Source: an uncultured Oxalicibacterium sp.
Lineage (GTDB): Bacteria; Pseudomonadota; Gammaproteobacteria; Burkholderiales; Burkholderiaceae_D
Assembly (NCBI RefSeq): GCF_913776015.1
Contig: NZ_CAJYMD010000041.1
Location: 1-64,000 of the forward strand
Direction: 5' to 3'
Length of the DNA: 64,000 bases
Shown here: positions 1 to 64,000 of the stretch, piece by piece
Numbering within the stretch: the stretch's first letter is position 1
Layout: each line of letters opens with the position of its first letter
Program-made: the position numbers and the translations under genes
The notes under the pieces: model-generated
What the model saw: only the letters and a program-made list of their open reading frames with translations
The model's database searches: none
What the model was told of the DNA's origin: nothing

Positions 1-474
1 GAAACAGCCGGCGTCGGCATCCCCGGCGCACTCGCCTTCTTGGGTCTGGCATTCGGCGGTTGCGCGCTCATCATTGCCGGCCTGCCACCACTGCCCGGCT
101 TCATCGCCAAATTCAGCATGTTCCATGCGCTGCTGAATCCGGACAGCACCGACATCGTGATTACCGCGACGACGTGGACGTTGATGGGCTTGATCGTATT
201 CTCCGGCCTGACTGCCATCATCGCCCTCATGCGCTTTGGCGTGCGGACATTCTGGGCCTCGGGCGCGATTACTGCTCCGAAGCTGCACATCACCGAAGTC
301 GCCTCGATCACCTTGCTGCTGTTGCTGTGCATCGTGCTGACCTTGCGCGCCGGACCGATGTTCGACTATCTGGAACGCACCAGCCACGATCTGCATCGCC
401 CTGCGAACTATGTTGAAAAAGTACGCAGTGCACCGACCGTGCCCGGCGTCATCAAACCGGGAGACCTGCCATGA
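1..474 (+). CDS. mrpD: Mrp/Pha antiporter subunit D, C-terminal part (cut by window edge)
   Basis: This reading frame is open from the first base and ends in TGA, giving the last 157 or so residues of a multispanning protein. The visible part contains a proton-conducting membrane transporter motif (AGLPPLPGFIAKFSMFHALL) followed by two more hydrophobic segments and a short polar tail. That matches the C-terminus of MrpD/PhaD, the NuoM/NuoN-like subunit of the multi-subunit Na+(K+)/H+ antiporter in the inner membrane. The stop overlaps the start of mrpE by four bases, and mrpF and mrpG follow, so the operon order D-E-F-G supports the call. The upstream subunits lie outside the window. Which cation is exchanged cannot be read from the sequence. 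Confidence 0.9.
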   Translation, partial: ETAGVGIPGALAFLGLAFGGCALIIAGLPPLPGFIAKFSMFHALLNPDSTDIVITATTWTLMGLIVFSGLTAIIALMRFGVRTFWASGAITAPKLHITEVASITLLLLLCIVLTLRAGPMFDYLERTSHDLHRPANYVEKVRSAPTVPGVIKPGDLP

Positions 475-977
475 AGCGCTGGCTGCCTTTTCCGCTGATG
501 TCCGTTGTGTTGCTGCTGTTCTGGCTGCTGCTTAACGAAAGTCTTGCACCGTCCGACATTCTGCTCGGTGCCGCCATTGGCATCGCCGTGCCATTGCTGG
601 TCAAGCCGCTGGTCCCGCTCGGCTACCCCAAGCTGCGACGGCCGCTGACGCTGGTGCGCCTGCTCGGCATGGCGCTGGTCGAAATCGTACGTTCGTGCCT
701 CAACGTGAGCTGGCTTATTCTGTCGAGCAAGCGCGATGGTCTCAATTCGCGTTTCATCACGATCCCGCTCGACATCAAGAATCCTTATGGCATGGCGCTG
801 CTGTCTTGTCTGATCAACTCGACACCTGGCACCGTCTGGGTCGAGATTCTGCCGGACAGCAACGACCTGGCCTTGCACGTATTCGATCTGCACGATGAAC
901 AATGGTGGGTCGAGACGATCAAGACGCGCTATGAACAGCCGCTGATCGAAATCTTTGAAGAGGAGACCGCCAAATGA
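471..977 (+). CDS. mrpE: Mrp/Pha antiporter subunit E
   Basis: The 168-residue product has two N-terminal hydrophobic segments (about residues 8-50), a third around 60-85, and a soluble C-terminal domain with the family signature SLINSTPGTVWVEI near residues 105-118. Length and signature fit MrpE/PhaE, a small inner-membrane subunit needed for assembly of the hetero-oligomeric cation/proton antiporter. The ATG overlaps the mrpD stop (ATGA), and its own stop overlaps the mrpF start, indicating translational coupling throughout the operon. Nothing looks broken or unusual. Confidence 0.93.
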   Translation: MKRWLPFPLMSVVLLLFWLLLNESLAPSDILLGAAIGIAVPLLVKPLVPLGYPKLRRPLTLVRLLGMALVEIVRSCLNVSWLILSSKRDGLNSRFITIPLDIKNPYGMALLSCLINSTPGTVWVEILPDSNDLALHVFDLHDEQWWVETIKTRYEQPLIEIFEEETAK

Positions 978-1252
978 TGACCGTGTTGCACATGGCGATC
1001 GGCTTTGCCTTTTTCTGCGTGATCGCCGCGATGGTGCTCTGCACGATTCGCCTGCTGATCGGCCCCACCGTGCATGACCGCGTGCTCGCGCTCGACACCT
1101 TGTGGATGTGCGCGATGCTGCTGGCGATCATGTTCGGCATCCGCTTCGGCAACCTGATCTATTTCGAGGCAGCAATGCTGGTGGCTCTGCTGGGCTTCGT
1201 TTCAACCATTGCGCTGACCAAGTTCATGATGCGCGGGGAGATCATCGAATGA
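974..1252 (+). CDS. mrpF: Mrp/Pha antiporter subunit F
   Basis: This 92-residue protein is almost entirely three hydrophobic helices, with the conserved RLLIGPTVHDRVLALDTL stretch after the first helix. It matches MrpF/PhaF in length and pattern. It acts as a small integral subunit of the same inner-membrane antiporter. It begins inside the end of mrpE and overlaps mrpG by four bases, so the three genes are tightly coupled. Confidence 0.93.
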   Translation: MMTVLHMAIGFAFFCVIAAMVLCTIRLLIGPTVHDRVLALDTLWMCAMLLAIMFGIRFGNLIYFEAAMLVALLGFVSTIALTKFMMRGEIIE

Positions 1253-1629
1253 TGGAAACCGTCACCCTGCCCCTCTGGGCAATCATCCCGGTATCGATCC
1301 TGCTGGTCCTCGGCGGCAGTATCGTGCTGATCGGTGCGCTGGGTCTGCTGCGCCTGCCGAGTTTTTACCAGCGCATTCATGGCCCGGCGATTACCGTTAC
1401 CCTCGGTGCCGGCTGCCTGCTGATCGCCTCGATGATCTACTTCACGGCACTGCAATCGCGTCCGGTGATTCATGAAATCATCATCACGCTGTTCGTCCTG
1501 CTGACCGCGCCTATCGTCGCCATGCTGATCATGCGTGCGGCCGTCTACCGTGATCTGCGTGCGGGCAAGAAAGATGCTGGCGCGTCGGCTGGCGGCATTT
1601 ACCAGTTCCCGGACGATACCAAAGGATAA
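1249..1629 (+). CDS. mrpG: Mrp/Pha antiporter subunit G
   Basis: The start chosen is the ATG that overlaps the mrpF stop codon; a second ATG follows at once, so the protein is 126 or 125 residues. An upstream in-frame extension exists but lies antiparallel to nothing useful and is just mrpF read in another frame. The product has three hydrophobic segments and the motif GLLRLPSFYQRIHGPAITVT typical of MrpG/PhaG. It is the last subunit of the operon. The tail (GKKDAGASAGGIYQFPDD) is polar and variable, as usual in the family. Confidence 0.92.
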   Translation: MMETVTLPLWAIIPVSILLVLGGSIVLIGALGLLRLPSFYQRIHGPAITVTLGAGCLLIASMIYFTALQSRPVIHEIIITLFVLLTAPIVAMLIMRAAVYRDLRAGKKDAGASAGGIYQFPDDTKG

Positions 1630-1726
1630 TCGCGTATTCTGCGTTCGAGGCTTGAACGCATTGCGCCTCCCATAGATCACCACCTCGCATCAGCCCTGCT
1701 GGTGCGTTTAATTGCGAGAAAACAGC

Positions 1727-2173
1727 ATGTTGATAGCCAAATTTCTGCACATCCTCGGTTTCACGGTCTGGGTCGGCGGCATGTTCTTCGCCCACAATGC
1801 CCTGCGCCCCACGGTCGCCGTCACGCTCGAACCACCGTTGCGCCTGACATTGCTGGCCGGCGTATTCACACGCTTCTTCAAATGGGTGTGGCTATCGGTC
1901 GCGCTCATCCTCGGCAGCGGCATCTACATGATGGCGCAAATGGGCAAACCGCCACTGCCAGTAACCGCGATGTTCCTCATCGGCGTCATCATGATGCTGA
2001 TCTTCGCGCATATCTTCTTCGCCCCCTTCGGTCGTCTGAAACGTGCCGTCGCCGCGCAGGACTGGCCTGCCGGTGGCGCTGCCATGGCAACCATCCGCAA
2101 ACTGGTCGGCGTCAATCTGATGCTGGGCCTGCTGACCATCCTGATCGGTGGCCTCGGCCCATTGTTTTACTGA
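1727..2173 (+). CDS. CopD-like integral membrane protein
   Basis: The 148-residue product has four hydrophobic helices and an early HILGFTVWVGGMFFAHNALRP motif region (a membrane His, then W-x-G-G-x-x-F), a pattern shared by the CopD family of membrane proteins (some linked to copper transport). The function of this short stand-alone version is unknown; copper handling is only an analogy. I chose ATG 1727 over an upstream TTG because a GAGAA stretch lies about 7 bases before it and the first helix then starts at residue 3. It follows mrpG after about 100 bases and is closed by a strong terminator, so it may be a separate unit or the end of the operon. Confidence 0.75.
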   Translation: MLIAKFLHILGFTVWVGGMFFAHNALRPTVAVTLEPPLRLTLLAGVFTRFFKWVWLSVALILGSGIYMMAQMGKPPLPVTAMFLIGVIMMLIFAHIFFAPFGRLKRAVAAQDWPAGGAAMATIRKLVGVNLMLGLLTILIGGLGPLFY

Positions 2174-2233
2174 TTTTCTGCAGCCAAAGCCACGACAAAG
2201 ACTCAGCCCAGCACTCCGCATCACACTCCCCAA

Positions 2234-2270
2234 GAAAAAGCGACGACCAATAATTGGCCATCGCTTTTTC
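2234..2270 (+). terminator. Rho-independent terminator after the CopD-like gene
   Basis: A perfect 10-base stem (GAAAAAGCGA pairing with TCGCTTTTTC) encloses a loop that itself contains CCAAT/ATTGG. A T-rich run continues at 2264-2275. It lies 60 bases after the stop codon and should end transcription of the mrp/CopD region. Confidence 0.8.
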
Positions 2271-2339
2271 TTTTCAAACTCACTGTTCCAGCCTTACAAA
2301 ACATCTGCCAAGCCCAACGAATCCGCATGTACGCAGCCG

Positions 2340-2640
2340 CTGATGCCACGTCCATATCGGATCAGAAACGGACGCTGTCTGAGCACGCAGTGTGAGTTTC
2401 GCCCGTTTCCCGATTTGGGCGTGACAACAGCGGGAACCCCGAAGGGGCTGCGTACCTGCGGTCGCCTTCTTTTGCTTACTTTTCTTGACGAGACAAGAAA
2501 AGTGAGTAGCCGCCGGGCTACCCCCGGCACACCTCTCCGAAGAAACCACCTCTTCACCAACAACGGCCAGCGCCACCGCAGCCAATACCCTGACTCTCCC
2601 CCTGAACAACACAACGCGGCACCGACACCAGAATTTTCAT
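2340..2640. repeat. Probable dispersed non-coding repeat in a 480-base gap
   Basis: The gap between the terminator at 2270 and the gene at 2756 has no credible gene, although overlapping open frames exist on both strands. It contains a 13-base stem with one G-T pair (2475-2487 with 2494-2506, loop ACGAGA), and smaller hairpins such as CCCCGAAGGGG around 2435-2446 and GTAGC/GCTAC around 2506-2521. The text resembles an interspersed element I recall from other betaproteobacterial genomes, where it gives spurious proteins with phrases like TFLDETRKVS. That resemblance is from memory and was not tested; the hairpins are directly visible. Confidence 0.4.
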
Positions 2641-2755
2641 TTGTTTGCACAACCGTTGCGCCCCTGCCCCACCCACAGCAAACCGTAACCAAAAGACAAT
2701 AATTCCTACGCGCCACTGGTAAAATCCCCACACCCTCATCTACCGCCGGTGCGCC

Positions 2756-5700
2756 ATGTCCAGCTCCCCTTCCAGGTTGCAGCAATCTCTTCGCAACTTC
2801 ACTGGCAAACGTGCGGTACGACGAACCTTCTTCGGCGTGCTCGCCTTCATCGTCCTGATCGGTCTGTTCGGTTTCTTCGCGCTGCCGGGCATCATCAAAT
2901 CGCAAGCCGAGCAACGCCTAAGCGAAACACTGCATCGCCAAACCACCATCGGCAAGATCGAAGTCAATCCGTACACCATGCATGTGGCGGTACATGACTT
3001 CAAGATGCTGGAACCGGCTGGCGATAAAACCTTCGCCTCCTTCGATGCGCTCAACGTCACACTCTCGTTCCAATCGCTGCTGCGCTTCGCGCCCATCGTC
3101 AAACAACTTCGCATCGATGCACCCTATGTGCATCTGGTGCACAAGGAAGACGGCACCACCAGCATCGACGACATCGTCACCCTCGCCAACAGCCAGCCGC
3201 CTTCTCCCGAGCCGGCACGCTTCTCCTTGTTCAATATCGAAATCGAGAACGGCCAGCTCGAACTCGACGATCAGGCGGCACAAACCTTACACAAGATCAG
3301 CGACCTGAAGCTTGGCGTGCCCTTCATTTCCTCGCTGCCCTCGCAAGTCGACGTATTCGTCGAACCGCTGCTGAGCGCGCAGGTCAACGGCACGCCGCTG
3401 TTGATCAAGGGCCGCACGCTGCCCTTCGCCGATCCGATGATCGCCACTGTCGATCTGGATGCCGACGATCTCGATCTGACCACCTACCTCAAGTACATTC
3501 CCGGCACGCCGCACTTCAAGGTGCCGAGCGTCAAGCTCGATCTGAAACTGGTCGCGCAATTTCAGCAAAAGAAGGATGCTGCACCAGCATTAGTACTGGA
3601 TGGCGATATCAAACTGAAATCGCTGCAAGTCAATGACAGCCAGGATCGCAGCCTGCTCAAGTTGCCGGAGCTTGCCATCACGCTGAAAGATGCCAAGCTG
3701 CTGGATCAGCGCATCGATATCGCACGCCTGTCGCTCGATGGCATGCAGGCCAATGTCGCGCGTGACGCGAATGGCCGCTTTAATTTCGACAATCTTCTGA
3801 CGCCATCGACAGCAAAATCGGTAAACGCCGCCAAAGCGACGGAAGTCACGCAAACCGCAAAACCGGAAGCGCAACCGGCACAAACCACGCAAGCCGCTGC
3901 GCCATCCTCTACAGAAAAACCGGCCACACGCACCATTGCACTCGCCGAACTCAGCATTCGCAATGCCGCTATCCAGTTCGATGACAGCCAGGCAGCGCGC
4001 CCGATGCAAGGCGGTGTCGAGAAATTCAATCTGACAGTACACAACACCGTCGTCGATACCGGCAAAAAAACTGTCAGCGTGGATGAAGTCGCATCCGACA
4101 GCGCCAATCTCGCCATGCAGCAAGGCAAACCACGCACCGCCGCCAAGCAGGCGAATCCAGCCGCCACTTCAACAAAAACAACCACCACAGCGAATAAGGC
4201 AGGCACGCAACAATCCGGCAAGACGGATGCGCCTTACCTCGTCACCATCAATCGCATCGCTATCGACAACTGGAATGCGCGCCTCGAAGACCGAACGCTC
4301 GCACGCCCGGCCGTCACCACCATCGCGCCACTGTCGCTGCACATGCAGAATCTATCCACCGCGAATGCCGCACGCGCGCAGCTCGATCTGCAAGCCGCCG
4401 TCAATAAATCCGGCAAGCTCGCGGCAAAAGGTACGGTCGGCATGGCACCGCTGCATGCCGATCTGGCGCTCGACTTCAATCAGGTCGACATCATGCAGGC
4501 GCAACCTTACTTCACCGATCAGGTCAACATCCTGCTCACGCGCGCCAACGTCTCGGGCAAGGGCAATCTGAAGCTGGATCAGGGCAAGGGTGACCGCATG
4601 GTTGGCGGCTTCAAGGGCAACCTGAGTGTGGGCGATCTGGCGACGGTCGATAAGCTGACCACCAACGATTTCCTGCGCTGGAAAACCCTGAACTTCACGG
4701 GCATGGATGTGCAGTTCGCGCCATTGGCACTCAACATCGATCAGGTCGCGCTCAATGACTTCTTCGCACGCGTGATCATCGATCCGAATGGCCGCATCAA
4801 CCTGCAAGATGTGCGCCGCAAACCGGAAGAGGAAAGCAAGAGCGTCACCGAAGCGCAGCCGGTCGTCGAACGCGACAAGAGCCTGAGCGGTACCAACACC
4901 GCCACCGCTGTCGTGCCCGGCACGCCCAAACCCGTCAGCGACATCCCGCCCATCAAGATCGGCAAGCTGCTGCTACGTAACGGTCAGGTACGCTTTACCG
5001 ACAACTTCATCAAACCGAATTACACGGCCAACCTGATGAAATTCGGCGGTGCTGTTTCGGGCTTGTCGTCCGATCCGAACAGCCGCGCCAATGTCGATCT
5101 GAAAGGCCTGGTCAACAGCGCACCACTCGCCGTGGCGGGCAATATCAATCCGCTCAAAGGTGATCTGTCGCTGGACGTCAAGGCCGAAGTGCGCGGCATG
5201 GAACTCGCCCCGCTCTCGCCCTATTCGGGCCGCTACATCGGCTACGGTATTCAGAAAGGCAAACTCTCGTTCGACGTTGCCTACAAAGTCGAAGACCGCA
5301 CCCTCACCGCACAGAACCGCCTGATCCTCGAACAACTGACGCTGGGCGACAAGGTCGAAGGTTCAAGCGCGGGCAATCTGCCCGTGAGTTTTGCGCTGGC
5401 GCTGCTGCGTGATCGCAATGGCGTCATCGACATCAACCTGCCGATTGGCGGCTCGCTCGACGATCCGCAATTCTCGGTCGGCGGCCTGATCGTCAAAGTC
5501 ATCGTCAACGTCATCACCAAGGCCGTCACCGCACCATTCGCGCTGATCGGCTCGCTGTTCGGCGGCGGCGAAGAACTCTCGCATCTGGACTTTGACGCCG
5601 GCCGCGCCCGCATTCCCGACGGCGGCGAAGACAAGCTCCAATCCATTGCCAAGATGCTGACCGACCGCCCCGCCCTCAAGCTCGAAATTACGGGCCGCGT

Positions 5701-6139
5701 CGATCCCGAAACAGACCGGGAAGGACTGAAACGCGCATCTATTGATCGCAAGGTGCGCGCAGTCAAACTGAAAGACATGGTCGGCAAAGGCCAGTCCGGC
5801 GACACCGATACCGTCACCGTCTCGGCAGAGGAGTATCCGGCGTTGTTGAAACGGGTCTACAAGGATGAAAAATTCAAGAAGCCGCGCAACATGGTCGGCT
5901 TGCAAAAAGACATTCCCGTCGCCGAGATGGAAGCACTAATGATTGAGAACACCACCATCAGTGATGATGACCTGACCGCACTTGGCAATCGTCGTGCGCA
6001 GAACGTGAAGGACTGGTTGCTCGAACAAGGCAAGGTGGAGGATGCGCGGATCTTTATCCTGGCTACCAAGCGTGATGCGGATAAGGATGCAGAAAGTAAG
6101 GATGCGAAAGTGAGTCGAGTAGATTTTTCGTTGCGATAA
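2756..6139 (+). CDS. DUF748 domain-containing protein (AsmA-like)
   Basis: A very long protein (1127 residues) with a basic N-terminus, one hydrophobic anchor around residues 27-52, and then long beta-rich repeats of the DUF748/AsmA type (for example VDEVASDSANLAMQQG and repeated blocks ending in NGRINLQDVRRKP). The final 190 residues resemble an OmpA-like region (LDFDAGRARIPDGGEDKLQS, then a short GRVDPETDREGLKRAS motif). Relatives are thought to act in envelope homeostasis or lipid movement; the role of this one is unknown. A low-complexity Ala/Thr/Gln stretch at about residues 360-400 and another near 455-490 are likely linkers. It stands alone between a gap and a DUF4062 gene. Confidence 0.85.
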   Translation: MSSSPSRLQQSLRNFTGKRAVRRTFFGVLAFIVLIGLFGFFALPGIIKSQAEQRLSETLHRQTTIGKIEVNPYTMHVAVHDFKMLEPAGDKTFASFDALNVTLSFQSLLRFAPIVKQLRIDAPYVHLVHKEDGTTSIDDIVTLANSQPPSPEPARFSLFNIEIENGQLELDDQAAQTLHKISDLKLGVPFISSLPSQVDVFVEPLLSAQVNGTPLLIKGRTLPFADPMIATVDLDADDLDLTTYLKYIPGTPHFKVPSVKLDLKLVAQFQQKKDAAPALVLDGDIKLKSLQVNDSQDRSLLKLPELAITLKDAKLLDQRIDIARLSLDGMQANVARDANGRFNFDNLLTPSTAKSVNAAKATEVTQTAKPEAQPAQTTQAAAPSSTEKPATRTIALAELSIRNAAIQFDDSQAARPMQGGVEKFNLTVHNTVVDTGKKTVSVDEVASDSANLAMQQGKPRTAAKQANPAATSTKTTTTANKAGTQQSGKTDAPYLVTINRIAIDNWNARLEDRTLARPAVTTIAPLSLHMQNLSTANAARAQLDLQAAVNKSGKLAAKGTVGMAPLHADLALDFNQVDIMQAQPYFTDQVNILLTRANVSGKGNLKLDQGKGDRMVGGFKGNLSVGDLATVDKLTTNDFLRWKTLNFTGMDVQFAPLALNIDQVALNDFFARVIIDPNGRINLQDVRRKPEEESKSVTEAQPVVERDKSLSGTNTATAVVPGTPKPVSDIPPIKIGKLLLRNGQVRFTDNFIKPNYTANLMKFGGAVSGLSSDPNSRANVDLKGLVNSAPLAVAGNINPLKGDLSLDVKAEVRGMELAPLSPYSGRYIGYGIQKGKLSFDVAYKVEDRTLTAQNRLILEQLTLGDKVEGSSAGNLPVSFALALLRDRNGVIDINLPIGGSLDDPQFSVGGLIVKVIVNVITKAVTAPFALIGSLFGGGEELSHLDFDAGRARIPDGGEDKLQSIAKMLTDRPALKLEITGRVDPETDREGLKRASIDRKVRAVKLKDMVGKGQSGDTDTVTVSAEEYPALLKRVYKDEKFKKPRNMVGLQKDIPVAEMEALMIENTTISDDDLTALGNRRAQNVKDWLLEQGKVEDARIFILATKRDADKDAESKDAKVSRVDFSLR

Positions 6140-6214
6140 CGACCATACTCCTGGAAATCGCCTCTAGTCTCCTACCTTAAAATCGAGCAACCGTTTCAAC
6201 ATAGAAAGAAAATC

Positions 6215-7303
6215 ATGCTTAAGTATCAGATCTTCGTCAGCTCAACTTATGACGACTTGAAAGACGAGCGAGCGCAGGTAATTAAAGCAATTCTTGAGAT
6301 GGGACACATCCCGGTTGGGATGGAGATGTTCAGTGCAGCCGATGAAGAGCAGTGGAAAATCATTGCGCGTCAAATTGATGAAACCGACTATTACGTGCTG
6401 ATTGCAGGACATCGTTATGGCTCGGTTACCGGGGGTGTTAGTTACACAGAAAAAGAATATGACTATGCAATTTCCAAAAACATTCCAGTTCTTGGCTTTA
6501 TTGTTGACTCGTCAGTTGAACCGCTAGCAAAAAACACTGAGAAAGAAGATGAGAAAATTGCTGCGCTATTAGCTTTCAAGAATAAGGTCAAACAACGACC
6601 CGTGGGTTTCTGGAAGAGCGCCGATGATCTGCATGGCAAAGTCTCAATAGCGTTAATGAAAGCCTTCAATACAACCCCAAGAGTAGGCTGGAGTAGATCA
6701 AATACAATCTCTGGCCCAGAAGTAACACAAGAATTATCACGATTGTCTAAAGAGAACGCCGAGCTGCGTTTGCAGCTTGAAGTCGCGCATAATCAAGAAG
6801 CAATAGATCGAAAAAGCCATCTGCAACAACGCATTAGAACACTCAAAGCCATTCCCAAGATGCTTTATCTGAGAGAGCGTGGAAAGTCTGATTGGGACAT
6901 CGAAGTAGAAACAACTTTATTCAAGGTTTTTTCTCAACTTGCACCAGAGATGATGATTGAAATATCCACAAGCGGCGCATCAACTTATCTAGCGTTAATG
7001 AACAAACCAGATTCGAATATGGAGATGTCTACTAAAGCCCCTCTCGCAATAAATCATATGAAACTGTTTTTTGCTGATCTTGCCAGTTTTGATTTGGTTG
7101 AACCGAGTAAGAAAAAGCACGCCGTTTCAGACAATGAATCCTATTGGTCGCTTACCAACGAAGGAACGGAACTCCTTAAACTTGATCGCGTTACACGCTT
7201 GGAAATTGCTGCTGCTCAGGCTATTAAAATCGAAGAAACAGCTCTCACATCCGAACCATCAGTAAAGCCTGTAGCAAAGAAATCAACAAGGAAAACTGCA
7301 TAA
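6215..7303 (+). CDS. DUF4062 domain protein with coiled coil and C-terminal winged-helix-like region
   Basis: The 362-residue product begins with the DUF4062 signature (YQIFVSSTYDDLKDERAQVI, residues 4-23), a Rossmann-like fold related in shape to TIR domains. DUF4062 proteins often occur in NACHT/STAND-type or defence-linked architectures. A coiled coil (about residues 170-212, ELSRLSKENAELRLQLEV) follows. The region at about 215-335 looks like a winged helix (SYWSLTNEGTELLKLDRVTR). The tail is Lys-rich. The gene is visibly AT-richer than both neighbours and uses codons rare around it, suggesting transfer. No partner gene is adjacent: DUF748 is 75 bases upstream and tex 96 bases downstream. 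The function is unknown; a defence or signalling role is inference. Confidence 0.75.
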   Translation: MLKYQIFVSSTYDDLKDERAQVIKAILEMGHIPVGMEMFSAADEEQWKIIARQIDETDYYVLIAGHRYGSVTGGVSYTEKEYDYAISKNIPVLGFIVDSSVEPLAKNTEKEDEKIAALLAFKNKVKQRPVGFWKSADDLHGKVSIALMKAFNTTPRVGWSRSNTISGPEVTQELSRLSKENAELRLQLEVAHNQEAIDRKSHLQQRIRTLKAIPKMLYLRERGKSDWDIEVETTLFKVFSQLAPEMMIEISTSGASTYLALMNKPDSNMEMSTKAPLAINHMKLFFADLASFDLVEPSKKKHAVSDNESYWSLTNEGTELLKLDRVTRLEIAAAQAIKIEETALTSEPSVKPVAKKSTRKTA

Positions 7304-7338
7304 GACCTACCCGTTATATTTTCACCATCTTGTCAAGA

Positions 7339-7368
7339 CTGACACTCCCCGCCTGATTTGCGTATCAT
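7339..7368 (+). promoter_or_regulatory. Candidate sigma-70 promoter for tex
   Basis: CTGACA (7339-7344) and TATCAT (7363-7368) are separated by 18 bases and lie about 30 bases before the tex ATG. Each hexamer has five of six consensus bases. This is a pattern match only. Confidence 0.45.
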
Positions 7369-7399
7369 CTAGCGCTTCGTTTCATCACCGGAAGTTGTC

Positions 7400-9742
7400 A
7401 TGTTGCCCTCCATCGAACAACGCCTGGCTGCCGAACTGGCGGCCAGGCCTGCGCAAGTCCAAGCTGCCGTCGCTCTGCTCGACGAAGGTGCCACCGTTCC
7501 CTTTATTGCGCGTTACCGCAAGGAAGTAACCGGCGGTCTCGACGATACGCAGTTGCGCCTGCTGGAAGAGCGCCTGCGCTATCTGCGCGAACTGGAAGAC
7601 CGTCGCGCGGCGATCATTGCGTCCATCAACGAACAGAACAAGATGACGCCAGAGCTGCTGGATGCGATTACGCATGCGGAAGACAAGACGCGTCTGGAAG
7701 ACTTGTATTTGCCTTACAAACCCAAGCGCCGCACCAAGGCGCAGATCGCTGCCGAAGCGGGCCTGACCGCACTGGCCGATGCGCTGCTGGCAAACCCTGC
7801 ACTGAATCCCGAAGAAGAAGCGGCCAAATATCTGAAACCTGCCTTCAAGGTCGACGATGTGGAGAATCCGGGCGTGCCGGATACCAAGGCGGCGCTCGAC
7901 GGCGCGCGCCAGATTCTGATGGAGCGTTTTGCCGAAGATGCGGAACTGCTGCAGACGCTGCGCGAATACTTGAATGAGCATGGCATCGTCGAATCGAAAG
8001 TGGCCGATGGCAAGCAGGATGCCGGTGCCAAGTTTGCCGATTACTTCGATTACTCGGAAACGCTGTCCACGATTCCCTCACACCGCGCACTCGCGCTGTT
8101 CCGTGGTCGCCGCGAAGAGATGCTGAACGTGAACCTGCGTCTCGATACCGAAGAAGAAAAACCGAAGTGGGATGCCCCGCATAACCCATGCGAAGGCCGC
8201 ATCGCTTCGCGCTTCGGCATCAGCAATCAGGGCCGCCCTGCCGACAAATGGCTGGCCGATACCGTGCGCTGGACGTGGCGAGTGAAGGTCTTCATGCATC
8301 TGGAAACGGAATTGATGACGGCTTTGCGTGAGAAGGCGGAAGTCGAAGCGATCAACGTCTTTGCCCGCAACCTGAAAGATTTGCTGCTGGCTGCACCTGC
8401 CGGCCCGCGCGCCACGATGGGCCTCGATCCGGGCTTACGTACGGGCGTGAAAGTCGCCGTGGTCGATGCAACCGGCAAGGTCGTCGATACGGCCACCATT
8501 TATCCGCACGAACCACGCCGCGACTGGGATGGCTCGCTGCATACGCTGGCGCTACTGGCTGCCAAGCACAACGTCGCGCTGATCTCCATCGGCAACGGCA
8601 CCGCTTCGCGCGAAACCGACAAGCTGGCGCAGGACTTGATCAAGCAATGCCCGGAACTCAAGCTGACGAAGATCGTCGTGTCTGAAGCCGGCGCATCGGT
8701 TTATTCGGCCTCGGAATTCGCCTCACGCGAATTGCCTGATCTGGACGTTTCGATTCGCGGTGCCGTCTCGATTGCGCGCCGCCTGCAAGACCCGCTGGCC
8801 GAACTCGTAAAGATCGATCCGAAATCGATCGGTGTCGGCCAGTACCAGCACGATGTCGGCCAGTCGCAACTGGCGCGTTCGCTGGATGCCGTGGTCGAGG
8901 ACTGCGTGAACGCGGTTGGCGTCGATGTGAACACGGCTTCTGCGCCGCTGCTGGCGCGCGTGTCCGGCCTCAATAACAGCGTGGCGCAAAGCATCGTCAG
9001 CTATCGCGACATGAAGGGCATGTTTGCCTCGCGCGCCGATCTGATGTCGGTGCCGCGCTTGGGCGAGAAAACCTTCGAGCAGGCAGCCGGCTTTCTGCGT
9101 GTGATGAATGGTGCGAATCCGCTGGATGCGTCTGCCGTTCACCCGGAATCGTATCCGTTGGTCGAGAAAATCCTGTCCGATATCAGCAAGGATGTGAAAG
9201 GCATCATCGGCGACAGCAAGTTGCTGAAGTCGCTGAACCCGGCCAAGTACGCTGACGACAAGTTCGGCGTGCCGACCGTGACCGACATCATCAAGGAACT
9301 GGAAAAACCGGGCCGTGATCCACGTCCCGAGTTCACGACTGCGACTTTCAAGGAAGGCGTGGAAGAAATTCGCGACCTGCGGCCCGACATGATCCTCGAA
9401 GGCGTGGTCACCAACGTCGCGGCCTTCGGCGCCTTTGTCGATATCGGCGTGCATCAGGATGGCCTTGTGCACATCTCGGCGCTGTCCAACACCTTCGTGA
9501 AAGACCCGCACACGGTCGTCAAGGCCGGTCAGGTCGTGAAGGTGAAAGTGCTGGAAGTGGACGAGAAGCGCAAACGCATTGCGCTGACGATGCGCTTGTC
9601 CGACAGCGCGCCGCAGCCGGGATCGCAACCCCAGCAACGCAGTGACCGCAACGACCGCAGCCGCATGGCGCAGCACCACCAATCCCGCCAGCCCGAAGCG
9701 GCCGGCGCGATGGCCGCCGCCTTTGCAAAATTGAAAGGTTGA
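7400..9742 (+). CDS. tex: Tex family transcription accessory protein
   Basis: The 780-residue product has the Tex order of domains: an N-terminal helical region ([20 protein letters not shown] onward), a YqgF/RNase-H-like domain around residues 330-440 ([20 protein letters not shown]), helix-hairpin-helix motifs around 490-570, and an S1 RNA-binding domain around 655-725 ([20 protein letters not shown]). Tex binds nucleic acid and transcription complexes in the cytoplasm; its precise physiological task is unsettled. The tail is a Gln/Arg-rich stretch. A GGAAG sequence lies 7 bases before the ATG. It is transcribed alone from its own likely promoter. Confidence 0.96.
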
Positions 9743-9850
9743 AGCAAAACGCAGCCATTTCGGCATGCGCAGGCGGATTTTTCTATAATGGCGGCAATCA
9801 TTCCTCGTAATGACCCGACGCTGTATTCACCCAACACTTAGAGGCAACAA

Positions 9851-10165
9851 ATGAGCGACGACGTACAAAACTGGATCAAGCAGACCGTCACCGAACACCC
9901 GGTCGTGCTGTTCATGAAAGGCACCGCCCAATTCCCGCAGTGCGGTTTCTCAGGCAAGGCCATCCACATCCTGAAGGAAAGCGGTGTGACCGACCTGATC
10001 ACCGTGAACGTGCTGGACGACGATGAAGTACGTCAGGGCATCAAGGAATACTCGAACTGGCCAACCGTGCCGCAGTTGTACGTGAAGGGCGAGTTCATTG
10101 GTGGTTCGGACATCATGACCGAGATGTTCGAATCCGGCGAACTGGCAACCCTGCTGAAAGCCTGA
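9851..10165 (+). CDS. grxD: Monothiol glutaredoxin Grx4 type
   Basis: This 104-residue protein has the monothiol active site CGFS at residues 31-34, preceded by [11 protein letters not shown], and the glutathione-binding [19 protein letters not shown]. It belongs to the GrxD family, which binds and transfers [2Fe-2S] clusters with glutathione and BolA partners in the cytoplasm; a BolA-type protein (IbaG) is encoded later in this window. AGAGG lies 7 bases before the ATG. A TATAAT-like box is at 9784-9789. ubiX begins two bases after its stop, so the two genes are probably co-transcribed. Confidence 0.96.
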
Positions 10166-10166
10166 T

Positions 10167-10772
10167 GTGACAACACACGGCACCGCTGGCAAGACCCGGT
10201 TGATCGTCGCGATCACCGGCGCCACGGGTGCCGTGTATGGCGTGCGCCTGTTGCAGGCGCTACGCACACTCGGCACGGTGGAAACCCACCTGCTGATTTC
10301 CGAAGCAGGTGTACTGAACCTGCATCAGGAACTTGACCTCAATCGCCGCGATGTTGAAGCCATGGCCGATGTCGTGCATAACGTGCGCGACGTAGGCGCC
10401 TCGATTGCGAGCGGTTCGTTTCAGTCTGACGGCATGGTCGTCGCACCGTGCTCGATGAAGACACTGGCCGCAATTGCACATGGCCTGTCCGACAATCTCA
10501 TTACCCGTGCTGCCGATGTGGTGCTCAAGGAACGCCGCCGCCTTGTGCTGATGGTGCGCGAAACGCCCTTCAACCTCGCGCATCTGCGCAACATGACCGC
10601 CGTGACCGAAATGGGCGGCATCATCTTCCCGCCGCTACCCGGCTTCTACCATCGCCCTGCGTCGATTGACGAGATGATCGACCACACCGTGGGACGCGTG
10701 CTGGATCTGTTTTCCTTGTCGCATACGCTGACGCCGCGCTGGCAGGGTATGAAATCTTCTGGCAGCGCATAG
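10167..10772 (+). CDS. ubiX: Flavin prenyltransferase UbiX
   Basis: The 201-residue protein opens with the nucleotide-binding motif VAITGATGAVYGVRLLQAL and contains MVVAPCSMKTLAAIAHG and the C-terminal MTAVTEMGGIIFPPLPGFY signature. UbiX joins dimethylallyl phosphate to FMN to make the prenylated-FMN cofactor of the decarboxylase UbiD, used in ubiquinone synthesis. The start is GTG: the ATG one base earlier is followed at once by a stop, and no other start fits so close to grxD. A long palindrome 13 bases past the stop ends the transcript. Confidence 0.95.
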   Translation: MTTHGTAGKTRLIVAITGATGAVYGVRLLQALRTLGTVETHLLISEAGVLNLHQELDLNRRDVEAMADVVHNVRDVGASIASGSFQSDGMVVAPCSMKTLAAIAHGLSDNLITRAADVVLKERRRLVLMVRETPFNLAHLRNMTAVTEMGGIIFPPLPGFYHRPASIDEMIDHTVGRVLDLFSLSHTLTPRWQGMKSSGSA

Positions 10773-10784
10773 AACTGCTCGCTG

Positions 10785-10821
10785 CAACAAAAAAGCCTGC
10801 ATCGCGCAGGCTTTTTTGTTG
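10785..10821. terminator. Bidirectional terminator between ubiX and the antiporter gene
   Basis: A perfect 16-base stem (10785-10800 with 10806-10821) carries a five-base loop. It has A runs on one side and T runs on the other, so it can stop transcripts from both strands. It lies between two convergent genes. Confidence 0.92.
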
Positions 10822-10834
10822 ATGGGCGGAATGA

Positions 10835-12043
10835 TCAGCTCGATCGCTGGATAAGCGATCGCAACTTCTGCAACTTAGGATAAACCATCGGCACGGTAAG
10901 CATCGTGCTGCCAATCGCCATCAGCAGCAAGGCGGTAAAGGTTTCACTCGTGATGATGTGCTTGTCGAGCAGGATATTGACGAAGATGATCATGATCAGC
11001 GCCTTGGTTTGCAGCAGCCAGCCGATGATCGACGCTTCGCCTTTTTCCCACTTGAGGATGCGGCCAGCCAGATGAATGCCGGCCAGCTTGCCCGAAACGG
11101 ATGCAACCAGCAAAACGGCGGCAGCGGCAAACACCATCGCCCCACCGACATCCCAATTGGTGCGCAAGCCAGTACTGAGGAAGAACACCGGCATGATGAC
11201 CATGAGGACGTGATGACGCATCATGTCCATCTTTTCCTGATCGAACCATTCGGCATCCATGACCGCGCCGGCAAGGAAGGCGCCGACCATGTAATGCAGG
11301 CCGGCCCAGTCTGCCGCCAGGCCACATGCGGCGAGCCAGATCAATGCCACATACCAGCGATCACGCTCCTGCAGGCGGCGCATCAACTTGCGGAAGAGGT
11401 ACGTCGCCACAATGAAGACAAACAGGAAGGCAACCTGACGACCGACACGCGTCCAGTCCAGCAGAATGATTGCCAGCACGCCCCAGATGGCAATGTCATC
11501 CAGACTGGCATAGCGCAAGATGCGCTGACCGATCGGCTGGCGCAATACGTCCAGCTTTTCCATCAACAGGATCAGAATCGGTAATGCCGTCACGGCACAT
11601 GCCATGCCGACGCCCAGCACGAACTGCCAGGTTTGCGCCTGCGACCCCATCCAGCCGTTGAACATCAGCATGCCGGCAGCGGCAACGCAACCAAACAGCA
11701 AAGGGCTGCCAAGTGCGAGGCCCGCCGTGATGCAACTTTCACGGCGATGTTCCCACGCCTTGCGCAAATCGAGCTCCACGCCGGCAATCATCACGAACAA
11801 CATGACTGCCCACCAAGCGATCCCGTTGAGCGACTGGATGACGGCAGGTGTGAAAACAAATTGGTAGTACTCTGGATAAGCCGAGCCCATGACACCGGGC
11901 CCGAGCAAAATACCGGCGATGATCTGTACCACCACCAGCGGCGCGTAGTAGTCGGTACGAAAAACACGCCAGATGAGGTAGGGAACGCTGAAGATCAGCA
12001 CCATGGCAATCAGGAACAATTCAGTCGTACTAATGGCGTGCAT
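10835..12043 (-). CDS. CPA2-family cation/proton antiporter (KefB-like membrane domain)
   Basis: The protein (402 residues from ATG 12043) has about twelve hydrophobic segments and the Na_H_Exchanger pattern: VVQIIAGILLGPGVMG near residues 35-50 and LHYMVGAFLAGAVMDAEW in the second half. It belongs to the CPA2 family that exchanges K+ or Na+ for protons across the inner membrane. It lacks the cytoplasmic TrkA-N regulatory domain of KefB/KefC. I preferred ATG 12043 to an in-frame start 42 bases upstream because the first helix then begins directly and an AAGAG stretch precedes it. It has no operon partner: ubiX is convergent and the DUF3606 gene is divergent. Confidence 0.88.
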   Translation of the reverse strand: MHAISTTELFLIAMVLIFSVPYLIWRVFRTDYYAPLVVVQIIAGILLGPGVMGSAYPEYYQFVFTPAVIQSLNGIAWWAVMLFVMIAGVELDLRKAWEHRRESCITAGLALGSPLLFGCVAAAGMLMFNGWMGSQAQTWQFVLGVGMACAVTALPILILLMEKLDVLRQPIGQRILRYASLDDIAIWGVLAIILLDWTRVGRQVAFLFVFIVATYLFRKLMRRLQERDRWYVALIWLAACGLAADWAGLHYMVGAFLAGAVMDAEWFDQEKMDMMRHHVLMVIMPVFFLSTGLRTNWDVGGAMVFAAAAVLLVASVSGKLAGIHLAGRILKWEKGEASIIGWLLQTKALIMIIFVNILLDKHIITSETFTALLLMAIGSTMLTVPMVYPKLQKLRSLIQRSS

Positions 12044-12247
12044 GGGATTGGCTCTTGACGGTAAAAATGACTGGCAAATTCGCAATCGCGCGAGTTTGGC
12101 ACAACTCCTGCTCGCTGCCTATCTCCATCTGGTTAGCGTGGGCACGAACCAGCCATGGACATGCAATTCCCCTCCTTTTGTGGGATTTCGAACGGAAGCG
12201 GGCATGGACATCAAGGTAAGGTAAGCCAAAATCTTGAGGAGAATGCC

Positions 12248-12424
12248 ATGCTCCACGACACTTTTTACTACGAGCCCGCCGAGCAATTGCCCGTTACCAG
12301 CAATGACGACTGGGAACGCCAGTACTGGAATGCCAAATTTGGCTGCACTCCAGAACACCTGCGCCGCGCGATGGCGGCGACCGGCGCATCGCCTGAAGAG
12401 GTGTGCGCGTATCTGCAAGGCTGA
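12248..12424 (+). CDS. DUF3606 family small protein
   Basis: This 58-residue protein has the DUF3606 pattern: a Trp-containing stretch (DDWERQYWNAKFGCTPEHLR) and a C-terminal GASPEEVCAYLQG helix. The family is widespread in proteobacteria and has no known function. A strong Shine-Dalgarno sequence (TGAGGAGAA) ends six bases before the ATG, which fixes this start in preference to a longer in-frame extension upstream. It is a single-gene unit with its own terminator. The roughly 200 bases before it hold only its leader. Confidence 0.85.
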   Translation: MLHDTFYYEPAEQLPVTSNDDWERQYWNAKFGCTPEHLRRAMAATGASPEEVCAYLQG

Positions 12425-12447
12425 TATTCCAGCCGTCCAACAAAAAA

Positions 12448-12470
12448 CCCGATCCAAGGATCGGGCTTTT
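12448..12470. terminator. Bidirectional terminator after the DUF3606 gene and ycaO-type gene
   Basis: The stem CCCGATCC (12448-12455) pairs with GGATCGGG (12458-12465). It is flanked by an A run before and a T run after, so it can serve both convergent genes. Confidence 0.9.
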
Positions 12471-12508
12471 TATTAAGACATTCGCCTTGCGCATCGCGCC
12501 CACTACAC

Positions 12509-14707
12509 TCAAACTCTCGCGGCTTTGGCGCGCGCGGCATGCAGCTTGCGATAGCTGTTGAGCAAACGCTGGTGCCGGTCCAGCCCTTCCAGATTCATGC
12601 CAACCGGCACAAGTCCGTAAAAACGCACACTGCCGTCTACCGAACCCAGCACGGCATCCATGCGCGCGTTGCCAAACATGCGGCGGAAGTTGACGACGTA
12701 ATCGTCCAATGCCATCTCGTCATCGAGCACCACTTCGAGCACGACATTCATGGCCTGATAGAAAAGCCCGCGTTCGACGCTGTTGTCGTTGTATTGCAGG
12801 AAGGCGCCCACCAGTTCGTGTGCTTCCTCGAATTTCTGCAGGGCGAGATTGATCAGCAGCTTCAACTCCAGCACCGTCAACTGCCCCCATTCGGTATTCT
12901 CGTCAAACTCGATGCCGATCAGCGTGGCGATATCGCCGTACTCATCAAGCTCGTTGTTTTCCAGACGATCCAGCAATGCTTCCAGCGCGTCGTCGTCCAG
13001 GCCATGCAGGTTCAGAATATCTTCACGGAACAGCAGCGATTTGTTTGTGTTGTCCCAGACAAGATCTTCGACGGGATAGACCTCCGAATAGCCGGGCACG
13101 AGAATACGACACGCCGTTGCCCCCAACTGGTCATACACCGCGGTGTAGACCTCCTTACCCATTTCTCCAAGAATGCCGATCAATGTCGCCGCTTCATCGA
13201 CATTGGAATTGGCGCCCTCACCAGAAAAGTCCCACTCGACGAAGTCGTAATCGGATTTGGCGCTGAAGAAGCGCCACGACACCACGCCACTCGAATCGAT
13301 GAAGTGCTCGACAAAATTGTAGGGCTCCGTCACCGCCTCGCTGGCGAAGGTGGGACGTGGCAAATCGTTCAAGCCTTCAAAACTGCGCCCCTGCATCAAT
13401 TCGGTCAGGCTGCGTTCCAGTGCCACCTCGAAACTCGGATGCGCGCCAAACGAGGCAAACACGCCACCGGTACGCGGATTCATCAGGGTGACGCACATGA
13501 CGGGATAGACGCCGCCCAACGATGCATCCTTCACCAGCACGGGAAAGCCTTGCTCTTCCAGCCCCTTGATACCAGCCACGATGCGCGGATATTTCGCCAG
13601 CACGTCCTGCGGCACATCCGGCAAGGCGATTTCACCTTCGAGAATTTCCCGCTTGACCGCACGCTCGAAAATCTCGGAGAGACACTGTACTTGCGCTTCA
13701 GCCAGCGTATTGCCGGCGCTCATGCCGTTACTGGCATAGAGGTTTTCGATCAGGTTGGAGGGGAAGTACACGGTCTCGCCATCCGACTGGCGCGTGAAGG
13801 GCAACGAGCAGATGCCGCGCGCCACATTGCCGGAATTGGTATCGATCAGATGCGAACCACGCAATTCACCATCAGGGTTGTAGATCGGGCGCGTATAGTC
13901 ATCGAGAATTTCCTTCGGCAATGCATCCTTGCGGCCCGGCTTGAACCAGCGCTCGTTCGGGTAATGCACGAATTCGGCATTGGCAATTTCCTCGCCCCAG
14001 TAGGCACCGGCATAGAAGTGATTGTTGCTGATGCGCTCGATGTACTCGCCAAGGGCAGACGCCAAGGCGCTTTCCTTGGTTGCACCCTTGCCGTTGGTGA
14101 AGCACATGGGCGAATGCGCATCGCGAATATGCAGCGACCAGACATTCGGCACGATATTGCGCCACGACGCGATCTCGATCTTGATGCCCAGTCCGGCCAA
14201 CAGACTCGACATATTCGCAATGGTTTGCTCCAGTGGCAAATCCTTGCCCGTGATGTAGGTACTGGCATCCGCAGCCGGCGTCAGGGTGAGCAACGCTTGC
14301 GCATCCGCATCCAGATTCGCTACTTCTTCAATGACGAATTCCGGCCCGGCCTGCACCACTTTCTTGACGGTACAACGCTCAATGGAGCGCAAGATGCCAC
14401 GACGATCGGCATCGGAAATATCTTCCGGTAATTCGACCTGAATCTTGAAGATCTGCTGATAACGGTCTTCAGGATCGACGATGTTGTTTTGCGACAGGCG
14501 AATGTTCTCGGTGGGGATGTTGCGCGTGTTGCAGTACAGCTTCACGAAGTACGCGGCACACAGCGCGGACGACGCCAGAAAATAATCGAACGGGCCCGGT
14601 GCCGAGCCATCGCCCTTGTAACGAATGGGCTGATCGGCAATGACCGTGAAGTCATCGAACTTGGCTTCGAGGCGAAGCTTGTCGAGAAAGTTGACTTTGA
14701 TTTCCAT
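12509..14707 (-). CDS. ycaO: OsmC domain / YcaO domain fusion protein
   Basis: The 732-residue protein has two parts. Residues 1 to about 145 form an OsmC-like domain with candidate peroxidatic cysteines at Cys50 (in FLASSALCAAYF) and Cys112 (in IERCTVKKVV). The rest is a YcaO domain with its ATP-binding features (ESALASALGEYIERISNNHF near 215-235; ALCEIF-type helix read here as CLSEIFERAVKRE) and a C-terminal TPR-like region. E. coli YcaO, the closest named relative, affects methylthiolation of ribosomal protein S12 through RimO. YcaO enzymes activate amide carbonyls with ATP. The C-terminus lacks the Pro-rich ending of azoline-forming YcaO enzymes and no precursor peptide gene is visible, so RiPP synthesis is unlikely. 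The substrate is unknown. Confidence 0.88.
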   Translation of the reverse strand: MEIKVNFLDKLRLEAKFDDFTVIADQPIRYKGDGSAPGPFDYFLASSALCAAYFVKLYCNTRNIPTENIRLSQNNIVDPEDRYQQIFKIQVELPEDISDADRRGILRSIERCTVKKVVQAGPEFVIEEVANLDADAQALLTLTPAADASTYITGKDLPLEQTIANMSSLLAGLGIKIEIASWRNIVPNVWSLHIRDAHSPMCFTNGKGATKESALASALGEYIERISNNHFYAGAYWGEEIANAEFVHYPNERWFKPGRKDALPKEILDDYTRPIYNPDGELRGSHLIDTNSGNVARGICSLPFTRQSDGETVYFPSNLIENLYASNGMSAGNTLAEAQVQCLSEIFERAVKREILEGEIALPDVPQDVLAKYPRIVAGIKGLEEQGFPVLVKDASLGGVYPVMCVTLMNPRTGGVFASFGAHPSFEVALERSLTELMQGRSFEGLNDLPRPTFASEAVTEPYNFVEHFIDSSGVVSWRFFSAKSDYDFVEWDFSGEGANSNVDEAATLIGILGEMGKEVYTAVYDQLGATACRILVPGYSEVYPVEDLVWDNTNKSLLFREDILNLHGLDDDALEALLDRLENNELDEYGDIATLIGIEFDENTEWGQLTVLELKLLINLALQKFEEAHELVGAFLQYNDNSVERGLFYQAMNVVLEVVLDDEMALDDYVVNFRRMFGNARMDAVLGSVDGSVRFYGLVPVGMNLEGLDRHQRLLNSYRKLHAARAKAARV

Positions 14708-15101
14708 GAAGAATTTCCAAAAATGCTGCGCAAGCTAATTTAGCGATGACGCGATACATGATCCGCCGGCATGGCAGCACAAAACAACGAGGGAGCAATA
14801 CGGCAATAACCGGTGGTCGATAATGAAGGAATAAAAACCTTGGAAATGTCGAGCAAGAAACCTCGCTTCAGAAATCCGTCATTGACGTCTTTCACGGCGT
14901 GCAAGTGCACTATTAGGCAAGCCTTAAGCCCATTTGCCCACCTTGCAAGCGAGACATGTATTCGCCACCAACTATCCCTGAATCTTCGGGTATCGCAACC
15001 GCAGCCGCGATTGTCTCATGTCTATAGGATGCAAATGGCATCAGGGCAATGCGTCCGCGCCCTTCCCACGTTAATCGCCAACCATCATCTTCTGTCGCGC
15101 G
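14708..15101. other. Intergenic stretch without a recognised gene
   Basis: This 394-base gap lies between two minus-strand genes and holds the promoter region of the OsmC-YcaO gene. One open frame on the plus strand (14813-15115) has no family resemblance and runs into the end of sdaA, so I do not call it. I see no clear hairpin terminator or repeat. Confidence 0.6.
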
Positions 15102-16490
15102 TCAGCACTCGATGATATTCACCGCCAACCCGCCACGCGAAGTTTCCTTGTACTTGGTCATCATGTCGGCGCCGGTTTCTCGCATGGTCTTGATCACCTG
15201 ATCCAGACTGACGTAGTGGACGCCATCTCCATGCAAGGCCATGCGGGCCGCGTTGATGGCCTTGATCGATGCCAGCGCGTTGCGTTCAATACAAGGGATT
15301 TGTACCAAGCCGCCGATGGGGTCGCAGGTCATGCCGAGGTGATGCTCCATGCCGATCTCTGCGGCATTTTCCACCTGCTCTGGCGTGCCGCCCATCACCG
15401 CACACAGGCCGGCTGCAGCCATTGAACACGCGACGCCCACCTCTCCCTGACATCCAACCTCCGCACCTGATATCGACGCATTTTCCTTGTACAGCATACC
15501 GATGGCCGCCGCCGTCAGCAGGAAATCGACCACGCCTTTTTCATTCGCCCCATCGACAAAGTTCATGTAGTAGTGCAGCACCGCCGGGACGATGCCGGCA
15601 GCACCGTTGGTCGGCGCGGTGACCACACGGCCACCGGCAGCATTTTCCTCATTGACTGCCAATGCATAGACATTCACCCAATCGATCACCGCCAGCGGAT
15701 CTGCCGCAGCGGACGGCGATTCGCGCAGGCGCTTCGCCAGGGAAGCCGCACGCCGTCGCACCTTGAACTTACCGGGCAACACACCTTCGGTACGGCACCC
15801 GCGCGCCACGCACTGCTGCATGACACGCCAGATAGTAAGCAAGCGCCTCACAACTTCTTGCTCGTCACGCCAGTGCAACTCGTTACGCAACATGATCTGC
15901 GCAATAGTGCAGGTATTTTCTGCAGCGATCCGCAACAAATCCGCGCCGCTATGGAAAGGTAATGGCAGCACATCCAGGTTTGGCGCGACAGAACGACCGC
16001 GTTCATGATCCTGCGCCATTTCTTCGCTAACCACGAAGCCGCCTCCAACCGAATAGTAGACCTTGCTGACGAGAGGCTTTCCCTGCACATCGAAGGCGGT
16101 GAAGCGCATGCCATTGGCGTGATACGGCAAGGTCTTCATGCCATCCAGAGAAATATCCTCTGCCTCACAAAAATCGATCCGGTGAGTGCCTCCCAGCATC
16201 AGAGCTTGCTCATTCCGGATGCTGGCCAGAAAACGCTCGACCTGCTCTACATCTACTGTATCCGGCTCATGTCCGGACAATCCAAGCAACACCGCCGTAT
16301 CCGTCGCGTGGCCGCGCCCGGTGGCGCCGAGCGAGCCAAACATCGCACTTTGCACACGCGCAACGTTCTTCAGCAGCCCCTCTTCCGTCAGCACACATGT
16401 AAACATGCGCGCCGCACGCATCGGCCCGACGGTATGAGAGCTGGAGGGGCCGATACCGATTTTGAAGATATCAAAAACACTAACTGCCAT
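15102..16490 (-). CDS. sdaA: L-serine ammonia-lyase (L-serine dehydratase)
   Basis: The 462-residue product is a single-chain iron-sulfur L-serine dehydratase that turns L-serine into pyruvate and ammonia in the cytoplasm. The N-terminal beta domain shows [20 protein letters not shown]. The alpha domain has [19 protein letters not shown] (around 290) and the cysteine-containing motifs [35 protein letters not shown], which fit the [4Fe-4S] ligands. Length is normal for the family. It lies alone; the region upstream of its start contains IS-derived sequence, so its promoter abuts the edge of the island described below. Confidence 0.96.
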
Positions 16491-16680
16491 ATTGCCTCCC
16501 TCGGTTGCAGCACATCATTCAACAGAACTAGAGAACCACTCTCGCACATTTCAGTTCACGCGTTTGTGAGCGGCATCACTCTACGAGCCAATTCAGCAGA
16601 ATTCGACAATGAACAAGCGACTTAAGGCAGGACACAGCTTGCTGCGAAGATATGTCTTTGCGATTCCTCTCAATGAGACC

Positions 16681-16827
16681 TGGTCGCGAAAAGACCAGCC
16701 TCGAATAATGCCAAGTAATGCCACGTCAATCTCTTACTCACATTGCAAGCAGCAATCGGTTCTAAACGTGGGTCAATATGGATGCAATTTATTCGGAAAG
16801 TGGGGCAGTTTTCGATGCCAATCAACA
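16681..16827 (-). mobile_element. IS21-type left-end relic (copy A)
   Basis: Read on the minus strand from 16827, this begins TGTTGATTGGCATCGAAAAC and continues with the repeated CTGCCCCAC / TTGACCCAC boxes typical of IS21-family ends. It aligns well with 23341-23464, sharing the outer TGTTGATT, GCATCGAAAACTGCCC, the TTCTAAACGT region and the inner AGTAATGCCACGTC block (plus-strand text). Copy B lacks about 30 bases present here. No transposase remains to its left and no opposite end was found, so this is an end fragment. The rest of the 16491-16957 gap holds the sdaA promoter side and the chrA leader. The family assignment rests on copy B, which retains part of istA. Confidence 0.7.
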
Positions 16828-16957
16828 CATCGGGACTTTTTCTTATGGCAATACCTGCGTTGTTCGCTATCATCCCCCGACGACGCTGATGGCATCAGCT
16901 TAATTCGATCCACGCTTATACTTCAGACCTTTCTTGTTTCAGGTCAACCGCTTTCCA

Positions 16958-18163
16958 ATGGACACTCAAGCATCCAGCGACAGTAGTTTATGGGAGATTT
17001 TTCTTGTTTTTCTGAGGCTAGGCTGCACCTCATTTGGAGGGCCCATCGCCCATTTGGGTTATTTCAGAGCGGAGTTTGTTACCCATCGCCGCTGGCTTAC
17101 GGAGCAGTCCTATGCTGATGTTGTCGCGCTTGCGCAATTTCTTCCCGGACCAACAAGCAGTCAGGTTGGACTCGCCGTTGGTCTGTCTCGGGGCGGGGTT
17201 TTAGGCTGCTTCGCAGCTTGGGTTGGTTTCACGCTCCCATCAGCCCTTGCAATGATGTTGTTCGGATTGAGCATAACCATTTGGGGAAATGCGATTTCTT
17301 CAACCGCCCTACATGCCTTAAAAATCGTGGCCGTTGCAGTCGTTGCACAAGCGGTTTGGGGCATGGCGAAAACCCTGTGCATCGGCACCGCCCGGAAGGC
17401 AATCATGGCTATCGCCGCTTGCAGCTTGCTTATTTATCCCAATCCGTGGGGACAAGTCTTAGTCATCATTCTGTCTGCCATTGCCGGCATGGTGCTGTTT
17501 CGCGCCGACGCACGGAGGTCACATGACAGACTCCAAGTCCCTGTTTCCAAACTGACGGGAGGCGTACTCCTCGGCCTGTTTCTCATGCTATTGATTGCAC
17601 TGCCAATTGCAGCGCATTCAAGTTCGAATGAATCTTTGGCCGTGTTTAGCTCTTTCTACCAAGCTGGTTCACTTGTCTTTGGTGGTGGCCACGTTATCCT
17701 GCCGTTGCTTCAGACTGCCGTAGTACCTACAGGTTGGGTGGAAAACGATATTTTCTTGGCCGGTTATGGCGCTGCACAAGCACTGCCCGGTCCGCTCTTC
17801 ACTTTTGCGGCGTTCCTAGGCACAGTGATGTCAGTGGTACCGAATGGGATGACCGGTGCGGGCATGTGTCTGTTTGCGGTGTTTGTTCCATCGTTTCTTT
17901 TGATTCTGGGCACCCTACCATTCTGGGAGGAAATTCGCCGTAATCGCAAAGCGCAATCCGCATTAGGCGGAGTCAATGCCGGAGTGGTCGGACTTTTGCT
18001 GGCCGCACTTTACGACCCAGTCTGGACAAATGCCATCTACACGCCGATAGACTTGGGATGGACATTGCTCGCCTTTTTTTGCTTGCATTCCCTTAAGGCA
18101 CCACCGTGGCTCGTCGTTCTGATGGCCACTTTAATAGGGCTTGTATCAGGGATGCTGTTCTAG
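16958..18163 (+). CDS. chrA: Chromate transporter ChrA, two-domain type
   Basis: The protein (401 residues from ATG 16958; a TTG eight codons upstream is possible) has two homologous membrane halves, each with the CHR signature. The first is FLRLGCTSFGGPIAHLGYF with LAQFLPGPTSSQVGLAVG; the second is SFYQAGSLVFGGGHVILPLL with GYGAAQALPGPLFTFAAFLG. ChrA exports chromate from the cytoplasm across the inner membrane, and long-chain members like this can confer chromate resistance. Its expression here is unknown: no chrB-type regulator is present. It sits just inside the copy A IS end and is the first cargo gene of the island. Confidence 0.92.
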   Translation: MDTQASSDSSLWEIFLVFLRLGCTSFGGPIAHLGYFRAEFVTHRRWLTEQSYADVVALAQFLPGPTSSQVGLAVGLSRGGVLGCFAAWVGFTLPSALAMMLFGLSITIWGNAISSTALHALKIVAVAVVAQAVWGMAKTLCIGTARKAIMAIAACSLLIYPNPWGQVLVIILSAIAGMVLFRADARRSHDRLQVPVSKLTGGVLLGLFLMLLIALPIAAHSSSNESLAVFSSFYQAGSLVFGGGHVILPLLQTAVVPTGWVENDIFLAGYGAAQALPGPLFTFAAFLGTVMSVVPNGMTGAGMCLFAVFVPSFLLILGTLPFWEEIRRNRKAQSALGGVNAGVVGLLLAALYDPVWTNAIYTPIDLGWTLLAFFCLHSLKAPPWLVVLMATLIGLVSGMLF

Positions 18164-18214
18164 AAGTATCTTTGCTGGAGCGCTACCATTCCGGTGTGCC
18201 ACAGCATCAGACGC

Positions 18215-20341
18215 TTAAAATTCTGTTCGCGCTCCTACATAAAAGCGGCGACCAGGTGCGGCTTCAAAGAACCTTTGATTGCCCTCATTCACAATCACTG
18301 ACCCCGCATAGGCCCGGTCAAAGACATTATCAATCCGTCCAAACAACATCACCTTAGTTGCCTTCATATTGAAAACATAACCAGCTCTTAAGTTAAAGAG
18401 TGTATAGCCGCTTGCAGCATCGCTATTTGCATCATTCACATAGACCTTGCTATCGGCACGCATCTCCACGGCCGTTGTCAATGTGTTCCACCAGCGGTAC
18501 TGGAGCTCGGTATAAAGGCTGTGCTGGGGAGCGCCAGGTAATCTATTTCCAGCATCAGTTATGCCTGCACTGCTGCTAAACGCCTTTCGGAAACGAGCCT
18601 CAAGCCACGTATAGGCCACACTAGTCGAAAGTTGGCTACTCCACTCCGAACGCCATGATGCCTCAGCTCCTCGACGTTCGACACCATCGACATTCTGAAA
18701 AATGGCGCGACCGAACTGCGATTGCTGCTGCACGATTTCATTCTTGCTACGGGAATGGAATACAGCCAAGTCCAGCAGATGATGACCCTGCCTGATTTTT
18801 GCACCAATTTCTGCGTGCGTACTCGTCGATGCGCGCAAGCCGAGATTCGGGCCCGTACCGTTAGCTCGGTAGGCCAGTTCTGCGAGCGTGGGTGTTTCGA
18901 ATCCCTGCCCCAGGTTGGAATAGATATTCAAGTTATCGCTGGCACTCCAAACCACGCCAATAACCGGACTGGTTTGGGTATAAACCGTCTCCCCGCTATC
19001 ATCTGGGTTATCCAAAGTGGGATCGGGATTGCGCACAACAAAGTCATCATCAACAGACATCCTGACGCGACTTAAGCGTACGCCAGCAATGGCGCGCCAA
19101 TTCGGCGCAAAAGTCCAGTCTACTTGCGCAAACACATCCGTATTTTTAGCCTTGTCCTTTTCGTCGCGCCGTAAAGCGCCTGCCACACCATTATTATTGA
19201 CGAAGCCGCGACGTCGCTCACTCAGGGAATCAATTTCCACCCCAAGAGTCCAGTTCAGCGGTAGTCCGTTGAACTCTGTTTGATGTCTCCAGTCGAGGCC
19301 AATACCGCCGTAACCACGATCCAGATCAATAACCCCACCAGCCTGAACCAGTGCACCACCTGGAAAGGCCAAGGTTTGAAACACATTGCGTTTCCCGCCA
19401 TATACCCGAGCATTCAGTACATCATGACTGCTTAAGCGCTGTTCGACCACCAGCCCCATCTGCTGTTGCGTAACCGTTTTGCGTGTATTGAACGTGATGG
19501 CACCTGGTGTAACCTGCCGAGGATTCATCTGAAAATCAGCGCGCGTCAGCCCAAGTGGATCTTGCGAGAGCGGTTGATCAATACTGTTGAACACCGCTGT
19601 AATCTTGGTATCCGTAGAGGGCTTCGCGACAATTTTTGCGTTTAGCGTGTTACGTCTGGCTGCGCTGTGATCCCGATAACCATCGGTCGAGAACTGGGTA
19701 ACATCCAAAGTGCCGCCCAGGGCCGCACTCCCCCCACCAATCGATGCACCAATCACACGTTGGTTATCGGATCCTGCGCCCAATGAGAAAGACGCCTCAG
19801 GTTTCAGCGGCGGCTCCTTGGTAAAGACTTGCAATACGCCGCCGGCCGAATTGCCATATAGCTGGGCCATGGGGCCCCGAAGAACTTCGATACGACTGGC
19901 AGACGCCAAACTCGCATTCGAAGACTGGCCCTGCCCATCCGGCATCGTTGCCGGAATCCCGTCAACCAAAATGCGTACACCACGAACACCAAAGGTTGAG
20001 CGCGTTCCAAATCCTCTAATGGAAACTTGCAAATCCTGAGAATAATTCTGCCGCTCGCGTATCTGGATACCCGGCACCACGCCGAGCACTTCCGACAGAT
20101 TTACCAGCGGCGATTGCGCTGCAAACCCATTGATTTGCACCACATCAACGGCCGCAGGCACATCAAAACGATTGCTTTCAGAGCGACTGCCACTGACGAC
20201 AATCTCAGGGAGGGTCTGCGAGGATGGTGAGTCTTGTTCTTGCGCATGCACAATGGATATCGACACACCCAAAACAAATAGCGTAAATACCGGCTTGGCA
20301 CGAAAAGGCATAACGCGACGTCTGGCGATCTTTTTTTGCAT
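18215..20341 (-). CDS. pqqU: TonB-dependent receptor of the PqqU/YncD type (PQQ uptake)
   Basis: The 708-residue protein has a signal peptide ending at VHA (residue 33), a TonB-box-like LPEIVVSG, a plug domain and a 22-strand barrel ending in Phe. Several stretches agree closely with E. coli YncD (PqqU) as I recall it: RQNYSQDLQVSIRGFGTRST, VDGIPATMPDGQGQSSN, the region around GRGFETPT...ELAYRA (here GQGFETPTLAELAYRANG), and a C-terminus with YAGSVIVNEGNQRF then PGRRFYVG. PqqU imports pyrroloquinoline quinone across the outer membrane using TonB energy. The gene next to it encodes a PQQ-type dehydrogenase, which supports the substrate. A terminator separates the two, so it likely has its own promoter. 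Confidence 0.8.
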   Translation of the reverse strand: MQKKIARRRVMPFRAKPVFTLFVLGVSISIVHAQEQDSPSSQTLPEIVVSGSRSESNRFDVPAAVDVVQINGFAAQSPLVNLSEVLGVVPGIQIRERQNYSQDLQVSIRGFGTRSTFGVRGVRILVDGIPATMPDGQGQSSNASLASASRIEVLRGPMAQLYGNSAGGVLQVFTKEPPLKPEASFSLGAGSDNQRVIGASIGGGSAALGGTLDVTQFSTDGYRDHSAARRNTLNAKIVAKPSTDTKITAVFNSIDQPLSQDPLGLTRADFQMNPRQVTPGAITFNTRKTVTQQQMGLVVEQRLSSHDVLNARVYGGKRNVFQTLAFPGGALVQAGGVIDLDRGYGGIGLDWRHQTEFNGLPLNWTLGVEIDSLSERRRGFVNNNGVAGALRRDEKDKAKNTDVFAQVDWTFAPNWRAIAGVRLSRVRMSVDDDFVVRNPDPTLDNPDDSGETVYTQTSPVIGVVWSASDNLNIYSNLGQGFETPTLAELAYRANGTGPNLGLRASTSTHAEIGAKIRQGHHLLDLAVFHSRSKNEIVQQQSQFGRAIFQNVDGVERRGAEASWRSEWSSQLSTSVAYTWLEARFRKAFSSSAGITDAGNRLPGAPQHSLYTELQYRWWNTLTTAVEMRADSKVYVNDANSDAASGYTLFNLRAGYVFNMKATKVMLFGRIDNVFDRAYAGSVIVNEGNQRFFEAAPGRRFYVGARTEF

Positions 20342-20406
20342 TTAGTGGCAGGCAATGTCGCTAAGTAAGTTGTTGGCTGAATGATTGCGCTGATCTTCTC
20401 AGAAAA

Positions 20407-20430
20407 AAGCCGTACACATTGGTACGGCTT
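20407..20430 (-). terminator. Terminator of the PQQ-dehydrogenase unit
   Basis: The stem AAGCCGTAC (20407-20415) pairs with GTACGGCTT (20422-20430). Read on the minus strand it is followed by a T6 run. It lies 22 bases after the dehydrogenase stop and before the receptor gene. Confidence 0.85.
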
Positions 20431-20452
20431 CATATGAGACAGCGTTATCGAG

Positions 20453-21742
20453 TTATCGGGTTCGAGTCACTCTCCATATCGTATTGGATAAATCATCTGC
20501 GATAAGCAGAGCACCACGTGGATCAACCGTGACGCCGACCGGTCGCCCGCGTGTCTTTCCATCCTCACCGCGGAAACCCGTCGCAAAATCGATAGGTTCA
20601 CCAGAAGGTTTTCCATTACTAAACGGAACGAAAATGACTTTATATCCAACGGGCTGATCGCGATTCCAACTACCGTGTTCGCCGACAAAAGCACCATCAG
20701 CAAATTTTTCTCCCATCGCTGGCAGAGAAAAACTCAAGCCGAGAGCGGCAACGTGCGAACCCAAACTGTAATCCGGTTTGATTGCCGCAGCGACTTTCTC
20801 CGGATTTTCCGGCTTCACCCGAGGATCAACGTTTTGACCCCAGTAGCTATATGGCCAACCGTAGAAACCACCCTCACGCACCGAGGTCAGATAATCCGGT
20901 ACCAGATCAGGGCCCAACTCATCACGTTCATTGACGACCGTCCATAATTGTCCGGTTTGTGGTTGGATCGCCATCGCGGTCGGGTTACGCAGCCCTGTCC
21001 CGTACGGCTTATAGCTACCGGTATTTGCATCGATCTGCCATACCATCGCCCGATCCACTTCCGCTTCCATTCCGCGTTCGGTGATGTTGCTGTTGGATCC
21101 GATACCTACATACAAGAAACGGCCGTCCTTACTGACGGTCATTGCCTTGGTCCAGTGATGATTGATTTCAGAAGGTAAGGCGACGACTTTGACAGGCGGC
21201 GCGCTTGCCTTGGTCTCTCCGTCCTTGTAATCGAAGCTGACAAGCTCATCCTGGTTGGCGACGTAAATTTTATTGTTTGCAAAAGCCAAGCCGTAAGGCG
21301 CATTGAGGTTGTCGGCGAATACTGTTTGGATCTCGTAAGTTCCATCTCCGTCTGCATCACGCAGTAAGGTCAGACGATTACCACCTTTGACCTTGGTATT
21401 ACCCTGCGCTTTAATGTAGCCGGCGATCACATCTTTAGGCTTCAGTTTTGCGGCGTTACCACCCCGTCCTTCTGCAACAAGGATATCGCCATTGGGCAAT
21501 ATCAATGTCTGACGTGGAATTCTTAGATCCGTCGCGATCGCGCTGATGCTGTAGCCCTCGGGCACCGTCGGCTTTTGATCACCCCACTCAGCAGGCTGAG
21601 CAATTTTCATCGACGGCAGAATGCGCTGCTGGGGCTCTGGCAATTTAGGGTCAGGGCCTCGCGACTGCACACTATCAGCGTTTTCACTGCAGGCACTCAT
21701 TAAAACGATGCTTGCTGCTGCGAGAGTAAGTCGATATTTCAT
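20453..21742 (-). CDS. PQQ-dependent sugar dehydrogenase family lipoprotein (sorbosone dehydrogenase-like)
   Basis: From ATG 21742 the protein has 429 residues and starts with a lipoprotein signal (MKYRLTLAAASIVLMSACSE, Cys18 in the lipobox). The remainder is a six-bladed beta-propeller of the GSDH/sorbosone dehydrogenase type: PNGDILVAEGRGGNAAKL, GLAFANNKIYVANQDELV, INHHWTKAMTVSKDGRFLYV with the candidate catalytic His, and a late VGVTVDPRGALLIADD blade. Such enzymes oxidise aldoses in the periplasm using PQQ and calcium; this subfamily is biochemically thin and the substrate is unknown. The start overlaps the stop of the membrane-protein gene (ATGA). That overlap decides the start over a 35-residue upstream extension lacking a signal peptide. 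Low-GC relative to neighbours. Confidence 0.85.
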   Translation of the reverse strand: MKYRLTLAAASIVLMSACSENADSVQSRGPDPKLPEPQQRILPSMKIAQPAEWGDQKPTVPEGYSISAIATDLRIPRQTLILPNGDILVAEGRGGNAAKLKPKDVIAGYIKAQGNTKVKGGNRLTLLRDADGDGTYEIQTVFADNLNAPYGLAFANNKIYVANQDELVSFDYKDGETKASAPPVKVVALPSEINHHWTKAMTVSKDGRFLYVGIGSNSNITERGMEAEVDRAMVWQIDANTGSYKPYGTGLRNPTAMAIQPQTGQLWTVVNERDELGPDLVPDYLTSVREGGFYGWPYSYWGQNVDPRVKPENPEKVAAAIKPDYSLGSHVAALGLSFSLPAMGEKFADGAFVGEHGSWNRDQPVGYKVIFVPFSNGKPSGEPIDFATGFRGEDGKTRGRPVGVTVDPRGALLIADDLSNTIWRVTRTR

Positions 21743-22173
21743 TTCACACTCCCGACACGTGGAACACTTAAGCCAATCCAAGCGACGATAACGGCCAGAA
21801 TGGCCACGATCGCAGAGAGAATCAAACTGGACGGCATTGCGGCCCAAGCATCCTTGGCATGCTCAAACGCGTTGAACAATCCAAGTACCCATGTCACTGC
21901 AAGCAATAGAACTTGCGCCAACGGGCGGCCGCCTTTTCTGCTCGCCGTGAAAAGCTGTCCAAGTGCACATAACAAAGCCAACCCACAGAACAACAACCCT
22001 CCCGCATTCAGCCAGGATGCGAAGTTGATCCATTGAATTTGATAGGTCTTGTAATAGACAATGTCGCCCAACAAGCCACCGAGAAAAAGTGGAACGATCC
22101 CCGCTAGCAGAATCGCATGGAGTGGGCCAGGATGGCGGTAGTAAAAGGGAGTCGCAGAAGCGGAGGAATACAT
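21739..22173 (-). CDS. DUF2231-like membrane protein, partner of the dehydrogenase
   Basis: This 144-residue protein has four hydrophobic helices and begins with a HPGPLHAILLAGIVPLFLGG motif like that of DUF2231 membrane proteins, which are often encoded next to sorbosone-dehydrogenase-like genes. It is translationally coupled to the dehydrogenase. A role as membrane anchor or electron acceptor to the quinone pool is an attractive guess; no cofactor motif beyond the His in the first helix is visible. Confidence 0.75.
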   Translation of the reverse strand: MYSSASATPFYYRHPGPLHAILLAGIVPLFLGGLLGDIVYYKTYQIQWINFASWLNAGGLLFCGLALLCALGQLFTASRKGGRPLAQVLLLAVTWVLGLFNAFEHAKDAWAAMPSSLILSAIVAILAVIVAWIGLSVPRVGSVK

Positions 22174-22316
22174 TGCCTTATCCTTTATGACATCTTCGTA
22201 GATGAATCTACGTTGGCCATTAGTTTATAAGCATGTATTGGCTTATCTCGTCAGAGGAATCGCCGTTATTGCGTCAGACAAAGACTTAAAAAGTACCGGG
22301 AGATTTAAATCCTAAA

Positions 22317-22340
22317 TACATGCAAATCCCTTTGCATGTA
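22317..22340 (-). terminator. Probable terminator of the receiver gene
   Basis: A perfect 10-base stem (TACATGCAAA with TTTGCATGTA) and a four-base loop lie 7 bases beyond the response-regulator stop. The following minus-strand sequence is T-rich but not a clean run, so strength is uncertain. Confidence 0.6.
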
Positions 22341-22346
22341 GTTTCC

Positions 22347-22709
22347 TCAATGTGCAGTTTCCGGCATTAGCGTCAATTCAATCACTGACAGCAAATCATT
22401 ATGGTTAAACGGCTTTGTCAGCACTAGGCTAGGGGCGCGCTCTATCTCAGGCGAGTAACCAGACATGAAAATGACAGGCACATTGTTGAGTGTCTCGCTT
22501 TGCTTAATTACTTTTTTTAGTGCAAAGCCATTCATCTCAGGCATGTTGATGTCGGTCAGCAGTAAATCATAATGCCGTTCCCCAAGCATGGAGAACGCTG
22601 CTTTTGCTGATGTGGCAGAGGCAGTTTCATAGCCAGCCTCGCGAAGTAACTCGCCCAGTGAATGGGCAATATCCACATCATCATCAGCAATAAGAATACG
22701 TTTCGTCAT
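22347..22709 (-). CDS. Stand-alone receiver-domain response regulator
   Basis: The 120-residue protein is a bare CheY-like receiver: acidic pocket DDD at residues 9-11, phospho-acceptor Asp53 in LLTDINMPEMNG, Ser83 in FMSGYSP and Lys99 in LTKPF. No output domain follows. It would be phosphorylated in the cytoplasm by a histidine kinase, none of which is encoded in this island. It lies between the DUF2231-like gene (same strand, about 170 bases downstream) and IS remnants, so a link to the PQQ genes is only by position. Confidence 0.88.
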   Translation of the reverse strand: MTKRILIADDDVDIAHSLGELLREAGYETASATSAKAAFSMLGERHYDLLLTDINMPEMNGFALKKVIKQSETLNNVPVIFMSGYSPEIERAPSLVLTKPFNHNDLLSVIELTLMPETAH

Positions 22710-22753
22710 CTGATATCCACAAACGATTTAGCGAAAAATAAAAGTGTCGTAAA

Positions 22754-22909
22754 TCAATAGACGCAACACAGGACGTCTCCATCTGCTGATGTCACGCGTC
22801 CATCATCCATATCCGCTATTGTGGTAGCAAAGCCACCAACCACGCGAGATGGAGCAACAAGATAGCACTTCAAGAAGGGTTGTTGAGGGATTTTGACGCC
22901 AGACGACAT
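22754..22909 (-). CDS. Doubtful 51-residue open frame
   Basis: An ATG at 22909 opens a 51-codon frame (MSSGVKIPQQPFLKCYLVAP...) with no recognised family. An upstream TTG could extend it by 13 codons. The bases directly before the ATG form one arm of a perfect hairpin and there is no Shine-Dalgarno sequence. It may be the tail of a gene destroyed when the adjacent IS landed. Listed so the stretch is documented. Confidence 0.15.
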   Translation of the reverse strand: MSSGVKIPQQPFLKCYLVAPSRVVGGFATTIADMDDGRVTSADGDVLCCVY

Positions 22910-22910
22910 C

Positions 22911-22946
22911 GCAAATTGAAGTCGGATTTCACCTACTTCAATTTGC
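22911..22946. repeat. Perfect 12-base inverted repeat
   Basis: GCAAATTGAAGT (22911-22922) pairs with ACTTCAATTTGC (22935-22946) across a 12-base spacer. It lies between the IS end and a doubtful small frame. There is no T run, so it is not a standard terminator; it could be an operator or a leftover of a lost element. Confidence 0.7.
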
Positions 22947-22973
22947 AACTTTATAAATTTAGGCGAGACAACT

Positions 22974-23073
22974 TTGTTGATTTGCTCGCAGAATTGACCG
23001 CCTCAAATTGATCCACCTTCCACTTGTTGATTTATTCGCCGAGTTGCCCCTCTCCAACTGATCCACTTTCCAC
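22974..23073. repeat. Two tandem 50-base imperfect repeats at an IS21-type end
   Basis: 22974-23023 and 23024-23073 are each 50 bases, both starting TTGTTGATTT and ending TGATCCACYTTCCAC (Y is C or T). Multiple terminal repeats that bind transposase are a hallmark of IS21-family ends. Confidence 0.85.
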
Positions 23074-23464
23074 TGTCAGGCGAATGCTGCGAAGCGGTCG
23101 TAAGCCCCTTCAAATCCTAACGCTCGAAAATCCAAATGCATTTGTCTGAGGCTGCGTCGTTGCTTACGCGAACTCGTCGCTTCAGTCTTTAACCAGGCTG
23201 AAAGCTTAAACGCGTATTTGTCGAGGGATGTCGGGGAACGCCGATCAGCGTAGGCTGGCTCAATGGTTTCAGCGCGTAGATAGTGCCGGACGGTATTTCG
23301 AGAGATGCCCAGTCACCTGGATATTTTTCTTAGTGACACATGGTCACGAAGGTGCCAGCGTCGAATAATTCCTAGTAATGCCACGTCGACCACTCCAATC
23401 TCCTACTAATTTTTTAAGTAGGATTGTGTTCTAAACGTCGGGCAGTTTTCGATGCAAATCAACA
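22975..23464 (-). mobile_element. Internally deleted IS21-type element (copy B), about 490 bases
   Basis: Both ends are visible as a perfect 11-base terminal inverted repeat: TGTTGATTTGC at 22975-22985 and GCAAATCAACA at 23454-23464. The left end of the element (right side here, 23341-23464) is the leader shared with copy A. It is followed on the minus strand by an istA fragment (23079-23330), then by two 50-base repeats that form the opposite end. Most of istA and all of istB are missing. No clean target duplication is seen (flanks AACTT and CAAGG). The 5'-TG ends with several internal repeats plus the IstA fragment identify the IS21 family. Confidence 0.8.
23079..23330 (-). pseudogene. istA: istA transposase fragment (IS21 family), broken
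   Basis: On the minus strand the frame reads LGISRNTVRHYLR, then EPAYADRRSPTSLDKYAFKL, SAWLKTEATSSRKQRRSLRQ and FEGAYDRFAAFA before a stop at 23076-23078. This matches the N-terminal helix-turn-helix and following region of IS21-type IstA. An in-frame TGA at 23313-23315 breaks the helix-turn-helix. The catalytic DDE domain and istB are deleted, so the element cannot move by itself. Confidence 0.8.
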
Positions 23465-23624
23465 CAAGGCGCTTCTCTTTGCCGTTAATTCGATATTTCA
23501 GCCTCCAATATGTACCGCGGCTTGGAGAGATTTCTAGATACATACCGCCACTGCCAGCTAAACGATATATCTTCTAGCGAGGAGCTGCTTTACGTGCTGC
23601 GACATCTGTTAAAGGCATGGGCAT
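23465..23624 (-). pseudogene. int: P4-type tyrosine integrase, N-terminal fragment cut by the IS
   Basis: From an ATG at 23624 the minus strand reads MPMPLTDVAARKAAPR, a TAG stop at codon 17 (23574-23576), then KIYRLAGSGGMYLEISPSRG and TYWRLKYRINGKEKRL. This is the N-terminal DUF4102 arm-binding domain of P4-family integrases, usually reading PLTDTAIRNAKP...YKLADGGGLYLEV. After 53 codons it stops abruptly at the IS terminus (23464). The gene starts about 180 bases from the 3' end of tRNA-Thr and reads away from it, the normal layout for an island integrated in a tRNA gene. It is too short to have been listed as an open frame. Confidence 0.82.
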
Positions 23625-23702
23625 CCCCAAATGGGGGCATTTATTTTTGAGGAAAAGCATTATGTACCAAATGCCCCGAATGTGCCCCCGGATGCCCCCG
23701 GC
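23622..23702. repeat. Repeated GGGGCA-type boxes before the integrase
   Basis: The plus strand carries ATGCCCC, TGTGCCCCC and GATGCCCCC boxes at 23671-23700 and an inverted pair (CATCCCC and GGGGGCAT) at 23622-23640. On the minus strand these read as (G)GGGGCA units directly before the integrase start. Such runs are common upstream of P4-type integrases and may be arm sites for integrase or excisionase; that role is inference. Confidence 0.5.
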
Positions 23703-23734
23703 TTTGGTTGGATTTCGTTAGAAAAAATTGGAAT

Positions 23735-23771
23735 AAAAAACCCGCAACGCCTTAGCCATTGCGGGTTTTTT
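23735..23771 (-). terminator. Terminator after tRNA-Thr
   Basis: A perfect 13-base stem, AAAAAACCCGCAA (23735-23747) with TTGCGGGTTTTTT (23759-23771), encloses an 11-base loop. On the minus strand it lies 31 bases past the tRNA 3' end and ends in a T run. It can also work in the other direction. Confidence 0.85.
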
Positions 23772-23802
23772 GGTCACCCGAGGAACCCCTCGGATGAGTA
23801 AT

Positions 23803-23878
23803 TGGTGCCGGCTGCAGGACTCGAACCCGCCACCCCATGATTACAAATCATGTGCTCTACCTGATGAGCTAAGCCGGC
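23803..23878 (-). tRNA. tRNA-Thr (anticodon TGT)
   Basis: The minus strand folds as a 76-base cloverleaf with encoded CCA. The acceptor stem is GCCGGCT, the D arm is TAGCTCATCAGGTAGAGCA-like, the anticodon loop TTTGTAA sits between CATGA and TCATG, and the T loop is TTCGAGT. The anticodon TGT reads ACA threonine codons, and the sequence resembles E. coli tRNA-Thr(UGU). Its 3' end faces a broken integrase, so it is probably the attachment site of the island. No second copy of the 3' end was found near 16.5 kb. Confidence 0.96.
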
Positions 23879-23900
23879 AAATGAAGAGCGGTATTCTACG

Positions 23901-24407
23901 CTATTTCACTCGCGTGAGCGTGGGGCGGCCGCCTTTTTTTGGCGGTTCCGGGTCGTCATTTCCCTCCTCAGCTTCTTTGCGCGGCTCTTGCTGAGAGTTA
24001 GGTACTGACGTCAGTACAGGTGCGGCAGGAATATCAGCGGCGGCTGCCGGTAGCGACGTGTCGTCGCCATTTTCCGATTCAACATCGTCATCACGCATCG
24101 TTGGCTCGAATGCCATGCCTTGCCCGTTTTCGCGCGCGTAGATGGCTACAACATTGTCAACAGGCACCAAGATGTCGCGGGAAATGCCGCCGAAACGTGC
24201 GCTGAAGCGGATGACGTCATTTTCCATCTTCAGTCCGCTGGTGGCGCTGAAGCTGATATTGAGAACGATCTCGCCGTTCTTGACATGCTCCATCGGCACA
24301 CGCGTGTTGGCATCGACGACGACGGCCATGTAAGGCGTATAGCCGTTGTCGGTACACCATTCGTAAATGGCGCGCAGCAGATAGGGTTTGGTGGAAGTTT
24401 CAGACAT
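23901..24407 (-). CDS. sspB: ClpXP protease specificity-enhancing factor SspB
   Basis: The 168-residue protein has the SspB fold in residues 1-110 (TKPYLLRAIYEWCTDNGYTP, VPMEHVKNGEIVLNISFSAT) that binds ssrA tags of trans-translated proteins. A long acidic, Ala/Pro-rich linker follows, then a short C-terminal ClpX-binding tail (KKGGRPTLTRVK). It delivers tagged proteins to ClpXP in the cytoplasm. It follows sspA by about 80 bases, the usual arrangement, and the pair follows petABC on the same strand. Confidence 0.95.
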   Translation of the reverse strand: MSETSTKPYLLRAIYEWCTDNGYTPYMAVVVDANTRVPMEHVKNGEIVLNISFSATSGLKMENDVIRFSARFGGISRDILVPVDNVVAIYARENGQGMAFEPTMRDDDVESENGDDTSLPAAAADIPAAPVLTSVPNSQQEPRKEAEEGNDDPEPPKKGGRPTLTRVK

Positions 24408-24486
24408 GATGCGAACGACCTGCCTTATCGGGAAATAGAGCGAGATGCATCAGGCCGCAGTACGCCGCCCGATGCACCGCTAGGTC

Positions 24487-25098
24487 TTAACGACGCATGA
24501 CCTTTTCGGAAGGCGTCAATGCTTCGATGTAGGCCGGACGCGAGAAAATACGCTCTGCATACTTCATCAGCGGTGCAGCGGTTTTCGACAGTTCGATACC
24601 GTAGTGATCGAGACGCCAGAGCAATGGCGCAATGGCGACATCGAGCATCGAGAATTCGTCGCCCAGCATGTACTTGTTCTTGAGGAACAGCGGTGCCAGC
24701 GTGGTCAGACGATCGCGGATTTCATTGCGTGCCTTTTCCTGCACCTTGTCGCCGCTGCGGCCCTTGTCGTTTTCCAGCGTGTGCACGTGGACGAACAATT
24801 CTTTTTCAAAGTTGAACAGCATCAGACGTGCACGCGCGCGCATCAGCGGATCAGCCGGCATCAACTGCGGATGCGGGAAACGTTCATCGATGTATTCGTT
24901 GATGATGTTGGATTCGTACAGCACCAGATCGCGCTCGACCAGAATCGGTACTTGACCGTAAGGATTCATGGTCGAAATATCTTCGGGCTTGTTGAACAGA
25001 TCCACGTCACGTACTTCGAAGTCCATGCCTTTTTCGAACAGGACGAGGCGGCAACGCTGAGAAAAAGGGCAGGTTGTACCCGAGTAGAGAACCATCAT
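24487..25098 (-). CDS. sspA: Stringent starvation protein A (GST-fold)
   Basis: From ATG 25098 the product has 203 residues with a glutathione S-transferase fold: MMVLYSGTTCPFSQRCRLVL at the N-terminus, NPYGQVPILVERDLVLYES, and an all-helical C-terminal domain (MLGDEFSMLDVAIAPLLWRL). SspA binds RNA polymerase and is thought not to act as a transferase. The AAGGA sequence 8 bases before this ATG decides the start against a 27-residue upstream extension. Placed 84 bases after petC, it is probably part of the petABC-sspAB transcript. Confidence 0.95.
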   Translation of the reverse strand: MMVLYSGTTCPFSQRCRLVLFEKGMDFEVRDVDLFNKPEDISTMNPYGQVPILVERDLVLYESNIINEYIDERFPHPQLMPADPLMRARARLMLFNFEKELFVHVHTLENDKGRSGDKVQEKARNEIRDRLTTLAPLFLKNKYMLGDEFSMLDVAIAPLLWRLDHYGIELSKTAAPLMKYAERIFSRPAYIEALTPSEKVMRR

Positions 25099-25182
25099 CT
25101 TTTTGCAGTTCCTTAGAAACAAAAAGGTGAGACGAAAACGCCTCACCCGAGAACGAATACCCGCACAAGGCGGGCACAAAAG

Positions 25183-25947
25183 CTACTTGACGTGCTTCCA
25201 GTAGGAAGCATTCAAACGCCAGGTGATCACGATGAAGACACCGAGGAACAACAAGACCCACACGCCCAGACGCTTGCGCGTGTGCTGGGCAGGCTCAGCC
25301 ATCCATGACATGAATGAGACGAGATCGGCTACAGCCCTGTCGTATTCCGCTGCAGACATCTTGCCAGGCGTGAGCTGCTCGAAGCCAACGAACTTGTGCA
25401 CAGTCTTGGAGGGATCGTGCGGATCTTTTTCGTCAACGAACTTGGCAGCCCGGATACCTTGCAACTCCCACAACGCGTGCGGCATACCTACGTTGGGAAA
25501 GGCCATATTATTCCAGCCTGTTGTCCGAGTGTCATCTTTGTAATAAGTCCGGAGGTAAGTATACAACCAATCGGGCCCAGAACCCGCACTTGAGGCCTTG
25601 GCGCGTGCAATTACCGACAAATCGGGGGGCGTAGCACCAAACCAGGCCTTCGCATCCTTGGGCGACATGGCAATGGTCATCATGTCGCCGATCTTGTCGG
25701 AAGTGAACAACAGGTTGTTTTTCACCTGTTCCGGGGTCAGCCCCAATTCCTGCAATTTGTTATAGCGCATGGCCGACGCTGCATGGCAATTCAGGCAATA
25801 GTTGACGAATAGCTTGGCGCCATTCTGCAATGCGCCCAAATCTCGTGTGTGATCCGGGGCACGATCAAGCGGGAAATCGCTTTCCGCCGCCAGGGCCAAC
25901 CCGGGTAAAAGTATCAGTGCCGCAGCGATTTTTTTCAGCAATCTCAT
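25183..25947 (-). CDS. petC: Cytochrome c1 of the bc1 complex
   Basis: The 254-residue protein (ATG 25947) has a signal peptide ending around LALAAESD, the haem c motif CLNCH, a later NVGMPHALWELQ that includes a candidate axial Met, and a C-terminal anchor helix (VWVLLFLGVFIVITW). It takes electrons from the Rieske protein and passes them to soluble or membrane cytochromes, facing the periplasm. It follows petB after 22 bases. An earlier in-frame start 15 codons upstream lacks a signal-like sequence. Confidence 0.96.
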   Translation of the reverse strand: MRLLKKIAAALILLPGLALAAESDFPLDRAPDHTRDLGALQNGAKLFVNYCLNCHAASAMRYNKLQELGLTPEQVKNNLLFTSDKIGDMMTIAMSPKDAKAWFGATPPDLSVIARAKASSAGSGPDWLYTYLRTYYKDDTRTTGWNNMAFPNVGMPHALWELQGIRAAKFVDEKDPHDPSKTVHKFVGFEQLTPGKMSAAEYDRAVADLVSFMSWMAEPAQHTRKRLGVWVLLFLGVFIVITWRLNASYWKHVK

Positions 25948-25969
25948 GATTCCTGTTCCTTTCCGGCGC

Positions 25970-27373
25970 TCAATGCGGATGGAAAACGACACGGTCGGGC
26001 ACCTGCTTGAAGGTTCCCATCTTGCTCCACCACGGCATCAGCAAGAAGAAGCCGAAGTAGATGAACGTGCAAACCTGGGAAACCAGCGTCCCTATCGTGG
26101 TCGGCGCCTGCACGCCGAGATACCCGAGAATCAGGAAAGCGATACCGAACACGATGTAGATGTACTTGTGCCAGCCCGGACGGTAGCGAATGGATTTGAC
26201 AGGCGAGTGGTCGAGCCACGGCAGACCGAACAAAATCATCACCGATACGCCCATGAACACCACGCCCCAGAATTTCGGATCGAAGATGAACATGGCGGCG
26301 ATTACGATCAAACCGATCACCGCGGCAGCGATCTTGAACTTGCGTGCCATCGTCGTCTTGACGATGATCAGCGCAACATAAGCCGCGACACCAATCGCCA
26401 GCCAAATCATGAACTCCGACGTCGTCGCCCGCAGGATCGAATAGAACGGCGTGAAGTACCAGACCGGTGCGATGTGAGGCGGCGTCTTCAGCGGATCTGC
26501 TGGAATGAAGTTGTTGTATTCAAGGAAGTAGCCGCCCATTTCCGGCGCGAAGAACACCACTGCCGAAAAGACCGCAAGGAAGATCGTGACGACGAACAGA
26601 TCGTGCACCGAATAGTAGGGATGGAAGGGAATGCCATCCAGCGGCACGCCTTTTTCATCGACCTTTTCCTTGATCTCCACCCCATCCGGATTACTCGAAC
26701 CGACCTCATGCAGTGCCACGATGTGCGCGACCACCAGCCCGATCAACACCAGCGGAATCGCGATTACGTGAAAGGCAAAGAAACGATTCAGCGTTGCATC
26801 CGACACCACGTAATCACCGCGAATCCACAGCGACAGATCAGGACCGATAAACGGGATCGCGCCGAACAGATTGACGATCACCTGTGCGCCCCAGTACGAC
26901 ATCTGTCCCCACGGCAGCAGATAACCAAAAAAGGCCTCCGCCATCAGACACAGGAAGATGCCAACACCGAACAACCATACCAGCTCGCGCGGTTTGCGAT
27001 ACGAGCCATACAGCAAGCCGCGCAGCATGTGCAGATAGACGACGACAAAGAACGCCGATGCTCCCGTCGAATGCATGTACCGCACCAGCCAGCCCCACGG
27101 CACATCGCGCATGATGTATTCGACCGAAGCAAAGGCGAGATTGGCATCCGGCTTGTAGTGCATGACTAGGAAAATGCCGGTGACGATCTGAATCACCAGC
27201 ACCAGCAGCGCCAGCGAACCGAATACATAGAGGAAGTTGAAATTCTTCGGCGCATAGTATTCGGAAAGATGCGCCTTCCATGTCGAGGTCAGCGGAAAGC
27301 GCGCATCGATCCAGCCAAGCGCCTTGTCGGCAACGGTGGCATCGGCAGGTAATTGTTTTTCGTGGAATGCCAT
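25970..27373 (-). CDS. petB: Cytochrome b of the bc1 complex
   Basis: The protein (467 residues from ATG 27373) is a full-length cytochrome b with eight or nine membrane helices and two haem b sites. Visible signatures are YMHSTGASAFFVVVYLHMLR, LPWGQMSYWGAQVIVN, FHVIAIPLVLIGLVVAHIVA, and the Qo-site PEW-like region read as PADPLKTPPHIAPVWYF. It is the quinol-oxidising core of complex III in the inner membrane. Its start lies two bases past the petA stop, and petC follows, the standard petABC order. Confidence 0.97.
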   Translation of the reverse strand: MAFHEKQLPADATVADKALGWIDARFPLTSTWKAHLSEYYAPKNFNFLYVFGSLALLVLVIQIVTGIFLVMHYKPDANLAFASVEYIMRDVPWGWLVRYMHSTGASAFFVVVYLHMLRGLLYGSYRKPRELVWLFGVGIFLCLMAEAFFGYLLPWGQMSYWGAQVIVNLFGAIPFIGPDLSLWIRGDYVVSDATLNRFFAFHVIAIPLVLIGLVVAHIVALHEVGSSNPDGVEIKEKVDEKGVPLDGIPFHPYYSVHDLFVVTIFLAVFSAVVFFAPEMGGYFLEYNNFIPADPLKTPPHIAPVWYFTPFYSILRATTSEFMIWLAIGVAAYVALIIVKTTMARKFKIAAAVIGLIVIAAMFIFDPKFWGVVFMGVSVMILFGLPWLDHSPVKSIRYRPGWHKYIYIVFGIAFLILGYLGVQAPTTIGTLVSQVCTFIYFGFFLLMPWWSKMGTFKQVPDRVVFHPH

Positions 27374-27375
27374 GA

Positions 27376-27984
27376 TCACGCCTCCCCTTTCTCATCCTTG
27401 CCGATCACCAGCTTGGTTTCGCTGAGATACATGTGGCGCGGCACTTCCAGATTATCGGGCGCAGGCTTGTTCTTGTAGACACGACCGGCCAGATCGAAGG
27501 TGGAACCATGGCACGGGCACAAAAACCCGCCATGCCAGTCATCCGGCAAAGAAGGCTGCGGCCCCGTGGCAAAACGTGTAACAGGCGAACAGCCGAGATG
27601 CGTGCAAATGCCAACGGCGACCAGCAAGTCGGGCTTGATGGAGCGATATTCGTTGCGCGCGTATTCGGGCGTCAACTCATCAGGATTACGTTCAGACTTG
27701 GGGTCGGCGACCTGGTTATCGGTCTGCTTGAGCGAATTGACCATCTCTTCGGATCGCTTGAGGATCCAGACCGGCTTGCCGCGCCATTCGACGGTACGCA
27801 TCTCGCCAGGGGCAAGACCGGTCAGGTCAACCTCCACCGGAGCGCCGGCAGCCTTGGCGCGTTCCGAGGGCTGGAAAGTAGAGACAAACATGCCCGTCGT
27901 AGCCAGTCCAGCCACGCCTCCCGCTGCACATGTTGCAACCAGCAAGCCGCGTCGACCGGGGTCAACCTGCTTTTCGTTACTCAT
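27376..27984 (-). CDS. petA: Rieske iron-sulfur subunit of the bc1 complex
   Basis: The 202-residue protein starts with a twin-arginine signal anchor (PGRRGLLVATCAAGG) and ends in a Rieske domain with the [2Fe-2S] ligands in CTHLGC and CPCHGS. It transfers electrons from ubiquinol to cytochrome c1 at the periplasmic face. Export needs the Tat system, encoded at 32.3-33.9 kb. It is the first gene of the pet operon; the 284 bases before it, shared with divergent mscL, should hold its promoter. Confidence 0.97.
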   Translation of the reverse strand: MSNEKQVDPGRRGLLVATCAAGGVAGLATTGMFVSTFQPSERAKAAGAPVEVDLTGLAPGEMRTVEWRGKPVWILKRSEEMVNSLKQTDNQVADPKSERNPDELTPEYARNEYRSIKPDLLVAVGICTHLGCSPVTRFATGPQPSLPDDWHGGFLCPCHGSTFDLAGRVYKNKPAPDNLEVPRHMYLSETKLVIGKDEKGEA

Positions 27985-28187
27985 ATCAACTCCAATTCAG
28001 TAGTCAAGATGCGATCGTACGAAGCTTTCAGTGAACCCTGATGCTGCTGCAAAACCAAGCAAATGCCGTATTAAATGTGAATCCGTGATGTCTTGTCAAT
28101 TTGACGCTGCGATGGCGGTGACTTCTTTAATTCTTTTCGCAACCGATTGGCAAAATAACACTCTCACTGTTTTTTGGGAATTACGAA

Positions 28188-28216
28188 TTGACGATGCACT
28201 GCCCTCTCCTTACGAT
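28188..28216 (+). promoter_or_regulatory. Candidate sigma-70 promoter for mscL
   Basis: TTGACG (28188-28193) and TACGAT (28211-28216) are separated by 17 bases and lie about 50 bases before the mscL ATG. AGGAAAGGAA just before the ATG supplies the ribosome-binding site. Pattern match only. Confidence 0.55.
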
Positions 28217-28268
28217 AGGCAGCAATGTACTTTTATAAACAACTTGGAAAAACAGGAAAGGAATTGCC

Positions 28269-28709
28269 ATGGGCATGATGCAGGAATTTAAGGCGTTTGC
28301 CGTCAAGGGCAACGTAGTCGATCTGGCAGTGGCTGTCATCATCGGTGGTGCCTTCGGCAAGATTGTCGATTCGATGGTCAAGGACGTCATCATGCCGATC
28401 GTTGGCAAGATTTTTGGCGGCCTCGACTTCAGTAGCTATTACATTCCACTTAACGGTCAACCCTATGGCTTGCCTTTGGCTGAAGCCCAGGCGGCCGGCG
28501 CTGTTTTCGCTTACGGCAACTTCCTGACGATTTTTCTCAACTTCCTGATTCTGGCCTTCATCATCTTCCAGATGGTTCGCCTGCTGAACAAGGCCAAGCG
28601 TGCAGAACCTCCTGCTCCGGAGGCGCCAGCTGTGACGCCGGAAGATATCGTACTGCTACGCGAAATCCGCGACTCGCTGAAAAAACAGGAACAAAAAACG
28701 GAACAGTAA
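28269..28709 (+). CDS. mscL: Large-conductance mechanosensitive channel
   Basis: This 146-residue protein has the MscL layout: an amphipathic N-terminus ([20 protein letters not shown]), TM1 with [20 protein letters not shown], a periplasmic loop, TM2 ([19 protein letters not shown]), and a C-terminal charged helix. The homopentamer opens under membrane tension to release solutes during osmotic downshift. It stands alone between divergent petA and a convergent regulator gene, with its own terminator. Confidence 0.97.
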
Positions 28710-28713
28710 ATAC

Positions 28714-28739
28714 AAAGGGCAACCAATAGGTTGCCCTTT
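28714..28739. terminator. Bidirectional terminator after mscL
   Basis: AAAGGGCAACC (28714-28724) pairs perfectly with GGTTGCCCTTT (28729-28739) across an AATA loop, followed by T residues. It lies between convergent genes and can stop both. Confidence 0.9.
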
Positions 28740-28746
28740 TTAATTT

Positions 28747-29451
28747 CTATCGTGACTTCAGGCGATCCATTTGCAACAAACCGCGACGATTGGCCTCATA
28801 GACGGCTTCACCACGCGAATGGACAGACAGCTTGTCGTAGATATTTTTGATGTGCGTCTGCACCGTCCCTACAGAAAGCGACAACTGCCGCGCCACTTCG
28901 CTATAGCTATCCCCTCGTGCGATCAATTCGAGAATCGTGCTTTCGCGCTTGGTAAGAGAGACCTCTGGTTCGCTTTCACCTTCGATCGTCGCATCACCTT
29001 CCGGACGACTGCCGCGCATCTTGGCGAGCAACTTGCGCGCAATCGTCGGACTGATCGGCGAACCACCTTTTAAGAGTTCGCGAATCGATTGCACGATATC
29101 GAGACGTCCGGCGTCTTTGAGAATGTAACCTGATGCACCGGCCTCAATGCTGGCAATCACATTATCTTCGTCACTCGAGGTCGTGATGACCATGATATGA
29201 GCCGAGGGATTGCGATCCGTGCAAAAACGAATGACATCGATGCCAGAACCATCGGGCAAACCAAGATCAACAACGAGAATATCGACTGTCTGCTGTTCAA
29301 GCCAGCTCAATGCTGCCTGACGCGAATCCAGTGATGCTTGCAAACGCAGCGACTTTTCGTTTTCAATGGCCAGAGAGAGAACGCGTCGTGTGACGGCATC
29401 ATCTTCGACCAACAAAACCTTTACAGGTTTTTCCGTTACCTCGTGCAGCAT
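28747..29451 (-). CDS. NarL/FixJ-type response regulator
   Basis: The 234-residue protein has an N-terminal receiver (EDD at 16-18, phospho-acceptor Asp62 in VDLGLPDGSG, Lys in ILKDAG) and a C-terminal LuxR-type helix-turn-helix at about 165-225 (LTKRESTILELIARGDSYSE, then VGTVQTHIKNIYDKLSVHSR). It should bind DNA when phosphorylated by a histidine kinase, which is not encoded nearby. The regulated genes cannot be told from this sequence. It is preceded by about 130 bases containing its promoter region. Confidence 0.93.
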   Translation of the reverse strand: MLHEVTEKPVKVLLVEDDAVTRRVLSLAIENEKSLRLQASLDSRQAALSWLEQQTVDILVVDLGLPDGSGIDVIRFCTDRNPSAHIMVITTSSDEDNVIASIEAGASGYILKDAGRLDIVQSIRELLKGGSPISPTIARKLLAKMRGSRPEGDATIEGESEPEVSLTKRESTILELIARGDSYSEVARQLSLSVGTVQTHIKNIYDKLSVHSRGEAVYEANRRGLLQMDRLKSR

Positions 29452-29583
29452 TCGTCCCCCAGTATGTTTTTCTTGCTGCGGAGTACAGCCGAATCCATCC
29501 TTACTACGGCGTAAGTTATACCATAGCCGGCAAAGCTGTAACAGCTTTGTAACATCGCCCGATTCGGATTGGTTAATTCGCGT

Positions 29584-30351
29584 TCAAACAGGGTTATCGA
29601 TATCCACAAAATGATGCTCCAGTCCGAACAGGCTGGCCACATGCTCGCCGAGCGCCTTGATGCCGTAACGCTCGGTGGCATGATGACCACAAGCCAGATA
29701 GGCCACCCCGCTTTCGCGAGCCAGATGGACGGTTGGCTCTGACACCTCGCCGCTCAGATAAATCGATGCGCCAGCAGTGATGGCATCGCCAAGAAAACCT
29801 TGTGCCGCACCCGTGCACCAGCCCACCTTTTCAATCGATTGCTCGGGATCGCCAATGAGTAGAGGCTTGCGTCCCAGCTTGCTTTCCACATGCTGCGCCA
29901 GCGCACCAACCGTCGTAATCGTCTCGTCTTCGACCGCTCCCAACCAGCCAAGGTCGTCGTCACCAAAACGACCTTCTGCCGCAAAGCCGAACAGCTTGGC
30001 CAATTGCGCATTGTTGCCAAGCTCGGGATGCGAATCGAGCGGCAAGTGATAAGCAAAGAGATTGATGTCGTGACTCAACAAGGCTTTCAAGCGCGCATGT
30101 TTTTGTCCGACCACGCGCGCGTCTTCGCCGCGCCAGAAATAGCCATGATGAACCAGAATCGCATCGGCCCCATGCGCAATGGCAGCATCGATCAAGGCCA
30201 TGCTCGCTGTGACGCCACTGACCAGCTTGCCAATCTCGCGACGCCCCTCAACTTGGAGCCCGTTTGGGCAAAAATCCCGAAAACGAGTAATATCAAGCGT
30301 ACTTGCCAAATAGGCAGCAAGTGCTGCCCGGTCTATCGTTTTCTGACTCAT
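29584..30351 (-). CDS. NIF3-family dinuclear metal-centre protein (YbgI-like)
   Basis: The 255-residue product matches the NIF3/YbgI family in length and motifs: [20 protein letters not shown] near the start, the metal-binding [23 protein letters not shown], and the C-terminal [16 protein letters not shown] and [13 protein letters not shown]. These proteins form hexameric rings with paired metal ions; some family members act on GTP or cofactors, and the cellular role is not settled. The start codon is only 14 bases from that of the divergent protease gene, so its promoter must overlap that gene. Confidence 0.92.
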
Positions 30352-30365
30352 TGTTTCTACCCTTT

Positions 30366-31544
30366 ATGCAACGTCTCTGGCTGTTATTTGCACAAACCGT
30401 CACGGTCGGTTTGGCCATCCTTTTTATTGTAACGACCCTCAAGCCGGAATGGACAGGCACACTGTCCGGTGCGGCACACAAGGTGCGTAGCGGCAGTTCC
30501 GTGCCGATGCTCGAAGCACCGGCGGGCGCAACGCCTGCGCAAGGCTCTTACCGCGAAGCGGCAAAGCTCGCCATGCCTTCGGTTGTCAACATTTTCACCA
30601 GCAAGAATGCCGCGCCGAGCCAGCATCCCTTCATGGATGACCCGTTCTTCCGCAAGTTCTTTGGCGATCGCCTGGATGAAGAGCAGGACAAGCAAGTCAG
30701 TCTCGGCTCCGGCGTGATCGTGAGTTCGGAAGGCTATGTGCTGACCAACAACCACGTCGTCGAATCGGCCGACGAAATCGAAGTTGCGCTGGCCGATGGC
30801 CGCAAGGCACAAGGCAAGGTGGTCGGCTCCGACCCGGAAACCGATCTGGCCGTAGTCAAGATCGATCTGAAGGATTTGCCGGCGATTACGCTCGGCCATG
30901 TCGAAGAAGCGCGCGTCGGCGATGTGGTACTCGCGATCGGCAATCCGTTTGGCGTCGGCCAGACAGTGACGATGGGCATCATCTCGGCGCTGGGCCGCAA
31001 CCACCTCGGCATTCTCGATGCCTTCGAAAATTTCATCCAGACCGATGCGGCCATCAATCCCGGCAACTCGGGCGGCGCGCTGATCGATGTCCATGGCAAT
31101 CTGCTGGGCATCAATACGGCGATCTATTCGCGTAGCGGCGGTTCGCTCGGTATCGGCTTTGCCATCCCCGTCACCACCGTCAAATCCGTGATGGATGCGA
31201 TCATCAAGGATGGTCAGGTAGTACGCGGCTACATCGGCGTAGAACCGCAGGACATCACGCCCGAACTGGCCGAGAGCTTCGGCCTGAAGAAAACCAATGG
31301 TGCCATCATTGCGGGCGTACTCAAGGGCGGTCCGGCAGACAAGGCAGGCATCCGTCCGGGCGACATCCTGATTTCGATCGACGGCACCATGATTGCCGAC
31401 ATGGCCGACATGCTCACGCATATTGCACAACTGAAACCCGGCACCAAGACCAAGGCCGTCATCCTGCGTCGCAACCAGGAAACCTCTGTCGATATCGTGA
31501 TCGGCCAGCGCCCCCGTGCGCAGTCGCGCAATCTCGGCGAATAA
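30366..31544 (+). CDS. Membrane-anchored HtrA/DegS-type serine protease
   Basis: From ATG 30366 the protein has 392 residues: an N-terminal hydrophobic anchor (about residues 6-26), a trypsin-like domain with the triad His130 (TNNHVV), Asp160 (ETDLAVVKI) and Ser235 (NPGNSGGAL), and one PDZ domain (about 270-375, VRGYIGVEPQDITPELAESF). One PDZ plus an uncleaved anchor is the DegS layout, in contrast to the two PDZ domains of DegP/DegQ. It works in the periplasm in protein quality control and possibly envelope stress signalling; the latter is inference. I chose this ATG because the anchor follows it directly; an earlier start would overlap the NIF3 gene. Confidence 0.93.
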   Translation: MQRLWLLFAQTVTVGLAILFIVTTLKPEWTGTLSGAAHKVRSGSSVPMLEAPAGATPAQGSYREAAKLAMPSVVNIFTSKNAAPSQHPFMDDPFFRKFFGDRLDEEQDKQVSLGSGVIVSSEGYVLTNNHVVESADEIEVALADGRKAQGKVVGSDPETDLAVVKIDLKDLPAITLGHVEEARVGDVVLAIGNPFGVGQTVTMGIISALGRNHLGILDAFENFIQTDAAINPGNSGGALIDVHGNLLGINTAIYSRSGGSLGIGFAIPVTTVKSVMDAIIKDGQVVRGYIGVEPQDITPELAESFGLKKTNGAIIAGVLKGGPADKAGIRPGDILISIDGTMIADMADMLTHIAQLKPGTKTKAVILRRNQETSVDIVIGQRPRAQSRNLGE

Positions 31545-31566
31545 GACGAGGAAACCGACAAACACC

Positions 31567-32232
31567 ATGCACGTTCGCGACCTGACCGGCTTCCTGTCCG
31601 AACTTTCGGAAAACAACAACCGCGCGTGGTTCGTGATGAACAAGCCGCGCTACGACATTCTGCGCGCGGAATTTCTGCAACTGGTGATCCGGCTGATTGC
31701 AAATATCAGCCGCTTCGATCCGGCCATTGCCGACATCAACCCGAAGAAAGCCCTGTTTCGGATCAATCGCGATCTGCGTTTTGCCAAAGACAAGGCGCCT
31801 TACAAGACCACTTTCTCAGCGGCACTGAACGCCAGCGGCCTCAAGAAACCCAGTCAGGGTGGCGGGCCCTCGTACTACTTCCATATCGATGCACAAGGCA
31901 AGCTGCTGATCGCTGCGGGTGAATGGATGCCGCCTGCCGATCGCTTGCGCGCGATTCGTCAGCATGTCGTGGATGATCCAAACGGCTTTACCAAGGTACT
32001 CAAAAATAAGAAGTTGGCGCAAACCTTCGGTGATTTGCAGGCGGAAGGCAAACTGATACGTCCACCGAAGGGATTCGATGCAGATGGCCCGTATGCGGAC
32101 TATCTAAAGCTGAAAAGCTTCATCGTGTGGATTGAAATCGACGTGATCAAGGATGGTGAAGCGCTCGAACAAAAGCTGCTGACGACGTTCAAGGATGCGT
32201 GGCCGCTGATCGTATGGCTGCGCGAAGCCTAA
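31567..32232 (+). CDS. DUF2461 domain-containing protein
   Basis: From ATG 31567 the product has 221 residues and the family signature NRAWFVMNKPRYDILRAEFL near the start, RINRDLRFAKDKAPYKTTFS in the middle and GPSYYFHIDAQGKLLIAAGE after it. DUF2461 proteins are widespread and uncharacterised. It follows the protease gene by 22 bases and may be co-transcribed. Soluble and apparently intact. Confidence 0.88.
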   Translation: MHVRDLTGFLSELSENNNRAWFVMNKPRYDILRAEFLQLVIRLIANISRFDPAIADINPKKALFRINRDLRFAKDKAPYKTTFSAALNASGLKKPSQGGGPSYYFHIDAQGKLLIAAGEWMPPADRLRAIRQHVVDDPNGFTKVLKNKKLAQTFGDLQAEGKLIRPPKGFDADGPYADYLKLKSFIVWIEIDVIKDGEALEQKLLTTFKDAWPLIVWLREA

Positions 32233-32306
32233 CTGGCGCTGCACAAACCCTACGGCATCGATACAGCATCTCGCCAGAATGGCGCGATGATTCTCCTGGG
32301 GGGCTT

Positions 32307-33056
32307 TTAGAGCGACTCGGTTTCTTCCGCCGGCGCACGCGTCGCCTTCTCGAAGATCGGAGCCAGAATCAAGCCCACCTCATACAGTAAACACAAGGGC
32401 ACGGCCAAAAGCAACTGGCTCATCACATCCGGCGGCGTGACGATGGCGGCAATCACGAACGCGCCGACAATCACATATGGCCGCACCTGCCGAAGCTTCT
32501 GTACCGAGACCAGCCCCATGCGTACCAGCACGATCACGACTACCGGCACCTCGAAGGTCAGGCCAAAGGCGATGAACATCGTCATGACGAAACCGAAATA
32601 GCTGTCGATGTCCGGTGCCACCGAAATCGAATGCGGTGCGAAGTTGTTGATGAAGTGAAAGATGACGCCGAACACGAAGTAATAGCAGAAGGCAACGCCC
32701 GCCATGAACAGCAACGACGATGAAATCACCAGCGGTGCAATCAGCTTCTTTTCATGCGTGTACAAACCGGGCGCGACGAACGCCCACATCTGATATAAGA
32801 CCCAAGGCAGCGACAGAATGAAGGCCAGCAGCATCGTGACCTTGACCGGAATCAGGAATGGCGTGATGACGCCCGTCGCGATCATCTTGCTGCCCTGCGG
32901 CAGTGCCTGCATCATCGGCCACGCCAGGAAATCATAGATGGTGCCTGCCCACGGCATCAGACACAGAAACACCACGATCACGACGACGGCCGCCTTCATC
33001 AAGCGGCTGCGCAACTCGACGAGATGAGAAATGAATGATTCTTCGTTGCCGCTCAT
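32307..33056 (-). CDS. tatC: Tat translocase subunit TatC
   Basis: The 249-residue protein has six predicted membrane helices and the conserved start SFISHLVELRSRLMKAAVVV, plus KVTMLLAFILSLPWVLYQMW and FGLTFEVPVVVIVLVRMGLV. TatC with TatB forms the receptor that recognises twin-arginine signals on folded proteins such as the PetA protein of this window. It is the last gene of the tatABC set, which continues the histidine/hinT transcript on the same strand. Confidence 0.97.
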   Translation of the reverse strand: MSGNEESFISHLVELRSRLMKAAVVVIVVFLCLMPWAGTIYDFLAWPMMQALPQGSKMIATGVITPFLIPVKVTMLLAFILSLPWVLYQMWAFVAPGLYTHEKKLIAPLVISSSLLFMAGVAFCYYFVFGVIFHFINNFAPHSISVAPDIDSYFGFVMTMFIAFGLTFEVPVVVIVLVRMGLVSVQKLRQVRPYVIVGAFVIAAIVTPPDVMSQLLLAVPLCLLYEVGLILAPIFEKATRAPAEETESL

Positions 33057-33125
33057 GGATGATCTTCATTCACGCACTAGGCGCGCTAAAACGGGAAGAG
33101 ATGAACGGAGCGCAGGCATCCGCAA

Positions 33126-33632
33126 TCATTGAAAGAAAGAGCGTGCAGCACGATCGCCGCTCGCAGGACGGTACTTGGCAACTCGTGCGGCGCCCGAGAT
33201 CACATGCGAACGCCGTCCGGTCTGGCGCTTGTACCAGGAAGGCAGCGCCGAAGTGTGTGCCAATTTTTTCTTGCGGAAATTTTTCGATTTCTCGGTCACC
33301 TGATCGAAGGTCGGCGGCTCCATCAAGGGATTGCTGTCGGTCGACGGCGCATCGTTCCAGACCGAATGCACTTCCTGCTCGACCTGCGAAAAATTACGCG
33401 AGATGGTGTTTTCGACATCGCTGGCGGCCGACTGCACATCCTTGTGCATCTTGCGCAGTTCGTCGAGCTCCATCTCACGGCTGACTTCCGCCTTTACGTC
33501 ATTGATGTAGCGCTGCGCACGGCCCAGCATCGTACCGGCCATGCGTGCCACTTTCGGCAAGCGTTCCGGGCCGATGAAGACGAGCGCCGCTACACCAATG
33601 ATGGCCAGTTTGGAAAAGGCGATGTCGATCAT
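33126..33632 (-). CDS. tatB: Tat translocase subunit TatB
   Basis: The 168-residue product begins with the short membrane helix and Glu-containing motif of TatB (MIDIAFSKLAIIGVAALVFI, then GPERLPKVARMAG), followed by an amphipathic helix and a long charged tail. It pairs with TatC in the Tat receptor complex. It lies between tatA (55 bases) and tatC (69 bases). The C-terminal half is variable and low in conservation, as expected. Confidence 0.95.
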   Translation of the reverse strand: MIDIAFSKLAIIGVAALVFIGPERLPKVARMAGTMLGRAQRYINDVKAEVSREMELDELRKMHKDVQSAASDVENTISRNFSQVEQEVHSVWNDAPSTDSNPLMEPPTFDQVTEKSKNFRKKKLAHTSALPSWYKRQTGRRSHVISGAARVAKYRPASGDRAARSFFQ

Positions 33633-33687
33633 GTGCGTATCGTTTCAGGATGCGTCTGCCGTCCGCACGTTGCGGTCGGCATGCGCA

Positions 33688-33915
33688 TCACTGCTTGGAC
33701 TTTTCGCGGGCTTCGACGTCAACCGTGGTCTTGTCGGCGACCTGTGCGGCTTCCTTGCGGGCCGCGGCTTCTTCTTCCTCGCCCTTCATGCCGTCCTTGA
33801 AGCCCTTGACGGCCTTGCCGACATCCGAGCCCATGTTGGCCAGTTTCTTGGTGCCGAACACCAGTGCGACGATCAGCAAAACGATCAGCCAGTGCCAGAT
33901 GCTAAATGAACCCAT
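33688..33915 (-). CDS. tatA: Tat translocase subunit TatA
   Basis: From ATG 33915 the protein has 75 residues: a short N-terminal helix ([20 protein letters not shown]), the FGTKKL hinge, an amphipathic helix ([20 protein letters not shown]) and an acidic tail. It polymerises to form the Tat transport path. GGAGAATTCA before the ATG supplies the ribosome-binding site and rules out the long upstream extension, which overlaps hinT. Confidence 0.95.
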
Positions 33916-33965
33916 TGAATTCTCCTTGAGAGCGCTGCCGTTTATGTGCGATGAGTGAAATGCGA

Positions 33966-34334
33966 TCAGGCCATCGAACGGCCCCAGGGCCGCGGACCAC
34001 CGAGTACATGCATATGCAGATGGTACACCTCTTGCCCGCCATCCGGACCGATGTTGAACAAGGTCTTGAAACCACCCTTGCCATCGCCTGCCGCGTTGTA
34101 ACCACAACCGAGTTGTTCGGCGAGCTTAGGCGCCAACAGGGACATCTTGCCGAGCAGAGCCGCATCTTCGTTCGTGCAATCGGCCAGCGTGGCGATGTGT
34201 TTTTTCGGCACGATCAGGAAATGCACGGGTGCCGCGGGATTGATATCGTGAAAAGCAAGTACGTCGTCATCTTCGTAGATAAGCTTCGACGGGATTTGTT
34301 TTGCAGCAATCTTGCAGAAAATGCAGTTGTCCAA
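33966..34334 (-). CDS. hinT: HIT-family nucleotide-binding protein
   Basis: The 122-residue protein has the histidine triad HLHMHVLGG near the C-terminus and the N-terminal [20 protein letters not shown]. Hint-type enzymes hydrolyse adenosine phosphoramidates in the cytoplasm. It lies between hisE and tatA, a conserved arrangement in Burkholderiales. No sign of damage. Confidence 0.95.
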
Positions 34335-34386
34335 ATTGCGCTCCTTTTATTTTGATGCGTTCTACGTCAGGCTTTATGCGACGCCC

Positions 34387-34725
34387 TTATTTCGGACGTG
34401 CGGCCTTTTCGTCGATGCCAGATACGCCTTCACGGCGCGCCAGCTCATCGATGACATCCTGCGGCGTCAGATCGAATTGCGCCAGCAAGACCATCGAATG
34501 AAACCAGAGATCCGCACATTCGTACAGCACCTTGGACTTGTCGCCGGAAATGCGTGCGTCCTTGGCGGCCATCACGGTTTCGGTGGCTTCTTCGCCGATC
34601 TTTTTCAGGATCGCATCATCGCCTTTGGAAAAGAGACGTGCAACGTAGGATTTCTCGGGATCGCCGCCGGCGGCCGGCTTGCGCGATTCGATGACGTCCG
34701 CCACACGGCGCAATATGTCACTCAT
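34387..34725 (-). CDS. hisE: Phosphoribosyl-ATP diphosphatase
   Basis: This 112-residue protein carries the HisE/MazG-like signature [20 protein letters not shown] and a second acidic helix ([20 protein letters not shown]). It removes pyrophosphate from phosphoribosyl-ATP in the second histidine step. It is separate from hisI, not fused as in enterobacteria, and starts 20 bases after the hisI stop. Confidence 0.96.
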
Positions 34726-34745
34726 GACAGGCCTTATCTCTTCTG

Positions 34746-35165
34746 TTATTTCTTGTCGTTATGCTTGTAAATCGCTTCCGGGTCTTTCAGGACCGGCTCC
34801 ACGGTTTGCCAGTCGCCACTGCCGGCATCGCCTTCGAATTTCTGGAAGAAACACGAATGACGCCCCGTGTGACAAGCCACATCGCCCGCCTGCGTCACTT
34901 TCAGCAGCACGACATCTTCATCGCAATCGAGGCGAATTTCATGCACCTTCTGAGTGTGACCGGACTCTTCACCCTTGTGCCACAACTTCTTGCGCGAACG
35001 GCTCCAATAGACTGCCTCACCAGTTTCAACCGTGCGCGCCAGCGCATCGCGATTCATCCAGGCGAACATCAGCACGTCGTTGCTGCCGACTTCCTGCGCG
35101 ATCACGGGAACCAAACCATGCTCGTCCCAGCGAACCTTGTTCAACCATTTGGCATTGCTGCTCAT
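34746..35165 (-). CDS. hisI: Phosphoribosyl-AMP cyclohydrolase
   Basis: The 139-residue protein has [20 protein letters not shown], the metal-binding [13 protein letters not shown] and [10 protein letters not shown] motifs of HisI. It opens the adenine ring of phosphoribosyl-AMP, the third histidine step. The start overlaps the hisF stop by four bases. Confidence 0.97.
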
Positions 35166-35926
35166 GACAACCTCATTGGAATACCTTGCCCGGCCATGAA
35201 TTGCTTGGCCTCCTGCACCGTGTGCTGACCGTAGTGGAAAATGCTGGCTGCCAGCACCGCATCGGCACGACCGAGCTTGATGCCATCCGACAAATCCTGC
35301 AAGCCACCGACACCGCCTGATGCGATGACAGGAATGCTGATCGCATCCGATACCGAACGTGTCAGCTCCAGATCGAAACCGGATTTCGTGCCGTCACGGT
35401 CCATGCTTGTCAGCAGGATTTCACCCGCACCAAGATTTTCCATCTTCTTCGCCCACTCGACAGCATCAAGGCCCGTAGCCTTGCGGCCGCCATGCGTAAA
35501 CACTTCCCAGCCACCCTGATCGTTGCGCTTGGCATCGATGGCAACGACGATGCATTGCGAGCCGTATTTTTGCGCGGCATCGGCCACCAATTGCGGATTG
35601 CTGATGGCCGAACTGTTGATACCGACCTTGTCCGCACCTGCATTCAGCAGACGGCGCACATCTTCCACCGCACGCACGCCACCACCAACGGTCAGTGGGA
35701 TGAAAACTTGCGACGCTACGGCTTCAATGATGTCGAGAATCAGGTCGCGCCCATCGGAAGTCGCCGTGATGTCCAGAAAGGTAATCTCGTCAGCGCCCTG
35801 GTCGTCGTAACGCTTGGCGATCTCAACTGGATCGCCGGCATCGCGCAGCTCCAGAAAATTGACACCCTTGACGACGCGACCTGCGGTTACATCGAGACAA
35901 GGGATGATGCGTTTTGCCAGTGTCAT
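35162..35926 (-). CDS. hisF: Imidazole glycerol phosphate synthase, cyclase subunit
   Basis: From ATG 35926 the protein has 254 residues and the HisF barrel with catalytic Asp in [18 protein letters not shown] and in [15 protein letters not shown]. It turns PRFAR and the ammonia made by HisH into imidazole glycerol phosphate and AICAR. The ATG overlaps the hisA stop (ATGA), which fixes the start and discards a longer upstream frame lying inside hisA. Confidence 0.97.
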
Positions 35927-36717
35927 TCGTCGGATCCTGCGGCTTCGGGATCGATACCGCTCAGTACATCGGCGCGCTCCTGCGCCGAGCGCAAGTCTAG
36001 CGTGCCTTCGTAAATCGAACGACCGCAAATCACGCCTTCGATGCCTTCGTCCTGCACGGCACACAGTGCCTCGACGTCCTTGATATTGTGAACACCACCG
36101 GAAGCGATCACGGGAATCGTCATACTTTGCGCCAGTTTGACCGTCGCGTCGATATTCACGCCACCCATCATGCCGTCGCGGCCGATGTCGGTGTAGATGA
36201 TCGACTCGCAGCCGTAATCCTCGAATTTCTTCGCCAGATCGATGACTTCGTGACCGGACAATTTGCTCCAACCATCGGTCGCCACCTTGCCATCCTTGGC
36301 ATCAAGGCCAACGACGATTTGGCCCGGAAACGCACTGCATGCATCATGCAGGAAACCCGGGTTCTTGACCGCGGCCGTACCGATGATGATGTACGACAAG
36401 CCATCGTCGAGATAACGCTCGATGGTATCCAGATCGCGAATACCACCGCCAAGCTGCACGGGAATTTCCTCGATGCCATTTTCTTCGGCAAACTCACGCA
36501 CCATCTGCAGGATGGATTTCACGGCAGCCTCGTTCTTCGGCTTGCCCGCGAAAGCACCGTTCAGATCGACCAGATGCAGGCGACGCGCGCCCTGCATCAG
36601 CCAATGCCGCGCCATCTCGGCAGGGTCTTCGGAAAATACGGTTGCCTGTTCCATATCGCCTTGTTTGAGGCGAACGCAATGACCGTCCTTGAGATCGATG
36701 GCAGGGATGAGCAGCAT
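35923..36717 (-). CDS. hisA: ProFAR isomerase
   Basis: The 264-residue protein is a half-barrel-repeat enzyme like HisF, with [20 protein letters not shown] at the N-terminus and [16 protein letters not shown] containing the second catalytic Asp. It isomerises ProFAR to PRFAR. It is about 15 residues longer than many HisA proteins at the C-terminus (an acidic tail). It follows hisH by 47 bases. Confidence 0.96.
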
Positions 36718-36764
36718 GGTAGCGATGGATTAAGTGTTAAATGAAAACGGTAAGGAAAGTCCGG

Positions 36765-37403
36765 TCACGGATTCCAGTGCACGAAATTCTTGTACAACTG
36801 TAGACCGACCGAAGCACTTTTCTCGGGGTGAAACTGCGTCGCAAAAATGTTATCGCGCGCAATCGCGCTGCAAAACGGCGCGCCGTACGGCGTTTCGCCA
36901 GCCACATGCGCCCGCTCTTCCGGTTGCGCGTAATAGCTGTGTACGAAATAGAAATAACTTTCGTCGGCAATACCATCCCACAGCGGATGGGACATTGTCT
37001 GGCGCACGCGGTTCCAGCCCATTTGCGGCACCTTGAAACGCGAACCGTCTTCCTGCACGCGGTCTTCAAAGCGGAAGCGCACAACCTTCCCAGGAAACAA
37101 ACCAAGCGCCGGCGTATCGCCTTCCTCGCTCCAGTCGAACATCATCTGTTCGCCTACGCAAACGCCGAACAACGGCTTGCTGGCCGCCGCCTTCAGCACT
37201 TCCTCTTTTACGCCGGAATCCTGCAGTGAACGCATGCAGTCTGGGATTGCGCCCTGCCCCGGCAACACCAGACGATCCGCAGAACGGATATCGGCGACCT
37301 CGCCGGAAATACGCACATCGGCTTCCGGCGCTACCTGACGCAGGGCCTGCGCTACCGAGCGCAAGTTACCCATGCCGTAATCCACTACCACGATCTTGTT
37401 CAT
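36765..37403 (-). CDS. hisH: Imidazole glycerol phosphate synthase, glutaminase subunit
   Basis: From ATG 37403 the protein has 212 residues and a class I glutaminase triad: Cys in [11 protein letters not shown], and His-x-Glu in TQFHPEKSA. It supplies ammonia to HisF. The nucleophile motif reads GVCVGEQ rather than the more common GICLGMQ, a minor difference. The ATG directly precedes the [16 protein letters not shown] start typical of HisH, so the 48-residue extension overlapping hisB is rejected. Confidence 0.96.
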
Positions 37404-37444
37404 ACCGATGATGTTGACTGCAATGTTTCGAAGCGGGCGCGCAC

Positions 37445-38041
37445 TTACAGGCTGCCCTTGGTCGACGGGATCGTTCCCGCAGCGCGGGGATCGAGTTCGA
37501 TCGCCATGCGCAGCGCGCGGCCGAATGCCTTGAACACGGTTTCGCACTGATGGTGCGCATTGACGCCACGCAGGTTGTCGATATGCAGCGTCACCAATGC
37601 GTGGTTGACGAAGCCGTGGAAAAATTCGCTGGTGAGATCGACATCAAAAGCACCGATCATCGAGCGTGTGAACGGCACATGGAATTCCAGACCGGGACGT
37701 CCCGAAAAATCGATGACCACGCGCGACAAGGCTTCGTCCAGTGGCACGTAAGCATGGCCGTAACGGCGAATGCCCTTCTTGTCGCCAATGGCCTTGGCAA
37801 ATGCCTGACCGAGCGTGATGCCGACGTCTTCCACCGTGTGGTGCGCATCGATATGCAGATCGCCTTTGGCATCAATATCCAGATCGATCAAGCCATGACG
37901 CGCAATCTGATCCAGCATGTGGTCGAGAAACGGCACGCCCGTGTTGAGCTTTTGCTGACCGGTGCCGTCGAGATTGATGGCAACGCGGATTTGCGTTTCG
38001 TTGGTATTGCGCGTGACTTCAGCGGTACGTGGCGTGGACAT
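37445..38041 (-). CDS. hisB: Imidazoleglycerol-phosphate dehydratase
   Basis: The 198-residue protein is a monofunctional IGPD with the metal-binding repeats [13 protein letters not shown] and [11 protein letters not shown] and a second pair in [13 protein letters not shown]. It makes imidazole acetol phosphate. The phosphatase domain of the enterobacterial fusion is absent, so histidinol phosphatase must come from another gene. hisH follows after 41 bases. The 254 bases before it separate it from the methyltransferase gene and may hold a promoter. Confidence 0.97.
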
Positions 38042-38295
38042 GAGAGAAAACGATGATCGGTGATGACGAAGGGCAAAGTGCCAATTGGTATTTCTAGGTT
38101 GTTGATTGCCTCAGTGGACCGCACAGCGATCACACGGAGAACAATAACTTGCGACTAGTGGCATTCTACCCAAATTTTCAGCAAGCACTTTGCGTTCCAG
38201 CCTGGAAAGCCATCTGCAAGACATTTTTTTCGCAAATTTGGTGCATCGCCTCGGCAACTTGTCGATTCTGCATGCACCGCGCCATGCAAATTGCA

Positions 38296-39120
38296 TCAGG
38301 ACAATCCGGTCTTTTCCAGCGTTGGATTTATTGGGTTGGCCGACGCTTCTGCGTCAATCTGCGAATCAGCCAGCGATGCCAAACGCGTTTCAATCAACGC
38401 GCAATAATCGGCATTCAACTCAAACCCGGCGTACTGGCGACCGCACCGCACCGCTGCCACCGCCGTCGTGCCGCTACCCATGAAAGGATCGAGCACTACA
38501 CCGCCCGGCGGGCACGACGCCTTGATCATGCGCTCGACGATTTCCAGCGGCTTTTGTGTCGGATGATCGGCGCGCTCCTTATGTTCGCGGTGCAGGCGTG
38601 AAACGCTCCAGATGTCCTTGGGGTTGTAGCCCAGCTCCAGCCACTTGGCTCCTGCAAACAAAGCGCGCGAGCGTGCCTTCTTGGTTTGCGCATCATAGGG
38701 CACGCGCACCGCATCGAGATCGAAGTAGTAATCCTTGGCGCGCACGAACAGGCCAATGGTGTCGTGCACCGATGAAAAGCGCCGCACGCTGCCGCCCATC
38801 GACGGCACGCGGCGATCCCAGATAATTTCATTGATCATCGTCATGCGCTTTTTCAGCATGACAAAAATCTCGGGAGAATAGCGCCACGTCAGAAAGATGT
38901 AGAGACTACCGGTGGCTTTGAGCTTGGGCAGCGCCAGATCGATCCACTGCTCCATCCATTGCAGATAGGCTTCGGCAGCGAGCTTGTCGGAATCATTGCC
39001 GTAATCCTTGCCGAGACCGTAAGGCGGATCGGCAAGGATCAGATCGACGGAGGCATCGGGAATGCGCGCCAGACCGGTCAGCGCATCTTCACAAAAGATG
39101 CGATTGCACCAGTCGCTCAT
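38296..39120 (-). CDS. Orphan DNA methyltransferase (N6-adenine/N4-cytosine type)
   Basis: The 274-residue protein has the catalytic motif DPPYGLGKDY at residues 31-40 and the AdoMet-binding FMGSGTTAVAA at about 213-223, preceded by DHPTQKPLEIVERMIKASCP. Catalytic motif before binding motif with the target-recognition region in between is the beta-class order, seen in CcrM and YhdJ. It should methylate adenine N6 or cytosine N4 in a specific DNA sequence; the site cannot be read from the protein. No restriction gene is adjacent. It lies inside the histidine operon, between hisD (19 bases away) and hisB, the place usually taken by hisC in related genomes. Confidence 0.9.
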   Translation of the reverse strand: MSDWCNRIFCEDALTGLARIPDASVDLILADPPYGLGKDYGNDSDKLAAEAYLQWMEQWIDLALPKLKATGSLYIFLTWRYSPEIFVMLKKRMTMINEIIWDRRVPSMGGSVRRFSSVHDTIGLFVRAKDYYFDLDAVRVPYDAQTKKARSRALFAGAKWLELGYNPKDIWSVSRLHREHKERADHPTQKPLEIVERMIKASCPPGGVVLDPFMGSGTTAVAAVRCGRQYAGFELNADYCALIETRLASLADSQIDAEASANPINPTLEKTGLS

Positions 39121-39139
39121 GCGCGTATCCGTCGCGTCA

Positions 39140-40453
39140 TCACTTCAGTCGATATTCGGCAGAACGGGCGTGTGCCTGCAAACCTTCGCCATAGGCGAGT
39201 TCGGCAGCCACCTTGCCCAGCGTTTGCGCGCCACCTTCGCTGACTTGCAGAATGCTCGAACGCTTTTGGAAGTCATACACACCGAGCGGCGACGAGAAGC
39301 GTGCAGTACGCGAGGTCGGCAGCACGTGGTTCGGCCCAGCGCAATAATCGCCTAGCGATTCGGACGAAAAACGACCGAGGAACATCGCGCCAGCGTGACG
39401 AATCTTGTCTGCCCACTGCTGTGGATTTTCGCTCGAAATTTCCAGGTGCTCGGCAGCGATGAAGTTGGCGATCTCGCAGGCTTCGTCCATATCGCGCACC
39501 TTGATCAGCGCACCGCGATTGGTCAGCGAGGTCGTGATCACTTCCTTGCGCGGCATGTCGGCCAATTGGCGATTCACGCTTGCAGCAACCTTGTCGAGGT
39601 AGGCTTCATCCGGGCAGATCAGGATCGATTGCGCAAGCTCGTCGTGTTCGGCCTGCGAGAACAGGTCCATCGCGATCCAGTCAGGATCGGTGGTGCCGTC
39701 GCAGACGATCAGGATTTCCGAAGGGCCGGCGATCATGTCGATCCCAACCGTACCGAACACGCGACGCTTGGCTGCCGCCACATACGCATTGCCGGGGCCA
39801 ACGATCTTGTCCACTTGCGGAATCGTTGCCGTACCGTAGGCCAATGCGCCGACTGCCTGCGCCCCACCAATCGTGAACACCCGGTCCACACCGGACATGG
39901 CCGCCGCAGCGAGCACCAATTCATTTTTTACGCCATTCGGCGTCGGCACCACCATGATGACTTCCGGCACACCAGCTACCTTGGCGGGAATAGCATTCAT
40001 CAGCACCGACGACGGATACGCTGCCTTGCCGCCCGGCACGTACAAACCGACGCGATCGAGTGGCGTGACTTTCTGACCCAGCACCGTGCCATCGGCTTCG
40101 GTATAGGTAAAGCCGTTGGAACCAATTTCGTTTTTTTGACGCTCGTGATAAATGCGCACCCGATCTGCCGCCACCTGTAGCGCCGCGCGGCGTTCGGGCG
40201 TCAGTTGGTCGAGCGCGGCCTGCAATTCGGCCTGCGAGATTTCCAGCGCGGCCATGCTGTCGGCATCCAAATGATCGAAGCGCTTGGTGTATTCGAGCAC
40301 CGCCTTGTCGCCTTCGCGCTTGACGTGCTCCAGAATCTGCATCGCGCCACGATCGATAGCTTCGTCTTCCGAAGCCTCGAAAGCCAGCACATCGCTCAAC
40401 TGTTTCTGGAAATCCGGGTGACTGGAATCAAACTTGCGAATCTGTATGGGCAT
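39140..40453 (-). CDS. hisD: Histidinol dehydrogenase
   Basis: The 437-residue protein shows the HisD signatures: [35 protein letters not shown], and [20 protein letters not shown] that includes the Zn-binding Gln/His. It performs the last two oxidations to histidine. It lies about 105 bases after hisG on the same strand. The final residues run directly toward the methyltransferase gene. Confidence 0.97.
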
Positions 40454-40558
40454 CTTGGTTCTCGCTCAGACCATGAAGAAAAATAAAAACGAAAAAACGG
40501 AGACTCAGGGTAATGCAAACAATAGCAGCGAATCGCTAGCGCGCGACGCGCAATCTTT

Positions 40559-42516
<1,958 letters not shown>

Positions 42517-42525
42517 TCAGGGGAA

Positions 42526-42762
42526 TTATTTCTGGAATTCTTCGGGCGTCAGCGTTTTCATCGACAACGCGTGAATTTCGGCCTTCATGCGATCGCCGAG
42601 CGCCGCATAAACGAGTTGATGACGCTGGATCAGGCGCTTGCCTGCAAATGTCTCGGACACGATCACCGCTTCGAAATGCGAACCATCGCCGCTGACTTCC
42701 AGATGCGTGCAATCGAGGCCTGCTGCGATATAGCTTTTTACCAGTTCAGGGGTGGGCAACAT
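42526..42762 (-). CDS. ibaG: BolA-family protein IbaG
   Basis: This 78-residue protein has the BolA-like fold with the conserved helix-turn region DGSHFEAVIVSETFAGKRLI and RHQLVYAALGDRMKAEIHAL, including the cysteine-free IbaG pattern and a C-terminal MKTLTPEEF. IbaG partners monothiol glutaredoxin in iron-sulfur handling in other bacteria. As in E. coli it lies between the mla genes and murA, which supports the subtype. Confidence 0.92.
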   Translation of the reverse strand: MLPTPELVKSYIAAGLDCTHLEVSGDGSHFEAVIVSETFAGKRLIQRHQLVYAALGDRMKAEIHALSMKTLTPEEFQK

Positions 42763-42821
42763 GGGTCTGCCTTTTCAAAAGAAGGGGTAATGATAAATGG
42801 GATGACGTGTTCAATGCTGTA

Positions 42822-43577
42822 TCAATGCCGCAGTTTGTAGCCACTGCGCAGCAACGACACGCCAAAAGCAACCAGCAAGGCGAGAAAACAGGCCACCACG
42901 CCACAACTGATCAATGGATCCACGTCCGACTGTCCGAAGAAGCCATAGCGGAAACCGTCGATCATGTAGAAAAACGGATTCAGATGCGAGACGTTTTGCC
43001 AGAATGACGGCAACGAATGCACCGAATAGAACACGCCAGACAGAAAGGTGGCCGGCATGATCAGGAAATTCTGGAAGGCAGCAAGCTGATCGAATTTTTC
43101 CGCCCAGATGCCGGCGATCAAGCCCATCGTGCCCAGCATACTGGCCCCCAGCAAAGCGAAAATCGCAATCCACCACGGCGCAACGAAATGCATGTCAGCA
43201 AACCAGGCCGTCACGAGAAACACGCCGGCGCCAACGATCAGGCCGCGCGTCACTGCCGCCAGCACATACGCACTGAACATTTCCCAGTGCGACAGCGGCG
43301 TCAGCAGCACGAATACCAGATTGCCGGTGATTTTTGACTGGATCAGCGAGGACGACGAATTGGCAAAAGCATTCTGCAATACGCTCATCATCACCAGCCC
43401 AGGCACCAGAAATGCCGTATATTTCACGCCCGGATAGACTTGCACATGGTCTTCCAGCACATGGCCAAAGATCAGCAGATACAGCACGGCGGTCAGAATC
43501 GGTGCGGCAACGGTCTGCGTCGCGACTTTCCAGAAACGCAGCATTTCCTTGTAGAACAGTGTGCGGAAACCGGTCAC
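42822..43577 (-). CDS. ABC-2 type transporter permease (YadH/NodJ-like)
   Basis: The 251-residue protein has six membrane helices and the ABC-2 permease pattern (FLVPGLVMMSVLQNAFANSS and the conserved FLSGVFYSVHSLPSFWQN with an N-P near the end). With the ATPase just upstream, whose stop it overlaps by four bases, it forms an inner-membrane exporter resembling YadGH or NodIJ. The substrate is unknown. Position after mlaB is conserved in Burkholderiales. Confidence 0.92.
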   Translation of the reverse strand: MTGFRTLFYKEMLRFWKVATQTVAAPILTAVLYLLIFGHVLEDHVQVYPGVKYTAFLVPGLVMMSVLQNAFANSSSSLIQSKITGNLVFVLLTPLSHWEMFSAYVLAAVTRGLIVGAGVFLVTAWFADMHFVAPWWIAIFALLGASMLGTMGLIAGIWAEKFDQLAAFQNFLIMPATFLSGVFYSVHSLPSFWQNVSHLNPFFYMIDGFRYGFFGQSDVDPLISCGVVACFLALLVAFGVSLLRSGYKLRH

Positions 43578-44485
43578 TTCTGATCCTCCATGATCTGGAT
43601 GAACACATCTTCCAGATCGGCTTGTTGCAATTGCATGTCTTCCAATACCGCGCCCGACTGGCGCAACGTCGCCAGCACCGGCTCGACCTCGGCAACATCA
43701 TTGATGCGCAGCGTATATTTGCGACCGCTCAACAATTCTTCGGGATGGGAAACCAGTGGCTTAAGGCCATCCGGCAAGCTGCCCGATGCCAGTTGCACTA
43801 CCAGTTGCGAACCGGAGATGCGACGAATCAGCGCCGCCGTCGAGTCCAGTGCGACCACCTGCCCGGCCTTGAGCATGGCGACACGATTGCACAGCGCTTG
43901 CGCTTCTTCGAGATAGTGCGTGGTCAGGACAACCGTATGGCCATCGCGATTGAGGCGCGAAATGAATTTCCATAATGTCTGGCGCAACTCCACATCGACG
44001 CCGGCAGTCGGCTCGTCGAGCACGATGACCGGCGGCTTGTGCACCAGCGCCTGCGCCACCAGCACACGACGCTTCATGCCACCCGACAGCGCGCGCATAT
44101 TGGTATCAGCCTTGACCGTCAGATCGAGGTGATGCATGACTTCGTCAATCCACGCATCATTGTTCTTCAATCCGTAATACCCGGACTGCATGCGCAAGGT
44201 TTCGCGCACGGTGAAAAACGGATCGAACACCAGTTCCTGCGGCACCACGCCGAGCAGGCGGCGCGCCTGACGATAATCGGTCACCGTATCGTGGCCGAGC
44301 ACACTCACACTGCCCGTATCCGCCCGATTCAAGCCGGCCATGATGGAAATCAGCGTGGTTTTGCCGGCACCGTTTGGACCGAGCAGACCGAAGAACTCGC
44401 CTTCCTCGATGGACAGCGAGACGCCTTTCAAGGCTTGCAATGCCTTATAGCGCTTTTCGACGTTATTGACTTGAATTGCAGCCAT
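43574..44485 (-). CDS. ABC transporter ATP-binding protein (YadG/NodI-like)
   Basis: From ATG 44485 the protein has 303 residues, with Walker A GLLGPNGAGKTTLISIMAG, the signature ALSGGMKRRVLVAQALV, Walker B PPVIVLDEPTAGVD and the switch His in VLTTHYLEE. It energises the adjacent ABC-2 permease. An earlier in-frame start 21 codons upstream is not needed. The C-terminal third, with a regulatory-like region, is typical of this subfamily. Confidence 0.93.
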   Translation of the reverse strand: MAAIQVNNVEKRYKALQALKGVSLSIEEGEFFGLLGPNGAGKTTLISIMAGLNRADTGSVSVLGHDTVTDYRQARRLLGVVPQELVFDPFFTVRETLRMQSGYYGLKNNDAWIDEVMHHLDLTVKADTNMRALSGGMKRRVLVAQALVHKPPVIVLDEPTAGVDVELRQTLWKFISRLNRDGHTVVLTTHYLEEAQALCNRVAMLKAGQVVALDSTAALIRRISGSQLVVQLASGSLPDGLKPLVSHPEELLSGRKYTLRINDVAEVEPVLATLRQSGAVLEDMQLQQADLEDVFIQIMEDQK

Positions 44486-44649
44486 GGCGGCCAGGAACAC
44501 ACTTGAGCGGAAATGATGCAGGAAACACGGCAGCCGCAAATGCGGCAACCAGCGGCGAAACCCTCGATTATATTAGATTCCGGGAAAATACCCCGGATTG
44601 ATGAGGCCGACGAGGACTATCTCGCCGAAAAACGGAAGAGGAAACAGGA

Positions 44650-44937
44650 TCAATGATGCGGCAGATCGACGCGCGCCGCACCAGCCTGCAAAAGCGGGCG
44701 CACATCGTAAAGCGCCAGCAAACTGTCGAGACTGCTTGGCATGTTATGCAGAGCCAGCATGGCGCCGCGTTCTTTTGCAGCACGCTGCCATGCAAGCAGT
44801 ACCGCGACCGCAGATGAATCCACGGCCGTCACGCCCCCCAGATCCACACCGCAAACGCCGCTGCCGATTGCACGCAAGCCTGCTTCCAGAGCGAAGCGTG
44901 CGTGCTTGAATGTCAGGTCGGCAGGGGCTTGAAACAT
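44650..44937 (-). CDS. mlaB: STAS-domain protein MlaB
   Basis: From ATG 44937 the product has 95 residues and a STAS fold (GVDLGGVTAVDSSAVAVLLA with the conserved Asp-Ser-Ser). MlaB binds the MlaF ATPase and stabilises the MlaFEDB complex at the inner membrane. It follows mlaC by 39 bases. A TTG 12 codons upstream is an alternative start but overlaps the mlaC-side spacer without benefit. Confidence 0.88.
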   Translation of the reverse strand: MFQAPADLTFKHARFALEAGLRAIGSGVCGVDLGGVTAVDSSAVAVLLAWQRAAKERGAMLALHNMPSSLDSLLALYDVRPLLQAGAARVDLPHH

Positions 44938-44976
44938 CGTGTTTGCGGTTTGACTGTTTAATAACGAAGGCAAAGA

Positions 44977-45654
44977 TTACTTGGCGATTTCTTCAGCCTT
45001 GCTCGGCGACGTCACAGCCTTGCCACCCGATTTGGCGACGTTGGCAGCGAGCTTGGCATTCCGGTCTTTCAGCGAAGCGATCAGGCCGTCAATACCGGAC
45101 TTGTTGATTTCAGTCGCGAAACTGCCTTTGTAGCTCTCGATCAGCCAGGCGCCCAATACGTTGATATCGTAAATCTTCCAGCCGCTATCCGACTTGATCA
45201 AACGGTAGCTGAGTTGAACCGGCTCGCCGCGTGGCTGCACGACACGCGTATTGACGACCACGTCCTTGTCATCCGCTGCCGCACGGAACGGCAGATACTC
45301 GAATTTCTGGTTGGTGACTTGGGAAATTGCCCCCGTGTAAGTGAAAGTCAGCAACTTCTTGAATTCGTCCGTCAGTTGTGTTTTTTGCTCAGGGGTTGCC
45401 TGGCGCCAAGAGCGGCCAACTGCAAGCGCGGTCGTACGCTGGAAGTCCACATGCGGAATGATTTTCTCATCCACAACTTGCTGGATACGCGTCTGGCTAC
45501 CGGCCTGAATTTGCTTGTCGCTCTTCGCGGTAGCGAGAATCTCTTCACTCAGGCGCTTGACCAGCGCATCAGGTGCTTCGACCGCAGCAGAGGCGAAACC
45601 AGCAAAGGAAAGTGCCACAAAGGCAAAGGAAAGCTTTTTCAGAAATTGATTCAT
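44977..45654 (-). CDS. mlaC: Periplasmic phospholipid carrier MlaC
   Basis: From ATG 45654 the 225-residue protein has a signal peptide (MNQFLKKLSFAFVALSFAGF, cleaved near FASAAVEA) and the MlaC/Ttg2D body with IIPHVDFQRTTALAVGRSWR and WKIYDINVLGAWLIESYKGS. It ferries phospholipids between the outer-membrane MlaA complex and the MlaD ring. The Lys/Ser-rich tail is longer than in E. coli. It is separated from mlaA by about 210 bases in which I see no gene. Confidence 0.94.
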   Translation of the reverse strand: MNQFLKKLSFAFVALSFAGFASAAVEAPDALVKRLSEEILATAKSDKQIQAGSQTRIQQVVDEKIIPHVDFQRTTALAVGRSWRQATPEQKTQLTDEFKKLLTFTYTGAISQVTNQKFEYLPFRAAADDKDVVVNTRVVQPRGEPVQLSYRLIKSDSGWKIYDINVLGAWLIESYKGSFATEINKSGIDGLIASLKDRNAKLAANVAKSGGKAVTSPSKAEEIAK

Positions 45655-45867
45655 GAGATACCCAATCTGTTCGTTAGCAGGCAACTGCGCCACGCGCGCC
45701 TGAAAACCGTCGCCAAGTTTTCTGCAGTAAAAAATCCGCAGCCTATCGACGATGCTTTTCAGGACATTTCGACTGTTTGTGCCGAATGAGGTTCAGCGCA
45801 AGGGCCGGCGTAACTGTAACCGAATGTAGCTGCCCGCCGTTGCTGTATTGCCTTGTTGTAGCCGCGA

Positions 45868-46590
45868 TTACGGCTGATAGAAATCGTCTTCGTACTTTGC
45901 CGGTGGCGGCGCACCGTCAAACACGAGACTCTGGCGACGTTGCAAATAACCATCGCGCATGAATGCATAGCGATCAAGCGCCGCATCGTCCATCAGGTTG
46001 CTGGCCTTGAGCAGGGTGGCACGCGTATCCACCACGCGAATCGCTGCACCGGTATTGCGCGCACTGACTGGCGTCGTGTAAGTCCAAGGATCACCATAAA
46101 TGTCGAAGGGCAACGCGGCCGTATCACGCAAGGTCGAAGGACCGAAGAATGGCAACACGACATAGGGGCCAGATTTCACGCCCCACTTGCCCAGTGTCTG
46201 GCCAAAGTCTTCGTTGTGCTTGGTAATGCCGGCTTCCGAAGCGATATCGAGAATGCCGCCCAAGCCAAAGGTCGTATTCACGGCCACGCGCATCACATCG
46301 CTCGCGCCGTTTTCCACTTTCCCTTGCAGAAAGTTGTTGACCATGATCCAGACGTCACCGATGTTGCTGAAGAAGTTATGCACGGCAGTTTGCACAAACG
46401 ATGGCAAATAATCGCGATAGGCCGATGCCACAGGCTTGAGTGCGACACGATCAACCGTATCGTTGAATTCGAACATGGCGCGGTTGTAACCTTCAAACGG
46501 ATCATCAGCCGTCTGGTTGCCATTGGTGCTGGCGCAGCCGCTCAAAAAAAGTGCGGCGGCAAAAAGGAATGCTTTTGTGATATTTTTCAT
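45868..46590 (-). CDS. mlaA: Outer-membrane lipoprotein MlaA (VacJ)
   Basis: The 240-residue protein starts with a lipoprotein signal (LFAAALFLSGCAST, Cys at about residue 20) and shows DPFEGYNRAMFEFNDTVDRV, NFFSNIGDVWIMVNNFLQGK and VLPFFGPSTLRDTAALPFD, all typical of MlaA. It removes misplaced phospholipids from the outer leaflet of the outer membrane. Its start overlaps the mlaD stop; placement between mlaD and mlaC is a betaproteobacterial order. Confidence 0.95.
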   Translation of the reverse strand: MKNITKAFLFAAALFLSGCASTNGNQTADDPFEGYNRAMFEFNDTVDRVALKPVASAYRDYLPSFVQTAVHNFFSNIGDVWIMVNNFLQGKVENGASDVMRVAVNTTFGLGGILDIASEAGITKHNEDFGQTLGKWGVKSGPYVVLPFFGPSTLRDTAALPFDIYGDPWTYTTPVSARNTGAAIRVVDTRATLLKASNLMDDAALDRYAFMRDGYLQRRQSLVFDGAPPPAKYEDDFYQP

Positions 46591-47060
46591 TTGTTTTCTT
46601 CTTTCCCTTCGGCCGCTTTACTGAAGAGGAACTGGCTGATCAGATTCTCCAGCACCATGGCCGATTGTGTCATCGTAATTCTGTCGCCCGCGACCAGATC
46701 ATCGGGATCACCACCAGCTTCGAGACCGATGTATTGCTCACCCAGCAAACCGGATGTCAGGATTTTGGCGGACGAGTCCTTGGGAAACTTGTAGCGCGTC
46801 TCGATGTTGAGCGTTACCGTTGCCTGGAAAGTCTTGTCATCGAAACTGATATCGCCAACGCGACCCACCACAACACCGGCACTCTTGACCGGCGCGCGTG
46901 GCTTGAGTCCGCCAATATTGTCGAAGCGCGTCACCACCGAGTAGGTGGGCTGGAACGACAACGAACTGGTGTTACCCGCTTTCAGCGCCAGAAACAATAA
47001 GGCGGCCGCGCCCAACAGCACGAACAGTCCAACCCATAAGTCTAATGATTTCCGTTGCAT
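46587..47060 (-). CDS. mlaD: MCE-domain protein MlaD
   Basis: From ATG 47060 the 157-residue protein has one N-terminal membrane helix (about 8-28) and a single MCE domain (YSVVTRFDNIGGLKPRAPVK, then AGVVVGRVGDISFDD), with the C-terminal ILTSGLLGEQYIGLEAGGDP. It forms the hexameric lipid-binding ring on the periplasmic side of MlaFEDB. A start five codons upstream is possible. Confidence 0.95.
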   Translation of the reverse strand: MQRKSLDLWVGLFVLLGAAALLFLALKAGNTSSLSFQPTYSVVTRFDNIGGLKPRAPVKSAGVVVGRVGDISFDDKTFQATVTLNIETRYKFPKDSSAKILTSGLLGEQYIGLEAGGDPDDLVAGDRITMTQSAMVLENLISQFLFSKAAEGKEENK

Positions 47061-47161
47061 AAGCTCATACCTCAAATAGGGGAAAATGCATCACATCGCT
47101 CTGATCGTGGCGCATTCACAACACATCAATGCGAGCGATACGCATGTCGCTCGCCATATCA

Positions 47162-47941
47162 TCAACTGAACATCAAGGCCGTCAGCAGGAAATCGAGTCC
47201 CAGCACCGCCAGCGACGCCATCACGACAGTGCGCGTGGTTGCTCGTGCCACACCTTCAGGCGTCGGCTGCGCTTGATATCCTTGGTACAAGGCGACAAAT
47301 GTCACGGCAAAGCCGAATACCACGCTCTTGATCACGCCGTTGACGATGTCATTCCAGAAATCGACGCCACCCTGCATTTGCGACCAGAACCCCCCTTCAT
47401 CGACACCAATCATCTGCACACCGACCAGATAGCCACCGATGATGCCGACCGCGCTGAAAACGGCGGCGAGGATCGGCATGGCAATGACGCCGGCCCAGAA
47501 ACGCGGAGCGAGTACACGCTTGAGCGGATTGACTGCCATCATTTCCATCGCCGCAAGCTGTTCGCCCGCCTTCATCAAACCGATCTCCGCAGTCAACGAC
47601 GTACCGGCACGTCCCGCAAACAGCAATGCCGTCACGACCGGGCCGAGCTCGCGCGTCAGCGACAGTGCGACAAGCAGACCCAGCGCCTGTTCGGAACCGT
47701 ATTTGTTCAGCGTGTAATAGCCTTGCAAACCCAATACGAAACCGACGAACAAGCCCGATACGCTGATCAGCACCAGCGAATAGTTGCCGATGAAATGTAC
47801 TTGGCTCGTGACAAGGCGTGGGCGGCGAAACGCGCTGCCGAATGCGAAAATCAACGCAAAGAAAGTGCGCGTGGCATAACCGACATTGGCGACCGTTTCG
47901 CGCACATTGCGGCCAAGCCCTTGCAATACGCCGGCAATCAT
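47162..47941 (-). CDS. mlaE: Lipid-transport permease MlaE
   Basis: The 259-residue protein has five or six hydrophobic helices and the MlaE signature FAGRAGTSLTAEIGLMKAGE, followed by QLAAMEMMAVNPLKRVLAPR. It is the membrane channel of the Mla ABC transporter. The start overlaps the mlaF stop by four bases, and mlaD follows after about 100 bases. Confidence 0.96.
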   Translation of the reverse strand: MIAGVLQGLGRNVRETVANVGYATRTFFALIFAFGSAFRRPRLVTSQVHFIGNYSLVLISVSGLFVGFVLGLQGYYTLNKYGSEQALGLLVALSLTRELGPVVTALLFAGRAGTSLTAEIGLMKAGEQLAAMEMMAVNPLKRVLAPRFWAGVIAMPILAAVFSAVGIIGGYLVGVQMIGVDEGGFWSQMQGGVDFWNDIVNGVIKSVVFGFAVTFVALYQGYQAQPTPEGVARATTRTVVMASLAVLGLDFLLTALMFS

Positions 47942-48741
47942 GGGCGGTCTCCCAACCCCAGATCATCCGCCAGCGAACGCCCTGGATAGTGAAACGGCAC
48001 CGGTCCATCCGGCTCGGCGTTAACGAATTGCTTCACGTACAGATCGCTGGAAACGCGCATTTCTTCCGGTGTGCCATGTGCCACGATTGCGCCTTTGGAC
48101 AGGAAATACACGTAATCGGCAATCGAAAACGATTCATGCACATCGTGCGACACCAAAATGGTCGTCGAACCCAGGGCATCGTTGAGACGACGAATCAGAT
48201 TGGCCGTCATGCCCATTGAAATCGGGTCCAGACCGGCAAACGGTTCGTCATACATGATCAGTTGCGGATCGAGCGCAATCGCACGTGCCAGCGCCACACG
48301 GCGCGCCATGCCGCCTGAAATTTCAGACGGTTTGAGTTGCGCGGCATTGCGCAGACCGACTGCATGCAGCTTCATCAAAACCAGATCGCGAATCAGCTCT
48401 TCCGGCAGATCGGTATGCTCGCGCAAAGGAAAGGCCACATTCTCGAACACCGACATGTCGGTGAACAAGGCGCCATGCTGGAACAGCATGCCCATCTTGC
48501 GCCGCAGGCGATACAAAGCCGTCGTGTCGTGCGCATCCACGCGCGCGCCATCGACCATCACCTCACCGGCTTGCGGCACCAACTGTCCGCCAATCAGGCG
48601 CAATACGGTGGTCTTGCCAGAACCGGAACCACCCATGACCGCCACGACTTTCCCACGCGGGAAAACCATGTCGAGCGCCGACAGGATCGGGCGATCGCCA
48701 TAGCTGAAGTGCAGGTTGCGGATTTCTACGAGGTTGCTCAC
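47938..48741 (-). CDS. mlaF: ATPase of the Mla transporter
   Basis: Read from GTG 48741 the protein has 267 residues: Walker A VMGGSGSGKTTVLRLIGGQL, signature SEISGGMARRVALARAIALD, Walker B LIMYDEPFAGLDPISMG and switch ILVSHDVHE. It hydrolyses ATP to drive phospholipid movement with MlaE. The GTG start gives the usual SNLVEIRNLHFSYGDRPIL beginning; an ATG at 48810 would add 23 residues of no family similarity. It is the first gene of the long mla-to-tat run. Confidence 0.94.
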   Translation of the reverse strand: MSNLVEIRNLHFSYGDRPILSALDMVFPRGKVVAVMGGSGSGKTTVLRLIGGQLVPQAGEVMVDGARVDAHDTTALYRLRRKMGMLFQHGALFTDMSVFENVAFPLREHTDLPEELIRDLVLMKLHAVGLRNAAQLKPSEISGGMARRVALARAIALDPQLIMYDEPFAGLDPISMGMTANLIRRLNDALGSTTILVSHDVHESFSIADYVYFLSKGAIVAHGTPEEMRVSSDLYVKQFVNAEPDGPVPFHYPGRSLADDLGLGDRP

Positions 48742-48970
48742 AGATGACTCGGAAAACGGAATGCCGATATTGTAGTGCAGATTACAGAATTGCTTTTCCT
48801 TCCGGCGCAAACTTCCCGTTTAGGGGCCAGCACCAAATCGCTACCCGGAACGTCCCACTGATCTTTATTTGCAACAATTTTGCAGAAATCACCCCAAGCC
48901 GAATCTCGCACCGTTGCAAAGGCTCTGCAGAATGCAGGATGATTGCCTCGACAAAACATAAAGATCAAGC

Positions 48971-49954
48971 ATGTCGCTCACATCCACACCCAATGTCCTC
49001 GCATCCGCCATCTCCGAAGCTCGGGATTCGACGGTTCACGAGCTGGATGCCCGGCTGATACGTTACTCACTCGACGCCGTGACGGACATGATCATATGGC
49101 TCGACCGCGATGGTCGCTATGTTTTCTGCAACAAGGCCGCCACCGAATTTCTTGGCTACACCAGCGAAGAGTTACGTCAGCTTCGCGTGTGTGATGTGGA
49201 TCCGAACTTCGATGAGACGCGCTGGCATGCGCACTGGAAAGAGCTTGAAGAGCAGGGATCGGTCAGGCTCGAGACCGTCAACACAACCAAGAACGGCCAG
49301 AATTTGCCGATTGAGGTCAATGCGACGTTTGTGTGCTTCGACGGCAAGCAATATAACTGTTCCATTGTCAGAAATATTACTGACCGCAAACGCGTCGAAA
49401 CCGAGCTGATTCAATTGAACCATCGGGTTTATCAGTTGAGCATTACGGATGCATTAACCGGCATTGCCAATCGCCGGCACTTCGACGACATTCTTGCAAG
49501 AGAATTTAAAAGCGCCACTCTTCTTCATGCACCGTTGTCACTTGTTCTCCTCGATATTGACCACTTCAAGGCATTCAATGACCATTACGGGCATCTGAGC
49601 GGCGATCATTGTCTGAGACGCGTGGCAGCCGCGATCGTTGCTGCGGTCAGACAACCCAACGATCTGACGGCACGATACGGCGGTGAAGAGTTCGTGTGTA
49701 TTCTTCCAGGCATGCAATTGGAGGGCGCTATTCTCATCGGCGAACGAATCCGGCAAGCCATCATGAATCTGGCGATCCCTCATGCCGCATCGCCGCAGCA
49801 GGTGGTCACCGCCAGCCTTGGAGTCGTATCCACCACGCCATCCATGCAATCCGCCACCGATATGCTGGCAGAAGTGGATCGACTGCTATATCAGGCTAAG
49901 CGAGAAGGTCGCAATCGTCTCTCTGCGCAGCCCACCACGTATTTCCCAAAATGA
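48971..49954 (+). CDS. PAS-domain diguanylate cyclase
   Basis: The 327-residue protein has a PAS domain at about 28-145 (YSLDAVTDMIIWLDRDGRYV, FLGYTSEELRQLRV) and a GGDEF domain at about 155-320 with the active GGEEF motif (TARYGGEEFVCIL) and DIDHFKAFNDHYGHLSGDH. It should make cyclic di-GMP in the cytoplasm; it has no membrane helices. The inhibitory I-site position, usually RxxD, reads QPND, so feedback inhibition may be weak. It is divergent from mlaF and convergent with gltD. Confidence 0.93.
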   Translation: MSLTSTPNVLASAISEARDSTVHELDARLIRYSLDAVTDMIIWLDRDGRYVFCNKAATEFLGYTSEELRQLRVCDVDPNFDETRWHAHWKELEEQGSVRLETVNTTKNGQNLPIEVNATFVCFDGKQYNCSIVRNITDRKRVETELIQLNHRVYQLSITDALTGIANRRHFDDILAREFKSATLLHAPLSLVLLDIDHFKAFNDHYGHLSGDHCLRRVAAAIVAAVRQPNDLTARYGGEEFVCILPGMQLEGAILIGERIRQAIMNLAIPHAASPQQVVTASLGVVSTTPSMQSATDMLAEVDRLLYQAKREGRNRLSAQPTTYFPK

Positions 49955-50104
49955 ATTTACGCGGCACCCCAACGCCCCCATGCGCGGCGCGCATTTCACG
50001 CCGTCATTTTTACAACTTCCAAATGAAAAGATCACCAGGGGGAGCGGCGCGCAGCTCCTTGCGCGCTAGCGCCGGGGACCGATCGTTTTGGTGCGACTGC
50101 ACAT

Positions 50105-50143
50105 AAAAAAAGCTGTCGCATCTCACGATACGACAGCTTTTTT
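50105..50143. terminator. Bidirectional terminator between the cyclase gene and gltD
   Basis: AAAAAAGCTGTCG pairs with CGACAGCTTTTTT (50106-50118 with 50131-50143), with a further ATC/GAT pairing near the loop after one mismatch. T runs on both strands suit both convergent genes. The surrounding 49955-50210 gap shows no other feature. Confidence 0.88.
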
Positions 50144-50210
50144 GAAAATGACTGGATTGCCAGTCACCCTGTTTATTGCCTCGTGTTTTCTCTGAAAACG
50201 TGGGCAGCAA

Positions 50211-51674
50211 TCAACGTGGCAGTACCGATTCACCCATCAGGAACGCGTCGACTTCACGCGCACATTGGCGTCCTTCACGAATCGCCCACACAACCAGCGA
50301 CTGACCGCGACGCATATCGCCCGCAGCGAAGACCTTGTCCACCGAAGTACGATAGCAACCTTCACCATCTGTCGTGGCCTTGGCGTTGCCGCGCTGATCC
50401 TTGTCTACACCGAAGGCATCGAGCACGCTCTGCACCGGCGAAACGAAGCCCATTGCCAGCAACACCAGATCGGCTTTCAGTTCGAATTCCGAATTCGGCA
50501 CTTCGACCATCTTGCCGTCTTTCCACTCGACACGTGCGGCGATCAGCTTCTCGACCTTGCCGTTCTTGCCTTCAAGGCGCTTGGTGGCGACCGCCCAATC
50601 GCGCTCGCAACCTTCTTCATGCGAAGTCGATGTGCGCAGCTTGGTGGGCCAGTAAGGCCAGACCAGCGGCTTGTTTTCTTCTTCCGGCGGCTGCGGCAGC
50701 AATTCGAATTGCGTGACCGACGCCGCACCATGACGGTTCGACGTACCGACACAATCCGAACCGGTATCGCCGCCACCGATCACGATGACGTGCTTGCCGG
50801 TTGCAATGATCTGGTCTTTCAGCTTGTCGCCGGCATTGACCTTGTTCTGCAGCGGCAGGAACTCCATGGCGTAATGCACGCCCTTCAACTCACGGCCGGG
50901 CACCGGCAGATCGCGTGGCTGCTCGGCACCGCCGGTGATGATGACGGCGTCGAAATCCTTCTTCAATTGATCAGGATGAATAGTTTCCTTGGACCAATTG
51001 ATGATGTCGGCAGGGAAGTCCTTGCCGATGAACACGCCCGTGCGGAAGGTTACGCCTTCGGCTTCCATCTGCTTGACGCGCAGATCGATGTGCGATTTTT
51101 CCATCTTGAAGTCAGGGATGCCGTAGCGCAGCAAACCACCGATACGATCGTTCTTTTCGAACACGGTCACATCGTGCCCGACACGCGCCAGTTGCTGTGC
51201 TGCCGCCATGCCTGCAGGGCCACCACCGACAACAGCGATCTTCTTGCCGGTTTTGACAGCAGGCACCTGTGGCACGACCCAGCCGTTTTCCCAGCCCTTG
51301 TCGATGATGAAGTGCTCGATCGACTTGATGCCGACCGGGTCTTCATTGATACCGAGCGTGCATGCCGCTTCGCATGGTGCCGGGCAGATGCGACCGGTGA
51401 ACTCGGGGAAGTTGTTGGTCGAATGCAGGGTGTCGAGCGCCTGCTTGTAGTTGCCTGTGTAAACCAGATCGTTCCAGTCAGGAATGATGTTGTTGACGGG
51501 GCAACCGTTGTTGCAGAACGGAATACCGCAATCCATGCAACGCGCGCCCTGTACCTTGGCATCTGCGTCGCTCAGGTGAACCGTGAATTCCTTGTAGTGC
51601 TTGAGGCGTTTCTGGGGTTCCTCGCTTGCTTCCTTCAAGCGCTGGTATTCCATAAAGCCGGTAATTTTTCCCAT
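50211..51674 (-). CDS. gltD: Glutamate synthase small subunit
   Basis: The 487-residue protein has the N-terminal iron-sulfur Cys pattern [19 protein letters not shown], an FAD-binding [19 protein letters not shown] and an NADPH-binding [20 protein letters not shown]. It passes electrons from NADPH to the GltB subunit in the cytoplasm. It follows gltB after 87 bases on the same strand. Length is normal. Confidence 0.97.
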
Positions 51675-51761
51675 GTTTTTCTCGCTTCTAAACCGCTTCT
51701 AAACTTTGTCTGTCACCGCCTGGCTCAGCCGACGAGTGACAGACATCGATGTGTCGTTCGC

Positions 51762-56450
<4,689 letters not shown>

Positions 56451-56481
56451 AATACTTCTCCACTACTTTTCAAGAGCCTGA

Positions 56482-56510
56482 AGAATAGTGCAGCGTAAAC
56501 GCAAATTCAA
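56482..56510 (-). promoter_or_regulatory. Candidate sigma-70 promoter for gltB
   Basis: On the minus strand TTGAAT (complement of 56505-56510) and TATTCT (complement of 56482-56487) are separated by 17 bases and lie about 30 bases before the gltB ATG. The REP-like motif at 56522-56533 is only 12 bases upstream of the -35 box. Confidence 0.5.
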
Positions 56511-56521
56511 CTCGAATAAAA

Positions 56522-56584
56522 GGGGTCAGAGTCAAATTAAATAAGGGTCAATTTGGTGCAATTTTATTTGGGGACAGAGTTAAG
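56522..56584. repeat. Two REP-like motifs between the RAYT gene and gltB
   Basis: GGGGTCAGAGTC (56522-56533) and GGGGACAGAGTTAAG (56570-56584) are imperfect direct repeats 48 bases apart. Such GGGGTCAGAGT boxes often flank RAYT genes in betaproteobacteria (from memory). They sit just past the RAYT stop and upstream of the gltB promoter. Confidence 0.5.
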
Positions 56585-56652
56585 TCCAATAATGATGCGA
56601 GAAAACACGGAAGATGAAAACCATTCTCATCAAATGGCTTATCAACGTGCCA

Positions 56653-57357
56653 TTAAAGTGCCTTGACGAGCACATCTCTCGCCGGGCGGCCACGACGCGA
56701 TGGCTGAACCCGTCGCTTGGCCTGCTTTTCGAGACCATTCTTGAACTGATCCGACCCCAGCGCCCATCCTTTCAAGGTTGCCTCGCTAAGCATGCGCACT
56801 TCCTGCTCGTCCAGACCTTCTTCGATCAAACGTTTGTAGGCCGCCTCCCGCTCGAACGGTGTATTGCCTAGCGCCCAATACAGGGCATGGTCCGTCACCA
56901 AGGCATCGGATTTGATCCCCACATGATGTTGATAACTTGACCACGGATACTCCCCCGCATGCGCAACCAGCCCGGCTCGCACCGGATTCAGATCGATATA
57001 GCGACTGCATAGCATCAGGTAACGCTCGGCATCGAGGACAGCGGTACGATAGCGCCCCTGCCACAAGGTGCCGCTGCGGTGGTATTTCTGGTTGAAATGC
57101 GGCACATAATGGCGACCGATCCATTGCATCATGCGTGCCAGCCCGGTTTGATCGGCGGGCGTTACCAGCAGATGCAGATGGTTGGGCATCAGCACGTAGG
57201 CATGAATGGCGACCTGGAACCGCCGCGCAGCATCCCGCAGGCAGGCGAGGAAGAACAGATGATCTGCGGTGTCGTGAAAAATAACCTGCCGATCCACGCC
57301 ACGCTGGATGACGTGGTGCGGTTGATGGGGAACGACAAGTCGGGGAAGCCGGGCCAT
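56653..57357 (-). CDS. REP-associated tyrosine transposase (RAYT)
   Basis: The 234-residue protein has the Y1/HUH transposase layout: the metal-binding HUH motif His60-Leu-His62 in YVLMPNHLHLLV and a candidate catalytic Tyr120 in CSRYIDLNPVRAGL. The C-terminus is basic (KRRVQPSRRGRPARDVLVKA), suited to binding DNA. RAYTs are single-copy, domesticated IS200/IS605 relatives that act on REP hairpins. No IS ends flank it. It lies between the HDOD gene (which has its own terminator) and gltB on the same strand. Confidence 0.92.
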   Translation of the reverse strand: MARLPRLVVPHQPHHVIQRGVDRQVIFHDTADHLFFLACLRDAARRFQVAIHAYVLMPNHLHLLVTPADQTGLARMMQWIGRHYVPHFNQKYHRSGTLWQGRYRTAVLDAERYLMLCSRYIDLNPVRAGLVAHAGEYPWSSYQHHVGIKSDALVTDHALYWALGNTPFEREAAYKRLIEEGLDEQEVRMLSEATLKGWALGSDQFKNGLEKQAKRRVQPSRRGRPARDVLVKAL

Positions 57358-57372
57358 GGCACGCTAAAGAAA

Positions 57373-57405
57373 AACCGGAGTGGCCTCATGATAGCGACTC
57401 CGGTT
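57373..57405 (-). terminator. Terminator of the GGDEF/EAL-HDOD unit
   Basis: AACCGGAGT (57373-57381) pairs with ACTCCGGTT (57397-57405); on the minus strand a T-rich run (TTTTTCTTT) follows. It lies 23 bases after the HDOD stop and separates that operon from the RAYT gene, whose start is 16 bases further on. Confidence 0.85.
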
Positions 57406-57427
57406 GGTTTGCACAAAACGCGTGCAA

Positions 57428-58921
57428 TTAATGCATGGCACGCGCCCAGGTCGGATCCATATGGCAGCGATGTTCGATTGCCTTGACGATGATGGCGCGC
57501 AGATCGTCGAGCAATGCCACTTCATTCGGCGCGATCTTCGATAGCGGCAACGAGGCATCCCAATCGCCGTAGATGAAGCCGACCGGATGAAAATTCAACA
57601 TCAGCGGCAGAATCACGAAGCTGCGTGACAAACCCATTTCGTCGCGCCACCAGCGCGGCAACTTGCTGGCGAAGCCAGGCGCGTGCGCGTCTTCGACGAA
57701 AATCATCTTGTTATTGGCCAGCGCCGCATGAAATACATCCGGCTGGTAGGCATCGTTAAAGGCCAGACGCGGCAGCAATTCTTCGAGACACTCGCCGAAG
57801 CACATGCGCGCCATGTACTTGCTTTCTTCGTGATTGCGCAGAAATGCCACGGCGCGACTCAAGCCAAGTCCCTTGTAGACCGTTTCCAGCGCCACCGTCA
57901 TCAACTGACTGGTGCTGGCCGTAATCAGGTCACCACGCAAATCACTGACACCACGTTTGAGAATATTGACGGAATCGGCAGGCTTGCCCAACGGCAGTTG
58001 CATTTGCGTATCGGCTTCTTCGGCCTTTGGAGTTGGCGGCGTATCTTCCTTCGCCGTGCGATGGGCAGATTCGACCGCAGCCAGCAGCACATCAGCATCC
58101 AGCCCCAACATATCGGCATAACCGAGTGTCAGCCCCTCTATCGAAGCCGATGCATTCTCACACAACACGGTCGCACAACGCGTAGACATGGTCGAAACAG
58201 CCGCCAACCAATCCGCATGCGCGAGAGGCTCGTTATCGACATCGGTGACACGCGGCGGCAATTCCTTGAGGCTGGCCACGAGTTCGCTCGGCAGCCCCCA
58301 ACGGGCACCAATCAGCCGCCCAAGTTCATCGAGCGGCAAGCCCAACACCTGCTGTGCCGCGTCGTTTTCCGACATGCGATCATCGGTGGCAAGCTGCTGC
58401 ACGGTCGCCCAGTGCTCGGGAAGATAAAACGACACCATGAGCCGACCCAACGAATGCAGGATCGAGCACACCACGGCTTCTTCGGTATCTCGACGGGTCG
58501 AGGTCGAAGCAACCTGACGTGCAATTTGGCCGGCCAGCACAGCCTTTTCCATTTCATGCCGCGTGCTGGACGTACCCAGAGAAGCGACCGACAAGCCATC
58601 GATCAGCTTCAAACCCAATGCAAGATGGCCGATCGTTTCGGTCCCCAGCACGATCACGGCTTTGGAAACGGTATTGATGCTTTGCCCGAAGGCGGAATAC
58701 ATAGCGCTATTGGCCAGACGCAAAACGCGCTGGGTCAGCGTGGGGTCGGACAGCACAGTACGCGTCATGCTGAATTCGCGGTCGTCCTCGCCCTGCATGG
58801 CGCCGACGATGGCGCTGACGACTTTGGAAAATCCGGGCAAATCGCCGCGCTGCCGGACACGCGTCATCAGCAATTCGAGCGTCTTTTCGGCGTTGAGCGA
58901 TGGCGTTTCTTGCTTCGTCAT
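57428..58921 (-). CDS. HDOD-domain signalling protein
   Basis: The 497-residue protein has an HDOD domain in roughly residues 25-225 (GFSKVVSAIVGAMQGEDDRE, LRLANSAMYSAFGQSINTVS, KAVIVLGTETIGHLALGLKL) and a C-terminal region (about 320-480) that looks like a GAF domain. HDOD proteins resemble HD phosphodiesterases without the full catalytic set and often act in signalling or stress responses. It follows the GGDEF/EAL gene after 21 bases, so the two are an operon and it is probably tied to cyclic di-GMP control. The ligand of the GAF-like part is unknown. Confidence 0.88.
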   Translation of the reverse strand: MTKQETPSLNAEKTLELLMTRVRQRGDLPGFSKVVSAIVGAMQGEDDREFSMTRTVLSDPTLTQRVLRLANSAMYSAFGQSINTVSKAVIVLGTETIGHLALGLKLIDGLSVASLGTSSTRHEMEKAVLAGQIARQVASTSTRRDTEEAVVCSILHSLGRLMVSFYLPEHWATVQQLATDDRMSENDAAQQVLGLPLDELGRLIGARWGLPSELVASLKELPPRVTDVDNEPLAHADWLAAVSTMSTRCATVLCENASASIEGLTLGYADMLGLDADVLLAAVESAHRTAKEDTPPTPKAEEADTQMQLPLGKPADSVNILKRGVSDLRGDLITASTSQLMTVALETVYKGLGLSRAVAFLRNHEESKYMARMCFGECLEELLPRLAFNDAYQPDVFHAALANNKMIFVEDAHAPGFASKLPRWWRDEMGLSRSFVILPLMLNFHPVGFIYGDWDASLPLSKIAPNEVALLDDLRAIIVKAIEHRCHMDPTWARAMH

Positions 58922-58942
58922 GAATCTGTTCTGGTTGCCTGA

Positions 58943-60628
58943 TTAGTTTTGCAGCGCCGCCTCGGATTGCAACACGTCGATGACAGCGTTTGGCACCATC
59001 GGATGACCGGTATGGAAGCCCTGTATCAGCGAGCAACCTTGCATCGCCAAAAACTTCAACTGAAATTCGTTTTCCACACCTTCCGCCACGGTGGACAAAC
59101 CCAAGTGGCTGGCAAGGCTGAGCACAACGTTACAGATAGCAGCGTCCTTGACCGACTCCGGCAAATCCTTGATGAAGGTGCGATCGATCTTCAATGCCGC
59201 AATCGGGAAACGCTTCAGATAGACCAGCGACGAATAGCCGGTACCGAAATCATCAATCGCGATGCGCACGCCGCGGCTGGTGATTTTAGTCAAAAGTTGT
59301 TCGGCGTGCTCAGGGTCGGACATCAGGATGCCCTCGGTAATTTCGAGCAGCAACTGACTGCCGTCGAGCCCAGACAGCTTGAGCGCGTCATCGACCATGT
59401 CAATGAACTGATCGCTGCGGAACTGGCGCGGGCTGACGTTGACCGATACATATAGCGTACGACCGGCCGCTTCCTGAAACCGCTTGACTTGCACGCAGGC
59501 CACTTTCAGCGCCCATGCGCCCAGCAAATTGATGAGGCCATTATCTTCAGCCATCGGAATGAACTGATTGGGCGGCACCATGCCCATGTCAGGACGCATC
59601 CAGCGCATCAGGGCTTCGAAACCCATGATCTGGCGCGTGCGCGCATCAACGATCGGCTGGTAATGCAGCAGGAACTCGCCATTGCGTACCGCTTCGAACA
59701 TCGCCGCTTCCATCGACACATCATGTTCGAGACGATTGAAGACAATCTGGTTGTAAATGACGCAGCGCGCCTTGCCGGTTTCCTTGGCACGATAAAGCGC
59801 AGTATCGGCATGCGCCAGCAATTTGACGTCGGTATCGCCATGCACCGGGTAAACGGCCGCACCGATCGACGTACTCACGTAGAGGGTATTACCGTCGATT
59901 TCGAAGGGCAGTTGCATACTCGAAATCATGCGTCGCGCGATGGCGTTGATTTCAGCTTCTTCGATCACGCCAGGCAACACGACGACGAACTCATCGCCGC
60001 CAACGCGCGCCAAGGTATCGACGTCGCGCAACAACACGCGCAAACGATCGGCAGCAATACGCAATAGCGAATCGCCAACGCCATGACCGAGCGCATCGTT
60101 TACTTTTTTGAAGCCATCGAGATCGAGCTCGACCACGGTGAAACCGCTATCGCTGCGGCGCGCCTGGGCAATCGCCATGCGCAATCGATCGGTCAACAGG
60201 GAGCGATTCGGCAACCCCGTCAACTCATCATGGGTCGCCATATGGCGCAGACGTTCTTCGGTCGCATGCTGGGCCGACACATCACGGCCAGCCACCAGCA
60301 CTTCCGCATCCGGCTCGTCTACCGCGACCATTTCCAGCTCAAACCAAACGGCACCCGCTCTGGTCGAAAGTCGAACGCTGACACGCGTGATCTGCCGTGT
60401 TTGTACAGCCTGCATGAATGCCGCTTCGATGGCATGGCGATCGGACAGCCGTACCAGCTCGAACAAACTCATACCAGCCAAAGGTGTGCCCGGTGCCAGC
60501 ATGCTGGCGGCGCGCTTGCTGGCCTGAATGATTTCCCCTTGCAAACTCAAGCGAAAAGCCAATTCGCCAGCCAGCTCCATCAGGCTATGCAATCGCTTTT
60601 CCTCAAGGGGAGTTTTCTTAGAAAACAT
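58943..60628 (-). CDS. PAS-GGDEF-EAL cyclic di-GMP protein
   Basis: From ATG 60628 the protein has 561 residues: a PAS-like domain (about 10-125), a GGDEF domain (about 130-290) with an intact RVGGDEFVVVLPG, and an EAL domain (about 310-555) with GFEALMRWMRPDMG, NVSPRQFRSDQF, LLEITEGILM, DDFGTGYSSLVYLKRFP, KIDRTFIKDLP and TVAEGVENEFQLK. Both catalytic signatures look intact, so it could make or break cyclic di-GMP, with the PAS deciding which. No membrane segment is present. It is the first gene of an operon with the HDOD gene. A TTG four codons upstream is a less likely start. Confidence 0.95.
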   Translation of the reverse strand: MFSKKTPLEEKRLHSLMELAGELAFRLSLQGEIIQASKRAASMLAPGTPLAGMSLFELVRLSDRHAIEAAFMQAVQTRQITRVSVRLSTRAGAVWFELEMVAVDEPDAEVLVAGRDVSAQHATEERLRHMATHDELTGLPNRSLLTDRLRMAIAQARRSDSGFTVVELDLDGFKKVNDALGHGVGDSLLRIAADRLRVLLRDVDTLARVGGDEFVVVLPGVIEEAEINAIARRMISSMQLPFEIDGNTLYVSTSIGAAVYPVHGDTDVKLLAHADTALYRAKETGKARCVIYNQIVFNRLEHDVSMEAAMFEAVRNGEFLLHYQPIVDARTRQIMGFEALMRWMRPDMGMVPPNQFIPMAEDNGLINLLGAWALKVACVQVKRFQEAAGRTLYVSVNVSPRQFRSDQFIDMVDDALKLSGLDGSQLLLEITEGILMSDPEHAEQLLTKITSRGVRIAIDDFGTGYSSLVYLKRFPIAALKIDRTFIKDLPESVKDAAICNVVLSLASHLGLSTVAEGVENEFQLKFLAMQGCSLIQGFHTGHPMVPNAVIDVLQSEAALQN

Positions 60629-61219
60629 GGAACGGCTCAAAAAGAATAAACATGACTTTCAAGCCATCGAACAGTGCAAGCATTATCACCAGCCACTGAT
60701 CCGCAGCGAAGCCACCGACAGGGCACCAAATTGATAAATATTTTGCACAGAAATGTAAAATATTGCCAAATACAATTTCCAAATCTTAATCCACGCCAAG
60801 AGAAAAGAGTAGAAAAGTTTATGGAGGAAATTTTCCAGGTTATTGCTCGCAATCAAGTACACGAGAATGCATAGATGACAGGTTTTTCAACGCGACTCAC
60901 AACCCCTCAGTCATACCAGTCTATCGGCAGAAATACTGCTAACTACAATGCAAAGTGGTGAAACGGCAAACGACGATGACTACGCCTTGCAACGCCGTCA
61001 TTGAACACATATAGAGATCATCAAGATCGACAAGTGTCGGCACGATTCCTTGCCATGCGACCAATCGATCATCTGGTGCATTCCCTTTTCCCATATCCAC
61101 ATCGCCGATTTGACATGTCGACCCCACGCATGGGTCCGAATCGCTGTACGACGAACAAGAAATCGTGTGCCATTCTCACAACAGTTTGCCGCCACAAAAC
61201 CGGCACAGATAGAACACTC
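60629..61219. other. AT-rich intergenic stretch of 590 bases without a clear gene
   Basis: No convincing complete gene is present. It must contain the promoter of the GGDEF/EAL gene. A short open stretch ending at 60874 (VEKFMEEIFQVIARN, stop TAG) weakly recalls the start of NADP-glutamate dehydrogenases (F-x-x-x-V-x-ARNP), possibly a gene remnant; the match is too short to trust. Another frame (61001-61339) runs antisense into the VOC gene and is not supported. Confidence 0.5.
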
Positions 61220-61678
61220 TTAGTCGGCAAATGCCTCTCGAAGGAACACGTCGAGCGATCGCTGTTCCAATATCTCGATGGAAAAATGTCCAAAGCGTTT
61301 GGGCAACCAAAGAATGCGCGCGCCGCTGGGAGAAGATAGATCGTCGCGTGCTAACGGTTTCCCATTTTCGTTTTCCGGCTGCACGCCTGTCGCAACCAGT
61401 TCATCGTATGCAAGCTCGATATCCGGCGTGACATAGCAGTGCCGGTAAATCGTCCCCTCCCCTTGCTGTTTCAGCAATGCGTACAAATTGCCGGCAATTG
61501 GCTGAACCAGTATGAAACGTTCGCGACCGAACATCACCACGGCGTAACGCACATGCAAGCCATCGCGCTGCCAGACCTGCTCTTTGGAAATACGGGCCTG
61601 AAAAACACGCGCGTAGTAAGCACATGCCTCCTCCAGGTCATTAACCAGCACATCAACATGGCTAAACGTCAATTGCAT
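61220..61678 (-). CDS. VOC-family (glyoxalase/bleomycin-resistance fold) protein
   Basis: The 152-residue product has two beta-alpha-beta-beta-beta units of the VOC superfamily: TFSHVDVLVNDLEEACAYYA with a candidate metal-binding His7, and IYRHCYVTPDIELAYDELVA with FGHFSIEIL in the second half. Members bind a metal and act on varied small substrates; the substrate is unknown. It is a separate unit from ssb, which ends at a terminator just before it. Confidence 0.85.
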   Translation of the reverse strand: MQLTFSHVDVLVNDLEEACAYYARVFQARISKEQVWQRDGLHVRYAVVMFGRERFILVQPIAGNLYALLKQQGEGTIYRHCYVTPDIELAYDELVATGVQPENENGKPLARDDLSSPSGARILWLPKRFGHFSIEILEQRSLDVFLREAFAD

Positions 61679-61707
61679 GCATTTCTCTAAATCAAGAAGA
61701 CAAGAAA

Positions 61708-61738
61708 AATCCCCAGAAGCGCAAGCTGGCTGGGGATT
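61708..61738 (-). terminator. Terminator of ssb
   Basis: AATCCCCAG (61708-61716) pairs with CTGGGGATT (61730-61738) across a 13-base loop. On the minus strand a T5 run follows, 22 bases past the ssb stop. Confidence 0.85.
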
Positions 61739-61759
61739 CTTAATCGGCGCTAACAGCGA

Positions 61760-62242
61760 TCAGAACGGAATATCGTCGTCCATGTCGCTGAAGTTCGACG
61801 CTGGCTGCTGGCGTGGCGCCGGACGGCTGGCCGGTGCGGGGGCTGCACTCTGACGTGGTGCAGGCATGCCACCACCGTATTCGTCATCCATGCCAACGCT
61901 GCCGCCCGAACGACCACCCAGCATTTGCATGCTATCGGCGATGATTTCGGTGGTGAAGCGCTCGACACCTTCCTTGTCCGTCCATTTGCGCGTCTGCAGG
62001 CGCCCCTCAACGTAGACCGACGAACCTTTCTTCAGATACTGTCCGGCGATCTCGGCCAGCTTGCGGTAGAAGGTTATACGGTGCCATTCGGTGAGCTCCT
62101 TCTTCTCGCCAGTGTTCTTATCTTTCCAGCTTTCGGAGGTTGCCACGGCGATATTGGTGACGGCATCGCCATTGGGCATATAGCGCGTTTCGGGATCGCG
62201 ACCGAGGTTACCGACGATGATGACTTTATTGACTGACGCCAT
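61760..62242 (-). CDS. ssb: Single-stranded DNA-binding protein
   Basis: The 160-residue protein has an OB fold ([60 protein letters not shown]), a Gly/Pro/Ala-rich linker and the acidic tail MDDDIPF that binds replication and repair partners. It protects single-stranded DNA. It follows the MFS gene after 13 bases, and uvrA is divergent, an order conserved in Burkholderiales. Confidence 0.98.
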
Positions 62243-62255
62243 TCAATTTCTCCGA

Positions 62256-63503
62256 TTAGGCGACGGTGGCAGGAGCCGGATGCCGTCGCGACAGGTTTTT
62301 CATATTGGCCGCAATTATAAGCCAGCCAAGGCACAAGGCCCCACCCATGATGAACACGGACGAGGGCCCCGCGTACTGCACCAGCATCCCGCCCGCGGCA
62401 CCGCCGCAGAACAGGCCCAGCGATTGCAGCGTGTTGTAAATGCCTAGCGCCGCCCCCTTGCTGGCTGGCGGCGCGATGCGCGATACCAGCGAAGGCTGGC
62501 TCGCCTCCAGAAGATTGAAGGCGACAAAGAAGGCCAGCAACAGGCCCAACGGCAGCAGCCAACTAACTTGTGTTTGCCGCAGCAAATGCCACATGCCGAA
62601 CTGCACCAGCAACAGCAACACGATCGCCGCCAGAAAAACGTGCTTGGATTTACCGTGCCGCTCGGCTGCCAGCAATGGCGGCAACATCAGCACAAAAGAC
62701 GCAAGCACAACAGGCAGATAGATTTGCCAGTGCTGCGCCAGCGGCAACTGCAGAAAGCGGATCAAGGCTGATGGCATGACGACGAACATCGCCATCTGCA
62801 TCAGATGCAAGGCGAACACGCCGTAGTTCAGGCGCATCAATTCGACGTTGAATAGAATGTCGCGAAACCCCGCCCTTGTTCCCGGTAGTGGCGGCGCAGG
62901 CGGTACGACGCGCAGCACGACCACGATCGCCAGCAACGCCAGTAGGCCCGTCAGTGCAAAAATCCCCGACATGCCGATGGCGCGATACAGCAAAGGCGAA
63001 GCGACCAAGGATGTCGCAAACGATATTCCGATTGAGGCCCCCACCATTGCCATCGCCTTGGTGCGCTGTTCTTCACGCGTGGTGTCGGCAATCAATGCGG
63101 TCACGGCTGCAGAAATCGCACCGGCACCTTGCAAGGCGCGCCCGATGATGACCCACAACATGCTGTCGGCAGCCGCAGCGACAAAGGAACCGGCCGCGAA
63201 CAGGATCAGACCAATCACGATCACGCGCTTGCGCCCGTAACGATCGGAGGCAATTCCAAAAGGAATCTGGCCGAACGACTGCGTCAATCCATAGATGCCC
63301 AGCGCCAGTCCGACCAGCACGGCATTGTCACCGCCCGGCATGGTTTTCGCATGGACGGCAAACACCGGCAAGATCAGGAACAACCCGAGCATGCGCAGCG
63401 CAAAGATGCCGGCCAGCGAAAGGCAGGAACGGCGTTCTTCGGAAGTCATGCTGGTGGAAGCAGAAGGGATTGTCATCAAGGCGGACTGGGGAAGTGGTCG
63501 CAT
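62256..63503 (-). CDS. MFS transporter (YajR-like)
   Basis: The protein (415 residues from ATG 63503) has twelve hydrophobic segments and the MFS motif A GIASDRYGRKRVIVIG in the loop after helix 2, plus GRALQGAGAISAAVTALIAD in helix 4. It is a likely proton-linked drug or metabolite exporter of the inner membrane. The substrate is unknown. An ATG nine codons downstream is equally possible; no clear ribosome-binding site decides. It lies between uvrA and ssb. Confidence 0.9.
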   Translation of the reverse strand: MRPLPQSALMTIPSASTSMTSEERRSCLSLAGIFALRMLGLFLILPVFAVHAKTMPGGDNAVLVGLALGIYGLTQSFGQIPFGIASDRYGRKRVIVIGLILFAAGSFVAAAADSMLWVIIGRALQGAGAISAAVTALIADTTREEQRTKAMAMVGASIGISFATSLVASPLLYRAIGMSGIFALTGLLALLAIVVVLRVVPPAPPLPGTRAGFRDILFNVELMRLNYGVFALHLMQMAMFVVMPSALIRFLQLPLAQHWQIYLPVVLASFVLMLPPLLAAERHGKSKHVFLAAIVLLLLVQFGMWHLLRQTQVSWLLPLGLLLAFFVAFNLLEASQPSLVSRIAPPASKGAALGIYNTLQSLGLFCGGAAGGMLVQYAGPSSVFIMGGALCLGWLIIAANMKNLSRRHPAPATVA

Positions 63504-63547
63504 TAACAATGACGCGTCAACCCGGCAAAAACCTTTGTCATCCGGCT

Positions 63548-63577
63548 TTTACGGGTGTCTTTAAAACCCGCTATAGT
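63548..63577 (+). promoter_or_regulatory. Candidate promoter for uvrA
   Basis: TTTACG (63548-63553) and TATAGT (63572-63577) are 18 bases apart, about 80 bases before the uvrA ATG. No CTGT-N8-ACAG LexA box was found between the divergent genes. Confidence 0.45.
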
Positions 63578-63656
63578 ATCAGGTTGACCCGTTTCTACCG
63601 GCTGCCCTTCTTCATAAAAGAGCGGTGGCGCCGAACCAGCCAGAACGAAAGAGTGA

Positions 63657-64000
63657 ATGGAAGAAATTCGCATCCGTGGTGCGCGCACGCACAACCTCAA
63701 GAACATCAATCTTGATCTCCCGCGCAACAAGCTGATCGTGATCACCGGCCTGTCCGGTTCCGGCAAGTCGTCGCTCGCGTTCGACACCTTGTATGCCGAA
63801 GGCCAGCGTCGCTACGTCGAATCGCTGTCGGCCTATGCGCGCCAGTTCCTGCAATTGATGGAAAAGCCCGATGTCGATCTGATCGAAGGTCTGTCGCCGG
63901 CGATTTCCATCGAGCAGAAGGCGACGTCGCACAATCCTCGCTCGACAGTCGGCACGGTCACCGAAATTCACGATTACCTGCGCCTGCTGTATGCGCGCGT
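63657..64000 (+). CDS. uvrA: Excinuclease ABC subunit A, N-terminal part (cut by window edge)
   Basis: An ATG at 63657, with GAAAGAG as ribosome-binding site, opens a frame that runs to the window edge (114 codons). It reads [20 protein letters not shown], a Walker [21 protein letters not shown], then [20 protein letters not shown] and [20 protein letters not shown]. This is the start of UvrA, the damage-sensing ATPase of nucleotide excision repair. It is divergent from the MFS-ssb pair. Confidence 0.97.

Follow-up and report, generated by a model that had tools for sequence, protein, structure and literature searches.

A putative PQQ scavenging-and-use gene set in a decayed Oxalicibacterium island and the recurrent linkage of PqqU-type receptors to GSDH-family genes

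A three-gene segment in a decayed island of an uncultured Oxalicibacterium sp. probably constitutes a gene set for scavenging and using pyrroloquinoline quinone (PQQ), and in bacteria without PQQ synthesis the receptor PqqU appears often to be linked to a six-bladed quinoprotein of the GSDH type. A GSDH-family gene was the commonest neighbour of PqqU found in the family and order draws of genomes, and the conserved and widespread enzyme unit is the pair DUF2231-GSDH and not the trio present here.

The three genes and the decayed island

The window, that is, the whole stretch of 64,000 nucleotides that was analysed, carries three intact open frames on its minus strand at 18215-22173, which encode a DUF2231 protein, a GSDH-type protein and a PqqU-type receptor. 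These genes and the surrounding features are as follows.

16663..16829, plus strand: decayed repeat copy at the left edge of the bracketed segment, in direct repeat with 23323-23466
18215..20341, minus strand: PqqU/YncD-type TonB-dependent receptor of 708 aa (phmmer, PQQ-contact residues)
20406..20431, minus strand: likely intrinsic terminator separating the dehydrogenase gene from the receptor gene (stem of 10 bp with a T run)
20453..21742, minus strand: GSDH-type propeller with a lipoprotein-like leader, a proposed PQQ-dependent sugar dehydrogenase (Pfam GSDH, VIA-align, YliI alignment)
21739..22173, minus strand: DUF2231 protein with four predicted membrane helices, the proposed membrane partner of the dehydrogenase (Pfam PF09990, predicted structure)
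23079..23312, minus strand: broken transposase piece (phrog_1157 transposase, 30.5 bits; no Pfam match)
23323..23466, plus strand: right-hand copy of the decayed repeat, in direct repeat with 16663-16829
23409..23573, minus strand: broken N-terminal piece of a tyrosine integrase (Arm-DNA-bind_3 and phrog matches)
23803..23878, minus strand: tRNA-Thr(TGT) at the island edge, with a tRNA-Thr(TGT) at the matching place in both congeners

The DUF2231 and GSDH-type genes overlap by four bases (ATGA), the start of the latter being an ATG chosen by hand (the listed frame begins at TTG 21847). The RNA fold of the terminator candidate (51 nt) has an energy of -20.3 kcal/mol (z -5.5), which was equalled by 0 of 200 shuffles; the candidate is absent from the 14 sites listed by a consensus terminator scan. 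Owing to this likely terminator, the dehydrogenase and receptor genes look like neighbours and not like a single operon, which weakens the one-operon reading of the trio.

The sequence-only reading had placed the genes in a decayed island, and this description was borne out. The segment is absent from the corresponding site in two congeners, while tRNA and integrase remains lie at its edge, together with the broken transposase piece and the decayed repeats. In both congeners examined, the counterparts of the window at 10.0-10.7 kb and from 23.8 kb onward are separated by about 2 kb, so that everything between is missing or elsewhere there; one congener has the gene set at a different location. 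The integrase piece scores 24.6 bits with Arm-DNA-bind_3, slightly below the cut-off of 27, 33.8 bits with phrog_3423 (unknown function) and, weakly, 16.5 bits with the integrase family phrog_1. The decayed direct repeats comprise a 72-nt stretch (76%) and a 38-nt one (87%) at a spacing of about 6.65 kb, and the GC content of the three genes is 0.52 versus 0.556 for the window. When the window was searched for an att site, in the form of a second copy of the tRNA end near the opposite edge with up to three mismatches, only the tRNA itself matched.

A likely PQQ importer

Judged by its residues, the receptor is a likely PQQ importer. Its best PDB sequence matches in phmmer are E. coli YncD/PqqU (6v81 and 9c4o, 492 bits), the next match reaching 44 bits, and 281 of the 679 positions aligned with E. 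coli PqqU carry the same residue. According to the part of the published PqqU census that defines it, the PqqU signature consists of an aromatic residue at 99 and Arg at 304 and 365 (PMC12124388). The window receptor has this signature, with F for Y99, and 9 of the 11 checked PQQ-contact positions agree with E. coli PqqU or carry an allowed residue (Q84, F for Y99, Q121, K274, R304, Q308, R365, Y481 and R536), the differences being Q310L and N477A. The same signature is found in 156 of 157 compared receptors, the remaining one having a gap there, and in none of four other E. coli TonB receptors. A receptor tree had been proposed by the sequence-only reading; in the tree that was built (FastTree, 161 rows), the window receptor falls in a 142-row clade with E. 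coli PqqU that contains none of the outgroups FepA, CirA, BtuB and FhuA, which are only four in number and sit on long branches. The rows closest to it are PqqUs from the host's own family. Against a PQQ importer counts the score of 613.5 bits with the NCBIfam model NF041535 'PqqU', below the equivalog cut-off of 1200; the receptor is therefore called PqqU by the published residue test and not by this narrower model. E. coli PqqU (YncD, b1451) is a receptor of the same type, sharing F/Y99, R304, R365, K274, R536, Q84, Q121, Q308 and Y481; its gene adjoins yncE and not, like the receptor gene of the window, a GSDH gene.

The dehydrogenase and its DUF2231 partner

The adjoining gene, described earlier as a lipoprotein of the PQQ sugar/sorbosone dehydrogenase type, kept that description: its product exceeds the Pfam cut-off for GSDH (PF07995, 40 bits; cut-off 25) and for DUF7133 (48 bits), and carries Cys18 in a leader that was judged lipoprotein-like by eye. 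The top 23 Foldseek rows for its model are all PQQ sugar or glucose dehydrogenases, and VIA-align superposes it over 333 residues (rmsd 2.7, Z 36.9) on the PQQ domain of the pyranose dehydrogenase from Coprinopsis (6jt5). The six-bladed PQQ sugar dehydrogenase fold was recognised by whole-fold matching. Propellers are common, and the fold by itself is no proof of function. The residues H196, R252, N253 and R400 align with the catalytic His and PQQ contacts of E. coli YliI, which we take to be H147, R214, N215 and R341 and which were confirmed as H, R, N and R in the YliI sequence. All 50 aligned rows have the residues of YliI at H147, R214 and R341, and 46 of the 50 have that at N215. The alignment with the Coprinopsis enzyme, whose residues are taken from part of its published description, pairs R77 with Arg273, H196 with His363, H330 with His539, H356 with His560, W359 with Trp563 and N360 with Asn564 (PMC6881789). 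For R77 and H196 the pairing comes from local alignments of just 6.3 and 5.6 bits; that of H196 is backed by the YliI alignment, and that of R77 is not. The window enzyme bears little sequence similarity to solved PQQ enzymes (best score 43 bits), and the TrAA12 score of 17.5 bits lies below the Pfam gathering cut-off of 30.9, for which reason the enzyme is termed AA12-like and is not filed as AA12. The fold matches and aligned residues indicate a propeller of the PQQ-sugar-dehydrogenase type with its PQQ contacts kept, for which PQQ-dependent sugar oxidation is proposed. In the dehydrogenase tree, the window protein is placed with Oxalobacteraceae copies within a set rich in Pseudomonas.

The coupling to a DUF2231 protein also held, as the product of the overlapping gene scores 30.6 bits with PF09990 (cut-off 26.4). 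Its model (pLDDT 86.3) has helices at 17-43, 46-76, 83-107 and 114-135, and H105, D37 and W48 do not vary among 19 aligned rows. H19 and H105 were considered as haem-binding residues, but H19 is not invariant. Identification with a known cytochrome was rejected, as Foldseek gave no match to the model at E 0.001 or better and the four-helix matches of VIA (Z 12.3 to 15.3) are not telling.

Among 80 named GSDH loci, taken from at least 592 confirmed ones, 79 have DUF2231 upstream of GSDH and in the same orientation, and none has a PqqU-like receptor in the flank (up to 6 kb); the enzyme thus needs no linked importer. Of the 80 loci, alignment A4 took 49 and A5 took 18; alignment A1 consisted of 28 loci and the window, with L021 and L031 omitted for internal stops.

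PQQ synthesis and other PQQ enzymes in the host genome

A genome search for pqq genes, another proposal of the sequence-only reading, covered PqqC and PqqE, and its outcome supports that reading. The host genome contains no PqqC, for which the same search exceeds the cut-off in 75 of 399 genomes, and no PqqE above the curated cut-off; as matches to the PqqE profile below it occurred in all 14 controls, only the cut-off counts. An eight-bladed PQQ dehydrogenase was likewise not found in the host genome at E 1e-20, a threshold at which 106 of 399 genomes match and the E. coli control is positive; for the host genome three of four candidates were scored, and the cross-table was built from genome rows. 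The host genome does have a second GSDH of the YliI type, its gene apparently truncated where contigs C29 and C11 end, which rules out the island as the sole likely source of a PQQ enzyme. Sugar oxidation with a cofactor stolen from neighbours, as first suggested for the island, is partly supported, through the likely importer and the enzyme of PQQ-using type.

PqqU-GSDH adjacency across the order

The survey of adjacency that had been suggested from the window revealed a GSDH-family gene in the fetched flank of 46 of 156 PqqU loci (family and order draws), and within 1.5 kb of PqqU in 42 of 156, adjacency being found in 13 of 28 families. The 46 include L218 (79 bits), L227 (gap 2.4 kb) and L253, L255 and L257 (gaps 2.8 to 3.9 kb), while L204 (a 76-bit match) was dropped, probably through the overlap filter; eight family-draw receptors (G005, G010, G037, G045, G047, G052, G054 and G058) are outside all neighbour counts. 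When all frames within 2.5 kb of PqqU were clustered, GSDH formed the largest neighbour cluster (43 of 156 loci), clusters of opposite-strand shadow frames, such as a 29-locus one over GSDH, being set aside by eye and smaller clusters left unnamed. As a control, of 136 non-PqqU matches to a B12-receptor model, 4 have a GSDH match within 2 kb, a figure obtained with a single receptor model (TIGR01779) in 47 genomes that were selected for pairing and of which 46 have PqqU; at 4 kb the count is 6 of 136 in five genomes, including the window's own, which counts against the contrast.

Adjacency requires 22 changes on the receptor tree. The trait is itself clustered there, with 25 changes versus 39.5 in shuffles. 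The PqqU-linked GSDH genes belong to several GSDH sub-groups, and many other lineages have cytochrome c in place of DUF2231 near GSDH and PqqU. In a Nitrosomonas-like genus (g58), a YliI-type GSDH lies within 4 kb on the same strand at 7 of 8 PqqU loci, and AMO is present in 6 of 8 genomes with PqqU. The full trio occurs in 3 of 156 PqqU loci (the window, G057 and G377). The receptor of G377 is distant from that of the window, so that the trio was probably assembled more than once.

The earlier view of a portable module is only partly right, the conserved unit being DUF2231-GSDH, and a single portable trio is contradicted by a receptor nearest to host-family PqqUs, a GSDH inside a Pseudomonas-rich set and the remote receptor of G377. 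Nor is the pairing special to a mobile island, as it recurs across the order.

PQQ producers and scavengers

Of 87 genomes without PqqC, 40 have GSDH next to PqqU, as against 2 of 44 with PqqC; in 20 of the latter 44, pqqC is found within 10 kb of PqqU. On independent pairs the PqqC contrast is not significant (13 pairs; on average 0.5 in the same direction and 1.0 in the opposite one), so that shared descent could produce it, and the lifestyle contrast was set aside as proof. Among 61 'orphan' genomes, GSDH is beside PqqU in 32, which include the Nitrosomonas-like genus, and not beside it in 29, and a search for any GSDH anywhere found none in 8; for orphan status, 15 independent pairs gave on average 2.8 in the same direction and 1.2 in the opposite one.

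Discussion

In the proposed explanation, the receptor, together with TonB, would bring external PQQ into the periplasm, as its residues indicate, where the GSDH-type lipoprotein, to judge from fold and residues, would bind PQQ and calcium and oxidise a sugar or similar substrate. Electrons would then pass to the respiratory chain, with the DUF2231 protein as the most likely membrane partner because its gene overlaps that of the dehydrogenase. PqqU probably joined DUF2231-GSDH on separate occasions, in the host genus and at least once elsewhere. More broadly, we incline slightly to the view that PqqU in scavengers chiefly serves six-bladed GSDH quinoproteins, which have cytochrome c or DUF2231 as partner, and that these are the missing enzymes of orphans such as the ammonia-oxidising Nitrosomonadaceae; the linkage would explain many genomes that have PqqU without a PQQ enzyme.

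It is unlikely that the receptor imports PQQ while the adjoining lipoprotein is not a PQQ enzyme, the pairing being due to chance or hitch-hiking on the island. The low similarity to solved PQQ enzymes, the missed TrAA12 cut-off, the likely terminator and the lack of PqqU beside all 80 named GSDH loci would fit such an account; however, the PQQ contacts and catalytic His are kept, the best fold matches are PQQ enzymes, and chance is opposed by the 46 linked loci with their several GSDH sub-groups and by the far lower count for the control receptor model. That the receptor is instead a PqqU relative for another substrate, such as a sugar or metal complex, with GSDH linkage reflecting uptake of the substrate or metal of the enzyme, is considered improbable. 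The NF041535 score and the changes at Q310 and N477 are compatible with this alternative, as are three Nitrosomonas-like genomes with a BtuB-type receptor beside another GSDH-family gene, whereas the window receptor retains the three signature residues, K274 and R536, the signature is missing from the four outgroup receptors, and the same receptor type lies near pqqC in nearly half of the genomes with PqqC.

The remaining alternative, that the island is dead and its genes are retained by chance in a decaying segment without present role, is very improbable: the integrase and transposase pieces are indeed broken, but the three reading frames are intact, the PQQ-contact residues of receptor and dehydrogenase are kept and a congener holds the set elsewhere.

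The Pfam families PF01011, PF13360 and PF13570 presumably represent the eight-bladed kind of PQQ enzyme and not GSDH. It was with these and one published profile that the census searched for enzymes, according to the relevant part of its text, and PqqU was reported there in bacteria without PQQ synthesis or a recognised PQQ enzyme, including Nitrosomonadaceae (PMC12124388). The words YliI, aldose and sorbosone are absent from its main text (PMC12124388), which suggests, as far as that text goes, that the six-bladed GSDH class was outside the census search. The pairing in related bacteria suggests the use that many PQQ scavengers make of imported PQQ. If GSDH quinoproteins are indeed the main clients, the genomic position of PqqU would distinguish PQQ producers, where it adjoins pqq genes, from scavengers, where it adjoins GSDH; if a six-bladed GSDH is the usual partner in scavengers, a 'sorbosone dehydrogenase family' gene next to PqqU would mark dependence on the PQQ of neighbours, and the question of orphan PqqUs could be addressed with a few purified proteins.

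Relation to known enzymes

The soluble aldose sugar dehydrogenase YliI (Asd) of E. coli belongs to the same GSDH fold class as the window enzyme (2g8s, Z 30.4), which, unlike YliI, is lipoprotein-like and has a DUF2231 partner; the closer YliI-type genes are those adjoining PqqU in the Nitrosomonas-like genus. The best fold matches are the AA12 pyranose dehydrogenases of Coprinopsis cinerea and Trichoderma reesei (Z 36.9 to 36.1), whose HGSWNR loop (His560, Trp563, Asn564) is kept in the window dehydrogenase, although these enzymes are fungal, are about 20 to 24% identical to it and belong to a model, TrAA12, that it does not reach. The C. cinerea enzyme carries a haem b domain, according to part of its published description (PMC6881789). 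Pairs of a 'sorbosone dehydrogenase family protein' and DUF2231 in Pseudomonas, Xanthomonas, Paracoccus and others have a GSDH 58 to 82% identical to that of the window, and differ from it in the flank, where 80 of 80 are without a PqqU-like receptor. Relatives of this pair are also found on plasmids.

Receptor and dehydrogenase at 18215–22173

The gene set and its immediate surroundings comprise the following features, all on the minus strand.

Within 18215–22173, first in reading order: DUF2231 membrane protein, open frame
Within 18215–22173, second in reading order: GSDH-type protein (PQQ-sugar-dehydrogenase family), open frame, chosen start
20406–20431, between dehydrogenase and receptor: likely intrinsic terminator (-20.3 kcal/mol, z -5.5)
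Within 18215–22173, third in reading order: TonB receptor, open frame
22347–22709: stand-alone receiver-domain protein with a low GC of 0.457, inside the island

The plus-strand neighbour of the three-gene set is a chromate-transporter-family gene.

The strong PDB sequence matches of the receptor are confined to two entries for E. coli YncD/PqqU, the PQQ importer (492 bits; next match, 44 bits). A published PqqU census (PMC12124388) identifies the family by three residues, an aromatic one at position 99 plus Arg at both 304 and 365; the window receptor has F, R and R there. This test is passed by 156 of the 157 receptors compared, the remaining one having a gap at the site, while FepA, BtuB, CirA and FhuA fail the test. 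Among the 11 contact positions named in the census, of 12 reported there, the receptor also keeps K274, R536, Q84, Q121, Q308 and Y481, and departs from E. coli PqqU at two (Q310 to L and N477 to A). In a FastTree phylogeny (161 rows), the window receptor falls together with E. coli PqqU in a set that, at its smallest, has 142 rows and 0 outgroups. Against the narrower NCBIfam PqqU model it scores 613 bits, under the cut-off of 1200. Judged by the residues that the census uses, the window receptor is a PqqU, and it would be expected to transport PQQ.

The dehydrogenase exceeds the cut-off of the Pfam GSDH family (PF07995) and falls below those of TrAA12 and TIGR02604. An AlphaFold model built from a 50-row alignment (pLDDT 83.6, pTM 0.87) retrieved only PQQ sugar/glucose dehydrogenases in the top 23 Foldseek rows, and it superimposes on the PQQ domain of Coprinopsis pyranose dehydrogenase with Z 36.9 and an rmsd of 2.7 Å over 333 residues. 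In E. coli YliI, the catalytic His, the Arg–Asn pair and the further Arg contact, at positions whose letters agree with the YliI sequence, have conserved counterparts in window residues H196, R252, N253 and R400; neither the His nor either Arg varies across 50/50 aligned rows. With respect to the PQQ contacts listed in PMC6881789, alignment to the Coprinopsis enzyme pairs H330/His539, H356/His560, W359/Trp563 and N360/Asn564, as well as, through low-scoring local alignments of 6.3 and 5.6 bits, R77/Arg273 and H196/His363. Both the PQQ dependence of the enzyme and its substrate are predicted. The sequence-only reading had proposed a real gene set with a well-named receptor and enzyme type, and these matches uphold it: the residue test and the tree place the receptor with PqqU/YncD, apart from the outgroups, and the GSDH score, fold and retained PQQ contacts identify its neighbour as PQQ sugar-dehydrogenase-type.

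The DUF2231–GSDH unit and the island

From its chosen start, the GSDH-type gene shares four bases with the end of the DUF2231 gene. Owing to the likely terminator downstream of the dehydrogenase, which is not among the sites of a consensus terminator scan, DUF2231 and GSDH probably form one unit and the receptor another. Eighty named GSDH loci from Pseudomonas, Xanthomonas, Halomonas, sphingomonads and others included 79 with a same-strand DUF2231 gene upstream (about 1.1 kb away in one of them, L322), and in the 80th, L325, the contig begins 9 bases before the match. A PqqU-like receptor was found in the flanks of 0/80, and another TonB receptor in those of four (79 to 125 bits by A3); PqqU is thus commonly missing beside the enzyme unit. 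Plasmids, too, carry relatives of the GSDH protein, in 286 of 72,556 records (E 1e-50), 17 at 60–80 % identity and 269 under 60 %, and 92 of the 286 records are typed as conjugative. The predicted DUF2231 structure has four helices and gave no clear fold match; solely because of the gene overlap and its conservation, the protein may be regarded as a membrane electron partner of the dehydrogenase.

The island segment ends at a tRNA-Thr gene with broken integrase and transposase pieces beside it. Two decayed repeats, spaced by about 6.65 kb, bracket it, and a search of the window for an att repeat found none. The three genes have a GC content of 0.52 versus 0.556 for the window. In both congeners examined, the stretches matching window positions 10.0–10.7 kb and those from 23.8 kb on are separated by about 2 kb, and therefore all the intervening window DNA is missing there or located elsewhere, as is the YcaO gene (window 12.5–14.7 kb), found elsewhere in both. 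In one congener (G057) the three genes occupy a different site, their GC resembling that of the flanks, and no mobile genes were seen by eye in the 20 kb examined; in the other (G022) neither the window GSDH nor the window receptor has a match. The tRNA edge, broken mobility pieces, decayed repeats and congener gap bear out a decayed island in the host genome. Calling the trio a portable module is too strong, as the conserved unit is DUF2231–GSDH, with a PqqU-like receptor in the flanks of 0/80 named loci.

Linkage of PqqU and GSDH across the order

PqqU and GSDH-type dehydrogenases are repeatedly linked in this order, mostly in genomes in which PQQ synthesis was not found. The family draw comprised 60 genomes (35 with the receptor, eight of whose receptors enter no neighbour count) and the order draw 399 (131 with PqqU), giving 156 PqqU loci including the window, each with roughly 5 kb, or slightly more, of flanking DNA, cut at contig ends. 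When all reading frames within 2.5 kb were clustered with no prior choice, each named cluster being identified from one member, the largest was the GSDH family.

Selected neighbour clusters at 156 PqqU loci
GSDH family: 43
LuxR-type regulator: 31 (1 also GSDH-adjacent)
Cytochrome c: 28 (26 GSDH-adjacent)
YncE-like propeller: 13 (e.g. L077, L078, L082, L083, L129, L228)
Cytochrome b561: 11
Eight-bladed PQQ enzyme: 8

The YncE-like propeller adjoins PqqU as yncE adjoins pqqU in E. coli, and the LuxR-type response regulator (e.g. L155, L163, L169, L176) is a possible control system.

By three profiles, GSDH lies beside PqqU at 46/156 loci (42 within 1.5 kb), in 13 of 28 coded families and in all four orientations; 29 are of the cytochrome-c-bearing type (26 of which have it), 11 YliI-like and six window-like. 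The receptor tree requires 22 changes of the adjacency trait, which is nonetheless clustered on it. As a control, among 136 non-PqqU matches to a B12-receptor model (47 genomes), a GSDH match was found within 2 kb of four and within 4 kb of six, the window's own genome supplying one of these; with about 2.7 GSDH matches per genome, our own arithmetic puts the chance of such proximity for any one receptor well below 1 %. The wider linkage is a better claim than a portable trio. The parts are already known; the PqqU–GSDH linkage and what it would explain were not found in the open-access literature searched, and no match was found there for DUF2231 together with sorbosone dehydrogenase.

PQQ synthesis and scavenging

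The host genome (3.16 Mb, 82 contigs, 99.88 % complete) gave no PqqC in a search in which 75/399 genomes of the order pass the cut-off, and no match to an eight-bladed PQQ dehydrogenase in one that 106/399 genomes match (E. coli control positive); its PqqE search returned nothing above the cut-off. For PqqC and PqqE, the genes searched, the suggested lack of PQQ synthesis holds. The genome has a second candidate PQQ enzyme besides that of the island, its gene apparently cut by contig ends.

G000:C29:30001–39196 (L356) and end of G000:C11 (L357): YliI-type aldose dehydrogenase (GSDH) gene of the host

By eye, the genes upstream of it on C29 encode a membrane protein, a protein resembling SCO1 and two TonB receptors.

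As plain counts, in draft genomes that can hide genes, PqqC is present in 44/131 PqqU genomes, all 44 with an eight-bladed match, and GSDH adjoins PqqU in two of these, versus 40 of the 87 that yielded no above-cut-off PqqC. Of the 61 lacking both PqqC and an eight-bladed match, 32 have GSDH beside PqqU and 53 have one found somewhere in the genome. The PqqC contrast is not significant on independent pairs of the tree, and shared descent may therefore account for part or all of it. In the order draw, 20 of the 44 genomes with both genes have them no more than 10 kb apart; the census describes synteny, by its own criteria, in four Burkholderiales genomes (PMC12124388).

The genus g58 appears to be Nitrosomonas-like, because six of its eight PqqU genomes have ammonia-monooxygenase-family genes. 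A YliI-like GSDH lies within 4 kb on the same strand at 7/8 of its PqqU loci, and seven of the eight genomes have no eight-bladed match, G410 having one. The census reports no PQQ enzyme in 40 Nitrosomonadaceae, from a search with one profile and three Pfam families (PMC12124388). Separately, in three Nitrosomonas-like genomes, a further and larger GSDH-family gene has a BtuB-type receptor roughly 1 kb away.

BtuB-type receptor near the larger GSDH-family gene
G201:C1:383283
G384:C27:40079
G410:C17:18633
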